Positions 1 through 36,712 of a stretch of 36,712 bases of DNA are shown piece after piece. The position numbers and the translations under genes were made by a program. The stretch comes from Planctomycetaceae bacterium. GTDB lineage: Bacteria; Planctomycetota; Planctomycetia; Planctomycetales; Planctomycetaceae. The notes below the pieces were generated by a model. That model did no database searches and was not told the origin of the DNA. It was given only the letters and a program-made list of their open reading frames with translations. Where the stretch lies: contig JAKFWA010000091.1 of assembly GCA_021732995.1 (NCBI GenBank), positions 1 to 36,712 on the forward strand, written 5' to 3'. Position 1 is the stretch's first letter, and every line of letters starts with the position of its first letter.

Positions 1-114
1 GTGGCGGCGTGCAACGAAAATCCCCAACCGCTGATCTGGACCAAGCCTGCCGAAGCGATCCTGCAAAAAGTCCGCCGCGCCAAAGCCGCCTTGGATAATT
101 CCCCATCTGCGTGA
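1..114 (+). pseudogene. C-terminal tail of an IS630-like transposase (cut by window edge)
   Basis: An open frame enters from the left edge and ends at a TGA at 112-114, giving 37 visible residues. It contains NENPQPLIWTKPAEAIL, which matches the way IS630/Tc1-type transposases end: an Asn-rich turn, a Pro-Trp-Thr-Lys stretch, then a final helix. The DDE catalytic core would lie upstream and cannot be seen, so whether the element is intact is unknown. No confident terminal inverted repeat or TA target duplication could be fixed downstream. The family call rests on this short tail only. Confidence 0.6.
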
Positions 115-145
115 CTCACTACACTAGTTTCCGCGATCCGTATGA

Positions 146-209
146 GGACGATGCCCCAGACGGCGAACGCCTGATGCAGGTTAAGTTGCTTTGCAACTCT
201 GCATCGTCC
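146..209. repeat. Nested, mutually exclusive inverted repeats between transposase tail and next gene
   Basis: A 9-bp perfect inverted repeat, GGACGATGC at 146-154 and GCATCGTCC at 201-209, encloses a second one, GATGCAG at 173-179 and CTGCATC at 199-205, with an inner GTTGC/GCAAC pair. The right arms overlap, so only one fold can form at a time. It lies 86-149 bases before the start of the 295 gene. It could be an insertion-sequence end, a terminator for the transposase, or a leader switch; the sequence does not decide between them. Confidence 0.5.
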
Positions 210-294
210 GGTCAGACTTAGGACTCCTTGACTGCGTCTGGCTACCGGACGATTTCCATCCTCAGCATCCCACCCCGGATCCAGGATTCAAATC

Positions 295-3200
295 ATGCGC
301 ATGACTCTGAATCTGAAGACATTCGCGTTTGGCATCTGCGTCGCCTCGGCTGCGACACCGGCAGTCGCCCAAGAGATCAGTTTCAATCGCGACATCCGTC
401 CGATCCTGTCTGACAACTGCTTCGCCTGCCACGGCCCCGATGCCAATCATCGCAAGGGCGATCTGCGGTTGGACGTGCGTGAAGACGCCCTGAAAGTCAA
501 AGCGATTGCACCGGGCAAGCCGGAGATGAGCCACCTCATTGATCGCATCTTCAGCAACGACCCCGAGCAGATGATGCCGCCCGCGGATTCCCCCAAGCGG
601 CTGACGGCTGCTCAGAAGGAATTGCTGAAGAAGTGGATTGCCTCGGGGGCTGAGTATCAGGGCCACTGGGCGTATGAAGCTCCGAAGAAGCCGACCGTGG
701 CGCCGGGCACCAACGCGATCGATAAACTGGTCCAGCAGCGTCTAAAGAAGATTGGCCTCACGCCGTCCCCGGAAGCCGACCGCCGCACGTTGGCGCGTCG
801 CTTGAGTTTTGACCTGATCGGCCTGCCGCCCAAACCTGAAGAGGTTGATGCGTTCGCCGCGGATCAGTCGCCCGAGGCGTATCAGAAGTACGTCGAGAAA
901 CTGCTGGCGTCACCCCACTATGGCGAGCGTATGGCAATCGGCTGGCTGGATGTGGTCCGCTTCGCCGACACGATTGGTTACCACTCGGACACGCCGCGTA
1001 ACGTCTTCCCTTACCGTGACTGGGTCATCAAGGCCTTCAACGAGAATCAGCCGTTCAACCAGTTCACCGTTGAGCAACTGGCGGGCGACCTGCTGCCGAA
1101 CAGCACGGTCGAACAGAAAGTCGCTTCGGGATTCAACCGCCTGCTGCTGACCACCGAAGAGGGCGGCGCTCAGGCGAAGGATTATGAAGCCCGCTATCTC
1201 ACGGACCGGGTGCGAGCCGTCAGCACGGTGTGGCTCGGCCAGACGATCGGGTGCGCTCAGTGTCACGATCACAAGTTTGATCCCAGCACGCAGCGCGACT
1301 TCTATTCGCTGGGTGCCTTCTTCGCGGACATTCAGGAAGCCATCATCGGTGGCCGCGAACCCGGTATGCCTGTACCGACGAAGGAGCAAGCCGAAGAGCT
1401 GAAGAAGTTGCAAGCGGCAGCGTCGGCGCTGGAAGCTCAGTTCAATGGACCTCAACCACAACTGGCGGAAGCGTTCGCGAAGTGGCAGGAGCAGCAGTCT
1501 CAAGCGGCCAGTCAGGAAGCGCACTGGACTCAACATAAGCCGAGCAAGCTCGAATCAACCGGCAAGGCCAAGCTGGCCGTGCAGGCTGACAACGCGATCC
1601 TCGTCAGCGGGCCGAAGCCGGACAAAGACAGCTACAAGCTCGACCTCACCGGCGAGTTGAAGGGCGTTGTCGGACTGCGCATCGAAGCGTTGCCGGATCC
1701 TTCATTGCCGGGTCAAGGTCCGGGCCGGGCGGGCAACGGCAACTTCGTGATCACGGAAGTGCTCGCTCAGGTACGTCGGGCTGATGGTAAGACTCAAGAC
1801 CTGAAATTCAGCGCCGCGCGAGCCTCCATCGAACAAGCCAGTCACGCGGAAGGCAATCCCAACAAAGCTTGGACCGCAGCTTCGGCCATCGACGGTGATG
1901 CCAACGGCGCACAATGGGGCTGGGCGATTCTGCCCGGCACCGGTCAACCGCAGACGCTGCTGCTGACTTTGGCTGAACCCATTCAAGTCGATGTTGGTGA
2001 AGCTCTGCAGATTGAGCTGAAGCAGAATCTCGGCAACGGCAGCCACACGCTGGGCAAGTTCCGTATTTCGACGACCTCGAAGCCGGAAGCGTTGCAAGCA
2101 CCGCTCGGAGCCAGTGCACCAACTAAAGAACTGGCCGATCTGCTGGCCGTGCCCGCAGACAAGCGCCAGCCGGCTCAGAACGACCGGCTGATGGCGCTCT
2201 TCAAGACCGTAACCCCCGAACTCGCTGATCTTCGCAATCAGCGCGACGCCGCTCGCAAGGCCGCGACAGACTTCGAGAACGCTTTTCCGAAAACCCTGAT
2301 TTCGATCTCGATGCAGACGCCGCGCAACGTCCGCATTCTGCCGCGCGGCAACTGGATGGACGACAGCGGACCACTGGTTCAGCCTGCTCTGCCGGTGTAT
2401 CTGGCGGGAGCGAAAGCCGCCGCGCCGGAAGGGAAGCGACTGAATCGTCTGGATCTCGCGAACTGGGTCGTGTCGCGCGAGAATCCGCTCACGGCGCGAG
2501 TGTTCGTGAATCGCCTGTGGAAGCAGTTCTACGGTATGGGACTTTCCAAAACGTCGGACGATTTCGGGGCTCAAGGCGAGCCGCCCGTGAATCCGGAGCT
2601 GCTCGACTGGCTGGCGATTGAATTCGTCGAGAGCGGCTGGAACGTGAAGCACATGGTGCGTCTGATGGTCAACACTCAGACCTACAAGCAGGTTTCCACC
2701 GCGTCGAAAGAACTGCTGACGCGCGATCCTGATAATCGCGAACTGGCTCGACAAAGCCGCTACCGCATTGATGCTGAACTGGTCCGCGACAACGCACTGT
2801 CGATCAGCGGTTTGCTGGTTCCGAAGATCGGCGGGCCGAGCGTGAAGCCGTATCAACCGGACGGCTATTGGGAGAATCTGAACTTCCCCACTCGCTCCTG
2901 GCAGGCCGATGCCGGCGAGAGCCAGTATCGACGCGGCATGTACACGTGGTGGCAGCGTTCGTTCCCGCATCCCAGCATGCTGGCGTTCGACTCACCCACG
3001 CGCGAGGAATGTGCTGCCGACCGTCCGCGGTCCAACATTCCTCAGCAGGCTCTGGTGCTGTTGAACGACCCCAGCTACGTCGAAGCTGCTCGAGCCTTCG
3101 CAACGCACATCGTGCAGTCCGGTGGAGCGGATTCATCCGCCCGGCTGAAGTATGCCTTCCGTCAGGCTCTCGCTCGCGACCCTCGTCCGCAGGAGACCGA

Positions 3201-3384
3201 GCAACTCTCCAAACTCGCCGAGAAACTGGCAGCTCAGTACGCCGCCGATCCGAAGGCCGCGGAAGCCGTGCTGAAAGTCGGCATCGCCCCGATGCCCGGC
3301 GGCATGAACCCGACTGAACTCGCCACCTGGACCAACATCGCCCGAGTCATCCTCAACTTGCACGAAACCGTGGTGCGCAGCTAA
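295..3384 (+). CDS. Planctomycete cytochrome-type protein (PSCyt1-DUF1549-DUF1553), copy 1
   Basis: A 1029-residue exported protein. An N-terminal signal peptide covers about residues 1-25. A PSCyt1 (planctomycete cytochrome c-like) domain follows, with C42-x-x-C45-H46, a haem c attachment motif. DUF1549 spans about 130-345 and holds a second C320-x-x-C323-H324. A beta-rich insert resembling a carbohydrate-binding or discoidin module lies at about 430-590. DUF1553 runs from about 713 to 960. The family is abundant in Planctomycetes and usually encoded beside a DUF1501 protein; its biochemical role is not established, and links to extracellular polymer breakdown or electron transfer are inference. 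The start has a second in-frame ATG two codons later. The next gene begins 18 bases downstream and is DUF4058, not DUF1501. Confidence 0.93.
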   Translation: MRMTLNLKTFAFGICVASAATPAVAQEISFNRDIRPILSDNCFACHGPDANHRKGDLRLDVREDALKVKAIAPGKPEMSHLIDRIFSNDPEQMMPPADSPKRLTAAQKELLKKWIASGAEYQGHWAYEAPKKPTVAPGTNAIDKLVQQRLKKIGLTPSPEADRRTLARRLSFDLIGLPPKPEEVDAFAADQSPEAYQKYVEKLLASPHYGERMAIGWLDVVRFADTIGYHSDTPRNVFPYRDWVIKAFNENQPFNQFTVEQLAGDLLPNSTVEQKVASGFNRLLLTTEEGGAQAKDYEARYLTDRVRAVSTVWLGQTIGCAQCHDHKFDPSTQRDFYSLGAFFADIQEAIIGGREPGMPVPTKEQAEELKKLQAAASALEAQFNGPQPQLAEAFAKWQEQQSQAASQEAHWTQHKPSKLESTGKAKLAVQADNAILVSGPKPDKDSYKLDLTGELKGVVGLRIEALPDPSLPGQGPGRAGNGNFVITEVLAQVRRADGKTQDLKFSAARASIEQASHAEGNPNKAWTAASAIDGDANGAQWGWAILPGTGQPQTLLLTLAEPIQVDVGEALQIELKQNLGNGSHTLGKFRISTTSKPEALQAPLGASAPTKELADLLAVPADKRQPAQNDRLMALFKTVTPELADLRNQRDAARKAATDFENAFPKTLISISMQTPRNVRILPRGNWMDDSGPLVQPALPVYLAGAKAAAPEGKRLNRLDLANWVVSRENPLTARVFVNRLWKQFYGMGLSKTSDDFGAQGEPPVNPELLDWLAIEFVESGWNVKHMVRLMVNTQTYKQVSTASKELLTRDPDNRELARQSRYRIDAELVRDNALSISGLLVPKIGGPSVKPYQPDGYWENLNFPTRSWQADAGESQYRRGMYTWWQRSFPHPSMLAFDSPTREECAADRPRSNIPQQALVLLNDPSYVEAARAFATHIVQSGGADSSARLKYAFRQALARDPRPQETEQLSKLAEKLAAQYAADPKAAEAVLKVGIAPMPGGMNPTELATWTNIARVILNLHETVVRS

Positions 3385-3402
3385 GGACAAGAGGGGTACA
3401 TC

Positions 3403-4140
3403 ATGCTTGCGGCGCGCATAGATCCACTCGGGCAACCGGCGGAAGGCCAGATGCTGCTGGATCATTTCCGTCCGCCGCTCAGTGAGCGTCGGCACTGGCA
3501 TGCGTTCCACAACGCCTGGTCCACTTACATCGCGTCGGCGCTGAATGAGCACCTGCCAGAGGGCTACTTCGCTGAGCCCAATGTGCAGTTTGGTATTGAG
3601 ATCGATGTGGCAGCCTTCGAAGAAGCAGACGCGACTTCCGGTGAAGAACCGAAATGGGAAGTGCCTGCGCCCACGCAGACGCTGCCGCTGACGATTATCG
3701 CTGATGCGGCAGAAGTGCTGATCTTCGCGAAGGAGGGCGGCCCCGTACTGGCTGGTGCGATCGAACTCGTGAGTCCGGCCAACAAAGACCGGGCGCTGTC
3801 GCGAGATGCCTTTGTTTCAAAGTGCGCGGCGCTGCTGCAGCAAGGAGTGGGGCTGGTCATCGTGGACGTCGTCACGGATCGCCGCGCGAATCTGCACGAA
3901 GACCTGCTCGCTCGTCTGCAGTCACCGCCATCAGTTCCGTTGCATGCTGACCTCTACGCAGTTGCCTACCGAGCCGTGAGCAGAAGTGAGGCGTTGAACC
4001 TCGATGTATGGCAGCAGCCCCTTTCGATTGGCCAGCCGCTGCCAACGCTGCCGCTGTGGCTCAAAGGGGGCATCAGTCTGCCCGTCGAATTGGGAGCGTC
4101 TTACGGTCGAACCTGTTCAGAACAACGCATCGGCACATGA
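3403..4140 (+). CDS. DUF4058 family protein
   Basis: A 245-residue protein of unknown function. The N-terminal part has the DUF4058 hallmarks: HWHAFHNAW, then a segment matching the Leu-Pro-x-Gly-Tyr turn (LPEGYFAEP), then acidic strands. The centre has IELVSPANKD, a Glu/Asp-Lys arrangement that recalls nuclease-like folds, but I cannot show catalysis. It has no signal peptide or membrane segment, so it should be cytoplasmic, unlike the exported product of the gene before it. The start is supported by an AG-rich site (GAGGGG) ending 6 bases before the ATG. It lies 18 bases after the cytochrome-type gene on the same strand and is probably co-transcribed with it. Confidence 0.75.
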   Translation: MLAARIDPLGQPAEGQMLLDHFRPPLSERRHWHAFHNAWSTYIASALNEHLPEGYFAEPNVQFGIEIDVAAFEEADATSGEEPKWEVPAPTQTLPLTIIADAAEVLIFAKEGGPVLAGAIELVSPANKDRALSRDAFVSKCAALLQQGVGLVIVDVVTDRRANLHEDLLARLQSPPSVPLHADLYAVAYRAVSRSEALNLDVWQQPLSIGQPLPTLPLWLKGGISLPVELGASYGRTCSEQRIGT

Positions 4141-4163
4141 TAGGAGTGCTGCGGTGGTTTAGC

Positions 4164-4550
4164 TCAGAACATCGGCACCGCGCGTTTGACGAGTTGCAGG
4201 GTGAAGCCCCAGGGGTCGCGGACGAAGGCCATGGAATCGCCGCCGGGGTTGTGTTGAACGGTGCCGACCAGAGTTCCTCCCGCAGCGGTCAGGCGGCGCA
4301 CGTCGGTGTCGACATCGGCTGAGACCAGCGCCAGATGCAGCGTGAACGTGGCCATCGCGGCATAGTCCGGAATTGGCGCTGCCGCGTTGTTGTAGAGTTC
4401 AATCATCACGGTACCGCTGTCGTCGGCGATGAACTGGCCCCACGGGGCGGTGTCAAAGCTGCGTTTCAGCGTGAAGCCCAGATGGTCGATGTACCACCTG
4501 GCCATAGCGACTGGTTCCGGGACGTTGAGAGCCACGTGTTCGATCTTCAT
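4164..4550 (-). CDS. VOC superfamily (glyoxalase/bleomycin-resistance-like) protein
   Basis: A 128-residue protein with the paired beta-alpha-beta-beta-beta modules of the vicinal-oxygen-chelate fold. It opens MKIEHVALNV and continues with a WYIDHLGF segment, and closes with DPWGFTLQLV. Metal-ligand positions read His5 in strand 1, Glu in MIELY and His in TLHLAL, but the usual last Glu is Gln in TLQLV. It may therefore bind metal differently or be a non-enzymatic member. I chose the third Met of the open frame because an AGGA site lies about 5 bases upstream; the longer frame to 4724 has no family similarity. Substrate unknown. It converges on the DUF4058 gene with a 23-base gap. Confidence 0.8.
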   Translation of the reverse strand: MKIEHVALNVPEPVAMARWYIDHLGFTLKRSFDTAPWGQFIADDSGTVMIELYNNAAAPIPDYAAMATFTLHLALVSADVDTDVRRLTAAGGTLVGTVQHNPGGDSMAFVRDPWGFTLQLVKRAVPMF

Positions 4551-4690
4551 TTCCATCCTTGCTGCTGAATATGGGCGAGTTCGTTGGGCGTATCTATCGC
4601 GAGGTCGCAGCTTCGTGTAGACCTTCAGCATACGGCAAGACCTTCCGGGTACTGGCCGCGTCCACTTCTCGTCGCACTTGAGTTCGCGTG

Positions 4691-4921
4691 ATGTCCGATC
4701 CACTGCCAAAGACAGAAACTCCACCGTCCGACAAGCCGAACGTCAGCTTCGAACAGGCCGCTCAGGAAGCTCAGCCGGGGCTGATTGCTGAGTTCATCGA
4801 GTTCCTGCGCGAGAGCAAGAAGTGGTGGTTGACGCCGATCATCGTCGTGCTGTTGCTGGTGGGTCTGCTGATCTTGTTGAGCAGTTCCGTCGTCGCACCG
4901 TTCATCTATCCGTTGTTCTAA
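4691..4921 (+). CDS. DUF5989-like single-span membrane protein
   Basis: A 76-residue protein with a charged N-terminal half and one strong hydrophobic segment near the C-terminus. The stretch [19 protein letters not shown] followed by a Ser-rich turn and APFIYPLF matches the small DUF5989 family as I remember it. The function is unknown. In other bacteria the family is often placed near carbamoyltransferase and SxtJ-like genes; here it sits 22 bases before a DUF58 gene instead. A GTG at 4688 directly before the ATG is an alternative start. The N-terminal region is acidic and probably cytoplasmic. Confidence 0.75.
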
Positions 4922-4943
4922 GCTGACTGACCGGAGCGTGCTG

Positions 4944-5855
4944 GTGAGCAAGAACTTCCGCAAGTTTCTGAAGCCCGAAGAGATCTCCCGCATTTCGCGA
5001 CTGGAAGTGCAGGCGCGGCAGGTCGTCGAAGGCTTTCTGTCGGGCATGCACCGCAGCCCGTACTTCGGGCAGTCGATCGAGTTCCTGCAGCATCGCGAAT
5101 ACGTAGCCGGCGACGACATTCGCCGCATCGACTGGAAGGCGTGGTCCAAGACCGACCGCTTCTACATCAAGCAGTACCAGGAAGACACCAATCTGCGGAC
5201 CACGCTGGTGGTGGACCTCAGCGAATCCATGCAGTTCTGTTCGGGCAAGCTGTCGAAGTACGAATACGCCTGCACGTTGTCTGCCGCGTTGTCGTATTTG
5301 TTGTTGAGACAATCAGACTCGGTGGGGCTGGTGACGTTCGATGACGCGATCCGCAGCCGCATCGAACATCGCAGCCAGCAGACACATCTCAATACGATGC
5401 TGGCGGCCCTCGCTGCTCAGGAACCGGCAGCGAAGACGGACATCTTTGAGATCTTGAAACAAGTGGCCGACGAACAATCACGCCGCGGCATGATCGTGTT
5501 GATCTCCGACCTGTTCGTGCCGCGTCCCGGTCTGTTCAAGGGACTGAACCTGCTGCGGTTTCGCGGTCACGACGTGCTGTTGTTCCACATCCTCGACGAT
5601 CAGGAACTCGACTTCGATTACTCCGGAACCACTAAGTTCGAAGGACTCGAAGCCTCCGGCGATCTGGTCTGCGATCCGCGTTCGTTGCGTGAGGGCTATC
5701 AGGCGGCCATGCAGGCGTACCTCGCCGAGCTGCGTCGCTTCTGTTCGCGCAGCAGCATCGACTATCAAACCATCCGCACCAGCGAGCATCTTGATGCCGT
5801 CCTGTCCCACTACTTGAACCACCGCATCGGCATGCGCGGCTCGGTACGGAAGTAG
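4944..5855 (+). CDS. DUF58 / von Willebrand factor A-like protein
   Basis: A 303-residue protein. The DUF58 core motif covers about residues 50-80, with [17 protein letters not shown] vWA-like fold follows with the MIDAS-type DLSESM near residue 91. DUF58 proteins usually work with a MoxR AAA+ ATPase as chaperone-like systems for metal insertion or envelope functions, but no moxR gene is in the window. The GTG at 4944 is preferred over the GTG at 4938 because a GGAG at 4933-4936 is then 7 bases away. It follows the DUF5989-like gene by 22 bases, so the two probably form an operon. A BatA-type gene that would normally be a neighbour lies 24 kb away on the other strand. Confidence 0.88.
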
Positions 5856-5901
5856 GACCTCGATCAGCACAACACCCGCGCGTTCCGAAGAATTCTGCTG
5901 G

Positions 5902-5933
5902 TCCTGGAGTGCTGAAGCCCGCTTCAGCCCTGC
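5902..5933 (+). repeat. 3'-flanking hairpin repeat, copy A
   Basis: A conserved left flank TCCTGGAGTGCT is followed by a perfect 8-bp stem with a 2-base loop: GCTGAAGC at 5911-5918 and GCTTCAGC at 5921-5928, then CCT. It lies 47 bases after the DUF58 stop codon in sense orientation. Copies B (35397) and C (35596, minus strand) share the flank but have different, still paired, stem bases. It is possibly a terminator-like or mRNA-end element spread as a repeat family. Confidence 0.75.
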
Positions 5934-5946
5934 ATAATTTGCAGAA

Positions 5947-6014
5947 GGCAGAACGATGTGGTGCAGACAATCTTGTCATCCACCGCTGCGACGGACAGGA
6001 TTGTCGTTCTACGA
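5947..6014. repeat. Palindromic repeat, degenerate copy D
   Basis: An imperfect inverted repeat with outer arms GCAGAACGA and TCGTTCTAC (8 of 9 paired) and inner arms GACAATC and GATTGTC. The right arm, GACGGACAGGATTGTC at 5990-6005, is nearly the same as the right arm of the perfect copy at 32868-32952. It fills the space between the convergent DUF58 and glnS genes and ends 2 bases from the glnS stop codon. Confidence 0.65.
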
Positions 6015-6016
6015 AG

Positions 6017-7741
<1,725 letters not shown>

Positions 7742-7758
7742 GTTCGACTCCATTCAAG

Positions 7759-7788
7759 AATCGAGGCTGCGGCGTCGCAGCCTCGATT
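7759..7788. promoter_or_regulatory. 13-bp perfect hairpin in the glnS leader
   Basis: AATCGAGGCTGCG at 7759-7771 and its exact complement at 7776-7788 are separated by 4 bases. On the minus strand the hairpin ends 17 bases before the glnS start at 7741, and the GGAG ribosome site lies just outside it. It could be a terminator remnant for the upstream small gene, an attenuator, or an mRNA-stability element. No T-box features are visible. Confidence 0.6.
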
Positions 7789-7805
7789 TGCTGTCTGCGC
7801 ACGAA

Positions 7806-7840
7806 AATAAGCCGGAACCACCGCGTGATCCCAGCTTATT
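7806..7840 (-). terminator. Strand-specific hairpin, likely terminator of the 58-residue gene
   Basis: As minus-strand RNA this segment folds into a 16-bp stem with a GCG loop and no unpaired stem base. Three of the pairs are G-U wobbles, which become A-C mismatches on the other strand. The right arm ends CTTATT and is followed by TTCG, giving a short U-rich tail. It begins 29 bases after the stop codon of the small gene at 7870-8046. Confidence 0.65.
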
Positions 7841-7869
7841 CAGTATGAAGCGATTCGCTCGACCGCGAA

Positions 7870-8046
7870 CTAACTAGCGGTGGCGGGCTCAAACTCGACG
7901 AACGGGCTGACCTTCTGCGCTTTCGCGAAGATCGCATCCTTATCTGCCTGAGTCGTCGCGGCCTGATACTTGGCGCGCAACTTCTTCAGCTTTGCCCTGC
8001 GGCTCCGACGGCGGGCGATTTCCCGATCTCGTTCGACGCGTCCCAT
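7870..8046 (-). CDS. Small basic protein, DUF6800-like
   Basis: A 58-residue protein whose N-terminal half is very rich in Arg and Lys (MGRVERDREIARRR, then RRAKLKKLR). The C-terminal half contains a helix and the conserved-looking KVSPFVEFE. It resembles a small family found in Planctomycetes, which I recall as DUF6800; the function is unknown. The charge suggests nucleic-acid or ribosome binding, which is inference. The ATG is supported by AGGAC about 9 bases upstream. It is upstream of glnS on the same strand, separated by two hairpins. It was overlooked by simple length cut-offs but has a clean frame and start. Confidence 0.75.
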   Translation of the reverse strand: MGRVERDREIARRRSRRAKLKKLRAKYQAATTQADKDAIFAKAQKVSPFVEFEPATAS

Positions 8047-8206
8047 CTTGCAAAGTCCTACTATTTCCTAACGCGAAACAACATTCGGCCCGTCTTCGCA
8101 GACCATTTACGCCGCACCTTGTAGCAGTCCTGCCCGCAGGGGTCAATCCGCCCTTATGCTCCAACCCGCACGTCGGTAATTTTTCAGGCGGACGACCGCA
8201 AACATT

Positions 8207-9307
8207 TCACTGAATCTTGCCGCGTCCCTGAATCGGCCAGATCACTTCCAGCCGGTCGCCGCGGAAGCCGTAGAAGTTCTCATGCAGGATGCTGGTAAAG
8301 TCCGCATAGCCCACTATCAGTTCAATCTTGTCGCCAATCTTCAGATTGCGTGACTCGCCGTTGAGCTTCAGTGCGCAGTGTTCGGCACTCGTCTGAGTGA
8401 CCTCGGCGTCTGGATAACCCTTCACCAGCGGCTTGTAGATGTCTGGATTCTGGGATTTTCGACCGCAGTCCAAAATGGCCCGGTCCAGAGCTGGACGACT
8501 GACCACAGTTGCCAGACAGGTCAGGGAGTAATTCAGCCCCGTGACGCCGCACCAATCCTGATACATCGGATCGGCGAAGATCCCACCTCCGGCCTGCAGT
8601 TCGGTGATGCCTTCGCAGTCGGAGGTGAACTGGTACGAGCCGGTACCACCGGCGCTGACGATGTGGCAATCCAGCTTGTCTCGATCGAACATATCACGGC
8701 AACTGGTGAGCATCTTCATCGCGCTCTCGATCTTCTGCGCCTTCTCGTCGGGATCTTCGATTCGCAGCAGGTGGCCTTCATAGCCCATGATGCCGCAGAG
8801 GCTTAGACCTTCGAGTCGCGAAACGCCATGAGCCAGTTCCAGCGCCGCGATACCCGGCTGTACGCCGACTCGGTTCAACCCGATGTCCACTTCCAGAATG
8901 ACGCGACACTGGACGCCATGCTGCCGACAGATCTTGGCGAGCGGTTCCGCCTGAGCGTAATGATCCACGGCCACGATCGGGTCCGCCCACTGACAGAGAG
9001 CAGCGACGCGTTCCCATTTCGTCTGCCCGACGACCATGTTCGCAATCAGAATGTCTTGAATGCCTGCCTGAGCCATGACCTCGGCTTCAGACACTTTGGC
9101 GACCGTGACGCCGATCGCTCCGGCTTCGAGCTGCTTCCAGGCGATGGCCGGTGTCTTGTGACACTTCGCATGGGGCCGCCAGTCCTTGCCGCGTGATTGG
9201 ATGAATTCCGCCATGGACTCGATGTTGGCCTGCATGATGTCCAGATCAATGCAAAGCGAAGGAGTGTCGAGATCAAGCTTGTGCGCGCCGGGCCGAATGA
9301 TTGTCAC
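8207..9307 (-). CDS. PLP-dependent D-amino-acid enzyme (DSD1 / D-threonine aldolase-like)
   Basis: A 366-residue fold-type III pyridoxal-phosphate enzyme related to D-threonine aldolase, eukaryotic-type D-serine dehydratase and the alanine racemase N-terminal barrel. The N-terminal barrel begins DTPSLCIDLD. The PLP lysine is most likely in RPHAKCHKTP. Later barrel strands are ILEVDIGLNRVG and GIMGYEGH. The C-terminal beta domain has AEHCALKL, where His (and Cys) match the metal-binding region of these enzymes. The exact substrate, D-Thr, D-Ser or another D-beta-hydroxy amino acid, cannot be told. I prefer the GTG at 9307, since AGGGA lies 6 bases before it; an ATG at 9364 would add 19 residues without family similarity. 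Confidence 0.85.
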   Translation of the reverse strand: MTIIRPGAHKLDLDTPSLCIDLDIMQANIESMAEFIQSRGKDWRPHAKCHKTPAIAWKQLEAGAIGVTVAKVSEAEVMAQAGIQDILIANMVVGQTKWERVAALCQWADPIVAVDHYAQAEPLAKICRQHGVQCRVILEVDIGLNRVGVQPGIAALELAHGVSRLEGLSLCGIMGYEGHLLRIEDPDEKAQKIESAMKMLTSCRDMFDRDKLDCHIVSAGGTGSYQFTSDCEGITELQAGGGIFADPMYQDWCGVTGLNYSLTCLATVVSRPALDRAILDCGRKSQNPDIYKPLVKGYPDAEVTQTSAEHCALKLNGESRNLKIGDKIELIVGYADFTSILHENFYGFRGDRLEVIWPIQGRGKIQ

Positions 9308-9482
9308 GTTGAGTCCCTGAGAATCTGGAATGAACCGAGCGCGACGCAGGTTAAGCGGTGCCATCCCGCGTGCCTATCGCGCGGGCTGATAGCGAGAGCA
9401 CAGACCGAGCCTGAGGACATCAGACGGAAGGGCACTCGGACCGGAAGATGCCGTCGCAACGAACAGTGCGACCGGGAGGGAG

Positions 9483-11123
9483 TTAGTACTCGTCGACCGG
9501 TACGTCGAGCTGCGTGAAGTCGACGCCGTGCTTGCGCATGGTTTCTTCGATGGAGGAGCGCACGCCGGGCAGGTTGGCGACCAGTTTCTGGAACGCCAGT
9601 CGTGAGACGGCGATCAGATCTGTATCGGTCTTGGCTCGCACGGTCGCAGTTCGGGCGATGTCCGAAACGAGGGCGATTTCGCCGAAGATCTGTCCCTGAC
9701 CGAGAGTTGCCAGCACGTTGCCGTTCTTGAGGATTTCCACTTCGCCCTTCACCACGACATACAGCTTGTTACCAAAGTCGCCCTGATCGAAGACGATCTG
9801 GCCGGCGTGGAAGTGTTCCTGCCCGACGGCTTCTGGCTGCTGGATTCGCACCTGAGTAATGTCGCGCGGCAGGAGTATGTCGAGCGTCCAGTCCATCGCG
9901 ATGCGCAGCTTGCGGTCGAAACCGGGGAACTTTGACAAGTAGACCGTGCGCCAGAATAGCCACGCGATAATGCCGTGAAATTTGATACCGAAGACTTCGG
10001 CCACCGCCGAACGCTGCCCCAATGAGGCCAGCTTGCCGAGTCCCGTGAAGAGAAACGGCTGCAGCGGCCAGTTACGAATCGTCGCCAGGATGTTCGTCGC
10101 GCAAGTCTGAGCCTGGCGCAAGGCATGCTGTGCCGTTGGCGGCGAGATCACACCGTCTTTCTGGGGCACCGCCGCGCAATCGCCGACGGACCAGATTCCC
10201 GGGAAGCCGGGTACGGCCAGATGTTCATCAACCTTGATGCGGCCTTTGTCCTGAGGCAACGGAAGCTTGGTGATCAGTGGATGCGGCGCGGCCGGCACCG
10301 TAGCTACCACCGTGCGTCCAGGAACGAACTCGGACTTACCGGCACCCTTCTGTTCGATGATCACGCCATCCGCAGAAACCGCCTTCAGCCGCGTGTTGAG
10401 GCGAATATCAACTCCGCGTTTCTCCAGAATCTTCTGTGCGTAGTCCGCAAGGTCGTTACCCAGTTCAGGCAGGATGCGTTCGGCACTCTGCAGCAGCACG
10501 CAGCGAATATCGGTCTTCTTCAGGTTTCGATAGGCCTTCACAGCGCTGGTTAGAAAGTCGTTCAGCTCAGCGATGCACTCCACGCCCGAGAATCCGCCAC
10601 CGCCGACGATGAAGGTCAACAGTTTCTTACGCTCTTCCGGGTTGGTTTCATTGTCGGCCTCTTCCAGCATGCGCACGGCCTGATTACGCAGTTGCAATGC
10701 GTCAGCAAGGTACTTGAACGGTATCGCGTGCTCTTTCATGCCGGGCACGAGCGAATAGTTCAATCGCGTTCCCAGACCAATCACCAGATGGTCGAACTCC
10801 AGCACGGTCGCCTTCGGCAGATAGCCCGGCGCGAGTTTGACCTGCTTCTTCTCGATATCGATTTCTTCGACGCGGCGCGTATGCAGATGCGACCGCTTGG
10901 CCAGTCGACGGATCGGACTGATGACGTGCAAGGTCTCAATGGTGCCCGAAATCACCTCGGGGAGCAGCGGCTGAAAAACAATATAGTTGTCGTTCGCGAC
11001 AATACTGATCTCGACGTGATCCCGCTCGTAGGGGTTCATCATCTGCTCGAGATACATCGCCGTATAAACACCGGCGAAACCGCCTCCCAGGATGAGGATT
11101 CGCTCTTTGCTGCCGTTCGACAT
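9483..11123 (-). CDS. Type II NADH dehydrogenase fused to a cyclic-nucleotide-binding domain
   Basis: A 546-residue flavoprotein. Residues 1 to about 400 form an NDH-2-type FAD/NAD(P)H oxidoreductase that passes electrons from NADH to quinone without pumping protons. The FAD-binding ILGGGFAG is near residue 10, a second dinucleotide motif, FIVGGGGFSG, near residue 175, and WSVGDCAAVP closes the FAD site. An amphipathic membrane-binding segment lies around 390-430. From about 435 to 530 there is a CAP-ED domain with FGEIAL and RTATV, which keeps the Arg that contacts the cyclic-nucleotide phosphate. This suggests ligand control of respiration (inference). An earlier GTG at 11168 lacks support. 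It lies 177 bases downstream of the phosphatase gene on the same strand. Confidence 0.9.
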   Translation of the reverse strand: MSNGSKERILILGGGFAGVYTAMYLEQMMNPYERDHVEISIVANDNYIVFQPLLPEVISGTIETLHVISPIRRLAKRSHLHTRRVEEIDIEKKQVKLAPGYLPKATVLEFDHLVIGLGTRLNYSLVPGMKEHAIPFKYLADALQLRNQAVRMLEEADNETNPEERKKLLTFIVGGGGFSGVECIAELNDFLTSAVKAYRNLKKTDIRCVLLQSAERILPELGNDLADYAQKILEKRGVDIRLNTRLKAVSADGVIIEQKGAGKSEFVPGRTVVATVPAAPHPLITKLPLPQDKGRIKVDEHLAVPGFPGIWSVGDCAAVPQKDGVISPPTAQHALRQAQTCATNILATIRNWPLQPFLFTGLGKLASLGQRSAVAEVFGIKFHGIIAWLFWRTVYLSKFPGFDRKLRIAMDWTLDILLPRDITQVRIQQPEAVGQEHFHAGQIVFDQGDFGNKLYVVVKGEVEILKNGNVLATLGQGQIFGEIALVSDIARTATVRAKTDTDLIAVSRLAFQKLVANLPGVRSSIEETMRKHGVDFTQLDVPVDEY

Positions 11124-11300
11124 GTCGCAGGTCTCTATGGTGAGGGATATCGCCGCGCCGTCAGTCACCAGCCAGTTGCTGCGGGAGCATATCCGTCAAC
11201 GCAACAGCCGCCAGTTTGAGCAATCACGGAATTCCAAGGATTGATGACAGAAACGCAGCCCGTGCCGCCGACTGAAACTCCCGCCGCAGGCGAGTTGCGG

Positions 11301-12857
11301 TCACGTCGCACGGACAACGAGGAGTGTTCGGTCGTCGTGATTCGCGCCGCCGGTGTGTTCCTCGAACGCCGCCCAGATGCTGTCCAGAATGGCTTGAGCG
11401 GTGTCACTGCTCGCACGGTGCAGCGCCCCGATCACGCCGTCGTTGCGAAACATTTTCTGGTGGGCGTCGCGAGCTTCCAGAATGCCATCGCTGAAGAGGA
11501 TCAGCACGTCATCCGCCTGCAACTGAACGGTATCGATTCCATAGCTCGCGGAATCGATCACACCCATCACCATCCCCAGCGAACGCAGCACCTGAGTTTC
11601 GCCTTTCCGGGCGAAGATCGGCGGCGGATGCCCTGCGTTGGAATAGACGAACGTGTTGGTGCGATCGTCGAGAATTCCGAACACGCAGCTCATGAACTGT
11701 TGAGTGGCGGTCACTCGAACAACCGCTTGATTCAACACCTCAATCATCTGATTCAGCGGTGGCAAGTCCTCGCCGTGTTCTGACAGGAGGGCATGCAATG
11801 CGCCACGCATAGACGTCATCACCACAGCGGCCGGGATGCTGTCTCCGGAAGCGTCACCCACAACGAACAGCGTGCGATGAGTGTCGATCGGGATCACTTC
11901 GCACAAGTCGCCGCCGACTTCGTGATGGCAGCAGCAGCGAATCGCAATATCGCAGCCGGGACGTGACGTCGTCGTGCTGAGGCACTCCGCGACCGCATTA
12001 GCGACGACATCAAGTTCGCGAGTCAGCCGTTCCTTGGTCGCTGAATCACGCAACAGGACAAGTCGCTCGAACGCATCGGCCACCTGACGGCCGAAGCCGC
12101 GCATCAGAGCGATTTCGCGAGCCTCGGGTTCGTGGTGTCGACGGTCATAGAGCCACAACGTGCCGACCGGGCCGGACTCGTTCATGACCGGAACGCACAC
12201 GCCGATGGTCGCATCGCGCGGCAGCCATTCTGTGTCGCGATCGTCCCCCCGATGAACGAGGCACTGGCCTTTCTGCAGGGCTTCGAGATCTGGCGGCAAG
12301 GCACTGAATGATCGGTCCGGAGACGGTAGAGCCGCGTGCTGAATGTGGTGTGTGAATCTCAAGCGGACACCGTTGCCACCGGCGTTCAGCAGGAACAACG
12401 CAGCATTGCGATAGTTGGTCAGAGTGACGCTGGCACGCAGCAGGGACTTCAGGCGGAATCCAAACTGGTCGCCGTCCGCGACGCTGTCTGGGTTGACGAG
12501 CGCTCCAATTTCGTAGGTCTGCTGCTGAACCTGAGAGCAGGCTCGCAAGTAGCGATTCACCTGCTCGGCGAAGAGGTCCGCCAACTGCAAAGCACAGGTA
12601 TGCGTGACAGCGCTCTTCGGAAATTCAGGCTCGGTCAGAAAGAGTGTTCCCAGCCGCTGCTGGACGTCGGAAACGTCCGAGTACCAGGACCAGTCCAGTT
12701 GCGACTGTGGCCGGGATTGATCGGGCTCAAGACCTCGAAATGCCAGTTTCCAGCCGGTGGCGTCGGAGAAGCCTTGGCACTGCGTCAGCAGCCAGTCCAG
12801 AGAACTGGAGGCACGCCGATCAGCGGACACAGAGGGACGATAGGCAGATCCAACCAT
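11301..12857 (-). CDS. GAF-like plus SpoIIE/PP2C serine phosphatase
   Basis: A 518-residue signalling protein. Roughly residues 110-265 look like a GAF sensory domain, and about 300-516 form a SpoIIE-type PP2C phosphatase. Metal-site motifs are EVGGDL, VGDASGDSIPAA, FSDGILEA and HDDRTLLVV. The second Asp of the usual GGDxxD is Glu here. Just before it is an unusual RCCCHHE cluster. There is no signal peptide or membrane span. Such proteins dephosphorylate anti-sigma-factor antagonists, but no STAS or anti-sigma kinase gene is present, so the partner is unknown. It is oriented with and upstream of the NDH-2 fusion gene. Confidence 0.88.
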   Translation of the reverse strand: MVGSAYRPSVSADRRASSSLDWLLTQCQGFSDATGWKLAFRGLEPDQSRPQSQLDWSWYSDVSDVQQRLGTLFLTEPEFPKSAVTHTCALQLADLFAEQVNRYLRACSQVQQQTYEIGALVNPDSVADGDQFGFRLKSLLRASVTLTNYRNAALFLLNAGGNGVRLRFTHHIQHAALPSPDRSFSALPPDLEALQKGQCLVHRGDDRDTEWLPRDATIGVCVPVMNESGPVGTLWLYDRRHHEPEAREIALMRGFGRQVADAFERLVLLRDSATKERLTRELDVVANAVAECLSTTTSRPGCDIAIRCCCHHEVGGDLCEVIPIDTHRTLFVVGDASGDSIPAAVVMTSMRGALHALLSEHGEDLPPLNQMIEVLNQAVVRVTATQQFMSCVFGILDDRTNTFVYSNAGHPPPIFARKGETQVLRSLGMVMGVIDSASYGIDTVQLQADDVLILFSDGILEARDAHQKMFRNDGVIGALHRASSDTAQAILDSIWAAFEEHTGGANHDDRTLLVVRAT

Positions 12858-13308
12858 GCTGAGACCGGTGTTAGTAGCGCTCGACAGTAGACAACTCTGC
12901 TGAGGTCATCGGTCATCGGACTGCAGGGCGTGAATCACATTGCAACACGTCTGTCTCATCCTGCAAACGCACGGAGTCCGCAGCGGTCGGCGAATCTGGT
13001 CCGATTCTCGGGGTTCTGCGTCGGACAAATTCGCGGCAATTTGCCGCCAACCGACCACTAGCGTCTTCGCTGACTTTGACGCTTCTGACGACTGCTCACC
13101 TTTGGGTGAAGATTGCCTACTGCGGGTCGATGAGGCTCACGCTTCGACCTGGCTGTCCTGCCCGCGAATTGAACAGTACGGCCCTCAGATGCGATCCGCG
13201 GCTCGGGCTGCTATATCGATCGTTCCGGTTGTGGATGACAAGCGCTACGGATCGGCAGGCTGATTCAGACAGCGCCTGCGATGGCCGGACTTCAACGAGG
13301 AACAACGA
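12858..13308. other. Divergent intergenic region, no gene seen
   Basis: 451 bases separate the phosphatase gene (minus) and the PfkB gene (plus). Open frames here have atypical composition and no family similarity. The only structure I support is the palindrome at 13033-13047 and, around it, GTCGG at 13020-13024 paired with CCGAC at 13051-13055. The GAGGAAC site at 13296-13302 serves the PfkB gene. Confidence 0.6.
13033..13047. promoter_or_regulatory. 15-bp palindrome, possible operator
   Basis: GCGGCAATTTGCCGC is two perfect 7-bp half-sites around a single T. It lies about 260 bases before the PfkB start and 176 bases before the divergent phosphatase start. LacI-type sugar regulators bind palindromes of this size, so an operator for the sugar-kinase operon is plausible, but no regulator gene is nearby. 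Confidence 0.35.
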
Positions 13309-14400
13309 ATGCGAGTGGTCACGTTTGGCGAAGTGATGTTGCGATTGTGTCCCGAGGAGTTCCTGCGGGTGCGCCAGGTTTTGCCCGGTCGTCTGGAAGC
13401 CACTTTTGGCGGCGGTGAACTCAACGTCGCCGTGTCCGTCGCATTTCAAGGCGGCAAAGCGGCCTACATGACTTCTGTTCCGGACAATCCCATCACCGAC
13501 TGTCTGATTCAGGAACTCGGCAAGCTGGGGGTTGATTCGTCGCTAGTTCGCCGATCCAAACACGGTCGCTTCGGGATCTACTTCGTCGAAACTGGTGCCA
13601 GCCAACGCGGCGGCACGGTGATCTACGACCGTGACGGTTCGTCTATTTCGCTCGCCGGTCCTGACCAGTATCAGTGGAAGGCCGCTTTCGAAGGGGCCAA
13701 CTGGTTCCACATTACCGGCATCACGCCTGCAATCAGCCGCTCGGCGGCGATTTCGGCGTTGGCGGCGGTTCAGGCAGCGAAGACCGCCGGGCTGACCGTG
13801 TCCTGCGATCTCAACTTCCGCAAGAAGCTCTGGAACTGGGATTCGCCGACGAAGCCGGTTGACCTGGCTCGACGTGTCATGGGTGAGCTGGTCGAACACA
13901 TCGACGTCCTGATCGCCAACGAAGAAGACGCCGAGATGACGTTGGGAATCTCTGACCCCTCGTCGAACGTCGAGGCAGGTCACATCAACACGGCAGGCTA
14001 TGTGAATGTGGCGCATCAGATCGTCGCCAAGTATCCGAACGTGAAAACGGTGGCGATCACTCTGCGGGAGAGTATTTCGGCGAGTCACAATAACTGGGGG
14101 GCGATGCTCTACGACGCCGCAACCAGCAAGGCTCACTTCGCACCGCTCGATGCCAACGGCCAATACTCGCCCTATGAGATCACCGATATCGTCGATCGCG
14201 TCGGTGCAGGTGATTCATTCGCTGGTGGTTTGATCTTCGCTCTCAACACCCCGGAACTGAGTGAACCTTCCAAAGCCTTGCGTTATGCGGTCGCGGCCAG
14301 TTGCCTGAAGCACACCATCAAGGGTGATTTCAATTATGCCACTCGCGCCGAGATTGAAGCCTTGATGGCCGGCGGCGGCTCGGGACGCGTGCAGCGCTAG
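13309..14400 (+). CDS. PfkB-family sugar kinase, 2-keto-3-deoxygluconate kinase-like
   Basis: A 363-residue ribokinase/PfkB-family kinase that should phosphorylate a sugar or sugar acid with ATP. The N-terminus (VVTFGEVMLRLCP, then FGGGELNVAVS) is like KdgK-type 2-keto-3-deoxygluconate kinases. The C-terminal PfkB signature DRVGAGDSFAGG gives the catalytic Asp302. It is slightly longer than usual because of an insert around 190-230. The exact substrate is not proven. A GAGGAAC ribosome site precedes the ATG. It heads a tight same-strand run: 22 bases to the prenyltransferase-repeat gene, 32 to the second cytochrome-type gene and 60 to DUF1501. This context suits catabolism of sugars released outside the cytoplasm. 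Confidence 0.88.
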   Translation: MRVVTFGEVMLRLCPEEFLRVRQVLPGRLEATFGGGELNVAVSVAFQGGKAAYMTSVPDNPITDCLIQELGKLGVDSSLVRRSKHGRFGIYFVETGASQRGGTVIYDRDGSSISLAGPDQYQWKAAFEGANWFHITGITPAISRSAAISALAAVQAAKTAGLTVSCDLNFRKKLWNWDSPTKPVDLARRVMGELVEHIDVLIANEEDAEMTLGISDPSSNVEAGHINTAGYVNVAHQIVAKYPNVKTVAITLRESISASHNNWGAMLYDAATSKAHFAPLDANGQYSPYEITDIVDRVGAGDSFAGGLIFALNTPELSEPSKALRYAVAASCLKHTIKGDFNYATRAEIEALMAGGGSGRVQR

Positions 14401-14422
14401 GCGGTTTCTTGCGAAGGTCATC

Positions 14423-15388
14423 GTGTCTGCATCTCAACGCGATCCGTATCTGTTGCGACTGGCTCAGCGGCTCACCGAGGGTCTCGCTCCGATGGACGAG
14501 GCCCGACGGGTGAGGCACCGCAACTTCATCCATTCGAAGCAGCACGCAGACGGAGGCTATGGCGGTCGCGAGGGTGATTCGGACCTCTACTACACCAGCT
14601 TTGCCGTGCGTGGACTGGCGATGCTGGGAGGTCTGAACACAAACGACTGCGAGTCCGTCGGCCGATTCCTTAAGCGGTTCGACTGGCATACGCTAGGTGT
14701 TATTGACCTCATGAACTGGCTGAACACGGCACTCGCCGTGCAAGCCTTCGGCGGTGAGGACATCCTCGCCAACGAGCCATCAGATTGGCCGCAGCAGATG
14801 GCCGCGAAGCTGGAAGCCATCCGCACCAAAGACGGCGGCTATGCGAAGTCCGCAGAAGGAGCTTCGGGTAGCACGTATCACTCCTTCCTGATTGCGTTGA
14901 CCTACGAATTGCTGGGCGGCGAAGTGCCGCGCAAGAACGCTCTAGTACAGTTCATCTATGATCGACAGCGCGACGATGGCGGCTTCGTCGAGATCGGTCC
15001 CATGAAAAACAGCGGCACCAATCCAACCGCCGCAGCGGTCGCGATGCTCTCGATTCTCGGCGGCCTGGATGACGAACTGCGTCGCGATGTCGCTGACTTC
15101 CTGCGGCTGACCTGGACCTCGGAAGGCGGCTTTCAGGCCAACACGCGCATCCCCTTTCCGGACGCGCTGTCGACCTTCACTGGCCTGCTGACGGTGCAGG
15201 ATCTCGGCCTGCTGAACCTGATCAGCGACCTGACCATCGAACGTTTCCTGACCGAATGGCTAGAATTCCCCACCGGCGGTTTTCGAGCCGCCAGTTGGGA
15301 CGTCGAGGCCGATGTGGAATACACCTTCTACGGCCTCGGCTGTCTGGCTCTGCTTTGGAACGCGAAGCAAGACGTTCCGACGCTTTAG
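14423..15388 (+). CDS. Prenyltransferase/squalene-oxidase repeat protein
   Basis: A 321-residue alpha-toroid protein similar to the beta subunit of protein prenyltransferases. Five repeats are marked by glycine pairs in GGY or GGF turns near residues 43 (DGGYGG), 137, 185, 234 and 284. The zinc Asp-Cys-His set of true farnesyl or geranylgeranyl transferases is not evident: the region matching the catalytic His reads EYTFYGLGC. It may be a binding protein or an enzyme of different chemistry. There is no signal peptide. The GTG start has GAAGG about 5 bases upstream. It lies 22 bases after the PfkB gene and 32 before the cytochrome-type gene, suggesting co-transcription. Confidence 0.82.
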   Translation: MSASQRDPYLLRLAQRLTEGLAPMDEARRVRHRNFIHSKQHADGGYGGREGDSDLYYTSFAVRGLAMLGGLNTNDCESVGRFLKRFDWHTLGVIDLMNWLNTALAVQAFGGEDILANEPSDWPQQMAAKLEAIRTKDGGYAKSAEGASGSTYHSFLIALTYELLGGEVPRKNALVQFIYDRQRDDGGFVEIGPMKNSGTNPTAAAVAMLSILGGLDDELRRDVADFLRLTWTSEGGFQANTRIPFPDALSTFTGLLTVQDLGLLNLISDLTIERFLTEWLEFPTGGFRAASWDVEADVEYTFYGLGCLALLWNAKQDVPTL

Positions 15389-15420
15389 ATAGCGCACTGC
15401 GGTGTCTTATGAGGACTGGT

Positions 15421-18400
15421 ATGAAATCTGTCTGCGTCTCAACGGCTCTGTTGCTGATTGGCGGTATGGCCTCAGCCAACGCTGCGGACGAAGTTGACTT
15501 TTCTCGCGACGTGCGGCCGATCTTGAGTGCGAACTGCTTCGCCTGTCATGGACCGGATGACAAAGCTCGGCAGGCTGAATTGCGGTTGGATACTCAGGAT
15601 GGGGCTTATGCGGATCACGATGGCTCGCGAGCCGTTGTGCCGGGTAAGCCGGAAGCAAGCAGCCTGATTGAGCGCATCCTGTCGAAGAATCCCGACCTCG
15701 TCATGCCCCCGCCGAAGACCGGGCATAAGCTGACGGAATCTCAACGTGAGACATTGACCCGCTGGATCAAGGCGGGAGCGAAATACGACCAGCACTGGTC
15801 GTTCAAGCCATTGGTGAGACCTGCGGTTCCTGCAGCGAAGTTGCCAGCGTCGAATGGCAAACCTCCAGTCGCCCCGATTGACGCGTTCATTCAAACGCGG
15901 CTGGATGCTGCCGGACTGAAGCCTGCTGGCGAAGCTCAACCGCAGACACTGCTGCGACGAATATCACTCGACCTGACCGGCTTGCCGCCATCACCGGCAG
16001 AACAAGACGCGTTCTTCGCGGACAAGTCAGACGCAGCCTATGAGAAAGTGGTTGACCGCTTGCTTGCTTCGCCGCGATTCGGCGAACACTGGGCTCGCAT
16101 GTGGCTGGATTTGGCGCGGTACGCGGACACAAAGGGATATGAAAAGGACCAGCCGCGGCAGATCTGGCGATACCGTGACTGGGTGATCGATGCGTTCAAC
16201 TCGGATATGCCGTTTGACCAATTCACTCTCGAGCAGTTGGCGGGTGACCTGCTGCCGAACGCGACCGAGCAACGGATTCTCGCAACTGCCTTTCATCGCA
16301 ACACGATGACCAATGATGAAGGCGGCACGGACGACGAAGAGTTCCGAGCCGCCGCAGTAAAGGACCGCATCAACACGACCATTCAAGTGTGGATGGGACT
16401 GACAATGGGTTGCGCGAATTGCCATACGCACAAGTACGACCCGATCTCGCAGGCGGACTACTACCGCTTCTATGCCCTCTTCAACCAGACCGAGGACAAC
16501 GACCGCTCCGATGATTCGCCCACGTTGGCAATTCCCACGACGGCTCAGAAGGAACAAATTGCAGCGATCGAGTTGAAACTGAAGCAACAGCGCGACCAGT
16601 TCTGGAAACCGCTCACTGAGGAACAAACTGCCAAGCAGCGCGCTTGGGAGACGAGTCTCGCCAGCCAGCACGTCTGGCAATTCTTCAAGCCGGAATCCGC
16701 CAAGTCAGATCAGGACGCAACGCTGACGGTGCAACCCGATGGCGCGGTGCTCGCTTCCGGCAAGCATCCCGACACCGACGTCTACACGCTCGTGCTGACC
16801 TCGACCCTGAAGAAGATCACGGCGATTCGCCTGGACGCGCTCACGCACGCCTCGTTACCTCAACAAGGCCCCGGAAGACATCGAGATGACAACAACTTTG
16901 TCGTCTCAGAACTCACCGTGCTCCGTGAAGGCTCCGAGACACCGCTCAAGCTGACCAACGCTCGCGCTGATTTCTCTCAAGGCGGTTGGGAAGTCGCGAA
17001 GGCCATTGATGGCAATGGTGAAACCGGTTGGGCAGTCTCACCGGAAAAGAGCAAGCCGCACGTCGCGATCTTCGACCTCGCGGAACCACTGACCGCTGCC
17101 GACGGTGAGAGCATCAAGCTCACCGTGCGCATGACGCAGAACTACCCGAAGCTGCAACTCGGCCACTTCCGCATCTCTGCGACAGATGCGGATCCGAAAG
17201 CCCTGCGTCCCGAACTGCAGACGCTCAGTCAGATTGCCGCGGCGCCTTCCGACAAACGATCGATCGACCAGCAGCGCAAACTAGATGCAGCCTACCGCGC
17301 TCAGGATGCCGCCTTCACTCCGCTGCAGAAGGCCATCACAGCGAGCGAGGCTGAGATCAAAGCTGTGCAGCAGCAGATTCCGAAGACGCCAATCTTTCGT
17401 GAACTGGCTCAAGGCAAACGTCGAGCAACCCGCATTCACCAGCGCGGCAACTTCCTCGAACTGGGCGACACCGTCGAACCTGCAGTCCTCGCCGCGTTCG
17501 GCACGTTGCCTGAGGACGCTCCGCAGAATCGCGTTGGCGTGGCGCGCTGGCTGACATCGTCAGGCAATCCGCTGACGGCTCGAGTCATGGCGAATCGCTT
17601 GTGGTCGCGACTCTTCGGCAACGGCCTCGTTGAAACCGAGGAGGACTTCGGTGCTCAAGGCTCGGTGCCCACACATCCCGAACTTTTGGATTGGCTCGCC
17701 ACCGAGTTCCGCGACACGCACCATTGGTCGATCAAGAAGACGCTCAAGACCATCGTGATGTCGGCGGCTTATCGACGCAGTTCCGAAACCTCGGGGCCAG
17801 ATCAGGATCGACACGCGGCGTTGTATGCCACGGGGCCGAGGTTTCGACTCTCCGCAGAAGTGATTCGGGATCAGGCACTGGCGGTGTCTGGATTGCTGTC
17901 AGCCAAGATGTATGGCCCGTCGGTCATGCCGCCGCAGCCAGCCGGGTTGTGGAAGGCCGCGTACAGCAGCCTCAAGTGGGAAACGAGTCCTGGTGAGGAC
18001 CGCTATCGTCGAGGTCTCTACACCTTCACCCGTCGCACCAGTCCGTATCCGTCGATGACAACCTTCGATGCCGGCAGCGGCGAGGTGTGTGTGATCCGTC
18101 GCATCCGGACGAACACGCCACTGGCGGCGCTGGTGACTCTGAACGACCCCGCCTTCTTCGAAGCCGCCGGAGCGTTCGGTCAGCGTGTTCTCAAAGAAGG
18201 CGGTGCCACGAATCAGGACCGCATCAAACATGCGTATCGATTGCTGCTGTCTCGCCGACCTTCCGACGCCGAGATCGCGCGCTGTGAAGCAGTCTTGAAA
18301 GATTTGACTGCGGAGTACGCTGCCGACGAAGCGTCCGCAAAGAAGGTGCTCGAATCGGGCAACCTCGCCGTATCGAAAGAACTCCCGTTGGCCGAGCAGG

Positions 18401-18462
18401 CTGCCTGGGCGGTCTTCGGCAACATCTTGTTCAACCTGGATGAGACCGTCACGAAGCCGTAA
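15421..18462 (+). CDS. Planctomycete cytochrome-type protein (PSCyt1-DUF1549-DUF1553), copy 2
   Basis: A 1013-residue exported protein, paralogous to the one at 295-3384 and with the same domain order. A signal peptide covers about residues 1-22. The PSCyt1 motif is C39-x-x-C42-H43, and a second CxxCH is at 331-335 within DUF1549. A beta-rich insert of the same type as in copy 1 lies at about 430-590, sharing the LPQQGPGR/LPGQGPGR turn. DUF1553 starts near residue 705. The start at 15421 is chosen over longer options (ATG at 15409, or upstream to 15256) because AGGA is 5 bases before it and a signal peptide follows directly. Unlike copy 1 it has a DUF1501 partner 60 bases downstream. Confidence 0.93.
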   Translation: MKSVCVSTALLLIGGMASANAADEVDFSRDVRPILSANCFACHGPDDKARQAELRLDTQDGAYADHDGSRAVVPGKPEASSLIERILSKNPDLVMPPPKTGHKLTESQRETLTRWIKAGAKYDQHWSFKPLVRPAVPAAKLPASNGKPPVAPIDAFIQTRLDAAGLKPAGEAQPQTLLRRISLDLTGLPPSPAEQDAFFADKSDAAYEKVVDRLLASPRFGEHWARMWLDLARYADTKGYEKDQPRQIWRYRDWVIDAFNSDMPFDQFTLEQLAGDLLPNATEQRILATAFHRNTMTNDEGGTDDEEFRAAAVKDRINTTIQVWMGLTMGCANCHTHKYDPISQADYYRFYALFNQTEDNDRSDDSPTLAIPTTAQKEQIAAIELKLKQQRDQFWKPLTEEQTAKQRAWETSLASQHVWQFFKPESAKSDQDATLTVQPDGAVLASGKHPDTDVYTLVLTSTLKKITAIRLDALTHASLPQQGPGRHRDDNNFVVSELTVLREGSETPLKLTNARADFSQGGWEVAKAIDGNGETGWAVSPEKSKPHVAIFDLAEPLTAADGESIKLTVRMTQNYPKLQLGHFRISATDADPKALRPELQTLSQIAAAPSDKRSIDQQRKLDAAYRAQDAAFTPLQKAITASEAEIKAVQQQIPKTPIFRELAQGKRRATRIHQRGNFLELGDTVEPAVLAAFGTLPEDAPQNRVGVARWLTSSGNPLTARVMANRLWSRLFGNGLVETEEDFGAQGSVPTHPELLDWLATEFRDTHHWSIKKTLKTIVMSAAYRRSSETSGPDQDRHAALYATGPRFRLSAEVIRDQALAVSGLLSAKMYGPSVMPPQPAGLWKAAYSSLKWETSPGEDRYRRGLYTFTRRTSPYPSMTTFDAGSGEVCVIRRIRTNTPLAALVTLNDPAFFEAAGAFGQRVLKEGGATNQDRIKHAYRLLLSRRPSDAEIARCEAVLKDLTAEYAADEASAKKVLESGNLAVSKELPLAEQAAWAVFGNILFNLDETVTKP

Positions 18463-18522
18463 GCAACCTCAATCATCCGTCTTCCGATCCGCCTTCCTTG
18501 CGGTACTGATACAGGTTCTGCC

Positions 18523-20070
18523 ATGACGATTGATCCCTTCTACCTTCAGCAAGTTCAGGCGACCACGCGGCGGCACTTCTTCGGCCAGGCCGGCGCGGGG
18601 ATTGGAGCCTTCGCTCTGCAGTCCCTGCTGTCGCGCGAAAGTTCTGGTAGCGATACCGTCGCTCCAGCGCCTTCTGCAGCGACCGGACCGCTCGCTGTCA
18701 AAAAACCGATGCGGGACGCCAAGGCCAAGGCGGTGATCTACCTGCACATGGCGGGCTCGCCGTCGCAACTGGAACTGTTTGAGAACAAGCCGACGCTCGG
18801 CAAGTTTCACGGGCAGGAATGTCCGAAGGAGTATCTTGAAGGCAAGCGATTCGCCTTCATTCGCGGCGTCCCGAAAATGCTCGGTCCGTTGTTCAAGTTT
18901 CAGCAGCATGGACAGGCCGGTCAGTGGATCAGCGAACTGCTGCCACACTTTGCCAGCGTGTGCGATAACGCATGCATCCTGCGGGCGATGACGACTGAGC
19001 AGTTCAATCACGCGCCAGCGCAACTCTTCATTCACACGGGGCAGGCTCGGCTGGGCAATCCCAGCATGGGTTCGTGGGCGACTTACGGGCTGGGCAGTGA
19101 GAATCAGGACCTGCCCGGTTTTGTTGTGCTGTGCTCGGGCGGGAAACAACCGGATGCCGGCAAGAGCGTCTGGGGCAGTGGCTTTCTGCCTTCCGTTTAT
19201 CAGGGAGTGCAGTGTCGCACGGACGGCGATCCGGTGCTGTTTCTCTCCAATCCGCAAGGCATGTCGCGTGATGTACGCCGCAAGACGCTCGACGCCATGC
19301 GTGATTTGAACGAACTGCAGCTCAAGCAGGTCGGCGATGCGGAGACGCTGACGCGGATTGCTCAGTACGAACTCGCGTTCCGCATGCAGGTCTCTGTGCC
19401 CGATGTGATGGATATCTCCAAAGAGCCCAAGCACATTCTGGAGATGTATGGAGCTCAACCCGGCTACGTGTCGCCTGCGGAATCGGCCGATGATCCGCGG
19501 CAGCTTTACAAGGGCGATGATCCAACATTCGCCAACAACGTCCTGCTGGCTCGTCGGCTGGTTGAACGTGGCGTGCGATTCGTGCAGATCTACGATTGGG
19601 GTTGGGATCATCACGGATCATCCCCCGGCGAATCCTGCGATGAGACCTTGCCGATCAAGTGCCGCTACAGCGACCGTGCGATTGCGGCACTCATCAAGGA
19701 CCTCAAGCAGCGCGGACTGCTGGACAGCACGCTGATCGTCTGGGGTGGCGAGTTCGGGCGCACGCCGATGATGCAGAACAACGTCCGCAGCGAGTTGAAG
19801 CCGGGACTGATCGGCCGTGACCACCATCCGCACGCCTTCACGATGTGGCTGGCCGGTGGCGGCATCAAAGGCGGTCTCGCGTACGGACAGACCGACGACA
19901 TCGGTTACTACCCGACCGAAAACAAGACCACGATCCGCGACCTGCAAGCCACCATCCTGCAGGTGCTCGGCTTCGACCCGTACCTGTTCAACTTCCCGTA
20001 TCAGGGTCTCAACAATCGTCTGATCGGCCCGACAGACGAAGGTCGAGTGCTGAAGGACATTCTTACGTAG
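18523..20070 (+). CDS. DUF1501 family exported protein
   Basis: A 515-residue protein of the DUF1501 family, which belongs to the alkaline phosphatase/sulfatase superfamily. The N-terminus has a twin-arginine-like signal (TTRRHFFGQAG followed by a hydrophobic stretch), pointing to Tat export. Motifs include HMAGSPSQLE, a WDWGWDHH-like DWGWDHHG, WGGEFGRTP, and GRDHHPHAF, which supply the Asp/His residues for a metal site. The usual sulfatase Cys/Ser-x-Pro-x-Arg is not seen, so sulfatase activity should not be assumed. Family members are encoded next to PSCyt1/DUF1549/DUF1553 genes in Planctomycetes, as here. It is the last gene of the plus-strand run. Confidence 0.92.
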   Translation: MTIDPFYLQQVQATTRRHFFGQAGAGIGAFALQSLLSRESSGSDTVAPAPSAATGPLAVKKPMRDAKAKAVIYLHMAGSPSQLELFENKPTLGKFHGQECPKEYLEGKRFAFIRGVPKMLGPLFKFQQHGQAGQWISELLPHFASVCDNACILRAMTTEQFNHAPAQLFIHTGQARLGNPSMGSWATYGLGSENQDLPGFVVLCSGGKQPDAGKSVWGSGFLPSVYQGVQCRTDGDPVLFLSNPQGMSRDVRRKTLDAMRDLNELQLKQVGDAETLTRIAQYELAFRMQVSVPDVMDISKEPKHILEMYGAQPGYVSPAESADDPRQLYKGDDPTFANNVLLARRLVERGVRFVQIYDWGWDHHGSSPGESCDETLPIKCRYSDRAIAALIKDLKQRGLLDSTLIVWGGEFGRTPMMQNNVRSELKPGLIGRDHHPHAFTMWLAGGGIKGGLAYGQTDDIGYYPTENKTTIRDLQATILQVLGFDPYLFNFPYQGLNNRLIGPTDEGRVLKDILT

Positions 20071-20114
20071 CTGACGGTGCGGGCGAGGATATCCAGGCTT
20101 CATTCAAAAAGGTG

Positions 20115-20161
20115 CGGGCGACTCAGTCCGACGTTTGAGCAACGTCGAGCTGAATCGCCCG
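20115..20161 (-). terminator. Long hairpin between convergent genes, likely terminator
   Basis: Outer arms CGGGCGACTCAG (20115-20126) and CTGAATCGCCCG (20150-20161) pair at 11 of 12 positions, and inner arms CGACGTT and AACGTCG are perfect around a 5-base loop. On the minus strand the stem is followed by CACC and a run of five T, which fits termination of the TPR-like gene whose stop is at 20186. It may also slow transcription from the DUF1501 side. Confidence 0.65.
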
Positions 20162-20185
20162 TTGAGTCTTCGCAATAGCCAGGTC

Positions 20186-22210
20186 TTACATCGTTGGATT
20201 CGGGTTCGCTGGTGGATTGGCTCCCGGGATTCCAGGAAAACCGCCGGGGAGACCGGGACCACCGGGCATCTGAGCCGCGGCTTCCATAAGCTGCTTGATG
20301 ATGTCGCTGCTCAGCTTGATGGAAACCACGAACACGTCTTTCCGCGCTGAGCCTTTGATGCCTTTGACAATGTTCGAGATGGCAGTGCCCACATTCGGAG
20401 GCAGTCCGCCCTTGAATAACTCAAGCATCGGTGTGACTTCTTTCATCACGTCGCCAAACGCCTTGCTGGCTTCTGTCGCGGTGGCCGCATCACTGACCAG
20501 CAAGGCGGACTCAATGTCCACACCCTGGCTCAGTTGCAAACTGATCGCGACCGCTTGTTGCTTGCCTTCCAGAACCTTTTGCAGCTTCTGAATGCCGGGT
20601 GTGGAGAACGCCATCCCAGGAGCGCCTTGAGGTGGCTTCTGATTCAGGAACGCCGGATCTTGTGGAGCAATCGCGAGAACGAAGTGCTTGTTCGCATCGA
20701 CGAACTTGAAACGAGCCAGGGCGTCGTCGTTCAGGTCAGTACGTTCCAGCACGGCCTTCATCGCTGCGTCGTCGGCAAGGACCAGCGTCTGTGGATCAGC
20801 CACGTAGACGCAGGGATCTTTGCCCGAGGAATCGGTGGCGCGATAGTAAGACTTTCCCTGATGGTCGATCTTCTCAAACTTGCCGGTCGCTTCGATAACG
20901 TCAGCTTTGAACGCAACCTTGGTGCGCACGACAACCGTGAATCCGTCAACTTTTGGAGGGGCTGGAGGTGGCGGCGGAGTCTGGCCCGCTCCGCCCGGAG
21001 GTGGCGGGGCGCCAGGAATCTTGATGGTGGAGAAATCCACATCAATGCCGGCCGTGATCGACTCCACGTCGTCGGGAGTCAGCCCCGTTGCGGCTTTCAT
21101 CTGGTCCAGACCTTGCACAACCTGCGGCTGCAGTTTGAGCGGTGCGACCAGCGGCGCATTCCACAGATCACTCACGCGGGCATACAGCACCACCTGAGTA
21201 GTGTTGGGCAGATAGGTCAGTTGCAGCGGGCGACCCGTGCGAGAACTGGCGACTGCAGTTGTGGATGGTGCCGTTGACGATGCGTCGCTGGGAGTCGACG
21301 GAACACGCGTGGGAGCGCGAGTCGGTGTTGCTCCGCCAGTGACTCGGCGAGCCGCTCGGGGTTTTACCGCCGGGGTCGTCGTGTCGTCGCTGTTCTTGGA
21401 GAACGTCGGCAGACCAGATTCCACTGACGCCGGATCGCCGTTGATACGTCCTTCGACGAGCGAGGCCACCAGCTCCTTCCGAGCCGCCCGCTCTTCTTCG
21501 CGAATGCTGGCAACGGCCTCGCTGCGATGAGCTTCCAAGGTTTCGCGTGCCTTGCCCTGCACCCGCGCCAGCGCACGATCGACATCAATGCGATTCTCAG
21601 GGGCGGTTTCCAATTGAACGGCGTAATCGAAGTCCGCCGTAGCATCGGCGGCATTTCCGAGTTCATGTTCGACCAGGCCGCGGAAGTAGTAAACTCGTGG
21701 ATCGGGCAGGTCAGCTTCGACGATCACATCCAGTTTGGCCTTCGCTGCGGTAAAGCGGCCGGCAAAATAATCGTTCATTGCCAGCGTGAGATCGCTTTTC
21801 AGTGCTTTCTCTTTGAGATGCGAACCGCCCGACTTGGCCATTGCTTGCTTGGCATCGCGGCGGATCGTTTCCAATTGGGTACGAACCGGCCCCTGGACGC
21901 GTTCGATCGCCTTGCCGACGTCGACGCGGCTGTGGCCTTGAGCTTCCAGCTTCGCGCCAGTTTGAAAATCAGTCCTGGCTTCATCGGCCTTGCCTTGAGC
22001 GTGGGCTGCCAGACCTCGGAAGTAGTAGACCCGCGGGTCTCCCGTGTCACGATCGATCAGGTCGCTCAGCAACGTCGTCGCAGTCCCATAGTCGCGTGCG
22101 TAGTACGCAGAGACCGCATCGCCATACGTGTCGTTCGCTTCGGCGACCAGCAGGCCGCAGCTTAGACCGCAGACCACTGCAGCGCTGAAGAATCGTTTGA
22201 GGGAAAGCAT
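20186..22210 (-). CDS. Exported TPR-like protein with duplicated N-terminal module
   Basis: A 674-residue protein with a signal peptide (about residues 1-26). Two successive modules of about 85-90 residues, starting near residues 30 and 135, share DPRVYYFRGL, a DF...LE segment and a DV.(K/R)A..RVQG ending; each looks like a TPR pair plus a linker helix. A basic, Thr/Pro-rich linker follows. The C-terminal half is a folded domain of unknown family, interrupted by a Pro/Gly-rich stretch, and the protein ends in another Gly/Pro/Asn-rich tail. The start at 22210 has AGGAG 7 bases upstream; the longer frame to 22330 is rejected. Function unknown; export and TPRs suggest a periplasmic or envelope interaction role. 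Confidence 0.8.
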   Translation of the reverse strand: MLSLKRFFSAAVVCGLSCGLLVAEANDTYGDAVSAYYARDYGTATTLLSDLIDRDTGDPRVYYFRGLAAHAQGKADEARTDFQTGAKLEAQGHSRVDVGKAIERVQGPVRTQLETIRRDAKQAMAKSGGSHLKEKALKSDLTLAMNDYFAGRFTAAKAKLDVIVEADLPDPRVYYFRGLVEHELGNAADATADFDYAVQLETAPENRIDVDRALARVQGKARETLEAHRSEAVASIREEERAARKELVASLVEGRINGDPASVESGLPTFSKNSDDTTTPAVKPRAARRVTGGATPTRAPTRVPSTPSDASSTAPSTTAVASSRTGRPLQLTYLPNTTQVVLYARVSDLWNAPLVAPLKLQPQVVQGLDQMKAATGLTPDDVESITAGIDVDFSTIKIPGAPPPPGGAGQTPPPPPAPPKVDGFTVVVRTKVAFKADVIEATGKFEKIDHQGKSYYRATDSSGKDPCVYVADPQTLVLADDAAMKAVLERTDLNDDALARFKFVDANKHFVLAIAPQDPAFLNQKPPQGAPGMAFSTPGIQKLQKVLEGKQQAVAISLQLSQGVDIESALLVSDAATATEASKAFGDVMKEVTPMLELFKGGLPPNVGTAISNIVKGIKGSARKDVFVVSIKLSSDIIKQLMEAAAQMPGGPGLPGGFPGIPGANPPANPNPTM

Positions 22211-22599
22211 CTTACTGCTCCTGGCAACCGGCACACGAACAACCGATAAGCGTCGCGATCGGGCGCGACCTGCACTCGTATATAAACACGCCCCGATCGC
22301 AACTCCAGCAGCGAGTTGAAAAGCAACCAAAGAGGGACCATGTTCGTATCAGCCGCGACAGCTTCAGCGATCACGAAAGCCTGCGAACCCGTGCCGGATA
22401 TGCGGCGAGTAGGGCGCTCGCAGGTTAATGCTGGCGGGCGCAGACGCGTCCGGCTCGGAATGCTGAGACACAGCCATGCGATCGCGGGTGCCGGGACTGC
22501 CGCGATGCGTTCTTTTGCTCTCCTGAAGACTACAGAATAACCTCAGACGCCTGCCGCCGCTGAGAGTAGCGCCACCCGACTCGAGAAACTTGGGACGTG
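22211..22599. other. Divergent intergenic region, no convincing gene
   Basis: 389 bases lie between the TPR-like gene (minus) and the DUF4178 gene (plus). A TATA-rich stretch at about 22276-22284 (minus strand TTTATATACG) could be a -10 for the TPR-like gene, but no well-spaced -35 is clear. A 66-codon frame starting at 22340 has a purine-rich site before it but no recognisable protein character. Confidence 0.5.
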
Positions 22600-24171
22600 A
22601 TGCCTCGTCGTCTTGCCAATTGCCCTGCGTGTGCCGCGCCTGTCGAGTTCCTCTGTCGAACCTCGCTGGTCGCGGTGTGCAGCAACTGCCAGACGATTGT
22701 CGCGCGTGGTGACAAGGCCGTAGAGGATCACGGGCGAGTTGCCGATCTCGTCGATACTCAATCACCGCTCAAGTTGGGTGTGCGTGGCCGATTCCACAAT
22801 CAACCCTACTTCATCGTCGGACGCGTACAGTACAGGCACTCTGCCGGTGGCGTCTGGGATGAGTGGTATTGTCAGTTCTCGAATGGCAAATGGGGCTGGC
22901 TCGCGGAAGCTCAAGGTCGGTTCTACCTGACCTTTGAAGAAGATCAGTCCAGCCAACCATTCCCGCCCATCGAATCGCTCCATGCAGGCGAGCGTGTGAC
23001 GACTTCATTCGGCAACTTTGTCGTGGCCGAAGTTGGTACGGGGCAGGCTGCGGGCGCGGAAGGCGAAATTCCGTATGCGCTGACGCCCAATGCCGAGGTT
23101 CGGTTTGCGGACCTCTATGCCGAAGGCGAGCGCTTTGCGACGTTCGATTACAGCGAGGAACTTCCCAAGGCTTATCTGGGCTGGGAGGTCACGCTGCATA
23201 CGCTGGGGCTGTCTCAACTGGCACCTGCGGAAGGCAAGCAGCAACAGATTTCTGCTCTTAAGGTCAGTTGCCCGCAGTGCGCGGGTCCGTTGACGCTGTG
23301 TGCTCCGGATCAGACCCAGCGTGTCGCGTGCCCCTATTGCGCTGCCTTGCTGGATTGCAATCAAGGCAAGCTGCAGTACCTCTCAACGCTCACGCCTACC
23401 GTGGAGCCGCTGATTCCGCTCGGTACGGAAGGAGAGATGTTCGGAGCGAAATACACGGTCATCGGCTTCGTGCAGCGGTCAGTGACGTTCGACATCAAGT
23501 ATCTCTGGACCGAATACCTGCTGTATCAGCCGCTGGTGGGGTTCCGCTGGCTGGTGAACAGTGATGGCCATTGGAGCTTCGTCGAGCCGGTATCGCCTGC
23601 GGATGTCGTCGATCTGCACTCAACGGCTACTTACGACAAGCAAACGTTCCGCTTGTTTCAGGACGCTATCGCGCGTGTGGAATACGTGCTCGGCGAGTTC
23701 TACTGGCGAGTTGAAATCGGCGAAGCTGTGTTGTGTCGTGACTATGTCTGCCCGCCGTTATCGCTCTCCATTGAGCGAACGCAATCTGCGCAGGTGGACT
23801 CATCCGAGCGAGCCAGCGAGGACGGTATGTCGTCCATTGTGGACACCAGCGAGATCAATATCTCGCTGGCTCATTATGTCCCGCACGCCGACATTGAGGC
23901 CGCGTTTCAAGTCAAGAAGCTGCCGCGCGGTTGGAAGATCGCCCCGAATCAGCCGCAACCATGTGATCGCAATATCTATGTAAACTGGGGCCTGTTCCTG
24001 CTGGCCTTCGGAGTTATCTACTGCTTCGCCATCGCCTTGAATCTCGAACCGGACGGCTGGTTGCTCGTGACTGCCATGGCGCTGATCTCGCTGCTGCCGG
24101 TCGGAGCTATCTTCGTGAATCAAAGCTTTGAGCAAAGTCGCTGGGCGGACAGCGAGTTCGGCGACTCATAG
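22600..24171 (+). CDS. DUF4178 protein with zinc ribbons and two membrane spans
   Basis: A 523-residue protein. An N-terminal zinc ribbon uses CPAC and CSNC, then a DUF4178 domain (about 50-195) with FIVGRVQYRH and DEWYCQF, then a second zinc ribbon (CPQC and CPYC, about 225-255), then a second DUF4178 domain (about 275-390). Two transmembrane helices lie near the C-terminus (about 465-510). Tandem DUF4178 plus ribbons is a recognised layout; the function is unknown. Homologues are often near DUF350 and polyamine-type genes, which are absent here. The start ATG is directly preceded by a GTG codon at 22597 that could also be used. It converges on the ABC permease gene with a 15-base gap. Confidence 0.85.
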   Translation: MPRRLANCPACAAPVEFLCRTSLVAVCSNCQTIVARGDKAVEDHGRVADLVDTQSPLKLGVRGRFHNQPYFIVGRVQYRHSAGGVWDEWYCQFSNGKWGWLAEAQGRFYLTFEEDQSSQPFPPIESLHAGERVTTSFGNFVVAEVGTGQAAGAEGEIPYALTPNAEVRFADLYAEGERFATFDYSEELPKAYLGWEVTLHTLGLSQLAPAEGKQQQISALKVSCPQCAGPLTLCAPDQTQRVACPYCAALLDCNQGKLQYLSTLTPTVEPLIPLGTEGEMFGAKYTVIGFVQRSVTFDIKYLWTEYLLYQPLVGFRWLVNSDGHWSFVEPVSPADVVDLHSTATYDKQTFRLFQDAIARVEYVLGEFYWRVEIGEAVLCRDYVCPPLSLSIERTQSAQVDSSERASEDGMSSIVDTSEINISLAHYVPHADIEAAFQVKKLPRGWKIAPNQPQPCDRNIYVNWGLFLLAFGVIYCFAIALNLEPDGWLLVTAMALISLLPVGAIFVNQSFEQSRWADSEFGDS

Positions 24172-24186
24172 GTTGACGCTGCGGAA

Positions 24187-25671
24187 TCAAAGCTCCTCTC
24201 CAGCAGCTTCGCGGGCTTTGAGTTGCACCTCGCGCCATTCACTCGATTCCTCGTGATACAGCGCGATGAAGAACAACGCGGCCAGGCTGGCACTCGTTAC
24301 AAGACTGGTGATCGAGCCGACTGCCATGCCGACCAGCGGCGAAATCTCAACGATCAAACGACCGATCTTATGATCGACTGTGGTCACTAATCCTCCCACC
24401 AGCAGCGGCAGTAACCAGAACAGAAAGAGGAAAACTCCCGTGGCGGAATTAGCACTGCGTGGCTGCTTGAGTCGGAAGAACTGCAACGCGAAGCCGTAAT
24501 GCCAGATCGTCGCGACGGCTGTGGCAACCGGTATCAACAGATTGAAATCGAACGGCTGTCCTTGCGGGGCGGGCTTCAGTGACATCGCGGCTTGAGCAAC
24601 GCCGTAGGTTACCAGACCGAACATGATGACCACGGATCGGCTTGAACTTTCATCCGCGGTCAGTGAGGGTCGCAGCATGTTCTGCTTGTACGACCGGCGG
24701 AGGTGATTGCGAAACTTGCCGCGATCAGGGGTGATGCACGCAATCAGTACCGCACCCATGATGCAGTTCGCAAAGCACAACATCGGCACGATCAGAGCCA
24801 GTTCGATTTTCTCACGCCCGATGAGTCCACCAAAGTTCAACACGGCCAGAGTAACGAGGAAGGCGGTTGCGACGGGTTTGGAATACAGCATCGCGTCGGC
24901 GGACCGCATGCGACGCACGGCGGGCATCATCAGAAAGCAGATCACCGGGAACTGGTAAATCAGACTTTGAACCGCATAGGGCAGAGAGAGCCCGAAGAAC
25001 GTGACGGCTTCGATCGGTGCGCCGCGTGGTCCCAGATGCCAGTTCATGGCCTCTGCCACCGCCGGACCGGCCGTTAGGAAACCGAGCGTCGAAATGGAGG
25101 CTGCGCCGAGCACTGAAGTTCCGGTGAGATACACCATCACGAACATGAAGATGGCTGCTCCGCCTCGATTCTTCGATTTTCCGGAGATCAGACCGGACAA
25201 CAGCGCCACCTGGTGAAATAACGTCGTAGACGAAAACAGCACCACATGCGTTGTCAAAAAGCCCAGCAAGCCCGGCCTGTCGTCGGCGGCGAGCGCGCAG
25301 AACAACGTAAACGGCATCACGGCGGCGACGATCGCATACTCACGAATGGCCGACCCGAATAGGAATCCGATCGCGTTGTGCAGCGGCGGCAGCGGCGAGA
25401 TTCGATGAAAGTCCAGGATCCCTGTCTCTGCGACATTCGCGACGGCGCCCGAGACCTGCGACATGCCGTAGAAGGTCAGGATCATGGCTTCAAGGGCGAA
25501 GAAGAGCACGAACCAGGCTCCCGGCTTGATGGCGTCGGCGAAATGCCCCATCGACAGCACGCAGCCACTTAACACCAGAGTTACAAAGATGAGATAACCC
25601 GATTGCGGTCTTCGCAGCCGTGCTCGGCAATGCTTCACCAGAATCGGGTTATCAAACAGCAGAGTACTCAT
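24187..25671 (-). CDS. ABC-2-type exporter permease
   Basis: A 494-residue integral membrane protein with about 12 hydrophobic helices and a short polar C-terminal tail. The N-terminus (NPILVKHCRARLR) resembles ABC-2 permeases that begin with a cytoplasmic basic segment. Substrate unknown. A ribosome site AAGGA is 7 bases before the ATG. It lies 120 bases downstream of the ATPase gene on the same strand and should form the membrane part of that transporter. The family has no fixed motif, so the call depends on topology and pairing. Confidence 0.8.
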   Translation of the reverse strand: MSTLLFDNPILVKHCRARLRRPQSGYLIFVTLVLSGCVLSMGHFADAIKPGAWFVLFFALEAMILTFYGMSQVSGAVANVAETGILDFHRISPLPPLHNAIGFLFGSAIREYAIVAAVMPFTLFCALAADDRPGLLGFLTTHVVLFSSTTLFHQVALLSGLISGKSKNRGGAAIFMFVMVYLTGTSVLGAASISTLGFLTAGPAVAEAMNWHLGPRGAPIEAVTFFGLSLPYAVQSLIYQFPVICFLMMPAVRRMRSADAMLYSKPVATAFLVTLAVLNFGGLIGREKIELALIVPMLCFANCIMGAVLIACITPDRGKFRNHLRRSYKQNMLRPSLTADESSSRSVVIMFGLVTYGVAQAAMSLKPAPQGQPFDFNLLIPVATAVATIWHYGFALQFFRLKQPRSANSATGVFLFLFWLLPLLVGGLVTTVDHKIGRLIVEISPLVGMAVGSITSLVTSASLAALFFIALYHEESSEWREVQLKAREAAGEEL

Positions 25672-25791
25672 GTGCGAATCCTTGATGCTTAATCGCGACT
25701 GCCAGCCGTGCTGACAATGTGCGTTGAAGTGGGGTTAGCGTTTGCTGTCGGTATGGAGCTATTCACGCGGTGAGTTCGAAGTCGTGCCTCG

Positions 25792-26718
25792 CTACGACAC
25801 TTGATTGGCTCCAATCTGCAGGAAGACGTCTTCCAGTGATTCGCGGCGGCGATGGAAGGCTGAGATCCTCACGCCAGCATGAATGAGCTGGCTCAGTAAT
25901 TCTGCCGCCGAATTCTCATCACCAGAGAAGGGCAGATCGAACTGGCGGCCCTTACGTTGTGGAGTTCCCACATGCCGATGCCGACTGACCAATTGCAGGA
26001 ACGTTTCCTCGCCTGCCAGTAATTCAACTTCCAGAACCGCTTCGCCCATCACGCGCTGAGCGATCTCATCAACTCGCCCGCTGATCACCAACTGGCCGCG
26101 CTGCATGATGCCGATCGACGTACAGAATTCATTCATCTCGGACAGAATGTGTGATGAAATCAGCACCGAGCCGCCGTTAGCGGCGAAGTCGCGGATCACC
26201 TGCTTCATCTGAGCCCGACCGTGCGGATCCATGCCGCTGGCTGGTTCGTCGAGGAGCAACACCTGAGGTTCGGGGAGCAGCGTTTTGGCCAGCATGAGTC
26301 TCTGCCGCATACCTCGCGACAGCTCCACCACCATGTTGTTCCGCTTCTCCATCAGCCCCACTTCGGTCAGGCGGCGATCGATCTCCGGATTGCGCCGCGG
26401 CTTGGGAATGAAGTAACTGGCCGCGAACAGATCGAGGAACTCCCAGACCAGCAGGTCGTCATAGACCGGCGGAAAATCTGGCATAAAGCCCAGCACCTGG
26501 GCCAGCTCGCGCGGCTTTTCACGTAAGTCGATACCCGCGATCGAAACGTCGCCGTAGGTCGGCATTTGCAGTCCGGCCAACACCTTGAATGTAGACGTCT
26601 TGCCCGCGCCGTTGGGGCCGATCAGGCCGTAGACTTCGCCCGCCGCGATTTCCAGGTCGAGATCGTGCACAGCGCAAAAGTCGCCATAGTCCACTCGCAG
26701 TTCGCGCACCGAAATCAT
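25792..26718 (-). CDS. ABC transporter ATP-binding protein
   Basis: A 308-residue nucleotide-binding subunit. The Walker A motif is GPNGAGKT at 34-41, the signature reads LSRGMRQRL at about 134, Walker B is VLLLDEP followed by ASGMDPHGR, and the H-loop is SSH. This matches the ABC-2/CcmA-type exporters. The last 90 residues form a C-terminal extension typical of these subunits. GGAG lies 8 bases before the ATG. It is the first gene of a two-gene unit with the permease. An inverted repeat (26753-26780) lies 34 bases upstream and may control it. Confidence 0.93.
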   Translation of the reverse strand: MISVRELRVDYGDFCAVHDLDLEIAAGEVYGLIGPNGAGKTSTFKVLAGLQMPTYGDVSIAGIDLREKPRELAQVLGFMPDFPPVYDDLLVWEFLDLFAASYFIPKPRRNPEIDRRLTEVGLMEKRNNMVVELSRGMRQRLMLAKTLLPEPQVLLLDEPASGMDPHGRAQMKQVIRDFAANGGSVLISSHILSEMNEFCTSIGIMQRGQLVISGRVDEIAQRVMGEAVLEVELLAGEETFLQLVSRHRHVGTPQRKGRQFDLPFSGDENSAAELLSQLIHAGVRISAFHRRRESLEDVFLQIGANQVS

Positions 26719-26752
26719 GTGGTATTCTCCGACCCGATTTCCGTCGTCCAGG

Positions 26753-26780
26753 CTGAGTTATCGCTCGTGAGCTAACTCAG
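26753..26780. promoter_or_regulatory. Inverted repeat upstream of ABC operon, possible operator
   Basis: CTGAGTTA at 26753-26760 and TAACTCAG at 26773-26780 are exact complements, with GCTC and GAGC arms nested between them. There is no T-run, so a terminator is unlikely. The position, 34 bases before the ABC ATPase start, suits a repressor site or a leader hairpin. Confidence 0.45.
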
Positions 26781-26921
26781 TTTGAAGGAATCAGATCAAA
26801 ACCGCGAACGGAATGGACCTTTCACGCAAAAATGTGGTTCTAACGGGAAAAGCAGTTGGCCGCTCCATTGCGGCGATAACTGGCGGACATGCCATCTTCG
26901 GGCGGCCTGATTCGTCTGCGT

Positions 26922-26949
26922 TTGTCACATTGGTGAAGACCGCTATGTT
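26922..26949 (+). promoter_or_regulatory. Possible sigma-70-type promoter for ZIP transporter
   Basis: TTGTCA (26922-26927) and TATGTT (26944-26949) are separated by 16 bases. They resemble -35 and -10 boxes and would give a leader of roughly 115 bases before the ZIP start at 27073. The match is based on consensus only. Confidence 0.3.
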
Positions 26950-27015
26950 GCGGCGCATTCGGTTCACGCGCTTGCGTCGGCGCGAGTCGCACTTACGATC
27001 CCGCCCCGATTGTGA

Positions 27016-27034
27016 CCTTTCGTTCGGCGAAAGG
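27016..27034 (+). promoter_or_regulatory. Leader hairpin upstream of ZIP transporter
   Basis: CCTTTCG and CGAAAGG form a perfect 7-bp stem with a 5-base loop, 38 bases before the ZIP start codon. A moderately T-rich stretch follows. It could be a metal-responsive operator, an attenuator or neither. Confidence 0.4.
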
Positions 27035-27072
27035 TGCTTGTTATTGACTCCGCGCGTCCGGGCAGGCGATTC

Positions 27073-28020
27073 ATGCAGCCGTTTGTTGTACTTCTGATCT
27101 ACTGCCTGCTCGTGACCGGCTCGTCACTGCTCGGGGGCTGGTTGCCGTCGCTGTTGCGGGTGACTCATACCCGGATGCAACTGCTGATGAGCTATCTCGG
27201 CGGCCTGCTGATGGGAGTGGCACTGCTGCATCTGCTGCCGCATTCCATCGTGCAACTGGAGTCGGTTGATCCCGCTGTGCTGGCAACTGTTATCGGACTC
27301 CTCGTGATGCTGTTCCTGGTCCGCTGCTTCCACTTTCACCAGCACGACGTGCCTGAGAGTGCTCACAGCGAGTGTGCTCACGACCATTGCCACACTCACG
27401 ACCACGATCACGAAGTCCACACGCACGATCACGACGATCATCACGACCACAGTCATGATCACGATCACAGCGGCTCGGGAACTCCGAAATCTCGCTTCGG
27501 CTGGGTCGGGCTGTTCTTCGGCCTGAGTCTGCACACGGTGATGGATGGCATCGCTCTGGGAGCCAGCGTAGCCGCTGAGAACGACGAACCCAGCGCGGCG
27601 GCCTGGGCGGGACTGGGAACTTTCCTGGCCGTTGCCTTGCACAAGCCGCTCGATTCTCTGTCGATCACCATGCTGATGAAGGCAACTGGCTGGTCGGGCT
27701 TCTGGCCGAGATTCGTGAATATCACTTACTCACTGCTCTGCCCGCTGGGAGCGTTCTTGTTCTTCTTCGGTGTCCGTCACTTTGCAGGCCAGTCCGAAAT
27801 CGTCGGCTGGGCCCTCGGGCTGTCAGCGGGAGTGTTCCTGTGCATCGCGCTGGTTGACGTCCTGCCGGAAATTCAGTTTCACGCGCATGATCGCGTCAAC
27901 TTGTCGATCGCACTCGTTGCGGGAGTCGTGACCGCGTATGCCATCGGACTTGCCGAGCCCAAGCACGCTCACGACATCCATCACGGACACGAGCACGGCG
28001 AGCATCGTCACCAGCACTAA
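27073..28020 (+). CDS. ZIP-family metal transporter with His-rich loop
   Basis: A 315-residue inner-membrane protein with about eight helices. It resembles ZIP permeases that move zinc or other divalent metals into the cytoplasm. The loop at about residues 95-136 is packed with His and Asp (for example HDHDHEVHTHDHDDHHDH), and the C-terminal tail is also His-rich, both typical metal-binding regions. Helix motifs include HTVMDGIALGAS and AVALHKPLDS, which carry the conserved metal-site His residues of ZIP helices IV and V. The ATG at 27073 is preferred to the GTG at 27034 because AGG lies 6-7 bases before it and the first helix then starts at once. Confidence 0.9.
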   Translation: MQPFVVLLIYCLLVTGSSLLGGWLPSLLRVTHTRMQLLMSYLGGLLMGVALLHLLPHSIVQLESVDPAVLATVIGLLVMLFLVRCFHFHQHDVPESAHSECAHDHCHTHDHDHEVHTHDHDDHHDHSHDHDHSGSGTPKSRFGWVGLFFGLSLHTVMDGIALGASVAAENDEPSAAAWAGLGTFLAVALHKPLDSLSITMLMKATGWSGFWPRFVNITYSLLCPLGAFLFFFGVRHFAGQSEIVGWALGLSAGVFLCIALVDVLPEIQFHAHDRVNLSIALVAGVVTAYAIGLAEPKHAHDIHHGHEHGEHRHQH

Positions 28021-28082
28021 GCAGCCCGCTTGCGACTCATTCGGCCACCGTGTCCGCTGTTGATGGATCGATACTCGATACT

Positions 28083-28445
28083 TCAGCAGCAGGACAGGAA
28101 GAGCAGTAACCACAACTGGAAGCAGGTAATTGGCGCAGTGATCGCATAAGCCTTACGCGGGTCATAATCGTAGAGCGCCGCCAGAATGCTCGCGACCAGA
28201 ATGGTGCCCGCCCCCTTGGCAATCAACAAATACGTGACCTCGCCGTTGTTCAATTCAATGAGCGCGCGGCCAATCGGATTGAGTTCCACTCGCCGCATGT
28301 CCGAGCGATACACGATCGTCAGAAAGCTGTCCCACACGGACACGAAGACAATGAACAGCCACATGCACCAGTAACACAGTTGTGGCACTAGTATGGACCA
28401 GTTTGCCGGTAGTGTTCGTCCAACGCGAATTGCGAGATTAGTCAC
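28083..28445 (-). CDS. Small membrane protein, DUF5658-like
   Basis: A 120-residue protein with three hydrophobic segments. The centre, with a WDSFLT helix followed by VELNPIGR, resembles DUF5658, where an Asp-x-x-x-Thr helix is followed by a Glu-x-Asn-Pro motif. Function unknown. Its GTG start overlaps the end of the upstream beta-propeller gene by 8 bases, and GGAGGA lies 6 bases before it, inside that gene, so translation is probably coupled. Confidence 0.7.
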   Translation of the reverse strand: MTNLAIRVGRTLPANWSILVPQLCYWCMWLFIVFVSVWDSFLTIVYRSDMRRVELNPIGRALIELNNGEVTYLLIAKGAGTILVASILAALYDYDPRKAYAITAPITCFQLWLLLFLSCC

Positions 28446-29583
28446 CTTGAGTCCTCCAGCTTTCGGTATTCCAGTCGGCTACCAGCAGAGCGTCTGATGA
28501 CCGCAGTTGCCATTTGCGAAGTTTGCAGTCTTCAGCCCATGTGTAGACGGTGCGCGGACCAGCGAATTGAGCACCCACGATGCGACCCGCATGGGCTTCG
28601 AAAGCCATGTCTATTTCGCCATCGTGCGTGCCCCACACGCTCAGGCCCCAATGCTTGGCGCCATCAATCTCATGAGCACACAGGATGTGCTCACCGTCCG
28701 GGCTGAATTTCAACACGGGCACAATCAGGGGTGCTGAAAGTCGACTCGCTGAGGCCTTGCCGGTGATATTCCGCTCCCACTGCAAAGTGCCGTCAACGAC
28801 ATTCGTGACCTGGATTCGACGATCCGTACCGAGCGTTGCGAGCAGGCGACCATCGGGACTCAATGCCGCCTCGACGATTAAACCGGGGCGAGACAATTGA
28901 CGCAGATACGCGCCGGTGAGCAGATCCAACTCGATCATGAAGTTGCCTTTGTCGCAGTAGATCGACTTGCCGTTTCGCGAGAGCACTGCCACCCGGAAAT
29001 CGCTCGGCTGTTCGCACAATTTCTGGTTCGTGGTGAGGTCCCACGCGCTGTATCCGAAGTCCCATACCAACAAAGTGTGTTCATCGGACGAGCAGGTCAT
29101 CTTCCAGATCCGCCCCATCGAGTGGATTCCGATAGTCTCGCTCTTCGATTCGGATCCAGAGATTCTGCGCAGGGTTCCGTTTGCCTCAGCGATGATCATG
29201 CCGCCCGCGATGGGATGGGCTCGCACGGGTTTTCCGAAGGTCGGCAGGATTTCCGGATCCAACTCCCCTTCGTCCAGCCGTTGCGTGCTTAGTTGATAGT
29301 GAATGGCTGCCTCATTGTTGCGCGGCACGCACGCGCAGTAGGCGAGCAGAAACTGCTCTTGTTCGTCCACCATCAGATTGCGGATGGCAACGGCCTCGGG
29401 CTGAATCAGCCGGTCCATTTCATGAGGAACAACGACCGCACCCACGAAGAGTGAGAATCCCGTAAACGCGGCCAGCGACAGCAAAACGGAACGTGCTAGC
29501 AATCGCTTGTTGAGGCGCTTGGAACTGCCCTTCCTGACCGGCTCGTGCGGGTGTTGACCACTGTTGGGAGTTACGCAAATCAT
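28438..29583 (-). CDS. Membrane-anchored beta-propeller (WD40/quinoprotein-like) protein
   Basis: A 381-residue protein with one N-terminal membrane helix (about residues 30-50) preceded by a basic segment, so the rest should be outside the cytoplasmic membrane. The remainder consists of repeated beta-blades, such as LSPDGRLLATLGTDRRIQV and VLKFSPDGEHIL, as in WD40 or related propellers. No catalytic residues are evident; it is probably a scaffold. The ATG at 29583 has GAGGAAA about 8 bases upstream, and the longer frame to 29745 is rejected. It lies downstream of the BatA-type gene and its last bases overlap the small membrane gene. Confidence 0.7.
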   Translation of the reverse strand: MICVTPNSGQHPHEPVRKGSSKRLNKRLLARSVLLSLAAFTGFSLFVGAVVVPHEMDRLIQPEAVAIRNLMVDEQEQFLLAYCACVPRNNEAAIHYQLSTQRLDEGELDPEILPTFGKPVRAHPIAGGMIIAEANGTLRRISGSESKSETIGIHSMGRIWKMTCSSDEHTLLVWDFGYSAWDLTTNQKLCEQPSDFRVAVLSRNGKSIYCDKGNFMIELDLLTGAYLRQLSRPGLIVEAALSPDGRLLATLGTDRRIQVTNVVDGTLQWERNITGKASASRLSAPLIVPVLKFSPDGEHILCAHEIDGAKHWGLSVWGTHDGEIDMAFEAHAGRIVGAQFAGPRTVYTWAEDCKLRKWQLRSSDALLVADWNTESWRTQGD

Positions 29584-29764
29584 CTGAAATTTCCTCGAAA
29601 TCGCACGGCATTTCGCGAGCAGCGAAGCCGTGCAACACGAGGTAAGGCACCTTCTGTGCCAACAGCATTTACCGATCCGGCGAGGTTCCTGCAGCCTGGT
29701 GGCCGGCGGGAATGACCACGTGTGGCGATACTCGTGTCTGGTCACAAGAGCGGTCAGCGATGTC

Positions 29765-29782
29765 GCATCATCGAGATGATGC
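29765..29782. repeat. Perfect 8-bp hairpin after the BatA-type gene
   Basis: GCATCATC and GATGATGC flank a 2-base loop, 24 bases beyond the stop codon of the BatA-type gene on the minus strand. There is no T-run after it. It may end transcription or process mRNA between that gene and the propeller gene, which begins 182 bases further on. Confidence 0.4.
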
Positions 29783-29806
29783 TTGTGCGGCGGGTTACAG
29801 GCGCGG

Positions 29807-31633
29807 CTACGAAGCGGTCTTCGATCGCAGGACGTACCAGTCGGCGAAGGCCACTGCGAGAATCAGCAGGATGCCGATCAGCATCAACCACGTGAGCGAC
29901 ATGTCGACTTCGTAGCTTGAGGTCTCATTAGCCTCGAGAGGTTGTCGCTGGCCGGAACGCAGCCGACTTAGCGTGGACTCCTCGAGGTCGAAGAAGTTGA
30001 CCGCGAAGTGATCGAATTCCTGTTCGCCATCGTGCAACGAGTAAATGCCGGTCTGATCCAGCAGTGGCAGTTCTACAGTTGCGGTGCGGGCGAGTTCCTT
30101 GCTGGTGGAACCATGTTTCAGCGTCAGTTTGCGAGCGGCGGCGGCCTCCGTTTCGGTGCCTTCGAAGAAGCGAAAACTCATGGTCTCATTGACGCGATAG
30201 TTCCAGCGCCGCAGCCCCGGCAGGTTCTCGCGACGTTGCTCGACAACGTTACTCAGCAGGATCGGCCAGTCGGGACTCTCTGCAATATTTGACTTAGCCA
30301 AGTCCAGGTTCACCATGTACGCGGTCGTGGGCGTTCCATTGAGCCGCGCTAAGAGCATCTGGTTGCCAGCCGTGATCAGCGGCGTGACGGCGTAGTCCAT
30401 CGGTTGCACGCCGGCCCACACCACACCGCTCAGCAACACTCCGTCCATCAACGGATGCCGCTTGTCGATGACATAAGGTCCGACCAGATCCTTCGCCTTA
30501 CCGCGAGCCGCTTCTGAGGGATCGATCGGCCCCACGCCAAACCACCACATACGCGGATCGGCTGGTGGCAACGGTTGGGCCGGAGCGATCTGCAGGTCAG
30601 CACCGTGGCCCGAGACCAATGAAACATCCGGCAGAGTTCGGATGATGCGCCGAATCGAATCCTTCGCCGCGTGCTCCTGCGGCAGATCAACTGAGACCTT
30701 CACCGATCGTAACTTGGGCTCGATCAAATCGACCGAGTTATCAATCAGCAACGGATCTTTGTCTGCGTTAGCGGTGACTCGCAGACTGCCGAGGCCTCCG
30801 GGCACATCGGTTTCGAAAGATCGTTCGGCGCCGGAATCCAGTTCAGCGGAAGCTTCAAAGACGATCTTGTCGCCGACCTTGCCAACCACCTTCACAGGCA
30901 CGGCGCGAGCACCGCGATTGGCCAGTCTCACAAACACTCGTCCGGCCAGAGTCTTCGGATCGAGACTCCATTTGGCGGCAATCACAGCCACGTTGTTGAG
31001 CGGTTCTCCGATGGCCAGAACCTCGGCTTTGTCCGGAACCACGTCGCTTTCGCTGGGCATGTGGTCGGTGAGGAACAGCACTTTGCCAGACGTCGCGGCT
31101 AGTTGCCCGGCCATGTCGAGCGATGTCGAGAACTCATGATGCGTGGCTCGTGGCTCCCAGTTCTCAAGCCGCTCCCGCGCGTCATCCCAACTGACGGCCG
31201 GACCTGCGAGCATCACGGGACGTTGGCCCGTCGCGATGACGGTGATCACACTGCCGCGCGGTGCCTGCGTCATGCGCCGCTGCAGTTCGGCGAGGGCGAT
31301 ATCTCGAAACGAAGCGCCCTGCGAACCGACGGCGCTCATCGAAGCGGAACCATCCAGCACCGCGATCAGGTGCAGCACGCGATCGAGTTCTCCGAATCGC
31401 GGCTGGCTCAAGATGAGTGACAGCAATAGCGCGGCCAGCAGTTCTAATAGAAGTGAAGGTGTGACCGGCGGACGTTCTCGTTTGCGGCCGGCGGTCGGCT
31501 GACGGACTTCGGAACTCCATAGATGCAGCCCCGCCACCAGCACCGGCGGGAAACGACGGTGGTACATATGAATGACCACAATCGCAGGCAGCGCGAGCAG
31601 GCCGAGCAGGCCCCAGGGGTTGGCGAAGTACAT
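29807..31633 (-). CDS. BatA-type protein with von Willebrand A domain
   Basis: A 608-residue membrane protein. The N-terminus (MYFANPWGLLGLLALPAI, then HRRFPPV and LHLW) is the BatA aerotolerance-type signature with two hydrophobic segments (about 8-22 and 60-76). A vWA domain follows with MIDAS D94-x-S96-x-S98. After a long periplasmic-type beta region, a last membrane helix lies near the C-terminus. BatA proteins usually sit with MoxR and DUF58 genes; the window's DUF58 gene is 24 kb away and no moxR is present. The start at 31633 is chosen because the family begins there; the ATG at 31720 would add an unrelated hydrophobic stretch. Confidence 0.87.
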   Translation of the reverse strand: MYFANPWGLLGLLALPAIVVIHMYHRRFPPVLVAGLHLWSSEVRQPTAGRKRERPPVTPSLLLELLAALLLSLILSQPRFGELDRVLHLIAVLDGSASMSAVGSQGASFRDIALAELQRRMTQAPRGSVITVIATGQRPVMLAGPAVSWDDARERLENWEPRATHHEFSTSLDMAGQLAATSGKVLFLTDHMPSESDVVPDKAEVLAIGEPLNNVAVIAAKWSLDPKTLAGRVFVRLANRGARAVPVKVVGKVGDKIVFEASAELDSGAERSFETDVPGGLGSLRVTANADKDPLLIDNSVDLIEPKLRSVKVSVDLPQEHAAKDSIRRIIRTLPDVSLVSGHGADLQIAPAQPLPPADPRMWWFGVGPIDPSEAARGKAKDLVGPYVIDKRHPLMDGVLLSGVVWAGVQPMDYAVTPLITAGNQMLLARLNGTPTTAYMVNLDLAKSNIAESPDWPILLSNVVEQRRENLPGLRRWNYRVNETMSFRFFEGTETEAAAARKLTLKHGSTSKELARTATVELPLLDQTGIYSLHDGEQEFDHFAVNFFDLEESTLSRLRSGQRQPLEANETSSYEVDMSLTWLMLIGILLILAVAFADWYVLRSKTAS

Positions 31634-31874
31634 GCAGCACTCAACGGTTGAAAGACCAGTGACGAGAAACGTCAGCGCAGCGATTGCAACGGTTATGAGC
31701 ATCGTAGCGAAGAACACCACGAAGCCAGCGAGCGAACAGGCGTAAGTTGATAAGGAATTGCCGGGAATGTCAGGTCCCCGGCCTCATCGTTCTAAAGTCG
31801 ATGCTAGATTTGGCGGTCAGACAGGCGCGGGAACTGCGCGCCTGGAGGTACGCGAATTACGAAGGACGTTGATC

Positions 31875-32840
31875 GTGTCGAAATATCTTGTGACGGGCGG
31901 AGCTGGTTTCATCGGTTCGCATCTGGTGACGCGGCTGGTGGACGAAGGGCATCAGGTGCGCGTGCTGGACAATCTCAGCACCGGCAACCGTGAGAACCTC
32001 GCTCATGTACGCGGCGACGTCGAGTTCCTGCATGGCGATGTGTCCGACACGCGAGCGTGTGCTCAAGCCGTACGCGGCGTGGAAGTGGTCTTCCATCAGG
32101 CGGCTCTGGCTTCGGTGCCGCTGAGTGTGAAGCACCCGCTGGAATCTCATCGAGCCTGCGCGACCGGCACCGTCACGCTGCTGGATGCCTGCGTGCGCGA
32201 AGGCGTACGACGACTGGTCTATGCCGGGTCGAGCAGTGCTTACGGCAACGATCCCGAAATGCCGAAACGCGAATCACAACTGCCGCAGATGCTGTCTCCG
32301 TATGCCGCCGCGAAGCTGGCTGGTGAACTTTACTGCGAAGCCTTCGCTGCCTCGCTGGGTCTGGAGACCGTGCGCCTGCGTTACTTCAACATCTTCGGAC
32401 CGCGGCAAGATCCAGCCAGCCCGTACTCAGCGGTGATCCCGCTGTTCGTATCGGCTCTGGTGAATGGCAAGCGGCCCACCATCTTCGGTGATGGGTCTCA
32501 ATCCCGCGATTTTACATTCGTTGAGAACGTCGTTGAGGCCAATTACCTCGCGGCTCATGCGCCGGGAGTTTCCGGACGAGTCTACAACGTGGCGTGCGGC
32601 GAATCGTTGAGCGTTCGCGAGCTGCTCGAAGAGATTTGTCAGAGGCTCGGCGTGCCGTTCAACCCGATCTTCGCCGCACCGCGAGCCGGGGACGTGCTGC
32701 ATTCCTGGGCCGACATCTCGGCAACGAAGCGAGAACTCGGATACGAAGTCAAAGTCGGCTGGCGCGAGGGACTGGCTCCAACCATCGACTACTACGCGGC
32801 CAAGGCAGGTTTCAACAAAGCGGCGGTCTGCACGCCGTAG
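31875..32840 (+). CDS. NAD-dependent nucleotide-sugar epimerase (WbpP/GalE-like SDR)
   Basis: A 321-residue extended short-chain dehydrogenase. The Rossmann glycines are G8, G11 and G14 in [10 protein letters not shown]. The catalytic Tyr143-x-x-x-Lys147 pair is in [23 protein letters not shown] and [10 protein letters not shown] are typical of UDP-N-acetylglucosamine or UDP-uronate 4-epimerases. The product would supply sugar nucleotides for exopolysaccharide or O-antigen-like chains, matching the Wzz-type gene that follows. The GTG start is supported by GAAGGA about 8 bases upstream; the ATG at 31758 would add 39 residues without similarity. The exact sugar cannot be told. Confidence 0.88.
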
Positions 32841-32867
32841 TCTTGCTCCGAGGCTGTGATGCCTGCT

Positions 32868-32952
32868 GTAGGACGGACAATCCTGTCCGTCGCAGCATCG
32901 TGGGGTACGTTTCCAACGTGCCTTGGAAGGCGGACAGGATTGTCCGTCCTAC
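32868..32952. repeat. Palindromic repeat, perfect copy E
   Basis: Two 21-base arms, 32868-32888 and 32932-32952, are exact complements around a 43-base centre. The left arm and the bases just after it contain a further hairpin, GACGGACA (32872-32879) and TGTCCGTC (32884-32891). The element begins 27 bases after the epimerase stop and lies in the leader of the Wzz-type gene. Copy D at 5947-6014 shares the arm sequence. Confidence 0.8.
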
Positions 32953-32974
32953 GACAAGTGAGGGAGTAGCTCAG

Positions 32975-33016
32975 ATGTGTCTGGAATCGAAACATGACTC
33001 AAGTTCCCGCCCCTAA
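32975..33016 (+). CDS. Possible 13-codon leader peptide overlapping the Wzz-type start
   Basis: ATG at 32975 is preceded, at 8 bases, by GAGGGAG, a better ribosome site than that of the Wzz-type gene, and runs 13 codons to TAA at 33014-33016. It overlaps the first codons of the Wzz-type gene in another frame. It may modulate translation of that gene or be chance. Confidence 0.25.
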   Translation: MCLESKHDSSSRP

Positions 33017-35390
33017 CTCTTCCGCTGACGCTGGAGAGATCGACTACGTACAGATCGCGCTGCGGCACAAGGTGTTGCTGGCGGCCGGGCTGCTGCTGGG
33101 AGTCGGCGCCGGCCATCTGGTCTATCAGCAGATGGGCCCCGAGTACGTCGCGACCGGCAAGATCCTGGTCTCAAAGAAGGCGTCGGTGCAGTTGCGTGAA
33201 GGCGATTCACACGACGCGGGCGGACGCGGCGAACACATCGCACTCATTATGAGTCCGTTGATCGTTGAGCAAGCGGTCGAACTCGGTCGGCTCAACGAAC
33301 TACCTTCGATGCGCAAGTCCAAGGACGTCGTGGAAGACATTGTCGCGGGCTTGAAAGTGCAACGCAGTGCCGGGCAGGACAGTTCGGTTCTGAACGTGCT
33401 CGACATCACTTACAAAGCGACGAATCGTCAGGACGCTCAGAAAGTCGTCGATGCGATCATTGAGGCTTACGACGAGTTTCTCGGCGAGATTCATCGCAAG
33501 CGCATCACCGAACTGACGAAGCACATTGCAGAAGCCAACGGCTCGTTGCGCGATCAGATTCACAAGACCGAACGCGAGTACGAAGAGTTCCGCGCGGCGG
33601 CTCCGATTCACCTGAAATCGCAGACTCGCGGACCGGGCGGCGAACGCACCGGTACCGCGTCGAACATTCATCAGGAGAATCTGGAAGTGCTCGACAAGGA
33701 GCGTCAGCAACTGCTGCTCCGCAAGTCCGAGTTGCTGTCGCAGATTCAGTCCATTGAGAGCGGTCTGGCGAACGGCCAGTCACGCGAAGAACTGTCGGCG
33801 AGCATTCAACTCTTCAATACGACCGTGCGTGCTCCGCAAGATGCGGGCGCTGGAGTGAACTCGGCGGCGGGTGCGTTGAATCCACTCAACCCGCTGGCGG
33901 CCAACAATGCCGCGCGGCCAGAAAACAGCAGCCTGGAATCGCAATGGCTCGCGCTGAAGCTGCAGCAGGAACAGTTGATCCTGAACTACGGACCGGAATG
34001 GCCGGCGATTGAAACCATTCGCCGACAGCTCGCCTTGATTGAATGGCAGTTCCGCCAGAAGGGCTTGAAGCTGCCTTCCGAAGCCACGGCCCTGGCGGGA
34101 ACTCCGGGAGTACCCGGCGCACCCGGCACGGTGCCCGGAGCGGCGAAGGCCGATCTGGTCAGCCTGTATGTGTCGTCGTTGCGGCAGCAACTGGATGTGG
34201 TGCAGCGGCGCGAGATGGAGATCAGCCGCGTGTACTCGGTCGAGTTTGATAACGCCCGACTGCTCTCGCGATATGTCGAACAGGATCGTCACTTTCATGA
34301 CGATCTTGATCGCATGAACTCGCTGTGGAACGTGGTGCGCGAGCAGGCGGCCAAGGTCGATCTGCAGAAAGACAATCGCGAATACGCAATGCAGTCGATC
34401 TCGCCGATCCGCACGACGCTCTCGATCAAGCGTCTGATCAAGCTCTACGGAGCCGGACTGGGTGCGGTCATGGGAGCGACCTGCGGGCTGATTGGCCTCT
34501 TTGAACTTCGCCGGCGACAGAACAGCACGGCAACGACTCAAGTCACAACTAAGGCGGCAACCGCTGTCGCTCCTGCCGCCACAGCCGCGCCTGCGGTTCC
34601 GGTGCGACCCGCTGTGACCACTCCGTTCACAACGCTCGGCAGCATTCCGCAACTGGTACCTGCCGCTGGTGGCGATGCAGACTCGGCCCTGTGTGTGCAT
34701 CACCGAGCGAACTCGCCGGAAGCGATCGCGTTTAAAGCGACTGCTCAATCACTGCTGGCTCAACTGCCGGCTGCGTCGACTGCCATTCAAGTCGTCAGTG
34801 CGGCGCGAGGCGATGGCAATTCGTTCGTGATTGCGAACCTCGGCCTGGCTATCGCCGCAACCGGCAAGCGTGTGCTGATCATTGATGCCGATTACACCAA
34901 CCCGGTCCAGCATGCTCAGTTCGGACTGCGTAACGATATCGGACTGGTCGATGTGCTCAGTGAAGATCTGGATCTGCTGACGGCTTCGCGACCCACGGTC
35001 GTCGTCGGCCTGCATGTTCTACCGAGCGGCCAAGCCAGCTCTGAACTTGATCTGTCGAGCGAAGCTTTCCGCCTGCTGCTCGTCGATGCTCGTCGCGAGT
35101 TCGATGTCGTGTTGATCGACTCTCCGAGCTTCAGCGACTCCACGCAGGCGATCGTGATTGCTCAACGAGCCGAACACGCCGTCTTCGTGTGGCGCCCGCA
35201 CCACTCGAACGCCGAGCAGGTGCAGAACGCCGTCACGCATCTGCAACGCGGCCAGTGCACGGTCATCGGAGCCATCGCAACCGATTGCATCACGGGCAGC
35301 GTTCCGGCTCCGAAGAAACCAGTTGATATCAACGCTCCCCTGGACCCAGCCGCCTTCCGGCAACTCGCTAAAGTCCTCGACAGACAGTAG
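32994..35390 (+). CDS. Wzz/chain-length protein fused to a degenerate BY-kinase domain
   Basis: A 798-residue inner-membrane protein of the polysaccharide co-polymerase class. A Wzz domain (about 15-110) begins with a membrane helix near 27-45. Coiled coils lie around 165-260 and 310-350, and a second membrane helix is at about 483-505. An Ala/Thr/Pro linker leads to a BY-kinase-like domain (about 565-790). Walker A' (VLIIDADYTNP) and Walker B (VVLIDSPSF) are present, but Walker A reads ARGDGNSF, with Asn609 where Lys is required, and no Tyr-rich tail exists. The domain is probably not a kinase. The context is the epimerase upstream. Confidence 0.88.
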   Translation: MTQVPAPNSSADAGEIDYVQIALRHKVLLAAGLLLGVGAGHLVYQQMGPEYVATGKILVSKKASVQLREGDSHDAGGRGEHIALIMSPLIVEQAVELGRLNELPSMRKSKDVVEDIVAGLKVQRSAGQDSSVLNVLDITYKATNRQDAQKVVDAIIEAYDEFLGEIHRKRITELTKHIAEANGSLRDQIHKTEREYEEFRAAAPIHLKSQTRGPGGERTGTASNIHQENLEVLDKERQQLLLRKSELLSQIQSIESGLANGQSREELSASIQLFNTTVRAPQDAGAGVNSAAGALNPLNPLAANNAARPENSSLESQWLALKLQQEQLILNYGPEWPAIETIRRQLALIEWQFRQKGLKLPSEATALAGTPGVPGAPGTVPGAAKADLVSLYVSSLRQQLDVVQRREMEISRVYSVEFDNARLLSRYVEQDRHFHDDLDRMNSLWNVVREQAAKVDLQKDNREYAMQSISPIRTTLSIKRLIKLYGAGLGAVMGATCGLIGLFELRRRQNSTATTQVTTKAATAVAPAATAAPAVPVRPAVTTPFTTLGSIPQLVPAAGGDADSALCVHHRANSPEAIAFKATAQSLLAQLPAASTAIQVVSAARGDGNSFVIANLGLAIAATGKRVLIIDADYTNPVQHAQFGLRNDIGLVDVLSEDLDLLTASRPTVVVGLHVLPSGQASSELDLSSEAFRLLLVDARREFDVVLIDSPSFSDSTQAIVIAQRAEHAVFVWRPHHSNAEQVQNAVTHLQRGQCTVIGAIATDCITGSVPAPKKPVDINAPLDPAAFRQLAKVLDRQ

Positions 35391-35396
35391 GCCAGA

Positions 35397-35430
35397 TCTT
35401 GGAGTGCTCCGGCCCAGTCGGAGCCCTCCA
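35397..35430 (+). repeat. 3'-flanking hairpin repeat, copy B
   Basis: The flank TCTTGGAGTGCT is followed by a stem of CCG and CGG next to GCT/AGC, with a GCCCAGT loop, then CCT. The larger stem GGAGTGCTCCG against CGGAGCCCTCC has one mismatch. It starts 6 bases after the Wzz-type stop codon, in sense orientation, and is followed by ATTCTT, so it may end transcription. Confidence 0.75.
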
Positions 35431-35564
35431 TTCTTCGCGGCACTACGGCCAGGAATGACAAATAACCTGAGCCGTGAAGCTCGCGTTCTCGCAACCCTTC
35501 ATACGCAGGCAAGTTTGGACGGCCATGTTCTGCGCTACAGCCAGACTGAGCTCCGCAAACAAGG

Positions 35565-35596
35565 GAGGGCTGAGTCTGGGCCTCAGCACTCCAGGA
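35565..35596 (-). repeat. 3'-flanking hairpin repeat, copy C
   Basis: On the minus strand the flank TCCTGGAGTGCT is followed by a GAG/CTC stem, with GCTGAG and CTCAGC around GCCCAGA, then CCT. It begins 10 bases after the stop codon of the DUF6798-like gene, in sense orientation. With copy B it forms an inverted pair between two convergent genes. Confidence 0.75.
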
Positions 35597-35606
35597 TGAG
35601 GTTCGC

Positions 35607-36712
35607 TCACTTCGCAGCGGACACTGGCGTCATCGAGTACACGGTGTAGGTCGAATTCTCATAGACCACCGGCGCGTCCAGCACCGACAGGCGGCGGCTG
35701 ATGAAGTACTCAGCCTCGGTGTGCTTGTGCAGCTTCCGCACCTCCTCAGTGGTATAGCGACCGTGCTCGGGATCGGTACCCGCCCAGGCCAGCAGCCAGC
35801 GCAGGCGGTTGTTCCATGTCACGAGCGACTTCGCATCCTGCGGACAATCTTTGAAGGCTACATACTCGGCCCGCTGGGCATACCACTTGAAGGCCCAGCT
35901 CTCACGCGGGGTGATGAAGAGTGATTCCGGCGGCGTATTGGCTTTGACCCACTGACAGACATCCAGCCAGTCGCCCTCGCGATCGTCGGGCATGTAGCGG
36001 GCTGAACCAATTCCGAAGCCGTAAGCCAGAGTGCCCAGCATCAACGCTGCCGCGGCTGCTGTCAGCCGTCGCTGAGTCCTCGCCGGGTTTCGCAGCCAGC
36101 GAACGCGGTCCTGAAACCAACTGGCAAAGGCCAGCACAAAGAAGATCGGCACCACCGCATCAGCCAGACGGAACGGATAGAATTTCAGGATCGTCATGCG
36201 CAGTTCGAAGAGTGGCATCTTTTCTGGCCGAGGTCTCGGCCCCCACCCGGCTAGCCAACCCACCAGCGCGATGCCCACTGCTGCGATGACGAAACTTCTT
36301 AGCCAGGCATACTCACGCTGAGGAATCCGTCGCCCGGCCACCCAGCAGCCCACAGCCAGCATGAGCAGGTAGACCAGATACCCTCGTTTCGGAAACTGCA
36401 TCGGGTCGAGATGATGGGCCAGACGATAGAAGACCTGAATGTAGCTCGCCGTATACGAGTCTTCGGGGGCTTGGCCGCCCACTGCACTTAACGCCGGCAC
36501 GATGCCCGCGAGGCTGGCCGCCGCGAACAGCACGAGCCCCACAATCAACGAAACTTTTCGTCGCTGATCTTGCCCCCTTCGCCCCGGTCCACCGGGAAGA
36601 GGGGCCGGGGGTGAGGGGCACTGCTTGGCAACGGCATCTGAATCTGATTCCCCCCGCAGCGTGTCTGCGTCGTCAGAACTCGCGAGGGCAGTCTGATCTC
36701 GCCCCTCACCCC
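35607..36712 (-). CDS. Polytopic DUF6798-like membrane protein, N-terminus beyond window
   Basis: An open frame of 367 visible codons, entering from the right edge and ending at TGA (35607-35609). The visible part has about five membrane helices and then a soluble C-terminal domain with DWLDVCQWVKANTPP, a WAFKWYAQRAEYV segment and an EYFISRR strand, which recall the DUF6798 family. Function unknown. A TTG at 36548 could give a shorter 313-residue start, but the frame is open without a stop to the edge. Upstream of that TTG it reads through a Pro/Gly-rich stretch coded by a C/G-rich palindromic repeat. Confidence 0.65.
   Translation of the reverse strand, partial: GEGRDQTALASSDDADTLRGESDSDAVAKQCPSPPAPLPGGPGRRGQDQRRKVSLIVGLVLFAAASLAGIVPALSAVGGQAPEDSYTASYIQVFYRLAHHLDPMQFPKRGYLVYLLMLAVGCWVAGRRIPQREYAWLRSFVIAAVGIALVGWLAGWGPRPRPEKMPLFELRMTILKFYPFRLADAVVPIFFVLAFASWFQDRVRWLRNPARTQRRLTAAAAALMLGTLAYGFGIGSARYMPDDREGDWLDVCQWVKANTPPESLFITPRESWAFKWYAQRAEYVAFKDCPQDAKSLVTWNNRLRWLLAWAGTDPEHGRYTTEEVRKLHKHTEAEYFISRRLSVLDAPVVYENSTYTVYSMTPVSAAK
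36570..36712. repeat. C/G-rich palindromic repeat inside the last gene (continues past edge)
   Basis: CCCGGT (36583-36588) and ACCGGG (36591-36596) form the tip of a hairpin whose lower stem pairs CCCCTTC with GAAGAGGGG, with one bulge. A 12-bp inverted repeat, GGGGTGAGGGGC at 36608-36619 and its exact complement at 36701-36712, brackets the rest. It resembles interspersed repeats I remember from Planctomycetes. It is in frame with the last gene. Confidence 0.6.

Follow-up and report, generated by a model that had tools for sequence, protein, structure and literature searches.

The hairpins that lie behind several genes in this planctomycete DNA very probably form the two termini of a short mobile element of REPIN type, which is non-autonomous and likely spread by a RAYT transposase. 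The window, that is the whole stretch analysed, comprises 36,712 nucleotides and carries one complete element, a hairpin doublet of 200 bp at positions 35397..35596, flanked by two convergent stop codons and one of the 43 units found genome-wide. Two inward-reading hairpins form its ends, one at 35397..35431 on the plus strand with centre type TCCG/CGGA, the other at 35562..35596 on the minus strand with centre type TGAG/CTCA, and they enclose a variable interior (35432..35561) for which the mean identity among copies of the genome is 66%. A third hairpin with a GAA/TTC centre stands alone at 5902..5935 (+). The folding energies are −13.8, −21.8 and −16.6 kcal/mol for the hairpins at 5902, 35397 and 35596, with z values of −2.9, −5.4 and −2.7, respectively. 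The 57 nt on the 3′ side of the solitary hairpin (5934..5990, +) still align locally to the doublet interior with a score of 16, the maximum in 300 shuffles being 15, and it is therefore probably the remaining end of a decayed doublet.

A preliminary description of the window had reported three copies of one hairpin, and the sequences, coordinates, strands and pairing given for 5902 (+), 35397 (+) and 35596 (−), with centres GAA/TTC, CCG/CGG and GAG/CTC, are correct. All three are real hairpins, but those at 35397 and 35596 are two ends of one element and not independent copies. The sense orientation that was remarked on also holds; it is automatic, given that a pair consists of two inward-reading hairpins. 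Distances of 47, 6 and 10 nt from the preceding stop had been quoted. The last two stand, for a gene encoding 798 amino acids (32994..35390, +) that ends 6 nt upstream of the 35397 hairpin and for a convergent DUF6798 gene (35607..36548, −) with its stop 10 nt from the hairpin at 35562..35596. The first, for the DUF58 gene at 4938..5855 (+), is 46 nt by the present coordinates. Pfam confirms the DUF58 and DUF6798 names, whilst the 798-residue product labelled ‘Wzz-type’ has only P-loop NTPase matches below cut-offs.

An Rfam search of the window returned no matches above the gathering score. A separate GTAG-tagged hairpin pair (GTAGGACGGACAATCCTGTCC) is present at 32868-32952, 27 nt on the 3′ side of a stop at 32840, and a degenerate copy of it occurs at about 5960-6012, directly behind the 5902 remnant.

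The doublet as a dispersed unit

In the 9.39-Mb genome to which the window belongs there are 66 exact pattern matches and none to a reversed control pattern, so the earlier proposal of a repeat family is well founded. The strict pattern applied in a search of 170 genomes identifies 84 hairpins here, and 43 inward-facing pairs are recognized. Unit length is 194-203 bp in 40 of the 43, the others being 184, 184 and 241 bp. Related genomes provide 80 aligned units of 130-200 bp (loci L055-L155), 65 of them 166-171 bp long. As in REPINs and BIMEs, two REP-like hairpins in inverted arrangement are dispersed as one unit, which is multi-copy and extragenic apart from 8 of the 81 ends in related genomes that face a gene 3′ end, which overlap called genes, and a hairpin placed in frame within the RAYT gene.

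Pairwise identity of the ends is 94.5% in the window genome and 92.8% among 56 units from other genomes; that of the interiors averages 66%. Three pairs of units in the window genome have interiors that are 0.96, 0.95 and 0.93 identical within 40-nt flanks at most 58% alike, which suggests that the complete doublet is what moves. Some further pairs with high similarity in this genome also share their flanks and could have arisen by segmental duplication. At L198, L029 (position 3072) and L037 (position 8120) the outer arms of both ends are joined into one palindrome of about 35 bp, as deletion of the interior would be expected to leave. Copies are absent from contigs C1-C13, seemingly the longest of the assembly, and crowd short contigs (C100, C106, C113 and C124).

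Within the family, 13 of 170 genomes, representing 4 of 58 genera, contain the strict pattern; this is an undercount in that some end types, for example the GGTG type, are missed. The highest number of strict matches, 168, is in G111. With a slightly wider pattern and a sample of 297 genomes from the whole class, 4 are positive, each of them a member of Planctomycetaceae. Among the matches listed, the named records are planctomycete assemblies and one labelled Verrucomicrobiales. The latter, TH-Jun18-99, contributes the hairpins at L099 and L147, for which a mis-binned contig or transfer is possible. Three stretches of G138 contain single or decayed ends and no complete copies, and the plasmid and phage collections searched gave no match.

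Structure of the end hairpin

Every end consists of (T/C)CCTGGAGTGC, then four variable bases, GCTYGA, the four bases complementary to the variable ones, and GCCCTCCAT. The stem begins with GGAG/CTCC, followed by a T.C mismatch, present in 105 of 114 distinct hairpins, and then GC and the four variable pairs. The canonical REP foot GT[AG]G is absent; in these 114 hairpins the four bases that precede the stem are CCCT, TCCT or variants. The usual combination in the window genome is TGAG/CTCA at one end and TCCG/CGGA at the other, and the two ends differ in 30 of 32 parsed units. The commonest end types of other genomes are TGCG and GGTG, with different ends in 54 of 77 units.

In 102 of the 114 hairpins every one of the four centre pairs is complementary, whereas 2000 shuffles give 27.2 on average and never more than 41; the count omits 15 of 129 distinct hairpins that do not fit a 34-nt frame, and the shuffle ignores relatedness, though several different compensated types occur nonetheless. 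The suggestion that the fold is maintained by compensatory change in the stem is thereby upheld. Which fold is it? RNAalifold applied to whole units produces an end-to-end fold with almost no covariation, and the minimum-energy fold of the 200 nt pairs end to end as well. The chosen sets of units, A1 and A2, number 56 and 38. In the doublets that could be parsed, 32 of 43 units in the window genome and 77 of 88 elsewhere, local centres pair at both ends in 29/32 and 70/77 cases, whereas the ends are complementary to each other at the centre in 2/32 and 22/77. On this sequence evidence the conserved structure is the local end hairpin, not the end-to-end pairing.

The linked transposase

A first survey of 28 sampled RAYT loci found no hairpin, and many RAYTs carried repeats of their own. 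Four Y1_Tnp loci of the window genome gave one exact half-hairpin (L012) and two-mismatch matches, no more. A further 40 RAYT loci included one with the hairpin adjacent (G107), one with a doublet about 1.5 kb away and three with chance-like, three-mismatch matches alone. In total 72 of 136 Y1_Tnp matches were inspected; the G111 gene fell outside the set, its score there being too low. Against Pfam Y1_Tnp the G111 protein reaches 20.3, below the cut-off of 23. The absence of a RAYT link, as first judged from the 28 loci, was overturned by loci in G107, G111 and G001.

In each of these three genomes a RAYT gene is flanked by the same hairpins. That of G111 (L058/L265) is intact; doublets lie 0 nt past its stop and about 8 nt ahead of its start, with a third farther out. 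The G107 protein (L231/L266) resembles it, being 80% identical, and its gene has one internal stop and a doublet on one side, directly upstream. G001, a member of the window's genus, holds a broken RAYT piece of 68% identity, again with a doublet on one side (L272). The G111 protein scores 81.7 bits against the NCBIfam model NF047646 (REP_Tyr_transpos, cut-off 80), and homologues score 75.1, 82.4 and 79.6. Alignment of the RAYT proteins displays NHYHF and YVHTN, which we take to be the HUH and Y motifs.

A search of the 170 genomes for this RAYT gave matches in 13 at E 1e-10. The window genome has none at that threshold and may have lost the enzyme. Homologues in G141, G163 and G166, at 57-67% identity, come from genomes without the strict hairpin and are flanked by hairpins that share the GGAGTGC start with other sequence behind it; those at 46-51% identity are mostly flanked by GGACTGC hairpins. 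Read by eye, hairpin and RAYT appear to have diverged together. Other RAYTs in hairpin-bearing genomes are accompanied by their own, different repeats, and GTAGCAGGCACATTCC is a repeat that flanks a RAYT of the window genome (L011, G000:C53) and also borders some 195-bp units.

A cognate hairpin lies in frame within the RAYT gene itself, at about 4207 in L058, 3211 in L231 and about 2043-2073 in L267, a short way ahead of WPHAP, the stretch with which the HUH domain begins. It is present in G111 and G107, two species of one genus, and G141, from a further genus, has its own variant hairpin there.

The likely spreader is this RAYT, an HUH/Y1 enzyme with an HYH motif, which would recognize each hairpin as single-stranded DNA. 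By analogy with the TnpA-REP work described in parts of PMC6006769 and PMC2817692, it would bind the single-stranded hairpin and cut beside it. Target duplications of 4-10 nt are found at no more than 2 of 33 and 2 of 78 deduplicated sites, which is what an HUH enzyme would lead one to expect. The flanks match over 2-3 nt at up to 13 of 33 sites; these matches fall on conserved end bases, and a very short duplication is possible. Against the RAYT-REPIN reading stand the negative first 28 loci, the missing GT[AG]G foot and the lack of a RAYT match in the window genome, and also the good homologues in genomes without the strict hairpin and the RAYTs with repeats of their own.

Placement relative to stop codons

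Gene positions are from our own codon-usage caller, and the placement set for related genomes consists of 88 scored units, 48 of them from assembly CAMDDX01 (G111). The hairpins had been described as lying always just after a stop codon. In the window genome this is a tendency, not a rule: 53 ends adjoin the 3′ side of a gene and 29 the 5′ side, against a background of 129 and 137 (p 0.012), and none of 50 testable ends is within 0-1 nt of a stop (0.75 expected). The outer 6-12 bases of the elements are partly conserved in this genome too, and several stops occur just outside them. The closeness is sharper in some related genomes: among 81 ends that look towards the 3′ end of a gene, 33 sit 0-1 nt past the stop and 55 at 0-17 nt. 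Seven assemblies supply the 33, CAMDDX01 with 22 and the others with 5, 2, 1, 1, 1 and 1, whilst JAQGHT01 has none among its six 3′-facing ends. One belongs to the genus of the window and the remainder to genus g48. The adjoining stops are TAA (16), TAG (9) and TGA (8), and the hairpin types divide 17 to 16. For the 60 of 81 ends with both neighbours called and no overlap, 27 are at 0-1 nt, compared with 10.2 (sd 2.2) expected for uniform insertion within the gap. On the start-codon side the figure is 1 of 50, with 3.5 expected.

Hairpins after genes in general do not account for this placement. In the same loci 121 of 269 genes free of the element are followed within 100 nt by a hairpin of 10 bp or more (4 when shuffled), but whereas 90 of these start in the first 40 nt, only 17 do so in the first 5. 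Behind a BlaI-type regulator gene of genus g48, G112 carries the doublet directly past the stop; of the homologous loci, which include some paralogues, six carry other hairpin repeats close to the stop and two, in which the genes overlap, lack any element. Six orthologues of a cyclase-family gene are followed by the doublet (two), a shortened single hairpin (one), other repeats (two) or nothing (one). The homologous spacers of related species (L184-L192 and L193-L198) hold differing hairpin families, each near the stop of the same gene. The DUF58 gene and the 798-residue protein each have nine relatives whose fetched loci contain no clear copy, L203 having a two-mismatch match far from the stop. 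To judge by such comparisons, spacers past stops are a common landing or survival zone for repeats, since equivalent spacers carry different repeats or none.

In stop-adjacent copies the stem starts four to five nt past the stop and would lie within reach of a terminating ribosome. Once transcribed, such a hairpin would therefore probably slow the last steps of translation or protect the 3′ side of the mRNA, a likely side effect of its position. An effect of this sort is reported for E. coli REPs less than 16 nt from a stop (PMC12306157). A more speculative and rather unlikely idea is that the place where translation ends is also where the target is encountered by the RAYT or by its single-stranded substrate. 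Insertion itself, and not survival alone, would then be directed to 0-1 nt past stops, that of the RAYT gene included, and the in-frame hairpin before the HUH domain would limit synthesis of the enzyme itself.

Alternative explanations

Of the alternatives, the one raised in the preliminary description fares best, although we regard it as improbable: a site for bidirectional termination or RNA processing that selection maintains where mRNAs end, with the RNA hairpin stopping polymerase or setting the 3′ end. Convergent gene pairs are enriched around doublets in the window genome (16/39 against 22/133, p 0.002), and each of two converging genes would receive a sense hairpin from one of the two ends. 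The enrichment does not extend to related genomes (12/75 against 58/369), where 53 of the 75 doublets with both neighbours called lie between co-directional genes. Moreover, there is no U-tract; 0 of 85 and 2 of 173 ends reach a TransTerm-type tail threshold of −2.5, whereas a terminator-like tail near one copy scores −4.8. Terminator scans detect nothing at these hairpins, but are blind to a stem with a T.C mismatch, so that the tail score is the real test. Two copies in the window genome (L019 and L023) are situated beyond apparent canonical terminators. By its composition and contexts, then, the hairpin is not a canonical terminator, and that part of the description is not supported.

Less probable still is a domesticated regulatory RNA, for which the copies would now be held by selection on the mRNA and mobility would be past history. 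The contrast of ends 93-95% identical with interiors at 66% fits, as does placement against stops, and in two species (L193 and L194) the element occupies the same place in an orthologous spacer though the interiors have diverged. However, constant ends with drifting interiors are also expected under selection for mobility alone, near-identical copies in the window genome have unrelated flanks, and no particular copy seems to be needed because the same spacers in relatives hold other hairpin families or none. A classical MITE, mobilized through recognition of its terminal inverted repeats by a DDE transposase, is hardly credible: inverted ends, dispersed copies of 160-200 bp and the 2-3 nt flank matches could be read that way, but a target duplication of at least 4 nt is ruled out by the sites counted above, the ends contain conserved hairpins that often differ between the two, and the linked transposase is a RAYT.

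Comparison with known systems

The REPIN interpretation invites comparison with the elements of Pseudomonas fluorescens (Bertels and Rainey 2011, PMC3116915). In the sections of that paper drawn on here the inverted REP doublet is the mobile unit, decayed singlets exist and a RAYT is linked, all as in the planctomycete family. The simulations reported there use segments of 71 and 110 bp; the planctomycete doublets are about 167-200 bp, have no GTAG-type foot and often have unlike end centres. The Pseudomonas elements are described as randomly distributed in extragenic space, whereas the ends in one planctomycete genus crowd stop codons.

Likenesses to the TnpA-REP subclasses and their REPtrons, as set out in portions of PMC6006769, are based on motif and description, not profiles. 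They comprise a RAYT gene flanked by its own hairpins and an HYH motif as in subclass 2.8. That account also includes REP insertions that preserve the transposase reading frame (subclass 2.4, some 2.8), a feature shared with the planctomycete RAYT, where the in-frame hairpin precedes the HUH domain and is not between HUH and Y. ‘Double foot’ repeats, there put down to central deletion of a dimer, may be likened to those of this family. The planctomycete hairpins differ from the REPtrons in lacking GT[AG]G, although the same paper reports that subclass 2.6 and class 3 have atypical repeats.

The E. coli REP/BIME hairpins, in the parts of PMC12306157 considered, are also extragenic with many near stop codons, some of them within 15 nt, and those under 16 nt away are reported to lower translation. 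They are of other sequence, and in some related planctomycete genomes placement peaks at 0-1 nt. The GTAG and CGTC repeats, according to parts of PMC3733652, are short palindromic families with Planctomycetes named among the hosts. Neither tag is found at the planctomycete ends, and ‘GAGTGC’ is absent from the main text of that article.

A search of open-licence literature on planctomycete repeats, the hairpin sequence and the stop-codon link found no paper on this family. As far as we have seen, the REPIN/RAYT family is new and lacks the GT[AG]G foot; the novel aspects are the family itself, the absence of that foot alongside an HYH-type RAYT, the sharp placement at stops in one genus and the in-frame hairpin before the HUH domain. 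A RAYT/REPIN family with an unusual foot is thus available, together with its probable enzyme, in a phylum for which we found few described. Natural variants of both hairpin and enzyme exist, and the enzyme is intact, broken or not found depending on the genome, which makes the system suitable for a test of hairpin recognition. The placement of elements behind the stops of unrelated genes means that targeted insertion and selective survival of REPs become alternatives that can be tested against each other.
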